The notes under the pieces were generated by a model that was not told the origin of the DNA, made no database searches, and saw only the letters and a program-made list of their open reading frames with translations. This document shows, piece by piece, positions 1 to 64,000 of a stretch of DNA of 64,000 nucleotides. Position 1 is the first letter of the stretch; each line of letters opens with the position of its first letter. The position numbers and the translations under genes were made by a program. Origin of the DNA: Rhodospirillales bacterium (GTDB lineage: Bacteria; Pseudomonadota; Alphaproteobacteria; Rhodospirillales; Defluviicoccaceae); contig REEP01000052.1 in assembly GCA_007695045.1 (NCBI GenBank), forward strand, positions 62,001 to 126,000, in the 5' to 3' direction.

Positions 1-401
1 TCCGCACTCACGGTGAGGCCGCGGGCCCCGTCCGAGACGGCCAGATCCTCCTCCGGCGAGAACGGTCGCGGATCGTAGCGTTCCACGATCAGCATGCCTT
101 CGGCCAGCCGGGCATACGTATCCAGCATCTCGTCCATCCGCCGGATGTGGGTGGCGAAGTACGGGCCGGCGTCGGCGAGTTCCTGGGAGCGGTAGAAGCG
201 CAGCCGGATCGGCTCTTCGATACCGGCGAGCACCGACTTGGTGGCGTCGGTCACCGTGTACAGCCGATCCTCGGTCAGGTCGATGCGGACCCCCTTGAGG
301 AGCGCATCGGCCAGGATATTGACGGCGAAGAACAGGACAATGACAAGAACGATAGCTGTCGCGGACAGAACGGTCTGTTGCGTATGCAGGCGCGTCCACA
401 T
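1..401 (-). CDS. GldG-like ABC transporter auxiliary protein, N-terminal part (cut by window edge)
   Basis: The first 133 codons are visible; the rest lies beyond the left edge. The ATG at 401 sits 3 bases after the stop of the ABC-2 permease, so it is the third gene of an ATPase-permease-auxiliary operon. The protein opens with a short cytoplasmic stretch and one long hydrophobic segment (about residues 10-32). A polar region follows with the pattern RIDLTEDRLYTVT and a later IRLRFYRS. This matches the family annotated as the auxiliary component of the gliding-motility-type ABC transporter (GldG, DUF4350/ABC_transp_aux). In most proteobacteria the substrate of these exporters is unknown and gliding is not implied. 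The family assignment is fairly sure; the role is not. Confidence 0.8.
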   Translation of the reverse strand, partial: MWTRLHTQQTVLSATAIVLVIVLFFAVNILADALLKGVRIDLTEDRLYTVTDATKSVLAGIEEPIRLRFYRSQELADAGPYFATHIRRMDEMLDTYARLAEGMLIVERYDPRPFSPEEDLAVSDGARGLTVSA

Positions 402-404
402 GGC

Positions 405-1139
405 TCACGCCCCTTTGCCGCGCTCGATCACGATGGCGTTGATGACAAGGCCAGCCGCCACCAGCGAGGCGAAGAAAACGAGACTGCGCAGGTCGATCAC
501 GCCTTGGGCAATCACGTTGAAGTGGGACAGGAAGCTGAAGCCGGCGATGGTTTCCGCCAGGATCGGCGGCAGCCAGCCACGGAACAGCGATTGCACCAAG
601 TCGAGGCCGCTCATCATGAACACGAAGCTGAAGGTGGCACCGAGGATGAAGGCTACCACCTGATTGCGGGTCAATGCCGAAGCGACGGTAGAGAGTGCCA
701 GGAAGCCGCCGGCCATCAGCCAGCTGCCGAGGTAAGCCGCCAAAATCACGCCATTATCGGGCCGGCCCATTACGTTGACGGTGATCCAAAGCGGGATGGT
801 GAGGGCCAGGGTGATGCCGAGAAACACCCAGGCCGCGAGAAACTTGCCGACCACCACTTCGCCAGGCCTGATCGGCAGGGTCATCAGCAGTTCAATGGTG
901 CCGGACTTGCGTTCTTCCGCCCAAAGTCGCATGCCCACCGCCGGCACCAGCAGCAGATAAAGCCAAGGGTGGAACTGGAAGAACGGACGCAAGTCGGCTT
1001 CACCGCGATCGAACAGACCGCCGACGTAGAAGGTCAGTCCACCGGCCAGGGCGACGAAAATCACCATGAACACATAGGCCACCGGGGAGGCAAAGTAGGC
1101 GGCAAGTTCCCGGCGAAAGATCACCCGAACGTGGTGCAT
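405..1139 (-). CDS. ABC-2 type transporter permease (GldF-like)
   Basis: A 244-residue integral membrane protein with about six hydrophobic segments. It begins inside the membrane-associated sequence HHVRVIFRRELAAYFASPVAY, typical of ABC-2 permeases that accompany GldA/NatA-type ATPases. The motif WAEERKSGTIELLMTLP around residues 73-90 is characteristic of ABC2_membrane_3 proteins. Its ATG overlaps the stop of the upstream ATPase gene (ATGA), and the GldG-like gene starts 3 bases downstream, so all three are surely co-transcribed and translationally coupled. It would form the channel of an exporter of unknown substrate. Confidence 0.88.
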   Translation of the reverse strand: MHHVRVIFRRELAAYFASPVAYVFMVIFVALAGGLTFYVGGLFDRGEADLRPFFQFHPWLYLLLVPAVGMRLWAEERKSGTIELLMTLPIRPGEVVVGKFLAAWVFLGITLALTIPLWITVNVMGRPDNGVILAAYLGSWLMAGGFLALSTVASALTRNQVVAFILGATFSFVFMMSGLDLVQSLFRGWLPPILAETIAGFSFLSHFNVIAQGVIDLRSLVFFASLVAAGLVINAIVIERGKGA

Positions 1140-2197
1140 CAGGCCGCTCTCTCCGACGGCGGTTCGGCCGTGAGTGTGCGGAACACATCGTCCAGGCGGC
1201 CACGTTCCACACGGATCTCCCGGACCTGTATGCCGGCCTTGGTCAGGGCCGCCCGCACCGGCGCGGCGACGTCGGCCCCGCCCTCGGCGATGGCCAGGAG
1301 GCCCGCCGTGCCGTCGGGCCCATTGTCCTCCGCCGCCTCCACGGTGGCGACGCCGGCCACGGTTTGCAGCAGGGCTTTGGCCCCGGTAGCTGCGTCGGCA
1401 GCGACGCGGATCATCACGGCGTTGTGCAGCCTGGAGCGGCCCAGTAAAGCGGCCGGCGTGTCATCGGCCACGATCCGCCCTCCGGCGATGACAACCGCGC
1501 GGGAGCACACGGACTCCACCTCCTCCAGAATGTGGGTGGAGACGATGATCGCCTTGTCGCCGGCCATTTCCTTCAGCAGCATCCGGACGTCATGTTTCTG
1601 ATTGGGATCAAGGCCGTCGGTGGGTTCGTCCAGGATCAGCACCTGAGGGTTCATGAGGATCGCCTGGGCGAGGCCGACACGCCGCTTGAATCCCTTCGAC
1701 AGGGTGTCAATCGGCTGCAGCCAGACGGCCCGCAGGTGCAGGAGGTCGCTCACCATGCCGAGACGGCGGGCCTTGCCGGCGGGGTGCAGGCCGCGAACGT
1801 CGGCGCAGAACTCCAGGAATGATTTGGGAGTCATGTCGCCGTAAAGTGGTGCTCCTTCAGGCAGGTAGCCGATGCGCGCCTTGACGTCGATCGGGCTTTT
1901 GAGAACGTCGTAGCCGGCCACCACGGCGGTGCCGGCATCGGGCGGCAGGTAGCCGGTGATCATCCGCATGGTGGTGGTCTTGCCGGCGCCGTTGGGCCCG
2001 AGAAAGCCCAGCACCTCACCCCGCTTCACGTGGAATGACAGGCCGTCGACCGCGGTGATAGAGCCGAAGCGTTTGCCGAGGCCCTTGACCTCTATCAGCG
2101 CGCCCGGCACCGACGGCTCCACCAGCGCCGGTTTGGAGCGGCGCTCGCCAAAGATGAAATCCGTCACGGTGCGCGGAAACAGGTTGCTCAGCATCAA
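1139..2197 (-). CDS. ABC transporter ATP-binding protein (GldA/NatA/CcmA type)
   Basis: A 352-residue ATPase. Walker A GPNGAGKTT lies near residues 67-75, the signature LSKGF at 166-170, Walker B LILDEP at 187-192 and the H-loop histidine near 222, so the nucleotide site looks intact. A C-terminal extension of about 90 residues after the ATPase core is usual for GldA-like proteins. About 30 residues precede the ATPase fold; several ATG codons lie close together at 2197 and 2194, so the exact start is uncertain. It energises the downstream permease and the GldG-like partner. As first gene of the operon its promoter should lie in 2198-2400, where only a weak CATAAT -10-like box is seen. Confidence 0.9.
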   Translation of the reverse strand: MMLSNLFPRTVTDFIFGERRSKPALVEPSVPGALIEVKGLGKRFGSITAVDGLSFHVKRGEVLGFLGPNGAGKTTTMRMITGYLPPDAGTAVVAGYDVLKSPIDVKARIGYLPEGAPLYGDMTPKSFLEFCADVRGLHPAGKARRLGMVSDLLHLRAVWLQPIDTLSKGFKRRVGLAQAILMNPQVLILDEPTDGLDPNQKHDVRMLLKEMAGDKAIIVSTHILEEVESVCSRAVVIAGGRIVADDTPAALLGRSRLHNAVMIRVAADAATGAKALLQTVAGVATVEAAEDNGPDGTAGLLAIAEGGADVAAPVRAALTKAGIQVREIRVERGRLDDVFRTLTAEPPSERAA

Positions 2198-2528
2198 CGC
2201 TGCCGCATTTCAGCGCGACCCTGCCGTTTCCCGGTAGCCGCTGGAGGGGTCGGGCTGCCTGCGCCCGTCGCCGTTGATACGATTTCCATTATGCGCCGAT
2301 GTCCAGGGGAAACCGTCGGACCGCCGTTCGGGACCAATCTATGGTCGCACAAGGATCTAGCCTTACCCCGCGCGCGGCGCAAGCGCTTCAGACTTGGGGC
2401 GATGCTTTCCGTGCGCAATGCCGTGCCGATATTGCGACCTGGAAACGGAAAAAGGGGGCGCAGGTGACCCTGCAACCCCCTCAAGCCGTGCCGACCTGAT
2501 CGGTCTGTCGATCGCGGGCGGAAGCGGA
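2198..2528. other. Intergenic region between the ABC operon and groEL
   Basis: This stretch of about 330 bases holds the groEL terminator at 2449-2480. The upstream region of the ABC ATPase gene lies to its left. On the minus strand a CATAAT box (around 2290-2295) could serve as a -10, but I find no convincing -35 at the right distance. Short open frames in it overlap the terminator and look accidental. Confidence 0.6.
2449..2480 (-). terminator. Rho-independent terminator of groESL
   Basis: Read on the minus strand about 50 bases after the groEL stop: a stem of GGGGG and GCAGG, a GTCA loop, then CCTGC and CCCCC with a small internal mismatch, followed directly by five T residues. This is a textbook intrinsic terminator closing the chaperonin operon. 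Confidence 0.88.
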
Positions 2529-4220
<1,692 letters not shown>

Positions 4221-4511
4221 CTAGGCTTCAAGAATGCCCAGGATGTCCGATTCCTTCATGATCAGGAGCTCTTCCCCCTCGATCTTGACCTCGGAACCCG
4301 ACCACTTGCCGAACAGCACGCGGTCACCCGCCTTGACGTCCACCGGGATCAGCGTGCCATCATCCTTGCGCGCGCCGGCACCGACGGCGACCACTTCCCC
4401 TTCCTGCGGCTTTTCCTTGGCCGTGTCGGGGATGATGATTCCGCCGGAGGTCTTTTCCTCCTGCTCGATGCGCCGTACCAGCACGCGATCGTGCAGCGGC
4501 CTGAACTTCAT
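4221..4511 (-). CDS. groES: Co-chaperonin GroES (Hsp10)
   Basis: A 96-residue co-chaperonin, the lid of the GroEL chamber. It shows the family opening [13 protein letters not shown], the mobile-loop region [14 protein letters not shown] at about residues 18-32, and the C-terminal pattern [14 protein letters not shown]. Start ATG 4511 is preceded by a GGAGGA ribosome site on the minus strand. The CIRCE operator lies about 45 bases upstream, so heat-shock control by HrcA is expected. Confidence 0.98.
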
Positions 4512-4556
4512 CGCTCGTCCTCCATTCCAGAAGCAAAATGCGACAGAGGGAGCCTG

Positions 4557-4583
4557 TTAGCACTCCCCCCTGATGAGTGCCAA
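4557..4583 (-). promoter_or_regulatory. CIRCE operator (HrcA-binding inverted repeat) of groESL
   Basis: The sequence reads TTAGCACTC, nine bases, GAGTGCCAA. It differs from the CIRCE consensus TTAGCACTC-N9-GAGTGCTAA at a single position. It lies immediately downstream of the predicted -10 box of groES, the usual place for HrcA repression of the chaperonin operon. Confidence 0.95.
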
Positions 4584-4584
4584 G

Positions 4585-4613
4585 CATCTAAGCCAGTGCC
4601 GTCAGGATGTCAA
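4585..4613 (-). promoter_or_regulatory. groESL promoter (-35 TTGACA, -10 TAGATG)
   Basis: On the minus strand a perfect TTGACA (4608-4613) is followed after exactly 17 bases by TAGATG (4585-4590). The CIRCE element starts right after the -10, so HrcA would block transcription initiation. The -10 is weak, but the position fits the operator perfectly. Confidence 0.75.
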
Positions 4614-4771
4614 CGGCCCTTTGCGCAAGCGCGAACGGGCCGTCTGTTGCGATGATCCGGCTCGATGTGCAACACAGCGATGTAGAGACCGTCGCCTAAC
4701 CGGAAACCAATCCGCGACGATCCCGGCGTCGTAATCTGAAGCTGTAACGGCTTTTCGGGAGGATCGTGCTT

Positions 4772-5500
4772 ATGCCAGGTCCCATTCTGATTTTCGGTGC
4801 CACAGGTGGCGTCGGCAGCGCCCTGGCGCAACGCCTGCACGCCAGCGGCCGACCGCTGTTTCTCTCGGCTCGGGACAGCGATCGGTTGTCTGATCTCGCC
4901 CGCGCGCTTGACGCGCCCAGTCAGGCCGCCGACGTCCTGGATGAGACGGCGGTGGCCGGTGTGGTCAAGGCGGCCAGTGCTCAAGACGGGCTGGCCGGTC
5001 TCGCCTTCTGTGTGGGGTCGATCGTTCTAAAGCCGCTTAAAAGCGTCACACCCAACGATTTCGCCGAGGCGTTTCGGCTTAACACAATAGCCGCGGCAAT
5101 GGCGGTGGCGGCGGCGCGGGACGGTCTGACACGGGGGAACGGAGCCGTGGTTCTGTTTTCCACCGTGGCGGTGGCACAAGGCTTCACCAATCACGCCGTG
5201 ATTTCGGCTGCCAAAGGTGGAGTGGAGGGGTTGACCCGCGCTCTGGCCGCGGAACTCGCTCCGCATGTTCGGGTCAATGCGGTGGCACCCAGCCTCACCC
5301 GCACCCGCATGGCCACTCCCATCACCGGTAACGAGACCATGGCCAAGGGGATTGCGCAATTGCACGCCCTGCCTCGCCTCGGCGCGGCCGAGGATCAGGC
5401 TTCGGCAGCCGCATTCCTGCTGGATCCCCAGAACAGCTGGATCACCGGGCAGGTGATTCCCGTGGACGGGGGCCGGAGCCGGGTGCGAACCAAGGGCTAG
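4772..5500 (+). CDS. SDR-family protein lacking the catalytic tyrosine
   Basis: A protein of about 242 residues with a Rossmann fold of the short-chain dehydrogenase family. The nucleotide-binding glycine motif GATGGVGS lies near residue 9, and the C-terminal WITGQVIPVDGG is typical of classical SDRs. The serine (LFSTVAV) and lysine (SAAKGG) of the active site are present, but the tyrosine expected four residues before the lysine is isoleucine. It may therefore bind NAD(P) without normal SDR catalysis, or belong to a divergent clade. A GTG at 4766 is possible, but ATG 4772 sits 8 bases after the GGGAGGA ribosome site and is preferred. It stands alone, divergent from groES and convergent with ligA. 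Confidence 0.85.
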   Translation: MPGPILIFGATGGVGSALAQRLHASGRPLFLSARDSDRLSDLARALDAPSQAADVLDETAVAGVVKAASAQDGLAGLAFCVGSIVLKPLKSVTPNDFAEAFRLNTIAAAMAVAAARDGLTRGNGAVVLFSTVAVAQGFTNHAVISAAKGGVEGLTRALAAELAPHVRVNAVAPSLTRTRMATPITGNETMAKGIAQLHALPRLGAAEDQASAAAFLLDPQNSWITGQVIPVDGGRSRVRTKG

Positions 5501-5534
5501 TGTGGTCCGAAAGTCCTTCGGCGGGGCGACTCGA

Positions 5535-9346
<3,812 letters not shown>

Positions 9347-9355
9347 TCCGGCCTT

Positions 9356-10174
9356 TCACCAGAACTTGTACCAGGCCTCGCGCTGCGGTCGAATCTGCTC
9401 GTTTTCCACTAGTTGATAACTGTCGATGTACCACTCGCTGCCGGGGAAGTTGTGACCCAGGATCGCGGCCATCTTTCTCGCCTCGTTGTCGAGGCCGAGC
9501 GCGGTGTAAGCCTCTGCCAGCCGATGCAGCGCTTCGGGCACGTGGGTCGTGGTCTGATAGTCGTCGATCACCCGGCGGAATCGGTTGATGGCAGCGAGGT
9601 AATGCCCTCTTCGTAGATAGAAACGCCCCACCGTCATTTCCCGCCCCGCCAGATGATCGATGGTGAGGTCCAGTTTGAGCCGGGCGTCCCGGGAATACTC
9701 ACTGGTCGGGAATCGGTTGATCAGTTCCTCGAAAGCGTCTCTGGCGCGCTCGGTCATGCGTTGATCCCGGCCCACGTCCGACATCTGCTCGTAATACGAG
9801 ATGCCTTTGAGATAGAGCGCATAGGGCACGTCCGGCGCGGCGGGATGCAGCCCGACATAGCGGTCGATGGCGGCAATAGCCTCGTCATACATGTCCGCTT
9901 CATAATAGGCGTAGGCAGCCATCATCTGCGCCTTGCGGGCCCAGGGCGAATACGGATGCTGGCGTTCAACTTCCTCAAATAGCGAGGCAGCCTGGAAGTA
10001 GCTCCCCGCCTCCAGTGTATCCTTCGCCTCGTTGTAGAGATCGTCGACCGCGCGTTCTTCGTAGACCAGCTGCTCAGTGCTACTGCATGCGGCAGCCAGG
10101 ACCAAAGCGATCACAACGGCGCTCAGTCGAGCCGATCGTGAAAGGGAGCGCCTTTGCGGTTCCGCCGTTGCCAT
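9356..10174 (-). CDS. bamD: Outer membrane assembly lipoprotein BamD
   Basis: A 272-residue lipoprotein of the BAM complex, which inserts beta-barrel proteins in the outer membrane. The N-terminus carries a basic stretch, a hydrophobic core and the lipobox LAAAC with the lipidated cysteine near residue 30. Next come TPR-like helices with the family patterns LYNEAKDTLEAGSYFQAASLFEEVE (split by helix turns), RQHPYSPWA and RFPTSEYSRDA. Length is typical. A promoter candidate lies just upstream at 10217-10247, so it may be transcribed separately as well as from the division cluster; recN and ligA follow. Confidence 0.96.
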   Translation of the reverse strand: MATAEPQRRSLSRSARLSAVVIALVLAAACSSTEQLVYEERAVDDLYNEAKDTLEAGSYFQAASLFEEVERQHPYSPWARKAQMMAAYAYYEADMYDEAIAAIDRYVGLHPAAPDVPYALYLKGISYYEQMSDVGRDQRMTERARDAFEELINRFPTSEYSRDARLKLDLTIDHLAGREMTVGRFYLRRGHYLAAINRFRRVIDDYQTTTHVPEALHRLAEAYTALGLDNEARKMAAILGHNFPGSEWYIDSYQLVENEQIRPQREAWYKFW

Positions 10175-10216
10175 GCCTCAACCGCCCATCCAACCGATGC
10201 CTTACCGATCAGTCGA

Positions 10217-10247
10217 ACTATACCACGGATCACCGTCTCGATGGCAA
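10217..10247 (-). promoter_or_regulatory. Candidate promoter of bamD-recN-ligA
   Basis: On the minus strand a good -10 box TATAGT (10217-10222) is preceded by TTGCCA (10242-10247), 19 bases away. The spacer is long, but the -10 is one of the best in the region and would give a leader of about 35 bases before bamD. Confidence 0.45.
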
Positions 10248-10268
10248 GGCGCGCCGATTGGGCGCGCC
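10248..10268 (-). terminator. Possible lpxC terminator hairpin
   Basis: Two copies of the palindrome GGCGCGCC are separated by five bases and can pair into an 8-bp all-GC hairpin about 35 bases after the lpxC stop. Only two T residues follow, so termination would be weak at best. The hairpin abuts the bamD promoter candidate. Confidence 0.35.
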
Positions 10269-10300
10269 GACTGGGCGCAGAGTTTCGGCTTTATCCCGCC

Positions 10301-11287
10301 TCAGCCTGCCATGGCGGCGACTGCCGGCTCCGTCGGTCGCGCCGCGGCGGCCGGGCGTGTCCCATCGCCGCGACGCATCACGTCAAATGTCCACGCATCC
10401 TCCTGCCGGAACAAGGCGTGCAGTAGCCGGTTGGTCGCGGCGTGGCCCGAGCAGACACCGTGGAAGTGGCCGATGATCTGAGCGCCCGCCAGGTAGAGGT
10501 CGCCCACGGCATCCAGAGCCTTGTGTCGGACAAACTCATCAGGATAGCGCAGTCCTTCCTCGTTGAGGATGTGATCGCCACTGACCACCACGGCGTTGTC
10601 CAGGGAGCCGCCCCTGGCCAGTCCCGCTTCCCGCAACTGCTCCACTTCTTCCAGAAAGCCGAACGTCCGCGCCCTGGCGAGTTCGGCCTTGAAAGTGCGG
10701 TTGACGGCTGTGACGTCCAAGGTCTGGCGTGCGATCGCCGAGCTTGCGAAATCGATCTCCATCTCAACGGAAAAGCCGTCGGATGGCGTGAGTGAGACGT
10801 GCCACGAGCCACCACGAACATACACTGGTTTCAGCACGCGCACCGCCCGCTTGGGGCTCGCCTGCTCGCTAAGACCGGCGCATTCCGCAAGGAACATGAA
10901 CGGAGCGGCACTCCCATCCATCGCCGGCACTTCCGGGCCGTCCAGTTCCACCAGGACGTTGTCGATGCCCAGCCCGGCCATCGCCGCCATCAGATGTTCG
11001 ACCGTGCCGACCGTGCTGCCGTCCGGCGTGCCCAGCACCGTGCACATGCGGCTGTCAACCACATGATCGAAGCGCGCCGGAATTGGTGCCGATCCGATCA
11101 GGTCAGAACGCACGAACTGGATTCCGCTGTTGGCGCGGGCAGGATGCAAGGTCATGGTCACACCGATGCCCGAATGCAGCCCAATGCCCGTGCACTGGAC
11201 CGGTCGCGCCAGCGTTTTCTGCGGCACGACCTTTCGGCCCTCGGTGCGATGATCGCCGGTATTCCGCGTCGTGTGGCGCTTGTGCAT
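10301..11287 (-). CDS. lpxC: UDP-3-O-acyl-N-acetylglucosamine deacetylase LpxC
   Basis: A 328-residue zinc amidase that commits lipid A synthesis. The zinc-ligand regions are visible: VEHLMAAMAGLGIDN (first histidine) and HKALDAVGDL (second histidine and aspartate). The general-base region is HFHGVCSGH. The ATG at 11287 is 8 bases after AGGAAGG on the minus strand, which supports an N-terminus about 20 residues longer than the conserved start PQKTLARPVQCTGIGLHSG. It follows ftsZ by about 200 bases, as in many proteobacteria. Confidence 0.97.
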   Translation of the reverse strand: MHKRHTTRNTGDHRTEGRKVVPQKTLARPVQCTGIGLHSGIGVTMTLHPARANSGIQFVRSDLIGSAPIPARFDHVVDSRMCTVLGTPDGSTVGTVEHLMAAMAGLGIDNVLVELDGPEVPAMDGSAAPFMFLAECAGLSEQASPKRAVRVLKPVYVRGGSWHVSLTPSDGFSVEMEIDFASSAIARQTLDVTAVNRTFKAELARARTFGFLEEVEQLREAGLARGGSLDNAVVVSGDHILNEEGLRYPDEFVRHKALDAVGDLYLAGAQIIGHFHGVCSGHAATNRLLHALFRQEDAWTFDVMRRGDGTRPAAAARPTEPAVAAMAG

Positions 11288-11400
11288 GTGCCGAGCCTTC
11301 CTGAGCTTTGGTCTTCGTGCACCGACATTCTCACGCGGGCCGGGCGAACGGCGCGCTCCACGCTGAAGCGCACTGGGGCGATATCCAGCATCGCGAGAAC

Positions 11401-11443
11401 GAGTGCTCCAGTGATTCCCGTATCAACGATGACCGAAGCACTC
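11401..11443. repeat. 7-bp inverted repeat in the ftsZ-lpxC spacer
   Basis: GAGTGCT at 11401-11407 and AGCACTC at 11437-11443 form an inverted repeat around a 29-base loop. It lies between ftsZ and lpxC. The arms resemble CIRCE half-sites, but the spacing is wrong for HrcA. It could be an attenuating hairpin or chance. Confidence 0.3.
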
Positions 11444-11489
11444 AAATCACGCTTTGTTACCGAGTGTTGCTTTCATCCTTCGGCGCGGT

Positions 11490-13040
11490 TCAGTTGGCTT
11501 GCCGGCGCAAGAACGCCGGAATGTCGAGCAGATCTTCCGCCGGCTGGGTCTGAGGCAGGCGTTCCTCGGGATCGACGGCGCCGAGGCGGCGGTGGCCGTC
11601 GGTACCGGCGGGGGCTTGCGGCGCCGAATCGGTCGCCGTTCGCGGGCTGGCATCGGTACCGGTGCGGGACTGCCGGCCGGCACCGGTCACCCGCGCAAAA
11701 AGAGTCGCGACCCTGGGGCGGCTCCGGGGTTCCTCCGGTTCCGGGTGGGCATCGGTCGGCCCGCTCGGTGCGCCCGGACCGCCGCGCGATACCGGCGCTG
11801 CCGGAATGAACGCGTCTCCGCGATCGGCGGCGTCCTCGGGAGCGCTCTCGTCATGCAGGTGTGCCGCTACACGCAGATCCGGGCCGGCCGCCGCCGGCGC
11901 TTCGATCCCATCTGCCGGCAGGTGGGTTTCAGCGTTCTCGCCGCGTGACCTCGCCTCCGCAAACGCCGCCACATGGCCAAGACCGCTGCCCATCGACTGT
12001 CCACGATGCTGCTGGCCCGCGGCCTCGGCGAGGTTGAGCACCGTCGGGGCCGGCTGGGCCTGCTGCAGGGCATCCATGCCCGTGGCGACCACCGACACGC
12101 GCATCCGGCCTTCGATGGTGGGGTCGATGGTAGAGCCGAAGATGACGAAGGCATCGGAGTCCATTTCGGAGCGGATCCGATTGGCGGCTTCGTCCACTTC
12201 GAACAGGGTCATGTCCGGGCCGCCAGTGATGTTGATCAGCACGCCGCGGGCCCCCTTCATCGACATGTCGTCCAGTAGCGGGTTGGAAATCGCGGCTTCG
12301 GCGGCCTCCAGGGCGCGGCGGTCACCTTCGGCCTCCCCGGTGCCCATCATGGCCTTGCCCATCTCACTCATCACGGCACGGATGTCGGCGAAGTCCAGGT
12401 TGATGTGGCCCGGCATCACCATCAGGTCGGTTACCCCACGAACGCCCGAATAGAGCACATCGTCAGCCATCTTGAAGGCATCGGCGAATGTCGTCCGTTC
12501 GTTGGCGACCCGGAAAAGATTCTGATTGGGAATGATGATCAGGGTATCGACGAACTGTTCCAGTTCCTCGATCCCGGCTTCGGCCACCCGCATGCGGTGG
12601 TTGCCTTCGAAGTGGAACGGCTTGGTCACAACGCCGACGGTGAGGATGCCCTGTTCGCGGGCAGCTTTTGCGATCACGGGGGCTGCGCCAGTGCCGGTGC
12701 CGCCGCCCATGCCGGCCGCGATGAAGGCCATGTTGGAGCCGCGGATCTCCTCGATCAGCTGTTCCATCGCCTCTTCGGCGGCGATGCGCCCAACGTCCGG
12801 CCGCGATCCGGCGCCGAGGCCCTGGGTGATGGTCGTGCCGAGCTGCACCCGACGTTCCGCCTGGGACTGGGTCAATGCCTGGGCGTCGGTGTTGGCGACG
12901 ACGAATTCGACGCCGCTCAACTGCGCGCGGATCATGTTGTTGATGGCATTGCCGCCGGCACCGCCGACGCCGATCACGGTAATGCGGGGCTTGAGGTCCA
13001 GCTCGGTGTTGGCGTGGGGTACGCTCAGGTTGATGGTCAT
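11490..13040 (-). CDS. ftsZ: Cell division GTPase FtsZ
   Basis: A 516-residue tubulin-like GTPase that forms the Z ring. The fold starts at [18 protein letters not shown], and the tubulin signature [10 protein letters not shown] is at about residues 112-121. The globular domain ends near residue 320. A Pro/Ala/Gly/Arg-rich linker of roughly 170 residues follows, then the conserved C-terminal peptide [13 protein letters not shown] that binds FtsA and other partners. A longer open frame reaches 13118, but ATG 13040 has a GGAGG site 6 bases upstream and fits the family start. ftsA ends 56 bases upstream. The long linker is common in alphaproteobacteria. Confidence 0.97.
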
Positions 13041-13096
13041 GGCAGCCTCCGTTGTTGCTAGTCTTGTATGTCCAGTGGTTGCACGTCGTGCGTGGG

Positions 13097-14410
13097 TCAG
13101 AAGTTCTCGCGAAGCCACTGACCGAGCCGGCCAAACCGCCCGGTGCTCTCAGCCGATGGCCGGTAAGTGCTCGCGAAGCTTTCCTGGGCGTGGTCAGCGG
13201 CGTAGCGCAGAAGGCCGGTGACCGTGGCGAATGCCGGGCCAACGGCCGACTCGGGCACGCCGGGAAGGGGGCGCGGCCGCCCTTGGCGGACACGCTTGTC
13301 CAGGATCGCCCCGGCGAGGTCGGCTGCGCCCGAGAGTTGACTGGCGCCGCCAGTCAACACCACCCGGCGTCCAGCGATGCGGTCGAGCCCGGCGTCCTCC
13401 AGACGGACCCGGACCATTTCAAAGATTTCTTCCAGGCGCGGCCGAATGATGTTCACCAGCATGGAGCGTGGCACCTGGGTCGTGTCTGCGGTGCCATCGA
13501 CGCCCATCGGCGGCACCTCGATGAGTTGCCGGTCGTCCGACGGCGATGGAATGCAACTGCCGAACAGGGTTTTTATGCGTTCGGCCTGGGCTACCGGGGT
13601 CGACAGGCCGCGGGCGATATCGTTGGTGACCTGAACGCCACCGACAGGAATGCAGTCTGTGTGGATCAGTTCGCCATCGAAGAACACGGCGATGGAGGTG
13701 ATGCCGCCGCCCATGTCAATAACCGTGCAGCCGAGGGCAATTTCGTCATCGACCAAGCAGCCCAGCGCCGACGCATACGGCGCGACGACCCGCGTTGCGA
13801 TGTCGAGATGGCAGCGACTGACGCAGGTGCCGAGGTTGCGTACCGGCCCGCTGGACGCGCTGATGACGTGCAGACTGACCCCGAGACGCTGGCCGAACAT
13901 GCCGCGCGGATCGGTGATGCCGCGCGCGCCATCGACTGTGTAGCCCACCGGGATGACGTGGACCACTTCGCGGTCGTGGGGGACCACACCCATGAACGTG
14001 GCCGGGTCCACCAGGCGGCGCAGGTCGGATTCGCCGATCTCGTGCCCGGCGACGGAGATCTCGCTTGTTGTCATCTGGGATTGGGGCGCGCCGGCGGAAA
14101 CGCTGACGGCCACCTGCCGGATATTCTCGCCGACCAGACGTTCGGCTGCCTCGACACCGGCGCGGATGGTCGCTTCGGCCGCTTCAAGGTCGACGATGGT
14201 GCCGCGACGGACGCCGAGCGAACCGTGGTGGCCCACGCCGGCAACGCGCAGTGTGCCAGCGGAATCTGCGCGCGCGATGAAGCAGGCGACCTTAGTTGTC
14301 CCGATGTCGAGCGCCGCCACCAGTCCGTCACGAAGCTTGGGTTTCGCCGCTCTTCCCTTGCGGTCTGGCATGGTTGGGTCGGTCACAAACGTGGCGCCCA
14401 TATCGTTCAT
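13097..14410 (-). CDS. ftsA: Cell division protein FtsA
   Basis: A 437-residue actin-like protein that tethers FtsZ filaments to the membrane. Visible are the phosphate-1 loop [16 protein letters not shown], the SHS2/1C region after residue 95, the phosphate-2 loop [15 protein letters not shown], and the adenosine loop [12 protein letters not shown]. The C-terminal amphipathic tail [12 protein letters not shown] is the expected membrane-targeting helix. The start ATG 14410 overlaps the ftsQ stop (ATGA); the frame stays open farther upstream, but that part is the ftsQ shadow. ftsZ follows after 56 bases. Confidence 0.95.
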
Positions 14411-15270
14411 GTGTCGCGTCCTTTGACCTCGATGCGCGTTTCTTTGGCGGGCGCGCCGCGGCGCACGATCACCTGGTCGGGAAAACGGAGGTCGAACAAC
14501 ACCACGTCGCGTTCGAGCAAGCCGTGATTCCGTTCGAACTCGGCGAATCGGAGCCAAGCCGACTGGGGATCGATCTCGGGCAGGCGAACTTCCATGCGAC
14601 CGTCCAGGCGCAGGTTCCACCGCCGCCCGCCGACCCGGATCGCTGCCGTCACCCGGTCCCGCAGGCTGGGCTGAGTGTCCAGCAAGGCGATGAGGGCACC
14701 GGTATGGGCCGGCGCATCGTCACCGACCACGATGGGCAGACCGCCGAACTGGCCAACATCGCCGTGCGGGATCACCTGGCCTTGGCGGTCCACCAGCGTG
14801 AAGGTCCCATGGCTCTGCCACAATGCCTGTGGCTGGCGTTCGCTGATGTGGACCACGACGGTGTCCGGCAGCAGTCGTTCCACGGAAGCGGCCTTGACCC
14901 AGGGCAGCGTCAGCAGGCGCTCACGGGCCTCGTGGATATCGAGCGCAAGGATCGGCATGCCGGGCCGCACGTTCAGTGCCTGCAGCAGCTGCTGGCGCGT
15001 GGTTTCCTGGCGGCCGACCACGAACACTTCGCCCACCTGGAGGCCGGCCGCCGCCGTCGCATCAACCAGCGATTGCCCCACCTGCAGGGCGAGCCGGTGA
15101 GGCAGGGCGGAGGACCAGGCCCACCAGCCACCGCCGATCATCGTCAGCAGGGTGGCGGCGGCTGCGCCCAGCAGCAGGGGGCGGCCACGCCAGGCCGGGA
15201 CCACCCGCTTGCGCTTCTGACCCCGCCGAGCGCGCCGGGTGGTTGCGAAGGAACGTGTCAGGAATCGCAC
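14407..15270 (-). CDS. ftsQ: Cell division protein FtsQ
   Basis: A 287-residue bitopic divisome protein. A very basic cytoplasmic tail (about residues 1-30, many Arg/Lys) precedes one transmembrane segment (about 32-52). The periplasmic POTRA domain (VGEVFVVGRQETTRQQLLQAL) and the FtsQ domain (LPWVKAASVERLLPDTVVVHI) follow. The GTG start at 15270 has a GGAG 8 bases upstream and overlaps ddl by 13 bases. The order ddl-ftsQ-ftsA-ftsZ is the classical one. Confidence 0.93.
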   Translation of the reverse strand: MRFLTRSFATTRRARRGQKRKRVVPAWRGRPLLLGAAAATLLTMIGGGWWAWSSALPHRLALQVGQSLVDATAAAGLQVGEVFVVGRQETTRQQLLQALNVRPGMPILALDIHEARERLLTLPWVKAASVERLLPDTVVVHISERQPQALWQSHGTFTLVDRQGQVIPHGDVGQFGGLPIVVGDDAPAHTGALIALLDTQPSLRDRVTAAIRVGGRRWNLRLDGRMEVRLPEIDPQSAWLRFAEFERNHGLLERDVVLFDLRFPDQVIVRRGAPAKETRIEVKGRDT

Positions 15271-16160
15271 GCTGCTGTCTCCACCATCCAGTCGACCAGG
15301 GTTGGAAACGAGATGCCGGCATGGGCTGCCTGCTCCGGCACGAGCGATGTCGGCGTCATGCCGGGCTGGGTATTGACCTCCAGCATGAACAGGGTCTCAC
15401 CGTCCCAGCGCAGGTCGGCACGCGAAACGCCGCGGCACCCCAGCGACCGGTGCGCCGCGACGGCAAGCTGCAGCGTCTCGGCATACACCGCGTCTGGCAC
15501 GTCCGCCGGGACCATGTGCCGCGACCCGCCCGGCGCGTACTTCGCGTCGTAATCGTAGAAACCACGGGCTGTCGTGATTTCTGTGACGCCCAGCGGCCGA
15601 TCCCCCATGACCGCCACAGTCAGTTCCCGCCCGGGGATGAAGCGCTCCACCATCACGGCCATGTCTGGCATATCTGCCGCCGAGGGAATCGGATCGCCGT
15701 CACGAACGATACGGACACCCACGCTCGATCCCTCGTTCAGCGGCTTGATCACGAACGGGCGCGGCATCGGGTCGGCGGCTTCCAAGAGGTCGCCCGCGCG
15801 GGCGATGACGTGCGGCGCCACCGGAATGCCGGCCTCCGCGAACAGCCGTTTCGCCATCGGCTTGTTCATGGCGAGGGCCGAGGCCATGACTCCGGAGTGG
15901 GTGTAGGGAATGCCCAGAATCTCCAGCAGGCCCTGGACGCAGCCGTCTTCGCCCCAGCGGCCGTGCAAAGCGTTGAACACCACATCGGGTCGGGGCTCGA
16001 GCGCCGCCAGCAAGGCCGCCGGGTTGCGTTCCACCCGGATCGGCAAGACCGTGTGGCCGGCCTCCTCGAGTGCCCGGCAGCAGGCCGCGCCGCTGACGAG
16101 TGAGACCTCCCGTTCTGCCGACCACCCGCCCATCAGGACCGCAACACGCCTGCCCATCAT
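15258..16160 (-). CDS. ddl: D-alanine--D-alanine ligase
   Basis: A 300-residue ATP-grasp enzyme joining two D-Ala for the peptidoglycan stem. It has the N-terminal VAVLMGGWSAEREVSL with the substrate glutamate, HGRWGEDGCVQGLLE, the ATP-grasp loop PLNEGSSVGV, and the metal-binding EVNTQPGMT near the C-terminus. Length is normal. It begins directly after the murB stop and overlaps ftsQ at its end. Confidence 0.97.
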   Translation of the reverse strand: MMGRRVAVLMGGWSAEREVSLVSGAACCRALEEAGHTVLPIRVERNPAALLAALEPRPDVVFNALHGRWGEDGCVQGLLEILGIPYTHSGVMASALAMNKPMAKRLFAEAGIPVAPHVIARAGDLLEAADPMPRPFVIKPLNEGSSVGVRIVRDGDPIPSAADMPDMAVMVERFIPGRELTVAVMGDRPLGVTEITTARGFYDYDAKYAPGGSRHMVPADVPDAVYAETLQLAVAAHRSLGCRGVSRADLRWDGETLFMLEVNTQPGMTPTSLVPEQAAHAGISFPTLVDWMVETAACDS

Positions 16161-17105
16161 TTATCCCCCGCTCTCCTCGGGGTGGCCGGACGTCTTGCCG
16201 ATGCGCCGGATCTCCCACTTCAGGTCAATGCCGGACGCTTCGCGGACCCGCACGCGCACGGTCTCACCCAGCCCTTCCAGGTCCGCGGCCGTGGCGGAAC
16301 CGGTATTGACCAGAAAGTTACAGTGCTTGTCGGACACCATCGCGCCCCCGAAGCGCAGCCCGCGGCAACCCGCCTGGTCGATCAGTTGCCAGGCCCGTGT
16401 CCCCGGTGGGTTGGTGAAGGTGCTGCCGCCGGTCGGCGTGCGGGTCGGCTGGTTCGCCTCCCGCATCACCCGGATTTCCTGCATGCGCCGCGCAATCGTG
16501 GCCGGGTCATCCGGGCAGCCCCGCAGCCGTGCTCCCAGGAAGATCCAGTTGTCCGGCACGGCGCAGCGCCGGTAGCCCAGGCCCAGATCGTCCCGGGCGA
16601 CCCAGTGCGCCTCGCCCGCGGGATCGAGCACGCGCGCTTGGGTCAGCACATCGCCGAGTTCAGCTCCAAACGCGCCGGCGTTCATGCGCAGTGCCCCGCC
16701 GATGGACCCCGGAATGCCGGAAAGGAACTCGAGGCCGCTGAGCCCATGGTCCAGGGCAACGCGGGCGACGTTGAGGTCGAGTGCGGCCGCACCGGCCTCC
16801 ACTTCCTCACCGGTTACGGTGATGCGAGCGAATCCGCGACCGAGGCGCACGACGACACCCGGTACGCCGCCGTCACGCACGAGCACGTTGGAGGCGAGGC
16901 CGAGCACGGTCACCGGAACGTCTGCAGGCTTGCAGGCCAGAAATACGGCCAAGTCTTCTTCGTCGGCGGGACGAAAGACCACCTCCGCCGGACCGCCGAC
17001 CTTGAACCAGGTCATCGGGCCCATGGGCACGTTGGCAGTATAGCGGCCACGCACCGCGGGCAGGCGGTCGAGCAGGGCGTGGGCGACGGTCCGCACTTCG
17101 GTCAT
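16161..17105 (-). CDS. murB: UDP-N-acetylenolpyruvoylglucosamine reductase MurB
   Basis: A 314-residue FAD enzyme reducing UDP-GlcNAc-enolpyruvate to UDP-MurNAc. It shows the FAD-domain pattern [16 protein letters not shown], the pyrophosphate-binding [18 protein letters not shown], the GYRRC motif near the active site, and [23 protein letters not shown] (type I-like C-domain, broken here by turns). ATG 17105 overlaps the murC stop (ATGA); an upstream open stretch to 17168 lies within murC and is not needed. Confidence 0.97.
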
Positions 17106-18538
17106 CGCTGCGCTCCTGCCGCCGCCAGGTGTCGAGCCGCGAGTTCGTCCGGCAGGCTGTGTGCCCACTTGGTAATGGTACCGGCGCCGAGACAGACGAC
17201 GATGTCACCCGGCCGCGCCAATCGGTCGACGGTCTCGGCGAGGGCTTCGGGGGCTGGCAACGGGACGGCGAAACGATGGCCGTGGGCGGCAAGTCCGTCT
17301 ACGAGGGCATCGCGGTCGGCGCCTGCGATCGGCTCCTCCCCCGCCGGATAGACGTCGGCCACAATTACAGCGTCTGCGTTGTTGAAGCAGGTGCAGAATT
17401 CCTCGAACAGGTTGTGCAGCCGGCTGTAACGATGGGGCTGGACCACCGCGATCACCCGTCCCCGGCTCACCGAACGGGCCGCTTCGAGTACGGCGGCGAT
17501 TTCCACCGGGTGGTGGCCGTAGTCATCAATGATGGTGATACCGTCCACTTCGCCGGTGCGGGTGAAGCGGCGGTTAACCCCGTCGAATGTCGCGAAGGCC
17601 CGACGAATCACCGAATCGCCGATGCCCAACTCGCTGGCGATCGCGATGGTCGCGAGCGCGTTCTGCGCGTTGTGGCGCCCGAACATAGGCAGGAACAGGT
17701 CCACGACCTCCCGCCTTTGCCCCGACTTGCGGTCGGCGATCATCACATTGAAGCGCATGCCGTCGTGACTGGTGGCGAGATCGACGGCCCGGATGTCCGC
17801 CTGCGGGCTGAACCCATAGGTGATCAGGCGGCGGTCCTGCAGCCGCGGGATCATCGCCTGAACCTCCGTATGATCGATACAGAGCGCGGCGAAGCCGTAG
17901 AACGGGATGTTGGCGACGAAGGCGGCAAACGCTTCGCGGACCGCATCGAACGTGCCGTAGTGGTCCAGATGCTCGGGATCCATGTTGGTCACCACCGCGC
18001 AGGTGGCCGGCAGCTTGAGGAAGGTGCCGTCGGATTCGTCCGCCTCCACGACCATCCAGTCGCCGCTTCCGAGCCGTGCGTTGGAGCCCCAGGCGTTGAT
18101 GATGCCGCCATTGACGACCGTCGGGTCCATCTCGGCTGCGTCCAGGAGTTGCGCCACCAGAGACGTTGTGGTGGTCTTGCCATGGGTGCCGCCCACCGCG
18201 ATCGAATACTTGAGGCGCATCAGTTCGGCCAGCATCTCCGCCCGGCGCACCACCGGAAGACGCAGCTTGCGGGCCGCAGCCACTTCCGGGTTGGTCGCCT
18301 TCACCGCCGACGACACGACCACCACCTGCGCCTCCCTCAGGTTGGCCGCGTCGTGCCCCACGGAGACGGGGATGCCTAGGCCGGAGAGGCGCTTGGTGTT
18401 GGCGTTGGCGGCGATGTCCGAGCCTTGCACGGAATAGCCGAGGTTGTGCAGAAGCTCGGCGATGCCGCTCATGCCGATGCCGCCGATGCCGACGAAATGC
18501 AGAGTGCCGATGCCGAGGGGCAGGGTGTCGATGGTCAT
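17102..18538 (-). CDS. murC: UDP-N-acetylmuramate--L-alanine ligase MurC
   Basis: A 478-residue Mur ligase adding L-Ala to UDP-MurNAc. It has the N-terminal Rossmann motif [17 protein letters not shown], the ATP loop [14 protein letters not shown] near residue 115, the central [12 protein letters not shown], and the third-domain [14 protein letters not shown]. Length and domain order are normal. It overlaps murG upstream and murB downstream by 4 bases each, so the run is translationally coupled. Confidence 0.98.
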
Positions 18539-19677
18539 GCAGCCTCCCGGTTACCGGCGCCGATGGGATTATCGGCGCCATTGCTGCCGGCGAGGGCCAG
18601 CACCGCGTCGGCCAGCCGGTCGGCCGCATCCGGCACGCCGATCGCCCGTGCCTTCGCAGCCGCGTCCGCCAGCGTCGCCCGGTCGTGCAGCCGGGATGAC
18701 AACAGGTCCGCCAGTTCATCGGGGGTGAAGGCGGGCTGCGGTATCGTCCAGGCGCCGCCGGCTGCGGCGACGGCTTCGGCATTGGCGCTCTGGTGGTCAT
18801 CGGTTGCGAAGGGGTAGGGGACCAGGATTGCGGGCCGACCGACGGTGGTCAGTTCGGCCACGGTGGACGCACCGGCCCGGGCGATCACCAGATGGGCCGC
18901 CGCCAAGCGCTCCGGCACGTCGGTGAAGAATGCGGCCAGTTCCGCTGTGATGCCGAGGCGTCCGTAGGCCGCCCGGACCCGTTCTAGGTCCTCGGGCCGG
19001 CATTGCTGCACCAGCCCGAGCCGCTGCCGGATTTCTTCCGGCAAGCGGCCGACGGCTTCGGGAACGATGTCGCTGAAGATGCGGGCCCCCTGGCTGCCGC
19101 CCAGGACCAGGATGCGCATGGGCCCGTCTACGGTCCGGTCCGGATAGGGCTGTTCGCGCAATGCAAGGAAGGCCGGCCGCACCGGCATGCCGGTGTGCAC
19201 GGCCTTGCTGAGTAGTGTGTCACCTAGGAAACGCGGCGTCGGGAACGCGGTGGCGAGGCGATCAACGCGGCCGGCCAACAGCCGGTTGGCCCGGCCCAGC
19301 ACGGCGTTCTGTTCATGGACCAGAAGCGGCATCCGCAGCAGCGATGCCGCCAACGTCGCCGGCAGGGAGGCATAGCCGCCGAACCCCACGGCGGCGGCGG
19401 GGCTTAGCCGGCGTAACAGCCGGCGCGCCTGCACCACGCCGATCCCGACTTGGCCAACGCCTGTGATGCGGGCGACGAGGCCCTTGCCGGCGACGCCGGC
19501 CGCGCGCAACCGATAGGTTTCAAGCTCGGCAAGGCCGCCACCGATGTCGCCACCGCGACGATCGGTCACAAGGACCGGGCGAGCGCCGCGGGACAGCAGA
19601 GTCCGCGCCAACGCCTCTGCCGGAAACAGGTGTCCGCCGGTGCCACCCGCCGCCAGCACGATCAGCGGGGCCGTCAT
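18535..19677 (-). CDS. murG: Lipid II synthase MurG (GlcNAc transferase)
   Basis: A 380-residue GT28 glycosyltransferase converting lipid I to lipid II at the inner face of the membrane. Visible are the glycine-rich N-terminal loop [45 protein letters not shown], and the donor-binding region ITRAGAST as [12 protein letters not shown] with [18 protein letters not shown] overlaps link it to ftsW and murC. Confidence 0.97.
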
Positions 19678-20801
19678 CGCTCACCTCCGGAGCCGGCGCG
19701 GTCACGGGTGAGCGCCAGCATCATTCCCATGGCCCAGGCGAGCGCAATGGTCGATGAACCGCCGTACGAGATAAATGGCAGCGTTATGCCTTTGGGCGGG
19801 ATGAGATGCACCGTTGAGGCCATGTTGACCAGGGCCTGCAAGCCGAACTGCACCAGCAACCCGGCCGCCGCCAGCACCACGAACAGGTTGTCATGGCGCA
19901 GCGACCGACCGAGCCCTCGCACCACGACGAACGCGAACAGGCCGATCAACAGCATACAGGCGATGATGCCGAATTCCTCCCCCACCACCGCCAGGATGAA
20001 ATCGGAATGGGCGTCGGGCAGCACTTCCTTCACGCGCCCTTCCCCGGGGCCGCGGCCGAGCAGGCCACCGCTGCGGAAAGCCTCCAGAGACCGTGCCACC
20101 TGATAGCCGTCGCTACCGCTGGCGGGATCGAGGAAGTTGTCCACGCGTGCTCGCACGTGTCCGAAGCTGTAATAGGCGCCGACCCCGCCGGCTGCCACCA
20201 GACCGACGAGGATGACGACGACCAACACGGGCAAGCCGATCAGGAACAGCTGCGTCATCCACACGGCGGTGACCATCAGGGCCATCCCCACATCCGGTTG
20301 CAGGAGAAGGGCGCCCACCGTCAGGGCCAGCAGCACAACGGCTAACGGGTACCCCGGCCCCGACGGTTGCAGGCGCCCGGCGGCGATCAGCCACGCGGCG
20401 GCGACGGCGAAAGCCGGCTTCAGGAACTCCGATGGTTGAATGGACACCCCGCCAAGGTGGAGCCACCGGGTGGCGCCTTTGATCTCGGGGCCGACAAAGG
20501 GGGTCGCCAGGGTCAGGCCGAAAAACACCACGAACATGGCGATGCCGATGCGCCGCACGCCAATCGGCGACAACAACGACGCAAAGACCATGGCGGCGAC
20601 GGCCATGGGCAGGAAGCCCAGCTGCCGGCGGGCGAAGTAGAAGGTGTCCAGGTTGAGGCGTTCGGCCACCGCAGGCGACGCCGCCAAGGTCATGACGATG
20701 CCAAGCAGCACGATCGCCATCAGCGCGCCCAGGGACCAACGGTCCACCGTCCACCACCACCGACCGAGCAGGCTGGTATCGGTGCGGGAGAAGGCGGTCA
20801 T
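19674..20801 (-). CDS. ftsW: Lipid II polymerase FtsW (SEDS family)
   Basis: A 375-residue polytopic SEDS protein with about ten hydrophobic segments. It polymerises septal glycan together with FtsI. Family motifs include RWLHLGGVSIQPSEFLKPAF, QPDVGMALM with the presumed catalytic aspartate, VEEFG as VGEEFGIIACMLLIGL, and the ending FISYGGSSTIALAWAMGMML. It sits between murD and murG with 4-base overlaps. Confidence 0.97.
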   Translation of the reverse strand: MTAFSRTDTSLLGRWWWTVDRWSLGALMAIVLLGIVMTLAASPAVAERLNLDTFYFARRQLGFLPMAVAAMVFASLLSPIGVRRIGIAMFVVFFGLTLATPFVGPEIKGATRWLHLGGVSIQPSEFLKPAFAVAAAWLIAAGRLQPSGPGYPLAVVLLALTVGALLLQPDVGMALMVTAVWMTQLFLIGLPVLVVVILVGLVAAGGVGAYYSFGHVRARVDNFLDPASGSDGYQVARSLEAFRSGGLLGRGPGEGRVKEVLPDAHSDFILAVVGEEFGIIACMLLIGLFAFVVVRGLGRSLRHDNLFVVLAAAGLLVQFGLQALVNMASTVHLIPPKGITLPFISYGGSSTIALAWAMGMMLALTRDRAGSGGER

Positions 20802-22222
20802 GACGGCCGCCTCTGGTCACCGGCATTTTCAACCCCGGTATTCTCAACCCCGGCATTTTTTACCAACGATCGAAACGCGTCGCCGCGGGCTTCAAAATTC
20901 GGGAACTGGTCGAACGAGGCACAGGCCGGCGACAGCAGCACGACCGAGCCGCGGCAGCCGTTTTGGGCGATCCTGTTCCGTGCCGACGAGACGGCCGCTG
21001 CGAGGGTGCCGGCGACGGTCACCGGGACCCGGCCCTCAAGCTCGGCGGCGAAGCGGTCAGCCGCCTCGCCGATCAGGAAGGCGTGGCGCACGCGCGAAAG
21101 ATTGGCCATCACGGCGGCAAGGCCATCCTCCTTGGCCCGGCCGCCGGCAATCCAGTAGACTTGGTCGTAGCATGCGAGCGCCCGCGCCGCCGCGTCGCCG
21201 TTGGTCGCCTTGCTGTCGTTGACATACGTGACGCCGTCGATCACCGCGACCCGCTCCTGGCGATGGGGCAAGCCGGGGAACGTGCACATCGCCCGGATGG
21301 CGACCTCCGTTGCCACGCCGAGAGCGCGGGCGACTGCCAGGGCCGCCGCCGCGTTCTGAGCGTTGTGCGCCCCGACCAGCGCCGGTGCCTGGTCGAGATC
21401 CAGGACCGAGATGGCGCGATCGCCGCCCTGCGTCTCGAACAGGCGGCGCCCTTCTGCATAGATGCCGCCAGGCACCGGGCCACTGCTGGAGACAGGGACC
21501 AAGCGGGGACCGGCTTGGCCTGCCATGGCCTGAAAGACCGACCGGGTGAAACGGTCGTCAACCCCGATGACCGCTGTCGTCCTTCCGGTCTGGCCGCGAA
21601 AGATCAGGCGCTTGGCGGCGAGGTAGCCGTCCATGCCGCCATGGCGGTCCAGGTGATCCGGGCTGACATTCAGCAGCACCGCGACGTCGCAGGTGAGCGA
21701 CGGCGTGATCTCCAGCTGATACGAGGACAATTCCAGGACGTAGACACCGTCTTCGCCCAGCATCGGCAAAGACAGTGCCGGCACGCCGATGTTGGCGCCC
21801 ACGGCAACATCGAGACCTGCCGCCGTCAGGATGTGCCCGACCAGGGCTGTGGTGGTGGACTTGCCATTGGTGCCGGTGATCCCCACAACCTTGGCGCCTT
21901 GCCGTGTCCTCAGCAACAACTCCACGTCGCTGATCACTTCCAGGCCCTTGCTGCGGGCGCGCGCCACCACCGGGTGCGGCTGAGGATAAGTGTGCGGGAT
22001 GCCGGGGCTCAGAACCAGGGCCGCAATGCTCTCGAGATCCTGATCGACGAGATCGGCCAAGCGGACACCCCGGGCGTCGGCGCGAGACCGGGCCGGTTCA
22101 CTGTCATCCCAGGCGAGGACCTGCTTGCCGGCAGCCGTCAAGGCAGCAGCCGCGGCAAGACCGCTGAGACCCAAGCCGAGGACGGCGAAGTGCTGGCCAG
22201 GCAGGGTGGACAGGTCGATCAT
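20798..22222 (-). CDS. murD: UDP-N-acetylmuramoylalanine--D-glutamate ligase MurD
   Basis: A 474-residue Mur ligase adding D-Glu. It starts at ATG 22222 (IDLSTLPGQHFAVLGLGLSG), just after the mraY stop; the same frame stays open through mraY, but that stretch is a shadow. The ATP loop VVGITGTNGKSTTTALV, the LNVSPDHLDRH motif and the third-domain VTYVNDSKATNGDAA are all present. The C-terminal 20 residues contain a short imperfect duplication (GVENTGVENAG), which is unusual but outside the catalytic domains. Confidence 0.96.
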   Translation of the reverse strand: MIDLSTLPGQHFAVLGLGLSGLAAAAALTAAGKQVLAWDDSEPARSRADARGVRLADLVDQDLESIAALVLSPGIPHTYPQPHPVVARARSKGLEVISDVELLLRTRQGAKVVGITGTNGKSTTTALVGHILTAAGLDVAVGANIGVPALSLPMLGEDGVYVLELSSYQLEITPSLTCDVAVLLNVSPDHLDRHGGMDGYLAAKRLIFRGQTGRTTAVIGVDDRFTRSVFQAMAGQAGPRLVPVSSSGPVPGGIYAEGRRLFETQGGDRAISVLDLDQAPALVGAHNAQNAAAALAVARALGVATEVAIRAMCTFPGLPHRQERVAVIDGVTYVNDSKATNGDAAARALACYDQVYWIAGGRAKEDGLAAVMANLSRVRHAFLIGEAADRFAAELEGRVPVTVAGTLAAAVSSARNRIAQNGCRGSVVLLSPACASFDQFPNFEARGDAFRSLVKNAGVENTGVENAGDQRRPS

Positions 22223-22233
22223 CTCCGCGTCCC

Positions 22234-23322
22234 TCACCTGAGCTTCAAGGTGGACAGGCCGGCCAGGGCCAGGATCGAGGCGATGATCCAGAAACGGATG
22301 ACGATGGTGGACTCGGCCCACCCCTTCTTTTCGAAATGGTGGTGAAGCGGGGCCATTCGGAACACGCGCCGTCCGGTCAATTTGTACGACGCCACCTGGA
22401 CGATCACCGAAACGGTTTCCAGCACGAACAGCCCGCCGACGATGAGTAGAACGATTTCGTGCTTGACGATGACGCTGACGGTGCCGAGGGCACCGCCCAG
22501 GGAAAGCGATCCGGTATCGCCCATGAACACCCGGGCGGGCGGGGCATTGAACCACAGGAAACCGAGGCCGCCCCCCATCAGCGCACCCAGAAAGACCGCG
22601 AGTTCGCCGGCGCCGACCACGTAGTGGATCTGGAGATAGTTGGCGAACACGATGTTGCCGACGAGGTAGGCGATCAGGGCGAAGACAGCGGCGGCAATCA
22701 TGGTCGGGACGATGGCGAGGCCGTCGAGACCATCGGTGAGATTGACCGCGTTGGAGGTTCCGACCACCACCAGCACCGCCAGAACAAGGAATCCCCACCC
22801 GAGCGGGATCAACAGGTCCTTGAAGAACGGGACCGCCAGAGTCATTCGCAACGGCTCCGGCGTCAGCAGGATGATCCAGATCGCGGCCACTACTGCGATC
22901 AGCACCTGCAGGCCGAGCTTGAGGCGGCCGGGGAGACCGCGGCTGTTGCGCAGCGCCACCTTGCGGTAATCGTCCAGAAAGCCGATGGTGCCGTAGCCGA
23001 TGGTGACGCCGAGCGCCACCCAGACGAAACCGTTGCTGAGGTCTGCCCACAGCAGCGTCGACAAGGTCAGACCCACCAGGATCAGGAACCCCCCCATCGT
23101 GGGCGTGCCGCGCTTGGTGAGCAGATGGCTTTCCGGGCCGTCGTCCCGGATCGGCTGCCCACCGTTCTGATGCGCACGCAGCTGGCGAATCAGCCACGGC
23201 CCCAGAACGAAGCTGATGACGAGGGCTGTGAGGACAGCGCCGCCCGTCCGAAACGTCAGATAGCGGAACACGTTGAAAATCGTGAACTCGTCGGCGAGGG
23301 GGAAAAGCAGATGGTACAGCAT
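22234..23322 (-). CDS. mraY: Phospho-MurNAc-pentapeptide transferase MraY
   Basis: A 362-residue membrane enzyme with about ten transmembrane segments. It transfers phospho-MurNAc-pentapeptide to undecaprenyl phosphate, making lipid I. Signature stretches are [13 protein letters not shown], the aspartate pair [44 protein letters not shown], and [21 protein letters not shown] 23322 begins directly after the murF stop. The frame continues upstream inside murF, but this start matches the family N-terminus MLYHLLFPL. Confidence 0.97.
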
Positions 23323-23324
23323 GC

Positions 23325-24776
23325 CTATCCCCCGCTCGCGGCCCGGGGCGGGGCCTCCATTGCCTTCGACGCGTCGCCGCTCTGCAGCAAGGCCGCGACC
23401 ACGATGCCCATGCGGCTGCCAGCCGAGCCTTTGACCACCACGACGTCGCCACTGTGGACGCCGGCCGTCACCCGCGGCGCCAGGATCTCGGCGCTGTCGG
23501 CATGTTCGCCGCGGAGGGAGGGGGGCAAGGCCTCGAACAGGTGTGCCATCAGCGGTCCCGCGGTGTACACCCGGTCGACCCCGTGGTCCCGGAGCGGTGC
23601 CGCCAGCGCCGCATGCAGGGCCGGTGCGTCGTCCCCCAGCTCGAGCATGTCGCCCAGCACGGCGATGCGCCGGCCGCCCGGCCCGGGCGTGCTTCGGGCC
23701 AGCACGGCGAGGGATGCGGCCACCGAGACGGGACTGGCGTTGTAGCTGTCGTCGATCACGGTCAAAACGCCGTCCGGGCGCGTCACACGGTGACGCTGTC
23801 CCCGCCCCTTGGGCTCGGTAAAACCGGCGAAAGCGGCGGCCGCCGCAGGCACGTCGGCACCGACGGCCCAAACGCTCGCCAGGACGCAAAGGCTGTTGAT
23901 CACCCAGTGCGGCCCCGCGACCGGGACGTGATACGTCACGGTCCCGCCCGGAAAGGCGGCCCGCACATGGGAGCCTTCGGCGCCAACCTGGGCTTCAACA
24001 ATGCGGACATCGGCGTCCGGGTGTCGGCCGAAGCTGACGATTCGCGCTGCGGGGGAGCCGGATGCCGCCGCGGCCAAACGGTCGAACTGCGGGTTGTCTC
24101 GGAACAAGACGGCAGCGCCACGCGCAGCCAAGCCCTGGAAGATCTCCGCTTTCGCGTCAGCGATGGCCGCGACCGACGCAAAGTGCGCTCGATGCACCGC
24201 TTCCACCGTGGTGATCACGGCCACATCCGGCCGCGCCAGCCGCGCCAGCGGCGCGATTTCCCCGGCATGGTTCATTCCCATCTCCAGAACCCCGAACGCG
24301 GCATCGGCCGGGAGGCGCGCAAGGCTCAGCGGGAGGCCCCAGTGGTTGTTGAGGTTGCCGCGGCTGGCGACCGTCTCGCCCTGGTTACCGAGCACCAGCC
24401 GGAGCGCATCCTTGACGCCAGTCTTGCCGACGCTGCCGGTGACACCGATCACCCGGGCTGCGGTCCGGCTTCGCGCCGCAGTGGCCAGGGCGGTGAGGCC
24501 TGTGAGGGTATCCTCGACCAGCAGCAGCGGGGCGTCGGTCGGCACGCTATCCGGCCGCATTTTGACCATGGCGGCGACCGCACCACGCTCAAGAGCGTCG
24601 GCAACGAAGGTGTGGCCGTCAAAATTGGGGCCGGACAGGGCTATGAACAGGTCGCCCGGCTCGATCGTGCGGCTGTCGATGGAGATGCCTCGTGCCTCCC
24701 ACGCCGCGGTCGCCCGGCCGCCAGTGGCCGCCGCGGCGTCCGCCGCCGTCCATAAGATCTTCCTGGGATGGCTCAT
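23325..24776 (-). CDS. murF: UDP-MurNAc-tripeptide--D-Ala-D-Ala ligase MurF
   Basis: A 483-residue Mur ligase adding the D-Ala-D-Ala dipeptide. It shows the N-terminal [17 protein letters not shown], the ATP loop [17 protein letters not shown] near residue 110, the [19 protein letters not shown] motif, and [13 protein letters not shown]. The loop has Gly-Lys-Thr-Gly rather than the more common Gly-Lys-Thr-Thr/Ser, a tolerated variant in alphaproteobacterial MurF. It overlaps murE by 4 bases. Confidence 0.96.
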
Positions 24777-26263
24777 CGGTCTGCAATTCGGACGGCTTCC
24801 ACCGCCACCTCAGCGTCGTCGAAAGGCAGAACGCGGTCGCCCAGGATCTGCCCGGATTCATGTCCCTTGCCGGCGATCAGCAGGACGTCGCCCGCATCGA
24901 GTGTGGCCACGGCATTGCCGATCGCCTCCGCGCGGTCGCCGATCTCCCGCGCGCCGGGACAGGCCGCCAGGATCGCGCGCCGGATGGCGTGTGGCGCCTC
25001 GCTCCGCGGGTTGTCGTCCGTGACGATCACCCGGTCGGCCAGGCTGGCGGCGATTTGCCCCATCTCAGGCCGTTTTCCGGGATCGCGGTCGCCGCCGCAA
25101 CCGAACACCAAAGTCAAGCGGCCCTGGGCATGCGGGCGAAGCGCAATAAGGGCCGCCGTAAGTGCATCCGGCGTGTGCGCATAATCGACGTAAACGGCAG
25201 CACCGTTGGCGCGCTTTGCCACCTGCTGCATCCGACCCGGCACCCCTTGCAGGCGCTCCAGCGCCGTCCACGCGGCGCCAAGGGTCGTGCCGCTGGCAAC
25301 CGCGGCAAGCAGGGCACATACTGCGTTGGCAGCCTGGAAGTCCCCGACCAGGGGCAGCGCTGCCTGACGGACCTCGCCGCCCAGCGCAAGCGTGAGATGC
25401 TGCCCGTCTGGCCGCGGCTCCAGCCGCAACACCCTGGCATCCCGCCCAGCCCGGCCGTAGCTCAGCACCCGGATCCCGCGACCGACAGTGGCGTCGGCCA
25501 AGTCTTCGCTCAAGGCATCGTCCGCGTTGAGCACCGCGGTGCCGCCGCCAGTCACCAGTTCGCCGAACAAACGACGCTTGGCGGCGGCATACGCCTCCAG
25601 AGAGCCATGGTAGTCCAGGTGGTCGCGGCCGAACGTCGTGAAGGCGGCGACGGCGATGCGCACGCCATCCAGCCGGAATTGGGCGAGGCCGTGGCTCGAT
25701 GCTTCCATGGCCAAGTGTTGAATCCCTGCCGCCGCGAGTTCCGCCAGAGTGCGGTGCAGGTCCACCGGGTCCGGTGTAGTCAGATTGCCGCTCCGGGCCA
25801 AGCCGGGCGCCGTCAGGCCCAAGGTGCCGAGACTCGCGCCTGGAGTTCCGGTTGCGGCCCATATCTGGCGCAGGAAACTGACCACCGAGGTCTTGCCGTT
25901 GGTGCCGGTGACCGCTGCCACCGTCTCCGGCTGCCGCCCATAGAAGCGCGCCGCCAGCAGGGCGAAGCGGCGGCGCGGGTCGGGATCGATCAGTAGTGGC
26001 GGTATCGATGGTCCCGGCGGTGCCTCCGATGCGACGTATCGGCTGTCGGTGCCGGATGGTACCAGCACTGCTGAAGCCCCTCGGGCCAGGGCATCCGTGA
26101 TGAAGGCCCGTCCGTCGTGTCGGCTTCCCGGCAAGGCAGCGAACAGAAAGCCGGGCGCCACATGCCGGGAGTCGCTGGTCAGGCCGCTGATCCGGATGTC
26201 CGAGAGCATGGCATGCGGGCTCACGTCGATGGGCAGGTCCCTGATCAGGTCAACGAGGCGCAA
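24773..26263 (-). CDS. murE: UDP-MurNAc-L-Ala-D-Glu--meso-diaminopimelate ligase MurE
   Basis: A Mur ligase of about 496 residues adding meso-diaminopimelate. It has GLTSDSRHVAPGFLFAAL, the ATP loop AVTGTNGKTSVVSFL, FGRDHLDYHGSLEAYAAAK, and the diaminopimelate-specific DNPR motif (VTDDNPRSEAPHAI). The frame is open to 26338, but the first conserved residues are LRLVDLIRDLP. TTG 26263, 7-8 bases after a GAGGGA site and overlapping ftsI by 14 bases, is the most likely start; 26338 would overlap ftsI by 89 bases. Confidence 0.93.
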   Translation of the reverse strand: MRLVDLIRDLPIDVSPHAMLSDIRISGLTSDSRHVAPGFLFAALPGSRHDGRAFITDALARGASAVLVPSGTDSRYVASEAPPGPSIPPLLIDPDPRRRFALLAARFYGRQPETVAAVTGTNGKTSVVSFLRQIWAATGTPGASLGTLGLTAPGLARSGNLTTPDPVDLHRTLAELAAAGIQHLAMEASSHGLAQFRLDGVRIAVAAFTTFGRDHLDYHGSLEAYAAAKRRLFGELVTGGGTAVLNADDALSEDLADATVGRGIRVLSYGRAGRDARVLRLEPRPDGQHLTLALGGEVRQAALPLVGDFQAANAVCALLAAVASGTTLGAAWTALERLQGVPGRMQQVAKRANGAAVYVDYAHTPDALTAALIALRPHAQGRLTLVFGCGGDRDPGKRPEMGQIAASLADRVIVTDDNPRSEAPHAIRRAILAACPGAREIGDRAEAIGNAVATLDAGDVLLIAGKGHESGQILGDRVLPFDDAEVAVEAVRIADR

Positions 26264-28043
26264 GCTGCCATCCCTCGGTATCGGCCATGGCGTTGCGCAG
26301 CCCGGCGAGCAGCAAGTGCCGGCGGCGCTCCGGCCCATCCGGCATGGTTGCTTCGGGTGCCGCTGTGCGAACCGTCTCCGCCGGATGAATGCCTAGCACC
26401 GGCGCGATTCTCTCGGCGACCGCCCGGACCACCGGGGCTGCCACCCAGCCGCCGGTCGCGAAGTAATGGGTGCTGCGGTTGCCCTGCGGTTCATCCAAAA
26501 TCGCCAGCACGGCATAACGGGGGTTGTCGATTGGAAACACACCGACGAACGAAGACATCCGCGCATTGCGCTTGTATCGGCCGCCGACGAGTTTCTCCGC
26601 GGTGCCGGTCTTGCCGCCCACGCGGAGGCCGGCGGCATCGGCGCGCCGGCCCGTACCCATGAGCACGTTAAGGCGCATCAAAGCCCGCATGGTGCGTGAG
26701 GTCTCCGCCGATAGCACACGCCTGGATTGCAGGTCCTCGTGGCTGCGGGCCACCACTGTGGCCGGCACGAACGAACCGCCGTTGGCGATCGCCGCGACCG
26801 CCTGGGCCAGATGCAGCGGACTGACCGCAATCCCGTGACCGAACCCGATCGTCATGATGTTGATGTCGCGCCATTGTCCCGGTACCAGGGGTGTGCCGAC
26901 CTCCGAGAGTTCCACCGTCGGCGTCGACAGCATCCCGAACTGATCCAGATACATGCGCTGTACCGCGCCGCCGACGTCAAGGGCCATGTGGGCGGCGGCA
27001 ATATTCGACGAGTGCACAAGGATTTCAGGGACACTCAACCAGCGATTCTGCGGGTGGTAATCACGAATCGTGTGTCTTCCCTTTCGAATCGGATGGCTGG
27101 CGTCGTAACCGCCGGTGAGCGTGATGGCGCCGCTGTCCAGCGCCATTGCCGCAGTCAGCAGCTTCACGGTGGACCCCATCTCATAGACGCCCTGGGTCAC
27201 CCGATTGAAGCGGGCATCGTCGCCGGCACGGCCGCGGTTGTTGGGATCGAAATCGGGGAGGGAGACCATGGCTATCACTTCGCCGCTGGTGACGTCCAGG
27301 ACGAGACCGGCCGCGCCGATGGCCCGGTATTCGCGTACCGCCGCCGCCAGCTCCTCCCGCACGATATGCTGAATGCGCACATCCAGACACAGTCGTACCG
27401 ACTCACCGTCGGCAAGCGTGCTGTCGAAGTGACGTTCCACGCCGGCCAGCCCTCGGCTGTCGATGTCGGTGAACCCCAAGACGTGGGCTGCGACCGCGCC
27501 TTGAGGATACACCCGCTGCTGATCCTCCCGGAAGCGGATGCCGGGCAATCCCAGGCGGTTGACGGCGTGCTGTTCCCGAGGAGTCAGGTGCCGCCTGACC
27601 CACACGAACCGGCCGCTGCCGCTGAGGCGGGCAAGCAGTTGAGGGCGATCGAGTTCAGGAAACAGTTCAACCAGCCGGTCGGCCGTGTGCTCGGGATCGA
27701 TAACATCGCGGGGATCGGCATAGAGCGAGCGCGTTGGCAGACTGGTCGCCAGAAGAACGTCATTGCGGTCGACAATGTCGCCGCGGGCCGCCTCCCAAGG
27801 AGCGCTGGCGGCGAGCCTGATACCCAGATTGGGATCGCTGCCGGCAGCGAGATCGACCAAGCGCGCGATCACGGCGCAGAAGGCCAGCATGAAGCAGAGA
27901 CCGACGACGACGAGCCGGGTATGCGCCACCTCCAGAACTCGGCTGCGATTCTGTTCCGCTGGATACCGGCGTCCGGTGCCACCGCCCGGCAAAGGCAGGA
28001 GCAGCTGATCCGAATGGCGGCTGTGTCGTGACTGATGGCTCAT
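26250..28043 (-). CDS. ftsI: Septal peptidoglycan transpeptidase FtsI (PBP3)
   Basis: A 597-residue class B penicillin-binding protein that crosslinks septal peptidoglycan with FtsW. A cytoplasmic tail is followed by one transmembrane segment (about residues 40-63), the pedestal domain with RGDIVDRNDVLLA, and the transpeptidase domain. All three active-site motifs are visible: the serine motif GSTVK (in YEMGSTVKLLTAAM), the SSN motif (VHSSNIAAAHM), and the KTGT motif (VGGKTGTAEKL). It overlaps ftsL by 4 bases. Length is normal. Confidence 0.97.
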   Translation of the reverse strand: MSHQSRHSRHSDQLLLPLPGGGTGRRYPAEQNRSRVLEVAHTRLVVVGLCFMLAFCAVIARLVDLAAGSDPNLGIRLAASAPWEAARGDIVDRNDVLLATSLPTRSLYADPRDVIDPEHTADRLVELFPELDRPQLLARLSGSGRFVWVRRHLTPREQHAVNRLGLPGIRFREDQQRVYPQGAVAAHVLGFTDIDSRGLAGVERHFDSTLADGESVRLCLDVRIQHIVREELAAAVREYRAIGAAGLVLDVTSGEVIAMVSLPDFDPNNRGRAGDDARFNRVTQGVYEMGSTVKLLTAAMALDSGAITLTGGYDASHPIRKGRHTIRDYHPQNRWLSVPEILVHSSNIAAAHMALDVGGAVQRMYLDQFGMLSTPTVELSEVGTPLVPGQWRDINIMTIGFGHGIAVSPLHLAQAVAAIANGGSFVPATVVARSHEDLQSRRVLSAETSRTMRALMRLNVLMGTGRRADAAGLRVGGKTGTAEKLVGGRYKRNARMSSFVGVFPIDNPRYAVLAILDEPQGNRSTHYFATGGWVAAPVVRAVAERIAPVLGIHPAETVRTAAPEATMPDGPERRRHLLLAGLRNAMADTEGWQLAPR

Positions 28044-28423
28044 CGGGTCAGCCTCTCTGCGGGCGCCGCCATGATCCCGGCTACCGGTGCCAGCGGGCCC
28101 GGATGATCGTCGAAATGATGGAGATCGGATGGATGCGGCAGTGTCGCGAACGAACCGATCTGGCTCGGACTCAGCGGATTCAGGTCAAGATGGCGGTCGG
28201 CCAGTCGTCGCAGGCGCTCAGGGTCGGTGAGATAGCTCCATTCCGCCTGGAGAATGTGGTGTGAACGCCGTTCCGACTCGATCTGACGATAGAGCTGTCC
28301 AAGTTGGCCCTCTAGTTCCTGAACCTGGTACTTGATGGAGAACAGAACTAGAGCCAAGCCAATGGCGAGGATGAGAAACAGAACCGTCGTGTGTTTGATC
28401 AGGGCGGTCCAACTGCTGCTCAT
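28040..28423 (-). CDS. ftsL: Cell division protein FtsL
   Basis: A 127-residue bitopic protein. A short N-terminal tail and a transmembrane helix (about residues 12-30, VLFLILAIGLALVLFSI) precede a periplasmic coiled coil (KYQVQELEGQLGQLYRQIE). It activates FtsWI with FtsQ and FtsB. The sequence is poorly conserved, as usual, so identity rests mostly on its position between rsmH and ftsI, its size and its topology. Both neighbours overlap it by ATGA. Confidence 0.88.
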   Translation of the reverse strand: MSSSWTALIKHTTVLFLILAIGLALVLFSIKYQVQELEGQLGQLYRQIESERRSHHILQAEWSYLTDPERLRRLADRHLDLNPLSPSQIGSFATLPHPSDLHHFDDHPGPLAPVAGIMAAPAERLTR

Positions 28424-29424
28424 GCCGCGGCTCTCTTTTTCAGTGGGGCCTCGCCCGGATTGTGCGGCGGGGCGTCTGTGCGCTCAGCCGCACGCAGCCT
28501 GGCCGACCGGGATCTGGGGTTGGTCGCCATTTCTGCTGTGCTCGGTTTGACCGTACCGCGGCCGAGCAGTCGGAAGCTCGGTGACGGCCCGCCGGCGGAC
28601 GCCGACCCGGGTTGATGCCGGGAGGGGCGTGGTGCGGTCCCGCTGCGGTCCCGGAGAAACCTTTTCACCCGGCGGTCCTCCAAAGAGTGATAGGCGACGA
28701 CAACCAGCCGCCCACCAGGCACCAGCAGCCGTTCGGCCGCACCCAGGCCGTGGTCCAACTCACCCAGCTCGTCATTGACGTGAATGCGCAGAGCCTGGAA
28801 TGTCCGGGTGGCGGGATCGACCCCGCCGGCTGTGGCCGGCACGATCGATCGGACCAGCGCCGCCAGTTCGTCCGTGCGCCGGAAAGGCCGGTTGCCGCGC
28901 GCTGCAACTACCGCTTTGGCGATACGCCGTGCCGCCCGTTCTTCGCCCAGATCCCGGATGATCCGGGCCAATTCCGCCTCTGAGGCGGTGTTGACCACGT
29001 CCGCCGCGGTCTCCCCTGCGGTGGGGTCCATACGCATGTCCAGCGGGCCGCTGGTGCGGAACGAGAAGCCGCGGGCGGCGGCATCGACCTGGGTGGAGGC
29101 CATGCCCAGATCGAAGGCAACGCCGTCGACCCGCTGCTGCCCCACGGCTGCCAGCAGCCGTTCCATGTCACCGAAGCGACCGGCCAGCAATTGAAGGCGA
29201 TTGTCCCAATCCCGCGCCAGATCTCGGCCACGGGCGAGGGCCTCGGGATCACGGTCGATAGCGAACACCCGGCAGGGGGCAGCGGCCAGGATCGCCCGGG
29301 TGTAGCCGCCCGCGCCGAAGGTGGCGTCCACGTAGTCGCCACCCGGCCGCGGTGCCAGCGCCGCCAGGACTTCCGCGAGCATCACCGGGGTGTGGGTCAA
29401 GGTGGGCGTCCGAGACGGTGTCAT
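28420..29424 (-). CDS. rsmH: 16S rRNA (cytosine1402-N4)-methyltransferase RsmH (MraW)
   Basis: A 334-residue SAM-dependent methyltransferase of 16S rRNA. Motifs are HTPVMLAEVLAAL, the SAM-binding VDATFGAGGYTRAIL, FDLGMASTQVD, the GPLDMRMDP loop and the C-terminal VVVAYHSLEDRRVKRFL. ATG 29424 overlaps the mraZ stop (ATGA). An earlier in-frame codon at 29520 lies deep in mraZ and is rejected. Second gene of the dcw cluster. Confidence 0.97.
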   Translation of the reverse strand: MTPSRTPTLTHTPVMLAEVLAALAPRPGGDYVDATFGAGGYTRAILAAAPCRVFAIDRDPEALARGRDLARDWDNRLQLLAGRFGDMERLLAAVGQQRVDGVAFDLGMASTQVDAAARGFSFRTSGPLDMRMDPTAGETAADVVNTASEAELARIIRDLGEERAARRIAKAVVAARGNRPFRRTDELAALVRSIVPATAGGVDPATRTFQALRIHVNDELGELDHGLGAAERLLVPGGRLVVVAYHSLEDRRVKRFLRDRSGTAPRPSRHQPGSASAGGPSPSFRLLGRGTVKPSTAEMATNPRSRSARLRAAERTDAPPHNPGEAPLKKRAAA

Positions 29425-29888
29425 GTCTCCCCCTCCCGGCGCAGTCGCAGGGTCGTACCACTGGTTCGTGCGCGTTCGAATGCCGTCTTGCGACGCGGCT
29501 CGTAGGCGGCCGGGCTCCAAATCTGGAATCGGGCGCCACGGCCGACAAAGACCGCCTCAGCATCGATGCCGGCATGGACCAGCAACTCTTCCGGCAGCAC
29601 GACCCGTCCCTCCGGATCGAACGGCAGGGCATGGGCGTGTTCCAGCAGCACTGAGGCAAGATCGTCCTGACGTTCCGAAAACATGTCCAGGTCGTCGATG
29701 CTCTCCGCCACGCGACGCATGAAACCCTCCCCGCAGGCCTCGATCGCCGGGGCATTGAACAAAGGGTAGGCGTAAATGCCGGCAAAGCTCGCGTCCTCAC
29801 CCTTGAGGACGTCGCGAAACGGCTTGGGCACGGAGACGCGTCCCTTGCGATCGACCTTGTTGACGTGGCGCCCAACCAGCGGAGGCAT
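29421..29888 (-). CDS. mraZ: Transcriptional regulator MraZ
   Basis: A 155-residue DNA-binding protein with two AbrB-like SpoVT/MraZ domains. The first is VNKVDRKGRVSVPKPFRDVL and the second LPFDPEGRVVLPEELL. MraZ is a conserved first gene of the dcw cluster and binds direct repeats in its own promoter. Four such repeats lie 90-123 bases upstream. ATG 29888 has a GAGG 6 bases before it. The protein probably autoregulates the whole division cluster. Confidence 0.96.
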   Translation of the reverse strand: MPPLVGRHVNKVDRKGRVSVPKPFRDVLKGEDASFAGIYAYPLFNAPAIEACGEGFMRRVAESIDDLDMFSERQDDLASVLLEHAHALPFDPEGRVVLPEELLVHAGIDAEAVFVGRGARFQIWSPAAYEPRRKTAFERARTSGTTLRLRREGET

Positions 29889-29977
29889 GCCGGCCTCGTG
29901 TCCTCAAGCCGTTTTGCCGGGCCCTGCCATCGCGCAGCCGCAGTCGCCGCCACGGCTGCCCATGATCCCAGCCTCTT

Positions 29978-30011
29978 TGGGATATCATGGGAAATGATGG
30001 GCGTCAATGGG
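29978..30011 (-). repeat. Four MraZ-type operator repeats at 10-bp spacing
   Basis: TGGG occurs on the plus strand at 29978, 29988, 29998 and 30008, exactly 10 bases apart, each followed by six variable bases. Known MraZ operators are TGGG-type direct repeats with one-turn spacing upstream of mraZ. They overlap the -35/-10 region proposed below, as expected for repression. Confidence 0.8.
29979..30007 (-). promoter_or_regulatory. Candidate mraZ promoter within the MraZ repeats
   Basis: On the minus strand TTGACG (30002-30007) and TATCCC (29979-29984) are separated by 17 bases. The -35 is good and the -10 weak. The boxes lie inside the TGGG repeats, so MraZ binding would occlude them. It would give a leader of roughly 85 bases. 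Confidence 0.5.
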
Positions 30012-30176
30012 AAGTGGCGGAAATACTTGGTAAACAAAGTCCTTCCGTGGCTGCGGCATCCCCCGCACAAAGTGACGGAGGGGTGCCGCCGTGATCTCCA
30101 TTCGGGGCATGGTCAGTAATCGCCGGTGTCGCAGCCGGCCCTGGCCTGAGCATCTGAAACGAGGTCTTGCAGCCAT
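29985..30176 (-). CDS. Possible small SOS-promoter-linked ORF (63 aa), doubtful
   Basis: An open frame of 63 codons whose ATG is exactly seven bases downstream of the -10 box of the LexA-overlapped promoter, so it would be read from a leaderless message. The product is basic, with many Arg and Pro, no hydrophobic segment and no recognised family. Third-position base use is mixed, unlike the strongly GC-rich third positions of neighbours, which argues against coding. It ends inside the MraZ repeats. I list it only because of its precise position; the transcript may instead simply be a longer leader of mraZ. Confidence 0.2.
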   Translation of the reverse strand: MAARPRFRCSGQGRLRHRRLLTMPRMEITAAPLRHFVRGMPQPRKDFVYQVFPPLPIDAHHFP

Positions 30177-30178
30177 AT

Positions 30179-30193
30179 GTTCATTTTATGTTC
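30179..30193. promoter_or_regulatory. LexA (SOS) box, alphaproteobacterial type
   Basis: GTTC (30179-30182), seven bases, GTTC (30190-30193) is an exact match to the direct-repeat LexA box GTTC-N7-GTTC known from alphaproteobacteria. The seven-base spacer contains the -10 box of a strong-looking minus-strand promoter, the classical arrangement for LexA repression. Confidence 0.65.
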
Positions 30194-30211
30194 TATTTAT
30201 ATTCCTGTCAT
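30183..30211 (-). promoter_or_regulatory. Promoter facing the dcw cluster, overlapped by the LexA box
   Basis: On the minus strand ATGACA (30206-30211) is followed after 17 bases by TAAAAT (30183-30188). Each box matches the sigma-70 consensus at five of six positions, in a locally AT-rich stretch. The start point would fall near 30176, about 290 bases before mraZ. Confidence 0.65.
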
Positions 30212-30352
30212 GTTTGCTCCGTCAGGGGTTCCCCTGCCACCACGTAGACTGCCGGGCCAGCCAACGGCAGCGCCTGCAATCGAACGCAGCACTTGCCCGC
30301 GGAAATACGGCGCGTGTGGCGGCGGTCACCGTGTGCCGGACGGTCATGAAAC

Positions 30353-30783
<431 letters not shown>

Positions 30784-30788
30784 TAAGT

Positions 30789-30816
30789 AGGGTAGTCTGC
30801 CCCGGCCCGCCGTCAA
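30789..30816 (-). promoter_or_regulatory. rnpB promoter
   Basis: TTGACG (30811-30816) and TACCCT (30789-30794) are separated by 16 bases on the minus strand. The -10 ends about six bases before the 5' arm of helix P1, exactly where transcription should begin. Confidence 0.7.
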
Positions 30817-31015
30817 GGCCCCGGCGTTCATGGCCGGCCGGCCTGTCGCGGCCACATGGAACTGCCGACGTTGACGAGGACCCCGCCGGTAGGCTTTCTT
30901 CGAGATCGCCGTCGGCACCGCGTGCGGGCGACGCAGAGGCGCTTGCGCCCAGGTTCCGGCCCGACAGCCCCGGGACGGACCCTGCCGAAGCCTGAAAGGC
31001 CGGAAAGGATTGTCA

Positions 31016-32425
31016 TTGGACTACGTCAGCACCCGCGGAACGGCACCAGCCCTCCCTTTTGACGACGCGGTTTTGGCCGGATTGGCACCGGATGGCGGGC
31101 TCTATGTGCCCGCGCGTTGGCCACGCTTTTCTGACGACGCCCTTCGCCTGATTGCCGACATGGCATACCCGGCGCTGGCGGCAAGGGTGATGGCGGCGTT
31201 TGCGGCTCCTTCGGTCACTGAGGCCGAACTGACCGGATTGGCCACCGACGCCTACCGTGGCTTCGACCACGCCGATATCGCCCCTCTAAAATCTCTCGGC
31301 GATGATATCTATCTCCTTGAACTGTTTCACGGGCCCACTCTGGCCTTCAAGGATTACGCGCTGCAGGTACTGGGCCGGCTGTTTGATCACATCCTCAATG
31401 CGCGCGCCCGACGCATCACCATTGTGGGCGCCACCTCCGGCGATACCGGTTCGGCGGCGATCGAGGCCTGCCGCGACCGGGACACCATCGACATCTTCAT
31501 GTTGCATCCCCACGGCCGCGTCTCCGAAGTGCAGCGTCGGCAAATGACGACCGTGGATGCGGCCAACGTCCACAACATCGCCATCGACGGGACCTTCGAT
31601 GATTGTCAGAACCTGGTGAAGGCGATGTTCAACGATGCGCCGTTCCGGGACCGTCACCGGCTCGGTGCCGTCAATTCCATCAACTGGGCTCGTATCGTGG
31701 CTCAGGTGGTGTACTATGTGCATGCGGCCTCCCTTCTGGCAGCACCCGACCGCCGCGTTGCGTTCGCGGTCCCCACCGGCAACTTCGGCAATGTCTTCGC
31801 CGGGTACGTCGCTTGGCGGCTCGGCGTGCCAATCGCGCGCCTGATCGTGGGGTCCAATCGCAATGACATCTTGACCCGCTTCTTCAAGTCCGGCCGCATG
31901 GCCGTGGATGTGGTCCATCCGACCCTCAGCCCCAGCATGGACATCCAGGTCTCGAGCAACTTCGAACGGTTGCTGTTCGATCTGTACGACCGGGACGGGG
32001 CCGCCGTGGCCGAACTGATGACGACGTTCCGTGAACAGCAGGCGTTTGCCGTGGAACCGCGGCACCTGCAACGGGCGCGCGCCCTTTTCGCTGCCGCCCG
32101 TTTCGATGACGAGGAGACCAAGGCCGCGATGCGCGCGGTGCACGAAGAGACGGGCGAGCTTCTGGACCCGCACTCTGCGATTGGTGTCGCCGCCGCTCGT
32201 TCGGTGGAGCGTCCCCCCGGAGTGCCCGTGGTGGCGCTTGCCACTGCCCATCCCGCCAAGTTTCCGGATGCGGTCGAAGCGGCGACCGGGGTACGGCCGG
32301 CGCTGCCGCCTCGGCTCGCCGATCTGTTCGACCGGCCCGAGCGGTTTACCGCGCTGCCGGCGGATCTTGGGGCAGTGGAACGGTTTATCGCTGCGACACT
32401 GGTCGACCGGGGAGTGCGCCCATGA
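31016..32425 (+). CDS. thrC: Threonine synthase
   Basis: A PLP enzyme of about 469 residues converting O-phosphohomoserine to threonine. It begins with the family pattern DYVSTRGTAP. The PLP lysine lies in GPTLAFKDYALQ, and the phosphate-binding region is TIVGATSGDTGSAAIEA. Both candidate starts are TTG: 31010 abuts the GGAAAGGA ribosome site, whereas 31016 is 6 bases after it and matches family N-termini, so 31016 is chosen. The M16 peptidase gene overlaps its stop (ATGA), a common alphaproteobacterial pair. Confidence 0.95.
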   Translation: MDYVSTRGTAPALPFDDAVLAGLAPDGGLYVPARWPRFSDDALRLIADMAYPALAARVMAAFAAPSVTEAELTGLATDAYRGFDHADIAPLKSLGDDIYLLELFHGPTLAFKDYALQVLGRLFDHILNARARRITIVGATSGDTGSAAIEACRDRDTIDIFMLHPHGRVSEVQRRQMTTVDAANVHNIAIDGTFDDCQNLVKAMFNDAPFRDRHRLGAVNSINWARIVAQVVYYVHAASLLAAPDRRVAFAVPTGNFGNVFAGYVAWRLGVPIARLIVGSNRNDILTRFFKSGRMAVDVVHPTLSPSMDIQVSSNFERLLFDLYDRDGAAVAELMTTFREQQAFAVEPRHLQRARALFAAARFDDEETKAAMRAVHEETGELLDPHSAIGVAAARSVERPPGVPVVALATAHPAKFPDAVEAATGVRPALPPRLADLFDRPERFTALPADLGAVERFIAATLVDRGVRP

Positions 32426-33687
32426 ATCCGTCGATACGCCTTACCACGCTCGCCAACGGGCTTCGGATCGCGAGCGATACCATGGATACGGTAGAGAGCG
32501 TGGCCGTCGGAATCTGGATCGATGTCGGTGCCCGGGACGAAGACGCCGCCGTCAACGGCGCGTCACATTTTCTCGAACACTTGGTGTTCAAGGGCACCGT
32601 CCGGCGAGACGCCCGCGCCATTGCCGAGGAGATCGAGGCCGTGGGCGGTCATCTCAATGCGCACACTTCGCGGGAGTATACCGCTTATTACGCCAAGGTG
32701 TTGAAGGAAGACGTGGCGCTGGCCGTTGACATCCTGACTGACATCGTCCGTAACGCCGTGCTCGACCCTCGGGAGGTCGACAGAGAGCGGTCGGTGATCG
32801 TGCAGGAGATCCTGCAGGCCTTGGATACACCCGATGATATCGTGTTCGATCGGTTCCAGGAGACGGCGTTCCCGGACCAGCCGCTGGGTCGGCCCGTGCT
32901 CGGCAGCGTCGATGGCATTCGCGCCCTGCCGCAGGGCGCGCTGGCGGCATATCGCGATCGCCACTACAGCGCGCGGCGGATGGTCGTGGTCGCCGCCGGG
33001 CGGATCGAGCACGACCGGCTGGTCGACCTTGTGGCGGACCGCCTCGGCGACCTGCCTGCGACGGTCGCGCCGGCGCGTCAGCCGGCTCGATATACGGGTG
33101 GGGACTGTCGGGACGACCGCGACCTGGAGCAAGTCAACGTCATCCTGGGGTGGGAAGGGGTTTCCTTCACCGATCCGGACTTCTATCCCCTGTCGGTGAT
33201 GGCGACGCTGCTGGGTGGCGGCATGTCGTCCCGGCTGTTTCAGGAGGTGCGAGAGAAGCGGGGACTGGTCTACAGCATCTACACCTTCCCGACGTCTTAC
33301 CTGGACGACGGTCTGTTCGGGATTTACGCGGGCACCGGCTCGGAAGAGGTTGCCGAGGTGGTGGCGCTGATTTGTGATGAGACCCTGCGGATGCTGACCG
33401 ATGTCACCGATGCCGAGGTGGCGCGCAGCCGGGCCCAGCTCAAAGCCGGCATCCTGATGGCATTGGAGAGCCCGTCCGCCCGCTGCGAGCAATTGGCGCG
33501 CCAGCTCTTGGTGTTCGGCCGGCCGCTCCCACTATCGGAGATCATCAATGACATTGCGGCCGTGGATCGGGAGTCCGTACTCCGGGTTACCCGCCGTTTG
33601 CTGGCTCATCCGCCGACGTTGACCGCCATCGGCCCGCTCGGCCGATTGCCGGATCTGGCGGAAGTTGCCGACCGGCTTCGGATTTAA
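32422..33687 (+). CDS. M16-family zinc peptidase (mitochondrial processing peptidase-like)
   Basis: A 421-residue pitrilysin-family metallopeptidase. The inverted zinc motif HFLEH (in GASHFLEHLVFKG, about residue 49) and the downstream glutamate region are present, so it should be active. The second half is the usual inactive M16 repeat, with GGGMSSRLFQEVREKRGLVYS. It is related to the beta subunit of mitochondrial processing peptidase, and the bacterial substrate is unknown. It is translationally coupled to thrC and converges on yqgE with only about 20 bases between. Confidence 0.93.
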   Translation: MNPSIRLTTLANGLRIASDTMDTVESVAVGIWIDVGARDEDAAVNGASHFLEHLVFKGTVRRDARAIAEEIEAVGGHLNAHTSREYTAYYAKVLKEDVALAVDILTDIVRNAVLDPREVDRERSVIVQEILQALDTPDDIVFDRFQETAFPDQPLGRPVLGSVDGIRALPQGALAAYRDRHYSARRMVVVAAGRIEHDRLVDLVADRLGDLPATVAPARQPARYTGGDCRDDRDLEQVNVILGWEGVSFTDPDFYPLSVMATLLGGGMSSRLFQEVREKRGLVYSIYTFPTSYLDDGLFGIYAGTGSEEVAEVVALICDETLRMLTDVTDAEVARSRAQLKAGILMALESPSARCEQLARQLLVFGRPLPLSEIINDIAAVDRESVLRVTRRLLAHPPTLTAIGPLGRLPDLAEVADRLRI

Positions 33688-33710
33688 GGTCGTAAGACCG
33701 GCGCGAACCG

Positions 33711-34304
33711 TCAGGCGTTGCCGGCGGTATCCGACAGCATGCGCGGATCAATGCCGATCTTGGCCATGGCCCGGTGCCACTTGGTGGTGATGTCGGGATC
33801 GAACACCAACTCGTCATCGGCCTCCACATTCAGCCAGCCATTGGCGCGGATCTCCGAATCGAGCTGGCCAGGCCCCCAACCGGCGTAGCCAAGGGCCATC
33901 ACGTGTCGGCGCGGCCCGCTGCCGTCCGCGATCGAGCGCAGGATATCGATGGTGGCGGTCAGCGCCACGCCGCGTCCCACCACTACCGTGCTGTCCCGGC
34001 GATAGTCGTGGGAATGCAGGACAAAACCGCGCCCTGTCTCGACCGGGCCGCCGGACAGAACCTGGATGCGATCGACCTCGGACGTAGCCGGCTCGATCCC
34101 GAGTTGCTCCAGCAGCGCCGGGAACGTTATGGCGTCGAGAGCTCGATTGATCACCAGTCCCATGGCCCCGTCGTCCGAATGAGCACACATGTAGACAACG
34201 CTTTTCTCGAACCGAGGATCGGGCATTCCCGGCATTGCGATCAACAGTTGCCCGACAAGCGAGCTTTGGGTCGCATTCATTGCGGTGTTTGCGTTCATTG
34301 TCAT
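33711..34304 (-). CDS. YqgE/AlgH family protein
   Basis: A protein of about 197 residues of the UPF0301 (YqgE/AlgH) family, whose biochemical function is not established. It has the family start SLVGQLLIAMPGMPDPRFEKSV, then GAMGLVINRAL, LSGGPVETGRGFVLHS, and the ending region ALGYAGWGPGQLDSEI. The open frame extends to 34424, but ATG 34304 gives the usual family length; the ribosome site is not clear and 34280 is also possible. It is divergent from the DsbD-like gene. Confidence 0.88.
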   Translation of the reverse strand: MTMNANTAMNATQSSLVGQLLIAMPGMPDPRFEKSVVYMCAHSDDGAMGLVINRALDAITFPALLEQLGIEPATSEVDRIQVLSGGPVETGRGFVLHSHDYRRDSTVVVGRGVALTATIDILRSIADGSGPRRHVMALGYAGWGPGQLDSEIRANGWLNVEADDELVFDPDITTKWHRAMAKIGIDPRMLSDTAGNA

Positions 34305-34514
34305 CGGCGCGTGTTGGTGCTTCCTTAACGGGGTCGATCCTGCCCGACACCCCAAGTGTGCCACACCTGATCCGGTGATGAAAGCTGCACCGAGCGTGTC
34401 ACCTTCTCGTGACAGCGGTCGCATGGGGGCCCGACGGACCTATATGTGCCGGCGGAGGTCCATGTCGAGCGACCGGAGGCTCGCACCCAATAGTTATGTC
34501 GAGGAGGCTTTGTC

Positions 34515-36755
34515 GTGACGCTGCCGCAGGGGAACGGGATCCGCTCGAACGGCTGGGGCACCGTGTTGTTTGTGGCGGTCTTGCTGTTTGCCGCCTCGCT
34601 CGTTCCGACACGCCTCGCGGCGGCCGAAAACGCCGCTTCCCCGTGGGTGACGCTGGACCATTCCGCGGTGCGTCTGGTCGCGGCAACCACGGCCCTCGGT
34701 GATGGGGAGAGCGTACCGCTCGGACTGCACATCCGCCTTGCCGATGGCTGGAAGACCTACTGGCGGTCGCCTGGGGACGCCGGCCTTCCCGCCCGGGCCG
34801 ACTGGTCCGCGTCCGAGAATCTTGCCGCTGCCGAGTTCTCCTGGCCGTCACCCAGGCGCTACACCCTTATCGGCCTGGAGACGCTGGGCTACGAGGGCGA
34901 GGTGGTGCTGCCGGTGACCGCGCGGCCGGTGCATGCGGATGCGCCGATGACCGTTCACGCCACCGTGCACTATCTGATCTGCGAAGACATCTGCATCCCG
35001 CAGATGGCGGATCTGTCGCTGACTGTTCCGCCCGGGGCGGGGTCACCGAGTGCGCAGGCACATCTCGTCAGCCGCTTCCAGAACCGGGTCCCCGGCGCCG
35101 GCGACGAGGTGGGCCTCACCATCCGCTCCGTTGCACTCGGCCGAAATGGCGACGCGCCGGCCCTGGTGGTGGATGCCGCATCGGCGGCGGAAGCGTTCGA
35201 CCGGCCCGACGTGTTCATCGAAAGTGCGGATCAGCCGATCTTTGCCACGCCACGGATCCGGTTTTCAGACGGCGGTAAGCAGGCCCGGTTCGTCATACCG
35301 CTGGATGAACGGGTTGGAGACGGATCCGGGCTGGCGGGGGCTTCCGTCGTGGTGACCTTGGTCGACGGCGACCGGGCCATGGAAGGCTGGTACGAGGTGG
35401 CGCCGGCCACGGCGGATGCCGCCACGTTCGTCACGGCGCTGCCGCTGTCCTGGATCGCCGTGCTCGGCCTCGCCGTGCTGGGCGGCCTGATCCTCAACCT
35501 GATGCCGTGCGTTCTGCCGGTGCTGTCGATCAAGCTCCTGTCGGTGGTGGGCCACGGCGGCGGGCCGGCCCGCCCGGTGCGCCTTGGCTTCCTGGCTGCC
35601 GCGGCGGGGATCGTGTTCTCGTTCCTGGTGCTGGCCAGCGCCCTGGCGGCGCTGAAGGCCGGCGGCGCCGTGATCGGCTGGGGTATCCAGTTCCAGCAGC
35701 CCTGGTTTTTGATCGCCATGATCCTGGTGGTGAGCCTGTTCGCCGGCAACCTGTGGGGGCTGTTCGCAGTGCGACTGCCGGGCGCAATCGCAGACGCCGG
35801 CGCCCGTGTGGGGCAGGCGCAGGGCCTCGGCGGTCATTTCCTCACGGGTGCGTTGGCGACGCTGCTGGCGACACCCTGTTCGGCGCCGTTCCTCGGCACC
35901 GCCGTCGGCTTCGCGCTCGCACAAGGCACGTTCGAGATTTTTGCCGTCTTCACCGCGGTTGGCTTGGGTCTGGCACTGCCGTACTTGGCCGTCGCGGCAT
36001 TTCCGCGGCTGGCCACCAGCCTGCCCCGGCCCGGTCCCTGGATGGGCACGTTGCGCCGTGTTCTCGGCTTTGCGCTGGCTGCCACCGCGATTTGGTTGCT
36101 GTCGGTGCTGGCGGCTCAAGTGGGGCTGCCGGCCGCGGCGGCGGTCGGTGTGCTGGCAGTGTCGGCAGTGCTGGCGGTGGGTGGCGCCAGCCGTCTCGCC
36201 ATGACCTGGGGGCGCCGGGTGGCCGCGATCACGGCGGTGGGCTTGATGGTAACGGCTTTCGTGATTCCGGCACGCGTGGCCACCGATACCCTCGCAGTGG
36301 CCGATGCCGCTTGGCAGCCGCTGGACGAAGCGGCGATTTCCGCCCATGTCGCCGCCGGGAAGGTCGTCTATGTCAACGTCACCGCCGACTGGTGCATCAC
36401 GTGCAAGGTTAACGAGACGCTGGTGCTGACGAGCCGCGACGTTGGATCATGGCTGGCGGCCGACAACGTCATCGCCATGCGTGGGGACTGGACCCGGCCT
36501 GACGACGATATCGCCCGGTTCCTCGCCCGCTTCGGCCGCTATGGCATTCCGTTCGATGCGGTGTTCGGCCCGGCGGTGCCGGACGGCGAGGCACTGCCCG
36601 AACTTCTGACCGTCGAGACAGTCAGGGACGCGCTCAAGCGCGCGGCGGCTGATGCAATGGCAGCAACTCCCGAGGAGAAAGGACCGGACGCCCGGGACCG
36701 AACCCCGGGCGATCCGATCGCTGGCGCGGATGCCGTTACTGGATTTCGCCGGTGA
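34515..36755 (+). CDS. DsbD/ScsB-like protein-disulfide reductase
   Basis: A 746-residue three-part membrane protein that carries electrons from cytoplasmic thioredoxin to periplasmic disulfides. A signal peptide (hydrophobic about residues 13-35) precedes an N-terminal DsbD-like domain with the redox pair in CEDIC. The polytopic core (about residues 305-590) has the cysteine motifs MPCVLP and TPCSAPF. A C-terminal thioredoxin domain has ADWCITCK. All six expected cysteines are present. GTG 34515 follows GAGGAGG by 7 bases. It overlaps proX tail to tail by 20 bases, leaving no room for terminators. Confidence 0.93.
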   Translation: MTLPQGNGIRSNGWGTVLFVAVLLFAASLVPTRLAAAENAASPWVTLDHSAVRLVAATTALGDGESVPLGLHIRLADGWKTYWRSPGDAGLPARADWSASENLAAAEFSWPSPRRYTLIGLETLGYEGEVVLPVTARPVHADAPMTVHATVHYLICEDICIPQMADLSLTVPPGAGSPSAQAHLVSRFQNRVPGAGDEVGLTIRSVALGRNGDAPALVVDAASAAEAFDRPDVFIESADQPIFATPRIRFSDGGKQARFVIPLDERVGDGSGLAGASVVVTLVDGDRAMEGWYEVAPATADAATFVTALPLSWIAVLGLAVLGGLILNLMPCVLPVLSIKLLSVVGHGGGPARPVRLGFLAAAAGIVFSFLVLASALAALKAGGAVIGWGIQFQQPWFLIAMILVVSLFAGNLWGLFAVRLPGAIADAGARVGQAQGLGGHFLTGALATLLATPCSAPFLGTAVGFALAQGTFEIFAVFTAVGLGLALPYLAVAAFPRLATSLPRPGPWMGTLRRVLGFALAATAIWLLSVLAAQVGLPAAAAVGVLAVSAVLAVGGASRLAMTWGRRVAAITAVGLMVTAFVIPARVATDTLAVADAAWQPLDEAAISAHVAAGKVVYVNVTADWCITCKVNETLVLTSRDVGSWLAADNVIAMRGDWTRPDDDIARFLARFGRYGIPFDAVFGPAVPDGEALPELLTVETVRDALKRAAADAMAATPEEKGPDARDRTPGDPIAGADAVTGFRR

Positions 36756-37605
36756 CCCAGTACTCGATGCGGGCCGGGTTGTTCTCGATATAGGCGGCGG
36801 CCGCCTCCTCGTAGGAGGTCTGGGTCGCCTCGTACATCGCTGACTGCAACTCATCCAGCGGCAGGTGCATGCGGGCGAGGAACCCCAGAACCTCCGGATG
36901 CTCCTGGCCGAACCCGTTGCGGGCAATGACATGGACGCGCTCGGCGCCGCCGAGGCTGCCTTTGGAGTCTTCCAGGTAGCGAAGCTCATAGGCGCCGAAC
37001 TTCCAGTGCGGGCTCCAACCGGTGACCACGATCCATTCGTTGCGGCGGATAGCTCGGTCCAGGGCCGCGGTCATGCCCGCCCCACTGGCGGAAACCAGTT
37101 CGTAGTCAAGGCCGTAATCGTCGATGGTTTGCAAAGACAGGCGCATCAGCCCGGCCCCCGGGTCGATCCCCTGGATGCGGCCGCCCAACTGCTGGCGCAC
37201 TTCCGGCTTGTTCAGGTCTTCGATCGACGACAGTTCGTCCTCGGGAATGTAGTCGGGGATGGCCCAGCCGAGGCGGGCGTCGGTGTACAGGATGCCGGGG
37301 CTGAACACATCGGTGCCCACCTGCTCCATGTAGTCCTGGTGCGTGGACGGGAGCCAAGACATCATCATGAAGTCCAGATCGCCGCGGGCCACGCCCTGGT
37401 ACTGAATGGCAATGTCCGCCAAGGTCAATTCGACCTCATAATCGAAACGCTCTTCAAGAATTTGCTTGGTCAAAGTCGTGATGAACTCGGCATCGGACCA
37501 AGCGGTCCAGCCGATATTCACTTTCTTTTCGGCCAACGCCGGCGAAGTGGCGATGCCGAATGCCAGCACGACGCCGGCGGCCATTGCGGTGATGGGTCTT
37601 GGCAT
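36736..37605 (-). CDS. proX: Glycine betaine/proline ABC transporter substrate-binding protein
   Basis: A 289-residue periplasmic binding protein of the OpuAC/ProX type. The signal peptide ends at ATSPALA. The mature part opens KVNIGWTAWSDAEF and is rich in tryptophan and aspartate, as expected for a quaternary-ammonium-binding aromatic cage. Hallmarks include MMSWLPSTHQDYME and WIVVTGWSPHWKFG. It is the last gene of proV-proW-proX, 123 bases after proW, and its 3' end overlaps the DsbD-like gene. Confidence 0.93.
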   Translation of the reverse strand: MPRPITAMAAGVVLAFGIATSPALAEKKVNIGWTAWSDAEFITTLTKQILEERFDYEVELTLADIAIQYQGVARGDLDFMMMSWLPSTHQDYMEQVGTDVFSPGILYTDARLGWAIPDYIPEDELSSIEDLNKPEVRQQLGGRIQGIDPGAGLMRLSLQTIDDYGLDYELVSASGAGMTAALDRAIRRNEWIVVTGWSPHWKFGAYELRYLEDSKGSLGGAERVHVIARNGFGQEHPEVLGFLARMHLPLDELQSAMYEATQTSYEEAAAAYIENNPARIEYWVTGEIQ

Positions 37606-37728
37606 GATCCAAGTCCTCCTCTCGCTGTAAAGCGCTCGTGCCTCACGCGAATGCGTTGCGCCCCGAGCGCGGTTTCGGGCGGTTCGCTCAAACGTTCCGC
37701 CCGCGTTGAACTGATCGAGCCAGCCGCG

Positions 37729-38640
37729 TCAACGTGGCCGCGCGCCGGCATCGGGCCGGGCACCGCCCAGCAATTCCCCGAGCTGCTTCAAGCGGTCGAT
37801 CACGCCCACTCGGGCCTCTCGCTGCCCGAAACTCTGGGTTAGGCGGTCCAGGATGATGGCCAGGATCACCACACCGAGCCCGCCTTCGAAGCCGAGACCG
37901 ACGTTGAGGCGCTGGATGCCGGTCAGTACGGTGTTGCCGAGGCCGCCGGCGCCGATCATGGAGGCGATGACCACCATGGACAGTGCCAGCATGATGGTCT
38001 GATTGACCCCGGCCATGATCGACGGCATCGCCAGCGGCAATTGCACCTTGAAGAGCAACTGGCGATCGGTGCAGCCGAACGACAGGCCGGCCTCCACGTT
38101 CTCCTCGCTGACTTGGCGGATGCCGAGATTGGTCAGCCGGACCACGGGTGGCATTGCGAAAACCACGGTGGCGATGGTGCCTGGCACTTTGCCGAGCCCG
38201 AACAGCATCACCGCCGGGATCAGATAGACGAACGGTGGCATCGTCTGCATGAAGTCCAGCACCGGTCGGACGATCGTTTCCACCGTATTGTTCTTGGCCA
38301 TGGCGATGCCGATGGGGATGCCGATGGCCAAGGCGATCAGACTGGCCGACAGCACCAGCGCCAGGGTCGACGCGGTGGCGGCCCACAGATTCATGCCCAT
38401 GACCAGTATCAGCGAGGCCGCCGTGAACAGGGCGAACCGCCAACTCACCCGCCACAAGGCCAGCACCACCAGAGTCGCGCCCAGCAGCCAAGGCGGCATC
38501 CACAGGAACAATCCCTCGATGGATTCGGCGACGAAGCCGATGACGGCGGCCACGCCATCGAAGAACGGCGTGAACTCGTCGCGCAGAAACTCGACGGCGA
38601 TGGTGATCCAACGGCCGACCTCGATCCGGAAATCCATCAC
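37729..38640 (-). CDS. proW: Glycine betaine/proline ABC transporter permease
   Basis: A 303-residue permease with about six or seven transmembrane segments. The EAA-type cytoplasmic loop (VQLPLAMPSIMAGVNQTIM) lies near residues 215-235. N-terminal residues contain an amphipathic stretch typical of ProW. It overlaps proV (stop/start at 38637-38640). Downstream of the stop are about 120 bases before proX, with no strong hairpin. It forms the channel for osmoprotectant uptake. Confidence 0.94.
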   Translation of the reverse strand: MMDFRIEVGRWITIAVEFLRDEFTPFFDGVAAVIGFVAESIEGLFLWMPPWLLGATLVVLALWRVSWRFALFTAASLILVMGMNLWAATASTLALVLSASLIALAIGIPIGIAMAKNNTVETIVRPVLDFMQTMPPFVYLIPAVMLFGLGKVPGTIATVVFAMPPVVRLTNLGIRQVSEENVEAGLSFGCTDRQLLFKVQLPLAMPSIMAGVNQTIMLALSMVVIASMIGAGGLGNTVLTGIQRLNVGLGFEGGLGVVILAIILDRLTQSFGQREARVGVIDRLKQLGELLGGARPDAGARPR

Positions 38641-39908
38641 CCGGCCTCCTTCAGGTCCGCTTCGCTCAACGTCTCCTCGGGCACGGTCTCCCAGGGGGGG
38701 AGTTCAACGTCGGGTGTGTCGCGATCAAGGGTTTGCAGAACAACGGTCTTGGAGACGGTGCCGAGATAACGCTTTCGGTCATCGATCACCGGTACCGGCC
38801 AAGGCGAAGCGGTCACCGCTTTCATCACGTCGGTGAGTGGCGTGTCGGCAGTGATGGGTTCGACATCGGCAATGAAAACGTCGCGATACTCGGCATCCTT
38901 GCGCCGGTTGAGCGCCGCCACCAGGGATTCGGCCGTCACCATCCCGAGATACCGGCCACCACGATCGATGACGATCGCAAGGTCACGGTCGTGGTCGCGC
39001 ATCAGCTTGAGGGCGGCGCGGACGTTGACGCCGGGGCGCTCGATCACCGTCACTTGGCCGCGGCAGGCGAGATCGGCTGCGGTGAACACCTGGCTGACAT
39101 CGACGTTGCGGAAGAACGACTGTACGTAGTCATCGGCCGGGTTCTTGATGATGTTTTCCGGAGTGTCCACCTGAATGATCCGGCCACCCTCCATGATCGC
39201 GATCCGGTCTCCGATGCGGAGCGCTTCGTCCAGGTCATGCGAGATGAAAATAACGGTGCGGGCGTTCTCCTCCTGAAGGCGCAGCAGTTCATCCTGCATT
39301 TCCGTCCGGATCAGCGGATCGAGGGCGGAAAAAGCTTCATCCATCAACATGATGCTGGGGTCGGTGGCGAGCGCCCGGGCGAGCCCCACGCGCTGCTTCA
39401 TGCCGCCGGAGAGTTCCCGCGGATAGGAGCCGGCGTTGGCGGCGAGGCCCACCGCTTCCAGTGCCTGCATCGCGCGGTCGCGCCGCTTGTCCACGTCCGC
39501 GCCGGCGACCTCCAACCCGAACGCGGCATTCTCCAGCACTGTGCGATGCGGCATCAGGGCGAAGGACTGGAACACCATGGCCAGGTCCTTTCGCCGCAAC
39601 TCGATCAGCTCGCGCTTGGACATCTTGGCCACATCGTGGTCGTCGATGAGAATTTCACCGCTAGTGGGTTCGATCAGACGATTGAGCATGCGTACCAGCG
39701 TGGACTTGCCGGAACCGGACAGGCCCATCACCACGAACACCTCACCCGCGCGCACGGAGAAACTGGCATCCCGAACGCCGACGGTGCTGCCGGTACGGGC
39801 ATAGATTTCGTCTTTGTCCAGGCCCTCTTCCTTCATCAGCCGCATGGCTTCATCCAGGTTGGGCCCGAAGATTTTGAACAGATTATTGACAACGATCTTG
39901 TCGGTCAT
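38637..39908 (-). CDS. proV: Glycine betaine/proline ABC transporter ATPase with CBS domains
   Basis: A 423-residue ATPase. The family-specific N-terminus (IFGPNLDEAMRLMKEEGLDK) precedes Walker A GLSGSGKST, the signature LSGGMKQR, and Walker B IMLMDEAFSALDP. Two C-terminal CBS domains (about residues 285-400) normally gate transport by ionic strength. ATG 39908 follows GAGGT by 5 bases; the frame is open to 40196, but that extension has no family similarity. First gene of the osmoprotectant operon. Confidence 0.95.
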   Translation of the reverse strand: MTDKIVVNNLFKIFGPNLDEAMRLMKEEGLDKDEIYARTGSTVGVRDASFSVRAGEVFVVMGLSGSGKSTLVRMLNRLIEPTSGEILIDDHDVAKMSKRELIELRRKDLAMVFQSFALMPHRTVLENAAFGLEVAGADVDKRRDRAMQALEAVGLAANAGSYPRELSGGMKQRVGLARALATDPSIMLMDEAFSALDPLIRTEMQDELLRLQEENARTVIFISHDLDEALRIGDRIAIMEGGRIIQVDTPENIIKNPADDYVQSFFRNVDVSQVFTAADLACRGQVTVIERPGVNVRAALKLMRDHDRDLAIVIDRGGRYLGMVTAESLVAALNRRKDAEYRDVFIADVEPITADTPLTDVMKAVTASPWPVPVIDDRKRYLGTVSKTVVLQTLDRDTPDVELPPWETVPEETLSEADLKEAG

Positions 39909-40642
39909 CGCGACCTCGTGCTGCGTACGCCCGGTGACGGGGAGCGTCGAGACCGTCGTGCCGACCGGGCCGCGGCCCGTCGAACGGAAACGACCTGAAG
40001 TCCGGGCCGGCGGAGCTGAACGCGCCGCCCTGACGTCAACAGCGTGGAACTGCGCTCCGGCAGAGCCGGCGTGCACGGGACCCGCCAAGCGTACTGGTTG
40101 TGGTCCGGTTGCTGTCGGACAGCCCTCCCGATCCTTTAAGCCGAAGCCCACGGAGTGCCGGCTTGGCGTGACAAGGTCCTGCGGGACCATACGCACGGGA
40201 ACGGGCGGTCCACCTGGGCGGCTTCAGCCGCTTACCATTGACCGATAGTGTCGTCAGCGAGGTTCTCGAACGCTCCGCATGCAAAGTACCCGTCCGCCTC
40301 CGAGACAGCAGGGTAAGGATGTTGTGACTGACATGCGAGGGAAAATCTTGTGTCAAACCCGGCAAAAGCCAGATTGGTCCGGACGGATGCCTGTAAGCAC
40401 GCCGCGGGTCTCAAACGGGGGTATCTGTTTCGGGGTCTTTGGGCCCGACATGGGCGAGCACCGGGCGGTCTCCGCGACGGTGGCGTGTGTGTGTAGGCGG
40501 CGTGTGCGTATCAAGCACCTTGCCGCGCAACTTTGTCGCGCTACCTTGCCGCGCTGGAGCAGCCGCATCACGCCGGCTATGATGCTTGCGCAACGACACC
40601 GGCGGACACGTCAAGGAGCCGTGCCGAGCGGAGGAGGCGACC
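39909..40642. other. Long divergent intergenic region (proV / sensor gene)
   Basis: About 730 bases between divergent operons. On the minus strand a perfect TTGACA is at 40351-40356, but no -10 fits at 16-18 bases. On the plus strand TATGAT at 40578-40583 is a good -10 for the downstream operon, without a clear -35. A run of GT dinucleotides lies near 40480-40510, and CCTTGCCGCGC occurs twice near 40518-40555. No credible gene or structured RNA was recognised. Osmotic control elements of proV probably lie here, unseen. Confidence 0.5.
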
Positions 40643-43075
40643 GTGAAGGCAACGGAACTCGTGGATCTCGGCACGGATCCGGCGGCGGCACGGCGCCTTC
40701 GGCGGAGGCGGTTGTTCGGGATCGTGTTGCCGGTTGCGGGGGCCGTGCTCGTCGTGGGCGCCCTGATCGCATTGATATTCCAATCCTACCTCAGTAACCG
40801 GCGCGACGCGCTGGATCTGTCGGAAGCGGTGCTGGACGGCCTTAACCATCGTATCGGGACCGAGGTCAGCCAGTTTCTGAGGCCGGCCGCCGCGGGCGTC
40901 TTCCTGGCCGCGGAACTGCTGCCCCGGGACGCCATCAGTGCGGGTCGGACGGAGACCGATCGGCTGGCGCTCCTGCTGCTGGGGCAGTATCGGCAACTGC
41001 TCAACTTCATCGTTGCCGAACCCAACGGCGATGTTCTGATCTATTACAAGCAGCCCGATGGGGCTGTGCATACCCGGGTGATCGAGCACACTGACAACGT
41101 CCGTCGAGCATACTGGATTCATCGCAATGTGGACGGCACCGTGACACAGACCGTGGATGACCCCGACGATCGCTATGACGTCACGACCCGCCCCTGGTTC
41201 CGGGGAGCCGTGGCCGCCGGCGGTCTCTCCTGGTCCGACATTTACATCTTCTTCGCCAGCCGACAGCCGGGCATCACGGTGGCCCTTCCGAGATACGCCG
41301 AGGACGGCTCGCTTCAGACCGTCTTCGGCATGGACTTGACGCTCGAAGACGTGAGCGCCTTCCTTGCGAGCCTGAACGTCGGTGCGCACGGCGAGGCCAT
41401 GATTGTCCAGGGCGAAGGGTTGCTGGTTGCCTTTCCCGACCCCTCGCGGATGCTCAAGGACAGCGCGGGACAGCCGGTTCCGGCCCGTCTGGACGATCTC
41501 GACGATCCGGTGCTCACGCGGGCGTTCAATCAGTTTCGGATCGACCGCTACGGGCGGCAGGAAATCGCGATCGACGGCCGCAACCACATCATGATGGTTT
41601 CGCCTTTGCAGGTTGGGGGTGTTGAAGACTGGTCGGTCCTGGTGGTGGTGGCTGAAGAGGATCTCATCGGTTTCGTTGCCCGGAATACGCGCCAGACGGC
41701 CATGATGTCGGCCGGTGTGGTGGCGCTGATGTTGTTCCTGGCAGCCGCCCTGGTGCGTCAAGGGCTTCGCGCCGACCGCAACGCCGGGTTCGTACGCCAG
41801 CGCCAGGAGACCCTGGAGCGGCAAAGCCAAGCCTTCGCCGAGATCGCCACGGCGGCCGGTGATTGGGAAGCTGGCGCCGGGCCGGCGGCGTCGCGGATCA
41901 CCGAGACCGTCGCCAATGCTGTTGGCGCGCGCCGCGTCGGCTTGTGGCGGTGGGTTGCCGAGGACGAGGCGCTGGTGCTGGTAGACAGCTACGACCGACA
42001 GTATCACGGTCATAATGCTGATACCGTACTCTCCCGGCGGCACCTTGGCGGCTTGCTTGATCCGCTGGAACAGGGGCGAAGCGTCGATGTTCCGGATGTG
42101 GCCCGCGACGGCCGAACCCGTGAGCTGGTCCGCCCGTATCTCGGCACGTTTGGCATCCGGTCACTCCTGGTAATCCCCATCGTAAACTCTGGCGATCTCG
42201 CGGGGGCTTTCTCGATCGAAGATCGTGCCGACGCTGGCAGCGGCATTGAAGGTGCCTCGGCGTTTACCGAGGCTGTTGCCGGCCTGCTGGCGCCCCGGTT
42301 GGGCGGTGCGCTGCGGTCCGTGCCGGCATTCGAAGGGCTCAAACTCACTGGCGCCACCGATGTTGGCGGCGCGCCCGGGGAGTCCGCCGTCTATGGCATG
42401 GCGGGGCCCGTCGCATCGCCCGAGGCGATGCGAGAGACCGCCCTGGTGCTGGACCGACGCAATTTCCGCACCGCGCAGCATGTCCAGAAGCAGGCGGACG
42501 ACCAGGGCGGCGACGTGCTGGCAATCCGCGACGTCACCGTGCTGGTTGCCCAGTTCGGCAGCGCCGCTGCACTGGCCCAGCGCCTGGACGAAGAGGCTGG
42601 ATTGACCGTGCTGCAACACCTGAGCCGGGTGGCGCAGGCGGAAGCGCAGCGCCTGAACGTTCCCTACCTGAAAGTGGCCGGGACCCGGCTGATCGCTGCC
42701 GGCTTCGGTGCCGCCGGCTCAGAAGGCGCCGATGGCGGTTCGGCTGGCAGTCTGGCCGATATCGCCCTGGCGCTGCGGGATGCCTGCGCAGAAGTGTCGA
42801 CAGCGGTGCCGCTGCCGCCGGACGACCGTTTCGCCATGGACACCGGCACCGCTTTCGGTGCGGACCTGGATACGGATGGCCAAGTGTTCAACCTGTGGGG
42901 TGGTCCGGTCCAACTGGCCGGCGACTTGGTAATGGCCGCAGCGCCCGGCTCAACCGTAGTCTCGCACGCAACCTTCGCGACGCTGCGAAATCTGTTCGTT
43001 TTCCGGGCGCGCGGGGCCTTTTACATCGAAGGTCTCGGTGAAACGCCGCTCTACGTGCTGTCGAGACGATCATGA
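40643..43075 (+). CDS. Membrane sensor: Cache + GAF + degenerate class III cyclase domain
   Basis: A protein of about 810 residues heading the MCE operon. GTG 40643 follows GAGGAGG by 5 bases. Order: a basic tail, TM1 (about 25-47), an extracytoplasmic dCache-like domain (about 50-345, with TRPWFRGAVAAGG and a late DWSVLVVVAEED), TM2 (about 353-375), a GAF domain (about 395-560), and a C-terminal domain resembling adenylate/guanylate cyclase (about 630-805; VFNLWGGPVQLAGDLVM and ARGAFYIEGLGETPLYVL match the family's late motifs). The first metal-binding aspartate block, normally like VTVLFADI, reads VTVLVAQF, so catalysis is doubtful. Its stop overlaps the MlaE-like gene. Family assignments are from motif inspection. 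Confidence 0.8.
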   Translation: MKATELVDLGTDPAAARRLRRRRLFGIVLPVAGAVLVVGALIALIFQSYLSNRRDALDLSEAVLDGLNHRIGTEVSQFLRPAAAGVFLAAELLPRDAISAGRTETDRLALLLLGQYRQLLNFIVAEPNGDVLIYYKQPDGAVHTRVIEHTDNVRRAYWIHRNVDGTVTQTVDDPDDRYDVTTRPWFRGAVAAGGLSWSDIYIFFASRQPGITVALPRYAEDGSLQTVFGMDLTLEDVSAFLASLNVGAHGEAMIVQGEGLLVAFPDPSRMLKDSAGQPVPARLDDLDDPVLTRAFNQFRIDRYGRQEIAIDGRNHIMMVSPLQVGGVEDWSVLVVVAEEDLIGFVARNTRQTAMMSAGVVALMLFLAAALVRQGLRADRNAGFVRQRQETLERQSQAFAEIATAAGDWEAGAGPAASRITETVANAVGARRVGLWRWVAEDEALVLVDSYDRQYHGHNADTVLSRRHLGGLLDPLEQGRSVDVPDVARDGRTRELVRPYLGTFGIRSLLVIPIVNSGDLAGAFSIEDRADAGSGIEGASAFTEAVAGLLAPRLGGALRSVPAFEGLKLTGATDVGGAPGESAVYGMAGPVASPEAMRETALVLDRRNFRTAQHVQKQADDQGGDVLAIRDVTVLVAQFGSAAALAQRLDEEAGLTVLQHLSRVAQAEAQRLNVPYLKVAGTRLIAAGFGAAGSEGADGGSAGSLADIALALRDACAEVSTAVPLPPDDRFAMDTGTAFGADLDTDGQVFNLWGGPVQLAGDLVMAAAPGSTVVSHATFATLRNLFVFRARGAFYIEGLGETPLYVLSRRS

Positions 43076-43926
43076 CGACCTCTGGAAGCGATGTTGGCGC
43101 GGCTCGGCGCTTGGCCGCAGACGACCGCCCCCGTAGTTTCAAGCACCGTGTTCTGGTCGGCCTCGGGGCGGCGGTGATCGCAGCAGGCCGATGGCTGGCC
43201 GCATTTGCCGGTATCGTCATCGGTGTCGTGGTGCAGGCCTGCCGCCCGCTGACATGGCGGCGCCCGGTTCGCCGCGAATTCATGCGAACCATGCTGCTTG
43301 CCGGGATCGGCAGTCTCGCCACCATCGTCGTTGTCGCCATTCTGGTTGGATTTGCCGCTGTGTTCCAGGCGCTGTACTGGGAAGGTGTCTTGGGCCAGCG
43401 TGATGAGGTGGGCCGCGTCGTCGTGCCGCTGATCGTGCGGGACATCGGCCCGTTGCTGGTGGGCTTGATCCTGATCGGTCGCTGCGGCTCGGCCATGCTT
43501 ATGGAACTTGCCGCGATCCGAGTGGGCGGGGCGTATCACATGCTGGATGCGCAAGGCGTCGATCCGTTTCTGACGCTGGTGGTGCCTCGGGTGTTGGGCC
43601 TTGCGCTGTCGTCCGTCTGCCTTGCGATCATCTTCGTGGCGGTAAGCCTGCTGTCCGGGTTCGTGCTGGCACGCGCCCTGGATGCCGTGGTGTTCACCCT
43701 GTGGCAGTTTCTCGACCGCACCTTGGGCCATCTCGTCGCGCGCGATGCGGCGGTATTACTGCTGAAGTCCGCCCTGATCGGCGGGGTCATCGGTATCGTC
43801 GCCACGATGGCGCCGCTGGCATCTGCAACGGCCGCACGCGACGTCAATGCCCTTGTGCCCAAGGGATTTGTTCAGTCCATCGTGGCCATGCTCCTGGTCT
43901 CCGGCATGGTGGGCGTCGTGTTCTGA
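43072..43926 (+). CDS. MlaE-family permease of an MCE transport system
   Basis: A 284-residue polytopic protein of the MlaE/YrbE family. A longer than usual N-terminal part (about 80 residues, containing one hydrophobic segment) comes before the core. The core shows the family pattern RCGSAMLMELAAIRVGG, then a shortened ID-type region and VVPRVLGLALSSV, ending with several membrane segments. MlaE forms the inner-membrane dimer that passes phospholipid to or from the MCE ring. ATGA overlap with the sensor gene and a 1-base gap to the next gene indicate one operon. Confidence 0.88.
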   Translation: MTTSGSDVGAARRLAADDRPRSFKHRVLVGLGAAVIAAGRWLAAFAGIVIGVVVQACRPLTWRRPVRREFMRTMLLAGIGSLATIVVVAILVGFAAVFQALYWEGVLGQRDEVGRVVVPLIVRDIGPLLVGLILIGRCGSAMLMELAAIRVGGAYHMLDAQGVDPFLTLVVPRVLGLALSSVCLAIIFVAVSLLSGFVLARALDAVVFTLWQFLDRTLGHLVARDAAVLLLKSALIGGVIGIVATMAPLASATAARDVNALVPKGFVQSIVAMLLVSGMVGVVF

Positions 43927-43927
43927 C

Positions 43928-44653
43928 ATGGATCAATCAGACGGGGATGCTTTCGGTGCACCTGAGGCGGCAACCCTGGTGCTGCACCAGGCGCGGATCG
44001 ACCTGGGGCAGCACGGGACCACAGCGCCCATCGATCTGAGCCTGGGCGCCGGCGATCTGGCGCTGGTGAACTGCACGGATGCCGACCTGGGTCTGGTCGT
44101 CGCGGACGCCTGTTCAGGGTTGGCCGATCTAAAGGACGGTTCGGTTCTGTTTCTGCGCTGGAACTGGGCACTGGCGCCGGCAGATGAGGCCAACGCATTG
44201 CGGGGGCGGATCGGCCGGCTGTTTCGGACCGAAGGGGCTTGGCTGCCGTACCTCAGCGTGCTGGACAACGTGCTGCTGCGGTCCGTCCACCATACCCGGC
44301 GGACGGAACGCGAGCTGGCGCGCGACGCGGCTGACCTTGCCCGCGGGTTCGGGTTGCCGGGTGTTCCGGCCGCGATACCCCAGGATCTGGATGGCGGCGA
44401 CCTTGTGCGCGCCGCCCTGGTTCGCGCTTTCCTTTCGTGGCCGTCGCTGGTCATTCTGGAGCAGCCGGCGCGCGGGCTGCCGCGGGACGTTCTGGCCGCA
44501 CTGGTCAACACCATCCGGGTTGCCCGGGACCGCGGCGGTGCGGTTCTGTGGTTCACCGCCGATCCCAAGCTGTGGCAGGATACCTCGCTCCCGGTGTCGG
44601 CGCGGTATCGGCTTGCTGGCGGTGCGTTGTCGCCCATCACGAGGACACCATGA
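43928..44653 (+). CDS. MlaF-like ABC protein with all ATP-handling motifs lost (pseudo-ATPase)
   Basis: A 241-residue protein aligning with ABC ATPases of the MlaF kind by motif order and by its place between MlaE- and MlaD-like genes. Where Walker A (GxSGSGKST) belongs it has NCTDADLGL (48-56), with no P-loop lysine. The Q-loop glutamine is arginine (LFRTEG, about 100). The signature is LDGGD (154-158). Walker B is VILEQP (175-180), so Asp becomes Glu and the catalytic Glu becomes Gln. The switch histidine is alanine (WFTADP, about 211). The scaffold is otherwise full length and in frame, so it is not a decayed gene but a probable non-hydrolysing structural or regulatory subunit. ATG 43928 is 1 base after the MlaE stop; its end overlaps the MCE gene (ATGA). 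Confidence 0.82.
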   Translation: MDQSDGDAFGAPEAATLVLHQARIDLGQHGTTAPIDLSLGAGDLALVNCTDADLGLVVADACSGLADLKDGSVLFLRWNWALAPADEANALRGRIGRLFRTEGAWLPYLSVLDNVLLRSVHHTRRTERELARDAADLARGFGLPGVPAAIPQDLDGGDLVRAALVRAFLSWPSLVILEQPARGLPRDVLAALVNTIRVARDRGGAVLWFTADPKLWQDTSLPVSARYRLAGGALSPITRTP

Positions 44654-45684
44654 CGGTTTCGGCCTCACGCTTTCGCTACGCCAATGAGGCGGTCGGCGCC
44701 CTGGTCCTGGTGGCGGCGCTGGTGCTGATCGGCGCCGCGTTGCAGGCCGGGGTTCTGCGCGCCTGGCTTCAACCCGGTGTCACGCTCAGGGTTATTCTGC
44801 CAGAGGAGGGCTCGTTGGGCTTGTCTCGGGGCGCTGCGGTGGAAATTCTCGGCACCCAGGCCGGGGAGGTGCAACGCGTCGTCATCTCACCCGACGACAC
44901 TCTGTATGCCGAGGTTGCCCTGGACGAGAGCATGTCGGTCTTCGTCCGTACCGACTCCCGGGCCATCATCCGCAAGCAGTTCGGCATCGCCGGTGCTGCC
45001 TATCTGGACATCATCCGCGGCACCGGCGCGCCACTCGACTGGGGCTATGCCGTGATCCACGCCGAAGCCGATCGCGCCGCCACCGATACGGTGAGCGAAC
45101 TGATCAAGGAGGTGCAGGACATGATCCGGCCCATTCTTGAGGATGTGCAGCGGACGGCGAACGCGGCCGCAGCCTTTGCCGAACGCTTGCAGGATCCGGA
45201 TAGCAGCCTGCAACGCACGCTTGCCAATGTCGCGGCGGCGACCGACGGCATCGCCGAGGGCGAGGGGCTGGTCGGTCGGCTGCTCAGCGACAAGGCCATG
45301 GCCGCTCGGCTGGAACGGAGCCTTGACGATGTGGGCGCCATCCTGACCGATGTTCGCTCGGTGACCGCCGAGATGCGCGGAAGCGCCGAAGACGTTCGCG
45401 CCGAGCTCCGCCGCCTGCCCGAGATGCTGGCGCGTGCCGATGCCATCCTGGCTTCCGCGCAGGCGGTGATGCGGGATATGGAACGCACCAGCCCGGAGGC
45501 GCCGGGCATCGCCCGGGACGTGCGGGCGTCCACTACTGCGTTGCCGGCGCTACTGGTTCAGACGCAGCAGACCACCTACGAACTGGAGCGTCTGCTGGCC
45601 CAACTGCGCCGATCCTGGCTGTTCGGCGGCGGTTCCGGCGATGGCGACGCGACGCGACTTCCGGCATCCGAGGTGCGGCCGTGA
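44650..45684 (+). CDS. MCE-domain (MlaD-like) lipid-binding protein
   Basis: A 344-residue protein with one N-terminal transmembrane helix (about residues 14-36) and an MCE domain (about 42-125). The family pattern is LGLSRGAAVEILGTQAGEV, and the loop IRKQFGIAGAAYLDI is a known MlaD-like feature. A long alpha-helical C-terminal region (about 130-325) is rich in Ala, Arg, Asp and Glu, as in MCE proteins that form a tube or needle across the periplasm. It would form a hexameric ring carrying lipids between membranes. It overlaps both neighbours (ATGA and GTGA). Confidence 0.9.
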   Translation: MTVSASRFRYANEAVGALVLVAALVLIGAALQAGVLRAWLQPGVTLRVILPEEGSLGLSRGAAVEILGTQAGEVQRVVISPDDTLYAEVALDESMSVFVRTDSRAIIRKQFGIAGAAYLDIIRGTGAPLDWGYAVIHAEADRAATDTVSELIKEVQDMIRPILEDVQRTANAAAAFAERLQDPDSSLQRTLANVAAATDGIAEGEGLVGRLLSDKAMAARLERSLDDVGAILTDVRSVTAEMRGSAEDVRAELRRLPEMLARADAILASAQAVMRDMERTSPEAPGIARDVRASTTALPALLVQTQQTTYELERLLAQLRRSWLFGGGSGDGDATRLPASEVRP

Positions 45685-46574
45685 CATTGTGCCGGTTCTG
45701 GATCGCGGCAGCATTGCTGCCGGTCGCGGCATGTGGTGGGGCGCAGGAGCCGGAGCCGCCCGACTTGGCCCTGACCCGTTCCCAACGCGTCGCGATAGCG
45801 GCATTCCAGCAGGGGCAGCTCGATCAGGCGGCACACCTCTCCGAGGCGGCTCTGGTTCACGCCCACGCCCGGGACGATGCCCAGGCAATCTCTGACATCG
45901 GCTACAACCTGGCGGTGATCGCGTTGCGCCGCGGCCGCCCCGAAACGGCCCTTGCGGCCGCCCGGGCGGCTCGTGGTGATGCGGAACGTCGGGGTGTCAA
46001 GGTGCTGCCGGAACTCAAACTGGTGGAGGCGGCTGCCTTGTACCGGTTGGGGCGGCTGGCCGAAGCCGCTGCCGTGGCGGAAGCCCTGGTGACGACGGAT
46101 GCCGACGCGTCGACGACAGATCGAGCCCTGTTCATCCGGGGCTTGGTGGCGGCTGACTCGGGCGACGCGGCGGGGCTTGTTGCGGCTTTAGCGTCTTTGG
46201 CGGAACGTGCCGCGGAGATGCCGGTGGCTGACCTGGAGGAACTGCGCGCACGTCGGGCAGACTTGGCCGGCGATGCCGCGGCGGCACGTGCGGCTGCTTT
46301 GGTCGCGGCCGCCCTGCGACGTGATGAACTGGACTACGCCGGCATGGCCCGCGCCCTGGCCATGGCCGCGGCAGCGGCAGAGGCCTTGGGCAACGACGCG
46401 GAGGCCGCTCACCTGTATCTCCGCGCCGGCCGCAGCGCGGCGGCGCAATCGGCGTCTGCGGATGCGGCGCGCTGGTTGGAGGCGGCGATCCGTTCGGCCG
46501 GGACGGCCGGCCAAGCGGAGCTTGCGGCCGAGGCCAAGCGGGATCGCGCAGCGCTCGATAACACCTCTTTGTAA
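45681..46574 (+). CDS. Putative TPR-like lipoprotein of the MCE operon
   Basis: A 297-residue protein with a lipoprotein signal ending in VAACGG (cysteine near residue 18). Alanine-rich helical repeats follow with TPR character (ALTRSQRVAIAAFQQGQLDQ, then IGYNLAVIALRRGRPETAL). It has no recognised catalytic motif. GTG 45681 overlaps the MCE gene stop. It takes the place of the ABC-type lipoprotein (MlaB/LetB-associated or PqiC-like) often found last in MCE operons, but is not obviously PqiC. Probable outer-membrane or periplasmic partner. Confidence 0.75.
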   Translation: MTLCRFWIAAALLPVAACGGAQEPEPPDLALTRSQRVAIAAFQQGQLDQAAHLSEAALVHAHARDDAQAISDIGYNLAVIALRRGRPETALAAARAARGDAERRGVKVLPELKLVEAAALYRLGRLAEAAAVAEALVTTDADASTTDRALFIRGLVAADSGDAAGLVAALASLAERAAEMPVADLEELRARRADLAGDAAAARAAALVAAALRRDELDYAGMARALAMAAAAAEALGNDAEAAHLYLRAGRSAAAQSASADAARWLEAAIRSAGTAGQAELAAEAKRDRAALDNTSL

Positions 46575-46688
46575 TATCGAACGGCTACATAGAGCCGACT
46601 CGCCGCCCCGACGCCCCTGTCGCCGTTGTGGCCAACTTATGGTAGCGTCCCGTACGCCGGTTCACTCTAGCGGTTCGGATAACACTCG

Positions 46689-47363
46689 ATGCTTGTCGAT
46701 CTCCGCATTGGCCAACTTTTGTGTTCCCGTCTATGCCACGACCTCGCCGGCCCCATCGGTGCCGTCAATGCCGGCACCGAACTGGCACAAGAAGAAGGGG
46801 CGGTCGACGATGAATGCCGAGCCTTGATCGCGAGCAGTGGGCATCGCCTCGCAAGGCAGCTGGCATTCTATCGGATGGCGTTCGGTCTTCAGGGCGGGAC
46901 TGAGGCCGGGGTGGCGCTGGCGGAAGTGCGGGCGCTTGCGAAAGGGTTGTTCGATCTGGGATCCACCACCTTGGACTGGCCGGACGCACAGGAAGAGGCC
47001 GGTGTCGATCTCGAGGTCGCGCGCCCTGCCGGTGCCGCGCGTCTCCTGCTATGTTTGCTTCTTGTGGGGGCCGATGCGATTGGACGGGGCGGTCTCTTGC
47101 GGGTCGCCTTGTCGGAACGGGGCGGCGGGTTGCACATCGCATTGGCGGCCCGCGGTCGCGCTGCCGCCCTGCCGACGGACGTACGGCTGGCACTTCGGTC
47201 GGACACCGTGCCGGATCGTCTGACGGCGCGCACCATCCACGCCTACTTGGCCGCACGGTTGGCCGACGACGCAGGCGCGCAGCTCCGCGTGGACGGTGAC
47301 CGCCTCGACCAGGTGCGCCTGGATGTGTGCCTGCCGGCAGCAACCGGTGCCCCGGCCTCGTGA
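46689..47363 (+). CDS. chpT: Histidine phosphotransferase ChpT-like protein
   Basis: A 224-residue protein whose N-terminus contains LCSRLCHDLAGPIGAVNAG, matching the phospho-accepting helix of alphaproteobacterial ChpT (histidine in CHDL, about residue 17). The rest resembles a degenerate HATPase fold without nucleotide motifs, as in ChpT. ChpT passes phosphate from CckA to CtrA and CpdR to control the cell cycle. It lies alone, about 115 bases after the lipoprotein gene and 88 before lipA. Function is inferred from the family. Confidence 0.82.
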   Translation: MLVDLRIGQLLCSRLCHDLAGPIGAVNAGTELAQEEGAVDDECRALIASSGHRLARQLAFYRMAFGLQGGTEAGVALAEVRALAKGLFDLGSTTLDWPDAQEEAGVDLEVARPAGAARLLLCLLLVGADAIGRGGLLRVALSERGGGLHIALAARGRAAALPTDVRLALRSDTVPDRLTARTIHAYLAARLADDAGAQLRVDGDRLDQVRLDVCLPAATGAPAS

Positions 47364-47450
47364 CCACCGTCGTGCCCCTGTTGTCCCCGGTTTTTGCCGC
47401 CGGCTCATGTTGGCCTTGAAGGCGGCGGCCGATCGCGCAATATCCAGGTC

Positions 47451-48392
47451 ATGACTTCCTCTCCGCCACAGCGTCATCCCGAAAAGGCCTCCCGTCCGGT
47501 CAATCCATCGCCACGCAAGCCCGACTGGATTCGTGTAAAGGCGCCAACGTCGGCCGGCTACGGCGAGACACGGCGTTTGATGCGCGAACACAGCTTGCAC
47601 ACGGTGTGCGAGGAGGCGGCTTGCCCCAACATCGGTGAATGCTGGTCGCGCAAGCATGCGACCGTCATGATCCTGGGCGACATCTGCACCCGAGCCTGCG
47701 CCTTCTGCAATGTCGCCACGGGGCGACCCGGCGCGGTCGACCCCATGGAGCCGGACAATCTGGCGGTGACGGTGGCGACCATGGGGTTGAAGCATGTGGT
47801 GATCACGTCCGTCGACCGGGATGATCTCGCGGACGGCGGTGCCGATCAGTTCGTTCGCTGCATCCAGCGGATCCGGGAGACGTCACCCGGCACGACCATC
47901 GAGGTGCTGACCCCGGACTTCCGCCACAAGGATGGTGCGCTGGAGGCGGTGATCGCGGCGCGCCCGGACGTTTTCAACCACAACCTGGAAACGGTTCCGC
48001 GTCTCTACCCCACGATCCGGCCGGGAGCACGCTACTACCATTCGCTCCGGTTGTTGGACCGGGCCAAGGACCTGGACCCTGCCTCGTTCACCAAGTCGGG
48101 GATTATGGTTGGCCTGGGCGAGGAACGGCTGGAAGTGTTGCAGGTTATGGACGACCTGCGCTCGGCGCGGGTGGACTTCCTGACCATCGGGCAATATTTG
48201 CAACCGACCCCGCGGCACGCTTCGGTCAGTCGGTTCGTGACACCGGAGGAATTTGCCGAGTATAAGCGGATCGGCGAGTCCAAGGGGTTCCTGATGGTCG
48301 CTTCGACGCCGCTCACGCGGTCCTCCTACCACGCTGACCGGGATTTCGTGTCCTTGCGGGAGGCACGCCTTCGGGCGCTCGCCGCCGGCTGA
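47451..48392 (+). CDS. lipA: Lipoyl synthase
   Basis: A 313-residue radical SAM enzyme inserting sulfur into octanoyl groups to make lipoate. Both iron-sulfur sites are visible: the auxiliary cluster [12 protein letters not shown] and the radical [11 protein letters not shown]. Further motifs are [11 protein letters not shown] and the C-terminal GLGE and TRSSYHAD (RSSY is the auxiliary-cluster serine ligand region). ATG 47451 is preferred over an earlier in-frame codon (47394) that precedes the family start. The COQ10-like gene follows within 18 bases. Confidence 0.97.
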
Positions 48393-48410
48393 AAATCGGT
48401 CGCGCTCACA

Positions 48411-48899
48411 ATGCCCACCCATGCCGAACGCCGGGTCGTTCCGTACACGCCGCAGCAGGTGTTCGACATGGTGGCCGACGTGGAGCGGTATCCCGAGTTC
48501 CTTCCCTGGTGCGTCGCCGCTCGGATCCGGCAGCGGCCGCAACCCAACATGTTCGTTGCCGACCTGGTCATCGGCTACAAGGTCTTCCGCGAGCGTTTTA
48601 CGTCTCAGGTTACGCTGACCCGGCCCGATCGGGTTGATGTCAAATATTACGAAGGGCCGTTCCGCTATCTGAACAACCACTGGCAACTGGAGCCATACGG
48701 CGATGGTGGTTGCGTCATTGATTTCTATGTGGACTTCGAATTCCACTCGCGATTTTTGCAGAAGGTGATCAAGACCTTGTTCAATGAGGCCGTGCAGCGG
48801 ATGGTCGGTGCCTTCGAAAAAAGGGCGGTCGCTTTGTACGGCCCAGGTAAGTTGCATCCCCATGCGCCCGCGGACACGGTGGCGCCGTCCAAGGGCTGA
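48411..48899 (+). CDS. COQ10/RatA-like START-domain protein
   Basis: A 162-residue protein of the polyketide cyclase/START superfamily, often called coenzyme Q-binding COQ10 or RatA. It has the typical YTPQQVFDMVADVERYPEFLPWC and the C-terminal helix FNEAVQRMVGAFEKRA. In alphaproteobacteria it usually follows lipA, as here. Most likely it helps ubiquinone function; the toxin annotation from E. coli RatA should not be carried over. Confidence 0.93.
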   Translation: MPTHAERRVVPYTPQQVFDMVADVERYPEFLPWCVAARIRQRPQPNMFVADLVIGYKVFRERFTSQVTLTRPDRVDVKYYEGPFRYLNNHWQLEPYGDGGCVIDFYVDFEFHSRFLQKVIKTLFNEAVQRMVGAFEKRAVALYGPGKLHPHAPADTVAPSKG

Positions 48900-48923
48900 G
48901 ATGGGCGAGGGCGGCGGCTGCGC

Positions 48924-49433
48924 CTACTCCGGGCTTTCGGCCAACGCCATCAGCATGGCCAAGGCGGCGGCCGTGGCGCCCGACCGGACCGCCGACCGTC
49001 CACCTCGAAAAATCTGAGACCGGTGCCGGAGCGCACCATGCGCGCGGCCCGCCGCTAGGTGGACGAGGCCCACCGGCTTGGCCGGCGTGCCACCACCGGG
49101 GCCGGCGATACCGGTCACGGCAACGGCAAGGTCCACAGGGGCCCGAGCAAGCGCACCGATGCACATAGCACGCGCAACCGGTTCGCTGACCGCGCCAAAT
49201 TCCTCGAGAAGCGCGGGGTCAACACCGAGGAGGTCGCACTTCGCGGAATTGGCATACGTGACGAAGCCGCGCTCGAACACGTCCGAAGAACCCGCCACAT
49301 CGGTCAAGGCTGCCGCAATCATACCGCCCGTGCAGGATTCTGCGGTGGCGATCTTCAGGCCGGCCGCGCGGCACAGTGCCAGTATCGCACCGGCCATGTG
49401 AGCGATGCCGGTGGCAGTGTCTTCGTCGGTCAT
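48924..49433 (-). CDS. pncC: Nicotinamide-nucleotide amidase (CinA C-terminal domain)
   Basis: A 169-residue single-domain PncC/CinA-C protein that deamidates NMN in NAD recycling. Motifs: [21 protein letters not shown] with the catalytic serine, [14 protein letters not shown], and [24 protein letters not shown] 49433 overlaps the pgpA stop (ATGA), giving a pair. Its end converges with the COQ10-like gene with only 24 bases between. Confidence 0.94.
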
Positions 49434-49912
49434 CCCAACCACCAGCGAACCGCGAGGACCACGGCGACCGCGTAGCCGGCGGCCAGCACATCATCGGCCA
49501 TGATGCCGAGGCCGCCCGCAAACCGACGTTCGGCCCAGGAAACCGGGAACGGCTTGGCAATGTCGAACAGGCGAAAGGCGACGAAGGCCAAGCCGTAAAG
49601 GAGCGGCTCCGGTGGTGTCGCCAGCAGGACAATCCATTGCCCGACCACTTCGTCGATCACCACAGCGGCCGGATCGGCGTCGTCACCCTGCTGCGATACG
49701 GTCTGAGCCGCCCACCAGCCGACGGCAAAGACCACGGCTACCGCCAAGGCAAGTCCGATCACGCCGAGGAAATGCACGATCGCCCAGCCGACGGGAAGGG
49801 CAGCCAGGGAGCCCCACGTGCCCGGCGCACGCGGCAAAAGCCCGATGCCGAACCCGGTGGCAACCAGTGTTGCCGGGTTGCTCAAGGTAGCGGTCTGCGG
49901 TAAAGAGGCCAT
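49430..49912 (-). CDS. pgpA: Phosphatidylglycerophosphatase A
   Basis: A 160-residue membrane enzyme dephosphorylating phosphatidylglycerophosphate. It shows the family pattern [17 protein letters not shown], the active-site VIDEVVGQW, a cation-site LFDIAKPFP and [12 protein letters not shown] near the C-terminus, with about four hydrophobic segments. ATG 49912 is the first plausible start of the family. Translationally coupled to pncC. Confidence 0.93.
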
Positions 49913-50184
49913 GCCATCTCCGTCGGTGTCACGCCAGGGGGCGCCCCGATCTCGGCATGGTAGCGACATATCGGGCGGCGGTAATCCGGAAAATTGCCGC
50001 CACGGTCGCGACAGGGGGATTAAGGGTTGTGCTGATAGGTCACTGAGGATACGTTCGCGTGTGCCCCAAAGGGGGCATGCCGCTACGTCACCAATTTGTT
50101 CCAGGTCGAGCGGGATCTCGACGGGATGGGTTCGGGGCGTCTTTGCGGTGCCGATAACTGGAGAAACAGCTGTCGGAGGGAACC

Positions 50185-51518
50185 ATGCTAGAACAGCCGT
50201 CCAGCAGTGCCAGACAGACCAGACGGGACGGTCACACCAGCGCCGAGTCCGGTTCCGCCCCTGGGGGGAGCTCCAAGCCTTCGCAGCGCCTCTACACGCG
50301 TGGCGGCCCAAGTCGCCATGCCGGCCCGGCCATCGTGTGCGTTGCGGTGCTGGCTGCGGCACTGGGGCTGGCCGGGCTGTCTGGCCGTGGTCCTCTGTCC
50401 CTGGGGAGATCGCAGCGGCGCACTATGCCTATGACGTGATCCGGCAGGAGGTGGCCCGCGGCGCCGCGCGTGTCGGCGCCGCCATTCGGTCGCTGGATGA
50501 TGACTGGCGGTCAGTCCGTCGCTTGGTCGACCGGAATGCGCAACTGGAAGCCGAACTCCAAGCCAAGGCGTCGCAGGCGGCGGTGGCCCGGGAAGCGCTG
50601 GATGCACTCAGCCGCGATCACGCCGGGGTTCTGGAGACCCAGCAGAGGCTGCTTCGCGACCTGGAAGCGATCGAGCGCGATGTGAACCGTCTCACTAGGC
50701 AAGCCGGTCAGTCTGGCGAGGGGCTGCACCGTATCGGTTACGACGAAGGCGCCATAAGTCCCGGCGAACGGGCTTTGTTGCTGCGCATTCAGAGCGTGCA
50801 GGGTCGGATCGAGGCCTTCCGGAACGCTTTGTCGCAATTGGAGACGTCACGCAAGGATATCCTGGACCGCATGAGTGAACACGCCGCGCATCAGGTCGCC
50901 GAAATGGAACGGATCATCAGCAGCATCGGCCTGGATGTGGAGACCTTGCTGTCGGCGACCACGCGCGAGGAAGGTCTTGGTGGCCCGTTCGTTGCGCTGG
51001 CAAAACCGCCCGGAGCGGGCGCGCCCGGTACGCCGGACGTCGAGGCGGATGAGAACCTGATCAGATGGGACAGGTTGCGCGGGGTGATCGAGACTCTGCC
51101 GATCGCAGCACCACTGGATTCGTTTCGGGTGGGCAGCCCGTTCGGCAAGCGGCGCGATCCGTTCAACCGAAGGTGGGCCTTCCATCAGGGCGTTGATCTG
51201 AACGCGCCGAACCGGTCACCCGTTGTGGCCACCGCCGCCGGCACAGTGGTATTTGCGGGCTGGCAGCGCAACTACGGCCGGCTCGTGGAAATCCGTCACA
51301 ACGAACTGGTCAGCACCAAGTACGCTCACCTCGCCCGCATCGATGTCACGGAGGGCGACATGGTGACCACGGGGCAGGTGATCGGCTTGCTGGGGGCCAG
51401 CGGCCGCGCCACCGGGCCGCATCTCCATTACGAAGTGCTGGTGGAGGGGGAGGCGCGCGACCCGATGAAGTTCATCGGCGCCGATGGGCGGGTCATGCAA
51501 GCGGCCGACGCGCGGTAG
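50185..51518 (+). CDS. M23-family (LytM) peptidase with apparent -1 frameshift
   Basis: The likely start is ATG 50185, five bases after GGAGGG. Its frame encodes a basic tail and a transmembrane helix (GPAIVCVAVLAAALGLAGL, about residues 49-67) but stops at 50439. The body continues in the frame one base back: a coiled coil (from AAAHYAYDVIRQEVARG, covering roughly 50460-50900) and an M23 domain with zinc ligands HQGVDLNAP and GPHLHYE. Restoring one base near 50380-50410 (around CTGTCCCTGGGG) would give about 444 residues with the normal TM-coiled coil-LytM layout. This may be a sequencing error, a recent mutation or a rare recoding event. Probable peptidoglycan endopeptidase or activator. 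Confidence 0.75.
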
Positions 51519-51536
51519 CGCGGGGGCCCTCGTGCA

Positions 51537-52226
51537 TCATAAGCCCAGCAAGCTCGGAAGGGCGTCCAGGGAGCGGATCTCGCACTCGGCCTGGCCCGGC
51601 AGGCACTCCGGCAGACGGCTGAAACGGTTGAGCCACACCACCCGGAGCCCGAAAAGAGCTGCGCCCGAAACGTCCCATGGATTGGCCGACACGAAGCAGA
51701 TGCGCTCCGCCGGCAGCTTCAGCCGGTCGACGGCAAGCTGATACGTGCTGGGGTGGGGCTTATAGACGCCGACCGAGTCCACAGACTGGATATCATTGAT
51801 CAGCCGCTCCAGACCGGCATGGCGCACGGCCGCGATCAGCATGCTTGGCGCGCCGTTGGACAGGATGGCCGTCTTCATGCCTGCCGCGCGGATGCGCTCC
51901 AGCGCCGGGCGTACGTCGGGGTACGCGTCTAGGATGAAGTAGAGTTCCATCAGCCGCGCTCTGAGCGCGTCATCCTGGATGCCGGTTGAAGCGAACGCAT
52001 AGTCCAGGCTTTGGCCTGTGACGTGCCAAAAGTCGACGTAGTCGCCACGAAGGCTGCGAAGCCAAGTGTATTCGAGTTGTTTGGCTCGCCACACGGCGGC
52101 CAGGGCATCGGCCTTATCGCCGAGGGCGTCGCGACAACGCTCGGCAGCCGCATTCACGTCAAACAACGTGCCATAGGCATCGAATGCGCAGGCACCGACG
52201 TCGGTCAAGTCCGTCGCCTCAGTCAT
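51537..52226 (-). CDS. Haloacid dehalogenase type II-like hydrolase
   Basis: A 229-residue HAD-superfamily protein of the L-2-haloacid dehalogenase type. It has motif I FDAYGTLFDV with the nucleophile aspartate, motif II ILSNGAPSML, motif III lysine in VYKPHPSTYQLAV, and motif IV FVSANPWDVSGA. These match the type II dehalogenase set including the SNG and SxNPWD features. Real haloacid activity is not assured, since phosphatase relatives share motifs. Single gene between the M23 peptidase (convergent, 18 bases) and the lytic transglycosylase. Confidence 0.9.
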   Translation of the reverse strand: MTEATDLTDVGACAFDAYGTLFDVNAAAERCRDALGDKADALAAVWRAKQLEYTWLRSLRGDYVDFWHVTGQSLDYAFASTGIQDDALRARLMELYFILDAYPDVRPALERIRAAGMKTAILSNGAPSMLIAAVRHAGLERLINDIQSVDSVGVYKPHPSTYQLAVDRLKLPAERICFVSANPWDVSGAALFGLRVVWLNRFSRLPECLPGQAECEIRSLDALPSLLGL

Positions 52227-52303
52227 ACGTGGATAGCCCCGTCTCCGAACGCCAAGACGGCTCGATTAATGTGATTGAGCCTTGGCCGTCAAGCGTCACA
52301 CGG

Positions 52304-54280
52304 TCAGCGCAGCAGGTCCGTCTCAAGAAGGCGCGGCGGCGAACTGCCGTTGACCCGCGTCCGATACACCTGGAGGTGTTCCAGGGTCCGCTGCACGTAG
52401 TTGCGGGTTTCCGAGAAGGGGATTTGCTCGATCCAGTCGATCGCCTCCTCGACGCTGGTGTTGGGCGGGCCGTTTCGGCTCCGCCAGGAGACCGACCGGC
52501 CCGGCCCGGCGTTGTAGGCAGCCAGCGACAAAACGTAGGAGCCGTCGAACCGCTCCAGCATCGCCCGCATATAAGCTTGGCCCAGGTTCATATTGTAATC
52601 GGGATCGGTGACCAGGCGGTGGGGCGCGTACGGCAGTGCCACTTGCCGGGCTACCTGCTGAGCCGTGGCCGGCATCAACTGCATCAGGCCGAGGGCGCCG
52701 GCGCGGCTCTTCGCATCCACCTGATATGCGCTCTCCTGGCGGATGATGGCCAGCACCAGCGGCTTCTCCAGGCCATGGGTGATGCCGTTGACGCCTGTCG
52801 GTACCGGCAGGGTGGGATAGCCGTGTTCCAGCAGCACGGTGCCGTCGCGGGTCACCCGCCTTGCGATGAAGACCCCGAGGTGGGGTTGCCCCGTGGCTTG
52901 CGCCAGCGCCGCCGTCATCACCGGCCACGCCGGGCCGTCCCCCAGCCCGGCGAGATGGAGCAGGAACGTGGCGGCCAAGTCCCGTCGGCCGAAGCCGTTC
53001 AGCAGGTGCACCGCTGCGGTCAGGTCATGCGCGTCGAACGACCGGCGTTCGGCTGACGACGGGGTCGGGTCCGGGTCAAGCCGGAGCGGCCGGTCCGGCG
53101 CAATGCGCGCCGCCGCCAGCTGTCCGTAAAACGTGGCCGGATGTTCCGTTGCTGCCCGGTACCACCGTTCCGCGGCCCGGCGGTCACCTTCCGCTTCCGC
53201 CGCGCGTCCGCTCCAGTACGCCCCGCGGGCCATGCTGATGGGGAAGGCAACGCCGGCATGCATCGTTTCGAAGTGCCGTCGTGCCGTTCGAGGATCGTTG
53301 AGAAAGCGAAGGGCGATCCAGCCGGAAAGCCATTGGGCCTCGGCATGCGAGGTACTTGTACCGGCCCCGTGCGCGCTTGCCACCCGGTAGGCGTCACGAT
53401 GGCGGCCATCGGCCAAAGAGCGCCGCGCCAGGATGTGCCGCTCCCGCCACCAAAGGTCGGGATCTCCCGCTTCCGAGGGATGCTGCAACAAAAGAGCCCG
53501 TGCGTCGTCGTCGCGACCCTTGGCGCGGCGCCAGCGCGCTCGTTCATAGACAAGGCCGGGATGCGCCTGCAGGTGTGTCGGCACCCTGGCGATGGCCGCG
53601 TCGACGCCGGGCGCCATCTGGCGAAGCTGGATGCGTGCGGCGGCCAGGGCCTGTGCCGCCGGTTCGACCCTGGGGAGAAGGCGATTGGCTTCTTCTATCC
53701 GGCCCTGCCAGACGAGGTGCTCGATCCGGAGATGATGATCGTCGCGACCGAGCAGGATGCCGAACTCATCCAGAAAGCGGTTCTGGGTGTTGGCGCTGAA
53801 CCAGCCGTCGGCCCAAACCGCCCGCGCCACCTGAGAGGCACTGTCCCGTTCGCCGAGCGTGACCAGGGCCCGTGCGAAGCGCACGCGTCCCTCGGTCGTG
53901 ATCGGCTCATGCTGGCGGAACCAGTCGACGATGCGGCGAGGCGGCAGGTCCGCAGTCATTGCCTCTTCGGCCCGCTGGCGCAGCAGGCGTTGGCTGGGCC
54001 AATCAGGGTTTTCCGAGATGAACCGGCTGATCTCGTCGAACGATGCCGGGGTGTTGGGGCGCGTCGCCCGGTACCAGGTCAGCAGCTTGCCGGCAACGGG
54101 GTGGCCGACCCGGTCCATGGCACGCCGGGCCGATGCCCAGTCGCCCGCAGTGGCGGCGGCAAATGCATCGCGACCCGCTGCCGCTTGGTTCGGCGACGGG
54201 GTCGCCGCGTGGGCCTGTACCGAAACGAACAGCAGCACCGCCGTGACCGGCAGCGCGATGCGCAACAAATGACTCCACAC
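52304..54280 (-). CDS. Soluble lytic murein transglycosylase (Slt70-like)
   Basis: A 658-residue periplasmic enzyme cleaving glycan strands. A signal peptide (hydrophobic to about residue 25, ending AHA) precedes a long superhelical domain of short helical repeats. A C-terminal SLT domain has the catalytic glutamate in [20 protein letters not shown], then [12 protein letters not shown] and [14 protein letters not shown] 54280 follows GGAG by 8 bases. Divergent from dapA. Confidence 0.95.
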
Positions 54281-54459
54281 AGAATCGACTCCGCGTTCCC
54301 GTGACCCGCCCTCTGCCGCGGCGCCCCCGCTCCCGGCCGCGACACGACTTTACAATGGCCGAGCTTGCCGCGGCAACGTTAGCTAAACGTGCATGCTTGC
54401 AAACGGCGACACGGGCGGTATCGTGCCCCGCTTCACAGGCCAGCGAGGCGGAGAAAACC

Positions 54460-55335
54460 ATGTTCAAGGGCTCGATCGTTGCACTCATCACGCCGTTCCG
54501 GGACGGTGCGTTCGATGAGGAGGCCTATCGCGCCCTGGTTCACTGGCAGGTGGCGGAGGGCACCGATGGCATCGTGCCGTGCGGCACCACCGGCGAATCG
54601 CCCACGCTCAGTCACGCGGAGCATAAGCGCGTGGTGGACGTGTGCATCGACGCGGTGGCCGGACGGGTGCCGGTGATCGCTGGCAGCGGCTCCAACGCGA
54701 CGGACGAGGCGATCGATCTCACGCGCCACGCCAAGGCCGCCGGCGCGGCTGCCGCCCTGGTGGTCACGCCCTATTACAACAAGCCGACGCAGGAAGGGCT
54801 GTACCGGCATTTCAAGGCGATCGCGGGCGCGGTCGATATCCCGATCATTGTCTACAACATTCCCGGCCGCTGCGTGGTGGACATGAGCGTGGAGACCATG
54901 GCGCGTTTGGCGAAGATCCCGAATATCGTCGGCGTCAAGGACGCAACGCAGGATTTGGCGCGGCCGATCCGCACCCGCCTCGCCATCGGCGAAGCGTTCT
55001 GTCAGCTCTCGGGCGAGGACGGCACGGCGCTACCATTCCTGGCGGCCGGCGGCCACGGCTGCATCTCCGTCACCGCCAACGTGGCCCCGGCACTTTGTGC
55101 CCAGGTGCAGCGGGCTTGGCGCGACGGCGATTACGGCACCGCCATGAGCCTGCATGACCGGCTGATGCCGCTACACGTGGCGCTGTTCTGCGAAACCAGT
55201 CCGGGCCCGGTGAAGTATGCCGCAAGCCTGCTCGGCAAGTGCGAGGCGGAGGTCCGCCTGCCTCTGACCGAGATCGGCGACGACAGCCGGAACCGCGTAC
55301 GCCAAGCCATGAAGCACGTCGGAATTCTGGCTTGA
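54460..55335 (+). CDS. dapA: 4-hydroxy-tetrahydrodipicolinate synthase
   Basis: A 291-residue TIM-barrel aldolase for lysine and diaminopimelate synthesis. It starts at ATG 54460 after a GGAG site ([15 protein letters not shown]). The GTTGESPTL motif, the tyrosine in IVYNIPGR (about 132) and the Schiff-base lysine in IVGVKDAT (about 160) are present. Supplies the diaminopimelate used by MurE. smpB follows by 35 bases in the same direction, as often seen. Confidence 0.97.
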
Positions 55336-55370
55336 CGCAGCGGCTGACGCGGCCCGGGCCTGGTTAACTC

Positions 55371-55853
55371 ATGGCAGCAAGTCGACGCGACGCTGACGAT
55401 GCCGGCACCACCATCGTCGCTCAGAACCGCAGGGCCCGCCACGATTACGCCATTGAGGAGACGTTCGAGGCCGGCATCGTTTTGTTCGGGACCGAGGTCA
55501 AGTCTCTCCGCCAGGGGCACGCGTCCATCGTGGAGGCCTATGCCGAGGCCACCGGCCACGACATCTACCTGGTCAACGCCCACATCCCCGAGTACGAGGC
55601 TGCCAGGCACTTCGGGCACGAGCCGAAGCGGCCGCGCAAGCTGCTGTTGCACCGGCGTGAGATCGAGAAACTGACGGGTGCCGTGCGGCGCAAGGGAATG
55701 ACCCTGGTGCCACTCTCGATCTACTTCAACCGCCGCGGCATCGCCAAGGTGCGGCTTGCCCTGGCTCATGGCAAGCGCACGGTGGACAAGCGCGCAGCGG
55801 TCAAGGAACGGGAGTGGAAGCGCCAGAAAGAGCGCCTGATGCGGGCCCGCTGA
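55371..55853 (+). CDS. smpB: SsrA-binding protein SmpB
   Basis: A 160-residue RNA-binding protein of trans-translation that loads tmRNA on stalled ribosomes. Motifs are [34 protein letters not shown], and the basic C-terminal tail [19 protein letters not shown]. Length is normal. The ssrA gene itself was not found nearby. A terminator hairpin begins right at its stop. Confidence 0.97.
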
Positions 55854-55887
55854 GACGACCTGAGCGCAGGCCCTGTCAGGTCGTCTT
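55854..55887 (+). terminator. Terminator hairpin after smpB
   Basis: A perfect 10-bp stem GACGACCTGA / TCAGGTCGTC with a 12-base loop begins directly after the smpB stop. Only TT follows, so it is a hairpin terminator with a poor T tract. It separates the dapA-smpB pair from the response regulator. Confidence 0.6.
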
Positions 55888-55991
55888 CGATCGGCATCCC
55901 GGGCCACCAGCCTGCGCGAACGAGGAGGGCGGCGTTGAGGCGCCACAGGTTGCGGTGGTCCGTGCCGTGGGCCGATACACCGCCTTGATCG

Positions 55992-56020
55992 TTGGTGTCC
56001 CGAGGGGGTATTCCTACATA
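55992..56020 (+). promoter_or_regulatory. Candidate promoter of the response regulator gene
   Basis: TTGGTG (55992-55997) and TACATA (56015-56020) are 17 bases apart on the plus strand, in the AT-richer stretch before the regulator. It would give a leader of about 50 bases. Confidence 0.4.
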
Positions 56021-56076
56021 AACAAAAATCGCCAAGAAAGAAGCGGGGTGGATTCAACCAGGATCGCGGTAACCGC

Positions 56077-56775
56077 ATGCGGGTGTTGATCGCGGACGAT
56101 CATCCGTTGTTTCGCGAGGCGTTGGCCTCCGTTATCGCCGAGATGAGTGCCGAGGCGGTGTGCCTTGATGCGGCCAGCTTCGACGAGACGTTCGCCACCG
56201 TCAGGGAGGCACCGGACCTCGACCTGATCCTTCTGGACCTGACGATGCCGGGGGCCGAAGGCCTCACCGGCCTCGGCTTGTTGCGGCATGCGGCACCGGC
56301 CATTCCGGTGGTGGTGGTGTCGGCCACGGCGGAACGGCGCACGGTGTTGGAAGCGCTCCGTGCCGGCGCCGTCGGCTATCTCCCGAAATCGGCGTCCCGG
56401 TCCACCATGATCACCGCACTGCAGATGGTGCTGGCCGGCGGGGTCTACGTGCCTGGTGACGTGATCCGTGCCGGCGCCGCCGATGCCTTGGAGGACCTTG
56501 GCGGCGATGGCCGCATTGGTCCCGCCGGGCTCGCGACGTTGACCCGGAAGCAGCTCCAGGTGCTGGAATGCCTAGCCCGCGGCCTCTCCAACAAGGAGAT
56601 CGCCCGCGCCCTCAGCCTCGCCGAACCCACGGTCAAGACCCACGTCTCGGCGCTTTTGCGCAAGCTCCACCTGCGATCCCGGGCCCAGGCGATCGTCGCC
56701 GCCGGCAGCCTGGATTTCAGCCGGCTTCGCCCGCCGGAACCGTCTGCGGTCCAGCCGAGCCGAGGAGATGGGTGA
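56077..56775 (+). CDS. NarL/LuxR-family response regulator
   Basis: A 232-residue two-component regulator. The receiver domain (about 1-118) has acidic residues ADDHP, the phospho-aspartate in LILLDLTMPG (about 54) and the lysine in YLPKSAS. The C-terminal LuxR helix-turn-helix (about 158-222) has LTRKQLQVLECLARGLSNKE and the recognition helix EPTVKTHVSALLRKL. It resembles EraR/AgmR-type regulators of quinoprotein alcohol oxidation (family-level guess). Its last 59 bases overlap the 3' end of the kinase on the other strand. Confidence 0.92.
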   Translation: MRVLIADDHPLFREALASVIAEMSAEAVCLDAASFDETFATVREAPDLDLILLDLTMPGAEGLTGLGLLRHAAPAIPVVVVSATAERRTVLEALRAGAVGYLPKSASRSTMITALQMVLAGGVYVPGDVIRAGAADALEDLGGDGRIGPAGLATLTRKQLQVLECLARGLSNKEIARALSLAEPTVKTHVSALLRKLHLRSRAQAIVAAGSLDFSRLRPPEPSAVQPSRGDG

Positions 56776-59440
56776 CCAGCGAGCGCAGTTGTGCCGGCTT
56801 GACCGGCTTGTTGAGCAGCGGGTAGCCCCGCGCCGCCGCCTCCCGATGCAGGGCCGTTGAATGGTCGGCGGTGATCAGCAGCGCCGGCATGCGCCACCCG
56901 GTGGCCGCCCGCACCCGTTCGATGGCGTCAACGCCGGTGGCATCAGCTCCCAGGTGATAGTCCGCAATGACCAGATCGGGGGGCGGGCCGCCCGCCGCCA
57001 AGTGCCGCAGCGCTTCATCGGCCGATAGCGCCGAGACCACCCGGCAGGACCAGCCGCTCAGCAGCGCGTCCATCGCTTGGCAGATGGCGAGTTCGTCATC
57101 CACCACCAGCACGCGGGCTCCCACCGTCACGCCCCGGGCGGTCATGGCGGGGGCCGCAGCGGTGACCTCGGTACCGCAGGCCAGGGGCACGATGACACTG
57201 AACACCGATCCGTGGCCGGGCCAGGACCGCACCTGAACCGGATGAGCCAGGATCCGAGCCACGCGCTCGACGATGGCCAAGCCCAGGCCCAACCCCCGCT
57301 CCCGGTCCGTGGGTGCGGTCGAGTCGATCTGGCGAAATTCCTCGAAGATCAGATCAAGCTTGTCGATGGCAATGCCGGGGCCGGTATCCCACACCCCGAT
57401 CTCAAGGTTCGCGCCGCGCCGACGGCAGCCCAGCATCACCTGCCCCGTCCGGGTGTAGCGGATGGCGTTGCTGAGGAAGTTGCGAACGATGCGCTGCAAC
57501 AGCCGCGGGTCGCTCACCACCACGCCCCGGCTCGGGACATGGCGGAAGCGTAGCCCACGTGCGGCGGCGACGCCGCCGTACTCGGCGGCCAGTTCTCCCA
57601 ACAAGCTGTCCAGCGGGAACGCCGATGCTTCCACCTGGACTGCGCCGGCATCGAGCTTGGAGATGTCGAGCAAGGCATTCAGCAGGGTGTGGACGGAGCC
57701 CAATGCCTTGTCGATGCTGTGCGCGATCGTGCGATTGGCAGGCGACAGCCGTTTTTCCAGAAGCGCGGTGCTGAACAGGCGGGCCGCGTTGAGCGGTTGC
57801 AGCAGATCGTGACTGGCCGCGGCCAGGAACTTGGTCTTGGAGAGGTTTGCGCGCTCGGCTTCTGTCTTGGCCGCCCGCAACGCCTCCTCCATCGCCCGGC
57901 GTTCGGCGACCTCCTGCGAAAGCTGGCGGTTGAGCTCGGTCAGGGCCGCGGTGCGCTCGTCCACCCGACGCTCCAATGTCTCATAGGCGTCCCGGAGCGC
58001 CTGTTCCGCCGCCCGCTCCCCGGTGATGTCATGGGTGAGGACGAAGAACCCGATCACCTTGCCCATTCCGTCGAGGTGCGGGATGTAGCTTTTGCGCGCG
58101 ATCCGGAGTGTGCCGTCGCCGCGCGGTTCCTCGATCTCGAACGCCACCGTCTGCCCGGCCATGGCCTGATCGATGTACGGCTTCAAGCGCTGGAACTGGG
58201 CTTCGCCCTGGACCGCCCGGACCGCGGCGCCGTTGATGGCATCGCGCGAGCGACCGAACCACGCCTCGAATGCGAGGTTGGTAAAAGTGTAGGTGAGGTC
58301 GGCATCCACGTAGGCAATCAGGGCCGGCATGGCGTCCGTGATCAGGCGGATTCGGCGTTCACTGTCGCGCAGCGCTTCCGCCGCCCGAGTGCGGCCGGTG
58401 ATGTCGGTATAGGCACAGACGAAGCCACCGTCCGGCATGGGGTGGTGGCGCATTTCCAGCACCCGTTCGTCGTCCAGCCCGCGCTCCCAGTATGACGGCA
58501 ACGTGCGCAGCAGGATGGCGCGCTGCTCGCGTGCCTGATGCGCCGGATCGCCCAGGCCATATTCACCCCGGGACGCCGCCACCAGCAGGAACGCTTCCAG
58601 CGGGGCTCCTTCCTGAGCCAAGTCCAACGGCATCCGCCACAAGTCGAAGAAGCGGCGGTTCCAGGCCACCAAGCGCAAATCGCCATCGAATACCGCCACC
58701 CCCTGGGACAGGTTGTCCAGGGTGGATTGCAGCAGGCGGGATTTTTGCGCCAGTTCCTGCTCCCGCTGCTCTGCCTCGCGCTGCTTCAGGTCGGTGATAT
58801 CGGTGTAGACCGACACCACGCCGCCGTCCCGGGTGCGGCGTTCGTTGATCTGCACCCAGCGGCCGTCGGCCAGCGCATAGACCTGAGCCCCCTTGGGGTC
58901 GTGATGGCTGGCGATGCGGCGGGCGATCCAGGCCTCGCGCGCTTCCCCCTCGGCCCTGACCAAGCCACGATCGACGGTGAGCCGGGCGATTTCGGAGAAC
59001 GATGTGCCGGGTGCGATGGCCACGCCGAGCGGCTCCCACAGTGCCTGGTACTTGCTGTTGGCGAGCACCATGCGGTCATCGGCATCGAACAGGGCAAAGG
59101 CCTGGGAAACGCTCTCGATCGCATCGCTGAGCCGACCCTTGGCCGTCTCGGCCTCGTCACGGGCCCGCATCAGGGCGCGATTGGACGTCTCCAGGTCGGA
59201 CAGGACCTCGGCCAGCGCGGCGGTACGGTCGCGCACCACCTGTCCCAGCATCACCGATGTCTGGAACATGGAGAATGCCGAGCCCTGGGCGTCCATGCTG
59301 CGTTCCACCCGGTCCATCAGGGCGCGATTGATCTTGCGGAGCTTCAGGTTTTCTTTTTCCAGTTCGGCGATGCGCGCGGCGTCATCCACAGGCGCTCCGG
59401 GCGCGGAGGCCGTCGCGACCGCGTCGCCATCCGTCGTCAT
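56717..59440 (-). CDS. Hybrid sensor histidine kinase with three PAS domains (NahK/ErcS'-type)
   Basis: A 907-residue cytoplasmic kinase with no transmembrane segment. A coiled coil (about 20-105) precedes three PAS domains (about 105-220, 238-350, 362-475), a second coiled coil, and the dimerisation helix with histidine in AAASHDLLQPLNAARLF (about 544). The ATP-binding domain has RNFLSNAIRYT, VWDTGPGIAI and GLGLGLAIVER, and a C-terminal receiver has phospho-aspartate in LVIADYHLGAD. The SHDLLQPLNAARLF box is characteristic of the NahK/ErcS' group. It overlaps the FIST gene start-to-stop (ATGA), so FIST is the probable input. Likely partner: the converging regulator. Confidence 0.93.
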   Translation of the reverse strand: MTTDGDAVATASAPGAPVDDAARIAELEKENLKLRKINRALMDRVERSMDAQGSAFSMFQTSVMLGQVVRDRTAALAEVLSDLETSNRALMRARDEAETAKGRLSDAIESVSQAFALFDADDRMVLANSKYQALWEPLGVAIAPGTSFSEIARLTVDRGLVRAEGEAREAWIARRIASHHDPKGAQVYALADGRWVQINERRTRDGGVVSVYTDITDLKQREAEQREQELAQKSRLLQSTLDNLSQGVAVFDGDLRLVAWNRRFFDLWRMPLDLAQEGAPLEAFLLVAASRGEYGLGDPAHQAREQRAILLRTLPSYWERGLDDERVLEMRHHPMPDGGFVCAYTDITGRTRAAEALRDSERRIRLITDAMPALIAYVDADLTYTFTNLAFEAWFGRSRDAINGAAVRAVQGEAQFQRLKPYIDQAMAGQTVAFEIEEPRGDGTLRIARKSYIPHLDGMGKVIGFFVLTHDITGERAAEQALRDAYETLERRVDERTAALTELNRQLSQEVAERRAMEEALRAAKTEAERANLSKTKFLAAASHDLLQPLNAARLFSTALLEKRLSPANRTIAHSIDKALGSVHTLLNALLDISKLDAGAVQVEASAFPLDSLLGELAAEYGGVAAARGLRFRHVPSRGVVVSDPRLLQRIVRNFLSNAIRYTRTGQVMLGCRRRGANLEIGVWDTGPGIAIDKLDLIFEEFRQIDSTAPTDRERGLGLGLAIVERVARILAHPVQVRSWPGHGSVFSVIVPLACGTEVTAAAPAMTARGVTVGARVLVVDDELAICQAMDALLSGWSCRVVSALSADEALRHLAAGGPPPDLVIADYHLGADATGVDAIERVRAATGWRMPALLITADHSTALHREAAARGYPLLNKPVKPAQLRSLVTHLLGSAGPQTVPAGEAG

Positions 59441-60633
59441 CGCGAACCGTCCTCGCTGGCGCTGCCGCGCGGCTGACCGATGGCGACGCCGGTGAACGTT
59501 TGGTTCACGTGCATCGCGTTGAACTGCTCGCCGTAGGTGGAGAAACCCACGACGCGATTGGCGGCGAGCAACCGGGAGACCGGTCCGCTCAGGGCCTTCC
59601 GTTCCACCTCCAGGCGCCGAAGGACGCAGTCGCAGCCGATGATCACGCGCGGCTCGCCCACCTCCCGCCGCACTTCGGCCAGGGCTTCCCGCAGGTTCTC
59701 GACGATATCGAGGCCTTCGGCCACGGTCAGCACGATGCCCTCGTCGATGGCGCAGAAGAAGGTGAGGCTCTCGTCGTCGTTCACCTTCTGGATCGAGCGG
59801 ACGTAATACAGGCCGCCCACCTTCACCACCACCGGATTCGCGGCGAAGGCCATCGGGGTGAGGCGGTCGACCTCCAGGCCCACGAGGCGGGCATACTCCC
59901 GGGCTGCCGGCTCGCCGTTGATCTCGGTCACCCGCCGCGCTGTCGGGTCGGCTGCTGTGACCACCATCTTGCGGTCGGTCTGAACGAAGTGCTGGGTCCG
60001 GAAAACCTGGAACGGCGCGGGTGTGTTGACCAGCAGCAGCACCGCTGAATCCCGCCGGAAGATGCCGTCAGTGTAAACATAGGTATCGCGGAACTCCAGG
60101 TCGTCTCCCGCCGATCCGCCAAACAGGGGAATATCGCCGAGGGCGCTGCTGAGGGTGCTGACCACCCATTCCTCCTGCCGCGACAGTCCGTCGATCAGCA
60201 CCAGCCCGAACGTATGTCCCGTTACCGGCGACAGGGCGCGTTCCCTGAGGGAGGCGACTGCCTGTCGTGCCCGTTGCTGGCTCTCGGCCGGAACGAAGGC
60301 CGACAGGTCTTCCACAACCGTGGTCACGGTCGCGAATTCCCCCGCAGGCAGGTGGATGGCGACCATGGACCCGCGCGCGTAGCCTTCCGGCGCGATCTCG
60401 CCCGCGGTGCTGCAACCCACCACCCGGGCGCCGGCGAAGCTGTGCGCCAGGGCGCCGGCCAGGGCATTGCGGTCGTAGCGCACCGAGGAGAAGAAGATGA
60501 CGCAGCCATCCCGGACGTCGCCCAGCGCGGCACGCACTTCGCGTACCGCCTGCTCGGCGGTGGGTGCCCTGGATGCCCCGACCAGAAGGCCGCTTCGTGC
60601 CGGACCAGAGGTCTCGATCTGCCGCAGCATCAT
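59437..60633 (-). CDS. FIST-domain sensory protein
   Basis: A protein of about 398 residues with FIST_N (about 40-235; VVGCSTAGEIAPEGYARGS, LFGGSAGDDLEF) and FIST_C (about 240-380; FCAIDEGIVLTVAEG, ending RVVGFSTYGEQFNAMHVN). FIST domains are thought to bind small molecules and occur beside signalling proteins. Starts GTG 60639, ATG 60633 and ATG 60630 are all possible; 60633 is chosen. It ends in an ATGA overlap with the PAS histidine kinase, so the two make one sensing unit. It follows mftB by about 78 bases. Confidence 0.9.
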   Translation of the reverse strand: MMLRQIETSGPARSGLLVGASRAPTAEQAVREVRAALGDVRDGCVIFFSSVRYDRNALAGALAHSFAGARVVGCSTAGEIAPEGYARGSMVAIHLPAGEFATVTTVVEDLSAFVPAESQQRARQAVASLRERALSPVTGHTFGLVLIDGLSRQEEWVVSTLSSALGDIPLFGGSAGDDLEFRDTYVYTDGIFRRDSAVLLLVNTPAPFQVFRTQHFVQTDRKMVVTAADPTARRVTEINGEPAAREYARLVGLEVDRLTPMAFAANPVVVKVGGLYYVRSIQKVNDDESLTFFCAIDEGIVLTVAEGLDIVENLREALAEVRREVGEPRVIIGCDCVLRRLEVERKALSGPVSRLLAANRVVGFSTYGEQFNAMHVNQTFTGVAIGQPRGSASEDGSR

Positions 60634-60711
60634 GACCACCAGGTTATGGGAGGCAAGACGCCCCGTTCAACTCCGTGGCGACAACGCGAGGTCGAGGGCT
60701 TCATGCGCACG

Positions 60712-61041
60712 CTACCGGACCGAAAGCCTGACCGGGGGGGTGTCGCCACTACCCGCTCCGGTCGCCTGGGACACGGCACGCACCACCCCCATCTGCTCCA
60801 GCTGGGAAACGGCGCGCAGTACGCTTGCGCCCGCCGCATCGGGCAAGCGACGGTCCGCGACAAACTCGTCGAGCATCTCCTTCAAGGGGCGGGCCCCATC
60901 CAGACCCGCCACGAAATCGGCCACCAGGTGCGAGTGGAGGAAGCAGAGCCGGCGGTTGTCATAGTTGTAGACCAGTGCCCCGAACCGTTCGGGCCGGATC
61001 GAGACGGTGTCGGCGAGCTTATATGGCGTGGTGACGTTCAT
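60712..61041 (-). CDS. mftB: Mycofactocin biosynthesis chaperone MftB
   Basis: A 109-residue PqqD-like peptide-binding protein. The pattern VSIRPERFGALVYNYDNRR followed by LCFLHSHLV matches MftB. MftB presents the MftA precursor to the radical SAM enzyme MftC. ATG 61041 overlaps the stop of the SDR gene (ATGA). Usually mftB lies directly between mftA and mftC; here it follows the dehydrogenase and mftC is absent from the window. Confidence 0.9.
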   Translation of the reverse strand: MNVTTPYKLADTVSIRPERFGALVYNYDNRRLCFLHSHLVADFVAGLDGARPLKEMLDEFVADRRLPDAAGASVLRAVSQLEQMGVVRAVSQATGAGSGDTPPVRLSVR

Positions 61042-61847
61042 TTGAGCATTCTCCCGGCGTCGATCTTCAGGGTGTGGCCGGTGATGTAGCGGCCATCGTC
61101 GGAGGCGAGCCAAAGCGCTGCGTTGGCCACGTCGACGGCTTCGATCAGCTTGACCGGCAGGGCATGTCCGGCGTGGATGAAGTTGACCAAGTCTTCCGTC
61201 GCCATGGACGCGGCCTTGGCCATGCCGGTGATGATGTCCGTATTGACCGCGGTGGGGTGCAGCGTGTTGACCGTGATGCTGTACTGCGACAGCTCCTGTG
61301 CCAGGGACTTGGCCAGCCCGACCACGCCCCACTTGGAGGCACAGTAATGCGCCATGCCCGGATCACCCCGGAGCCCGGCCACCGACGACGTCATGATGAT
61401 GCGCCCACCCTGGTTGCGCGCCAGCATGTGCGGCACGACGTACTTCACGGCCAGCCAGTACCCCTTGAGGTTGATATCGATCATGGCATCCCACCAGTCT
61501 TCGGTGATGTCCCAGGTGAGGGCCATGTCGGCGATGCCGGCGTTGCACACCAGGATATCGATCTGGCCGAACTCGGCCATGGTCTCGGCGACCGCCGCCT
61601 CCATCTCCGCCGCGGAGCGGACGTCCACCTCCAACGGCAGGATGCGCCGGCCCAGTTGGCGGACCAGACCTGCCGTCTCGGTCATGTCCTCCGGTTTGGC
61701 GAGGGAGTAGCGCGGGTAGGGCAGGTCCCGGCAGATATCCAGGGCGGCGATATCCGCACCCTCGCGCGCCATGGTAACGGCGTGCTCCCGGCCCTGGCCG
61801 CGGGCGGCGCCAGTTATCAGGGCGACCTTGCCGTCAAGCTTGCCCAA
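61038..61847 (-). CDS. Mycofactocin-type SDR oxidoreductase
   Basis: A 269-residue short-chain dehydrogenase of the mycofactocin-coupled family. It has the glycine loop ITGAARGQGREHAVTMA and the insert typical of this family (ALDICRDLPYPRYSLAKPED). The serine (TSSVAGL), the tyrosine and lysine in HYCASKWG, and ITGHTLKIDAGRML at the C-terminus complete it. These enzymes keep NAD tightly bound and use mycofactocin to re-oxidise it. Probable substrate an alcohol, carveol-like or other. Located between mftA and mftB. Confidence 0.93.
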   Translation of the reverse strand: MGKLDGKVALITGAARGQGREHAVTMAREGADIAALDICRDLPYPRYSLAKPEDMTETAGLVRQLGRRILPLEVDVRSAAEMEAAVAETMAEFGQIDILVCNAGIADMALTWDITEDWWDAMIDINLKGYWLAVKYVVPHMLARNQGGRIIMTSSVAGLRGDPGMAHYCASKWGVVGLAKSLAQELSQYSITVNTLHPTAVNTDIITGMAKAASMATEDLVNFIHAGHALPVKLIEAVDVANAALWLASDDGRYITGHTLKIDAGRMLK

Positions 61848-61937
61848 GTGAGTGATCCTTCGTCAGCCGTACCATGCCGGAGAGCCTTGGGGCCGTCACC
61901 CCGCCGAAGCGGGGCTCGGTCCGGCTTGTGCGCCTCC

Positions 61938-62120
61938 TCAGTACACGCCGCACATCCCGTCGATGCTGACTTCCTCGATCACCACGTCGTCAAGGATGCG
62001 GGGCTGCGCTTCCGCCGGCTCTCTCTGGGCAGGGACGCGCGCAACCGGCGACATCGGGGACGTAGCGTCGTCCGCCGTGGTGGCATCGGCGACTGCGGCA
62101 CTGGGGTTCTCGATCAACAT
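61938..62120 (-). CDS. mftA: Mycofactocin precursor peptide MftA
   Basis: A 60-residue peptide ending in EEVSIDGMCGVY, the conserved MftA C-terminus whose last Val-Tyr is processed by MftC and MftE to the redox core. The N-terminal leader is Ala/Asp/Pro-rich. ATG 62120 is 8 bases after AGGAGA. It lies 90 bases before the SDR gene and 111 bases after mftF, in the same direction. Confidence 0.95.
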   Translation of the reverse strand: MLIENPSAAVADATTADDATSPMSPVARVPAQREPAEAQPRILDDVVIEEVSIDGMCGVY

Positions 62121-62231
62121 GATTGTTTGTCTCCTTTTTCGTTCAGGGTGCTTCGGTCTCGATCACGGCCTGCCCTGCCGAAGCGTCGCGGGCGGGACTC
62201 GGATTACCGGACCATGGTTGGCTCCACGGTC

Positions 62232-63764
62232 TCAGCTTCGCCACCGGATGCGCGGCAGCAAAGGTCGATAGTGCCGGCGGGCCAGGCAGCCGCGCCAGAC
62301 GCCGACCTGGTAGGCGGCCATTTCTAGCCAGTAGAGCCCGATGAAGGTCGGCAGCGACAGGGCCGGGTTGAGCCGGCGGTGGTCGCAGATCGGTGGCAGC
62401 AGCATCAGGACTGCCGCGGCGCTCAGCAGTGGCGGCCAAAGCATGGCAAGTCCCGCCAACAGGACGCCATGGTAGCGGGTGACGTCATGGCCGAAGTGGT
62501 ACAGGGACGCGGCGTGTTCCCGCACCATGGATGCCGTCATATCGGGCAACGGCACCCTAAGCCCCACCCGCCGCGCGCGCCGCTGCTTCGCCACCACTTC
62601 CGCGACCGCCAATGCCACAGCGAGCAACAGCAGAGCCAGCGACACGGTCCAGGCGAGCGGCAGCGCAACCAGTGCCGCCAGCCCAACCAGTCCGACCCGT
62701 GGGACATGCATCACCCGGCCGTTCTCGGGGTGGCGTCGCTGCAGGTCGGCCTCGGAGGCGCCATAGTCGGCGCGGCGGCGTAACAACTCGCCAAGCCGCG
62801 CGCGATGATCATGGGTGATGCCTTCGACACTGGCGTAGTGGGCGCGGTGGCCGTGTTGCGCCAGCCGCCAGACGAAGTCCACGTCTTCTCCGACCCGCAT
62901 ATCGGCGGAGAAGCCGCCCACAGCCAAAAAGGCGTCGCGACGGACGATCAGGTTGCAGGTCGGGAGATACGCGATCGCCTCGGCCGGGCCGACGGCACCG
63001 GTCGTCGAGCCCATGTCGAGCGGCGAGCGCACGGCTTCGAACGCCGCGACCCGGCCGTTCGGTGCCGGGGCGATCACCCGCCCCCCAACCACGGCAACAT
63101 CCGGGTCGCCGAACCAGGCTAGCAAATCACGGAGCCAGCCCGGGCTCGACACGCAGTCGTTGTCGGTGAAGGCCAGCAGCGTGCCTTCGGCCTCCGCCGC
63201 GGCCAGGTTGCGCGCCGCTGACTGGCCGCTGTTGTGGTCCAGCCGCATGTACCGCACCGGCAGCCCGGCGAGAGCGTCCGCGAGCGGCGGGTCGCTGGCA
63301 TCGTCCACCACCAGGATCTCCACCTGCTCGCGGGGGTAGTCCAGAACCAGGAGGGACTGGACGCAGGCGCGGGTGGCGGTCGGGCGGCCATGCGCCGCCA
63401 CGATGATGGAAACCGTCGGCCATAGTGCGGGCACGCCCGGCTCCCGCACCACCAGCCGCCGCCGGGCCAGATCATCCAGAAACCGGGCCGCAACCGGCGG
63501 CGACAGTGCTGGGACCCGGGCGCTGATCTCGGCAAGATCGCGGGCTTCCGAGCCGGACACCGCAGCTACAAGGTCGGCCCCGAGCGGGTTCAAGCGGATC
63601 GCCATCAGCGGCCGCGGCGAGAACAGCACACCGCCGCCATCGCGCCTGATCACGTCCACGCCGTCGGCGAGCCGGTAGCGAAAGCACCGGTCCGGCTGGG
63701 GGCGCTCAAGCGCGTGAGCCGGCTGGCGCGGCGCGAGCCGCAGGGCGATCGCCTCAGCGGTCAT
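62232..63764 (-). CDS. mftF: Mycofactocin glycosyltransferase MftF
   Basis: A 510-residue protein with an N-terminal PqqD-like part (about 25-110; RYRLADGVDVIRRDGGG), then a GT2 glycosyltransferase domain (VSIIVAAHGRPTATRACV, VDDAS, and the DxD-like FTDNDC). Hydrophobic C-terminal segments (about 345-480) follow. This layout is that of MftF, which attaches glucose units to premycofactocin. It overlaps the mftE stop (ATGA). The family match is strong and the context confirms it. Confidence 0.93.
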   Translation of the reverse strand: MTAEAIALRLAPRQPAHALERPQPDRCFRYRLADGVDVIRRDGGGVLFSPRPLMAIRLNPLGADLVAAVSGSEARDLAEISARVPALSPPVAARFLDDLARRRLVVREPGVPALWPTVSIIVAAHGRPTATRACVQSLLVLDYPREQVEILVVDDASDPPLADALAGLPVRYMRLDHNSGQSAARNLAAAEAEGTLLAFTDNDCVSSPGWLRDLLAWFGDPDVAVVGGRVIAPAPNGRVAAFEAVRSPLDMGSTTGAVGPAEAIAYLPTCNLIVRRDAFLAVGGFSADMRVGEDVDFVWRLAQHGHRAHYASVEGITHDHRARLGELLRRRADYGASEADLQRRHPENGRVMHVPRVGLVGLAALVALPLAWTVSLALLLLAVALAVAEVVAKQRRARRVGLRVPLPDMTASMVREHAASLYHFGHDVTRYHGVLLAGLAMLWPPLLSAAAVLMLLPPICDHRRLNPALSLPTFIGLYWLEMAAYQVGVWRGCLARRHYRPLLPRIRWRS

Positions 63765-64000
63765 CGGGATGGCCCTTCGCTCGCTGCCGGTCCCTGCCGC
63801 AGGACATCCCGGTAAGCCTGGATCTCGGCGGCCAGGTAGCGGTGGCCGCGATCCGCGCAGGCCGCGGTGGCGTCGCCCAGGATCCCGGTCGAGGTAACCG
63901 ACCGCAGGCCGTCCCGGCGCAGCCGGGGCATGATGTCCTTCAGACCGTCCCGACAGCCGGCGGTGGCGCGGTGCATCCGCACCAGGTCGGGCCGCAGGGC
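63761..64000 (-). CDS. mftE: Mycofactocin peptidase MftE (creatininase family), C-terminal part
   Basis: Only the last 79 codons are inside the window; the gene runs past the right edge. The visible tail contains SVTSTGILGDATAACADRGHR, the pattern at the end of creatininase-family MftE proteins (typically VxPTGVLGDPTxASxExG, with small changes). MftE removes the leader after MftC has modified the precursor. Its stop overlaps the mftF ATG. Assignment rests on this tail plus the adjacent mft genes. Confidence 0.8.
   Translation of the reverse strand, partial: ALRPDLVRMHRATAGCRDGLKDIMPRLRRDGLRSVTSTGILGDATAACADRGHRYLAAEIQAYRDVLRQGPAASEGPSR

Follow-up and report, generated by a model that had tools for sequence, protein, structure and literature searches.

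The gene cluster analyzed here codes for an MCE system in which the position of the MlaF ATPase is taken by a protein with the complete fold of an ABC nucleotide-binding domain (NBD) and none of its usual nucleotide motifs. The loss of these motifs in the protein, termed pseudo-MlaF, is well supported. The cluster lies in a stretch of 64,000 nucleotides (the window) from a Rhodospirillales bacterium of the Defluviicoccaceae. By its MlaE permease and its MCE domain the operon is that of an MCE transporter, yet by its motifs it codes for no MlaF ATPase. Its genes are:

40643..43075, forward strand: membrane sensor, 810 residues from the GTG codon at 40643 (a longer ORF begins at 40586)
43072..43926, forward strand: MlaE-type permease of a separate clade (PF02405, E 2.5e-31, 109 bits for a cut-off of 22.5)
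43928..44653, forward strand: pseudo-MlaF, an ABC nucleotide-binding-domain fold without nucleotide motifs
44650..45684, forward strand: MlaD-type MCE protein with a single MCE domain (PF02470, E 4.8e-10, 40 bits for a cut-off of 25.1)
45681..46574, forward strand: TPR lipoprotein (TPR matches below the Pfam cut-offs, lipobox LLPVAAC-GG), found at the same place in other loci

Pseudo-mlaF is an intact ORF coding for 241 residues, with mlaE upstream and mlaD downstream as identified with Pfam. These two neighbors and the full ABC fold of the product bear out the proposal of an earlier note on this DNA that an ABC-type protein is encoded between MlaE- and MlaD-like genes. The same note held that the frame is intact and overlaps its neighbors. 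This is correct for the frame and for mlaD (overlap of 4 nt), but not for mlaE, from which pseudo-mlaF is separated by a gap of 1 nt (TGA-c-ATG). Overlaps of 4 nt are also found between the sensor gene and mlaE and between mlaD and the TPR lipoprotein gene. The motif positions of pseudo-MlaF, compared with the canonical MlaF, are occupied as follows:

44069..44095, forward strand: Walker A position, NCTDADLGL (residues 48-56), aligned with GGSGTGKS in the canonical MlaF of the same genome
44225..44227, forward strand: position of the Q-loop Gln, Arg (R100)
44387..44401, forward strand: ABC signature position, LDGGD (residues 154-158), whose last residue is Met in canonical MlaF
44459..44467, forward strand: end of Walker B, EQP (residues 178-180), DEP in canonical MlaF
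44558..44560, forward strand: position of the H-loop His, Ala (A211)

In the window all motifs are altered exactly as the earlier note quoted them. The picture across the family rests on 41 distinct pseudo-MlaF proteins, aligned and compared with 19 canonical MlaF-type proteins, and differs in one respect: the Q-loop Gln is the sole motif residue that is not uniformly lost, being kept in 14 of the 41 proteins and present in the same-genus orthologue. The Walker A Lys and the H-loop His are found in none. The Walker B Asp is present in a single protein and replaced by Glu in 39, the catalytic Glu is retained in five, and the first and second Gly of the signature persist in three and eight proteins, respectively. 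The last signature residue is Asp in all 41. None of the 41 matches the Walker A pattern GxxGxGK[ST], and the suspicion that a usual Walker A might lie at another position is answered by a regular-expression search over the full proteins, which found no P-loop anywhere (0/41). In the 47% identical orthologue from the same family the Walker A position reads LVDTADLQHAAL, less recognizable still than that of the window, and the signature is absent. Averaged over the motif columns, conservation in pseudo-MlaF is 0.55 versus 0.57 in the other columns, whereas the corresponding values for canonical MlaF are 0.86 and 0.59. Judging from these sequences, pseudo-MlaF cannot perform the usual binding or hydrolysis of ATP. 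Because the motifs are lost, the transporter cannot be powered by hydrolysis in its own MlaF-like subunit, in agreement with the earlier note.

N114, R161, R166 and P172 are among the columns whose conservation is shared by pseudo-MlaF and MlaF. In addition, pseudo-MlaF has near-invariant residues of its own (W80, R92, H122, P144, P147, D158), which MlaF has rarely or not at all. Its score with the Pfam ABC_tran model PF00005 is 16.4 bits (cut-off 25) and that with the NCBIfam MlaF model NF008809 is 26 bits (cut-off 441, a value also unreached by the canonical MlaF of operon-bearing genomes). Proteins of this type may have been overlooked because they score below both cut-offs. The AlphaFold2 model computed from the 41-row alignment (pLDDT 92.6, pTM 0.89) displays a complete ABC nucleotide-binding-domain fold. 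The structural matches found with Foldseek and VIA-align are ABC nucleotide-binding domains, headed by LolD, FtsE and others (Z about 25-26), while E. coli MlaF (6xgz) aligns over 226 residues with Z 23.9 and rmsd 2.7. The fold thus identifies an ABC NBD; the assignment as the counterpart of MlaF rests on the gene position and on the accompanying MlaE and MlaD.

The dN/dS ratio between the window and the same-genus orthologue is 0.209 for pseudo-mlaF, 0.200 for mlaE, 0.170 for mlaD, 0.221 for the sensor gene and 0.266 for the TPR lipoprotein gene (0.054 for lipA, a housekeeping comparison). Purifying selection on pseudo-mlaF is the same as on its partner genes. A pair of frameshifts is rejected because 41 homologues carry the same losses, and these homologues, the dN/dS of 0.21 and the confident fold together also rule out sequencing error and decay, in agreement with the view that the gene is selected. 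The fragmentation of the source assembly (138 contigs) would speak for a pseudogene or an assembly error, but against the same three lines of evidence this explanation is practically negligible.

Gene-by-gene reading covered 42 of the 48 operon-bearing genomes sampled, the window included. The order sensor-MlaE-pseudo-MlaF-MlaD on a single strand is found in the window and in the 41 other genomes examined, and the TPR lipoprotein gene comes after mlaD wherever the flank was read. A sixth conserved gene was looked for, and no flanking gene was common to different families. The constant order and the lack of such a shared flanking gene define a unit of five genes. Note that at loci L140 and L149 the match to the sensor is partial and ends early relative to mlaE, its C-terminal domain being perhaps diverged or broken. 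The operon MlaE retains the coupling-helix region, which ends GVDPFLTLVVPR. MlaD, whose length is 310-344 residues, has a long C-terminal region and a tail conserved in the family (RLPASEVRP, encoded at 45655-45681 in the window); a related C-terminal tail was present in the eight MlaD proteins read (8/8). The lipobox was likewise found in 8/8 TPR lipoproteins read, and the protein is probably anchored in the outer membrane. TPR proteins can bind C-terminal peptides, and from this parallel we would guess that the lipoprotein contacts the MlaD tail.

The sensor features an N-terminal transmembrane helix, a dCache periplasmic domain, a second transmembrane helix, a GAF domain and a degenerate class III cyclase-like domain. 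Its Pfam matches are dCache_1 (1.5e-17), GAF (1.8e-10) and Guanylate_cyc (PF00211, 2.3e-4, just below the cut-off), and the transmembrane helices were taken from helices of the AlphaFold model together with hydrophobic stretches, not from a transmembrane prediction program. The model has a mean pLDDT of 73.9, with higher values for the dCache and GAF domains. A phmmer search with the sensor homologue L105 reached adenylate cyclase chains of the PDB at 5e-7. In the homologues aligned, where the genus was represented by the same-genus orthologue L064 and by the window protein itself, the first metal Asp and the transition-state Asn and Arg of the cyclase-like domain are replaced; the second metal Asp is kept in L065 (G009) and L143 alone. 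Synthesis of cAMP or cGMP by the sensor is therefore unlikely, and the operon codes for two pseudoenzymes, since the cyclase-like domain is also devoid of its catalytic residues. Neither Pfam nor the cyclase alignment recognized an active effector domain in the sensor. Homologues of the sensor are encoded upstream of mlaE in every family and locus examined.

Conservation of the operon in relatives was established at several taxonomic levels. Among 100 related genomes, pseudo-MlaF orthologues with 86% identity (same genus) and 47% identity (same family) exceed by far the level reached by ordinary ABC proteins, and the neighbors of both orthologues (sensor, MlaE, MlaD and TPR lipoprotein) match too. 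The own family of the window, represented by 11 genomes, has three that bear the operon. Within the order, these three alone score as members of the clade (1e-139 or better, the next best score being 4e-23). A class-wide search with the sensor located this operon in three further families, for which a profile of eight MlaE members gave counts of 36/120, 5/17 and 3/39 genomes. A phylum-wide draw of 398 genomes added one operon carrier; every match was within the class of the window and no operon was found outside the Alphaproteobacteria in this sample. The sampled total is 48 operon-bearing genomes from four alphaproteobacterial families. Presence is patchy within the families of G342, G353 and G667 (the three counts above), a pattern indicative of frequent loss or horizontal transfer. 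Searches of contigs retrieved the same-genus metagenome-assembled genome Rhodospirillales bacterium PLM2.Bin51, the second, weak match (27% over 83 residues) being an Oscillospiraceae metagenome-assembled genome. A search of plasmids with the sensor of one member matched Paracoccus cache-domain proteins only.

Quick trees, some of whose branches are long, were built for MlaE and for pseudo-MlaF. Of the 99 MlaE proteins in the first tree, the 42 encoded by the operon are separated from 57 canonical ones by a branch with SH-aLRT 100, and the same support separates 25 pseudo-MlaF from 42 other ABC proteins. The two clades fit one ancient loss followed by divergence of the whole system.

The operon was compared with known systems. 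It shares with Mla of E. coli and Acinetobacter (MlaFEDB) the MlaE permease, a subunit of MlaF fold, an MlaD with one MCE domain and the organization in a single operon. It differs from Mla in that the MlaF position is held by a pseudo-ATPase whose C-terminus is shorter than that of MlaF, MlaB (STAS) and MlaC are not encoded in the operon, MlaD is long, and the operon also encodes a sensor and a TPR lipoprotein. An NBD with degenerate motifs under selection is also found in heterodimeric ABC transporters with one degenerate site. These keep one working site per dimer, whereas pseudo-MlaF has lost Walker A and the operon has no gene for an active partner NBD. The regulation of MlaF by MlaB offers a parallel in that the MlaFE core is controlled from its cytoplasmic side, a role for which the GAF/pseudo-cyclase part of the sensor would be the candidate here in place of a STAS protein. 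A precedent for the layout is Mpc from Brucella abortus (MpcEFDA), where the order MlaE-F-long D-lipoprotein is known (PMC12436622). The two systems have in common MlaE-F, a long needle-like MlaD and an outer-membrane lipoprotein, the needle and the outer-membrane location being predicted features here; the long MlaD and the lipoprotein are present as in an Mpc-like bridge. However, MpcF is described as an MlaF-homologous ABC ATPase and MpcE carries a STAS domain (PMC12436622), while here the ATPase is dead and no STAS domain is seen, and the lipoprotein is a TPR protein rather than PqiC-like. PqiABC and LetAB are MCE lipid bridges, as is predicted here, whose inner-membrane part has no ATPase domain (PMC10897342, PMC12436622). 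They use a different membrane protein, PqiA/LetA, whereas MlaE and the ABC fold are kept here. Searches of open-access papers retrieved no description of an MCE system that has a conserved pseudo-ATPase, in line with the impression voiced earlier that a system of this kind is undescribed.

The best explanation of the operon, which we hold to have an even chance of being correct, is an MCE lipid conduit that spans the periplasm and is gated by the sensor via an MlaF scaffold without hydrolysis. If the assembly resembles MlaF2E2D6, two copies each of MlaE and pseudo-MlaF would lie in the inner membrane with an MlaD hexamer, whose long C-terminal region would bridge the periplasm. The outer-membrane TPR lipoprotein may bind the conserved MlaD tail. 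Pseudo-MlaF would dock on the MlaE coupling helix via a face that appears partly kept in its sequence, acting both as scaffold and as allosteric switch. On detecting a ligand in the periplasm the sensor would adjust the gate through protein contact, in the position that MlaB has in Mla, and lipid would flow down its gradient without ATP hydrolysis by the system itself. We infer the assembly, docking, gating, passive transport, contact between the TPR lipoprotein and the tail, and substrate. The idea of a ligand-gated, ATP-independent lipid channel made from ABC parts, where control by a transmembrane sensor replaces hydrolysis through two pseudoenzymes, falls somewhat short of an even chance.

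Precedents exist both for and against the sensor-gated, hydrolysis-free bridge. The Walker A Lys mutant K55L of MlaF is dominant negative in Acinetobacter Mla (PMC6365058). This implies that MlaE-type transport normally depends on hydrolysis, which counts against the explanation; in a lineage where a dead MlaF is fixed the working of the core must therefore have changed. PqiA and LetA show that MCE systems without an ATPase domain exist; for PqiA, the suggested modes are passive action, an ATPase yet to be identified, and use of the proton motive force (PMC10897342; PMC12436622). In MlaFEDB the MlaE coupling helix is the contact of MlaF, and MlaB regulates MlaF (PMC7790496). The earlier note had proposed that the sensor might drive transport. 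Its gene is part of the unit in every family, but as the cyclase-like domain has no catalytic residues the sensor would serve as a gate or docking partner rather than as an energy source.

Hydrolysis could alternatively be provided in trans, by a canonical MlaF that joins the operon MlaE alone or together with a regulatory pseudo-MlaF. Each of the 22 operon-bearing genomes checked has one to three further (canonical) MlaE genes. MlaF-type matches at E <= 1e-45 were found in 20 of them, most adjoining a canonical MlaE, with the MlaF of the window genome as query (a cut-off of E <= 1e-60 with the MlaF model from E. coli proved too strict); the other two have an MlaF-type protein at the canonical MlaE locus, of which only the P-loop was read. 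In the window genome itself, locus L063 (G000:C26:2500-11000) codes for canonical MlaE and MlaF with GGSGTGKS and LSGGM intact, which settles positively whether an intact MlaF exists elsewhere in the genome. An ATPase in trans is thus conceivable, and mycobacterial MceG serves several Mce systems in this way. Yet the canonical MlaF adjoins its own MlaE, the operon MlaE forms a separate clade, and the working subunit would face competition from a conserved pseudo-MlaF. A mixed dimer would also have no complete site: a site combines Walker A and B of one NBD with the signature of the other, and pseudo-MlaF offers neither a P-loop nor a usual signature. We consider this alternative rather unlikely.

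It is slightly less likely still that MlaE, pseudo-MlaF and MlaD mainly form a receptor complex, which would monitor envelope lipids and pass a signal on via the GAF/pseudo-cyclase protein without net transport. The presence of two pseudoenzymes and a dCache receptor within one conserved operon would agree with such a role, and ABC-type complexes are used for signaling or transmission in BceAB-BceS and FtsEX. However, the MCE domain, long C-terminal region and conserved tail of MlaD, as well as the conserved lipoprotein, fit a bridge, and a signaling output is at odds with a sensor that has no recognized active effector domain. The new near-invariant residues of pseudo-MlaF might instead denote binding of another ligand, or of ATP in an unusual manner, with new catalysis or allostery. 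They are scattered over the fold and explicable by folding or docking, and a substitute phosphate-binding loop was not recognized in pseudo-MlaF, so that this reading is very improbable.

The energy source of MCE systems and the direction in which they carry lipids have long been open questions. A natural MlaE combined with an MlaF fold minus its ATP chemistry provides a test case for an ABC core without hydrolysis and for passive MCE bridges. That the system is tied to a receptor of its own suggests signal control of lipid flow across the envelope in operon-bearing bacteria. The carrier family with 36/120 positive genomes appears to be that of the acetic acid bacteria, which are cultivable and genetically tractable and would make the question directly testable.

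Downstream of the operon in the window, the gene at 46689-47363 codes for a product that by eye resembles a histidine phosphotransferase (ChpT-like). The gene is conserved in the same genus (70% identity), but no match to it was found next to the operon of L065, the other member of the family that was read.
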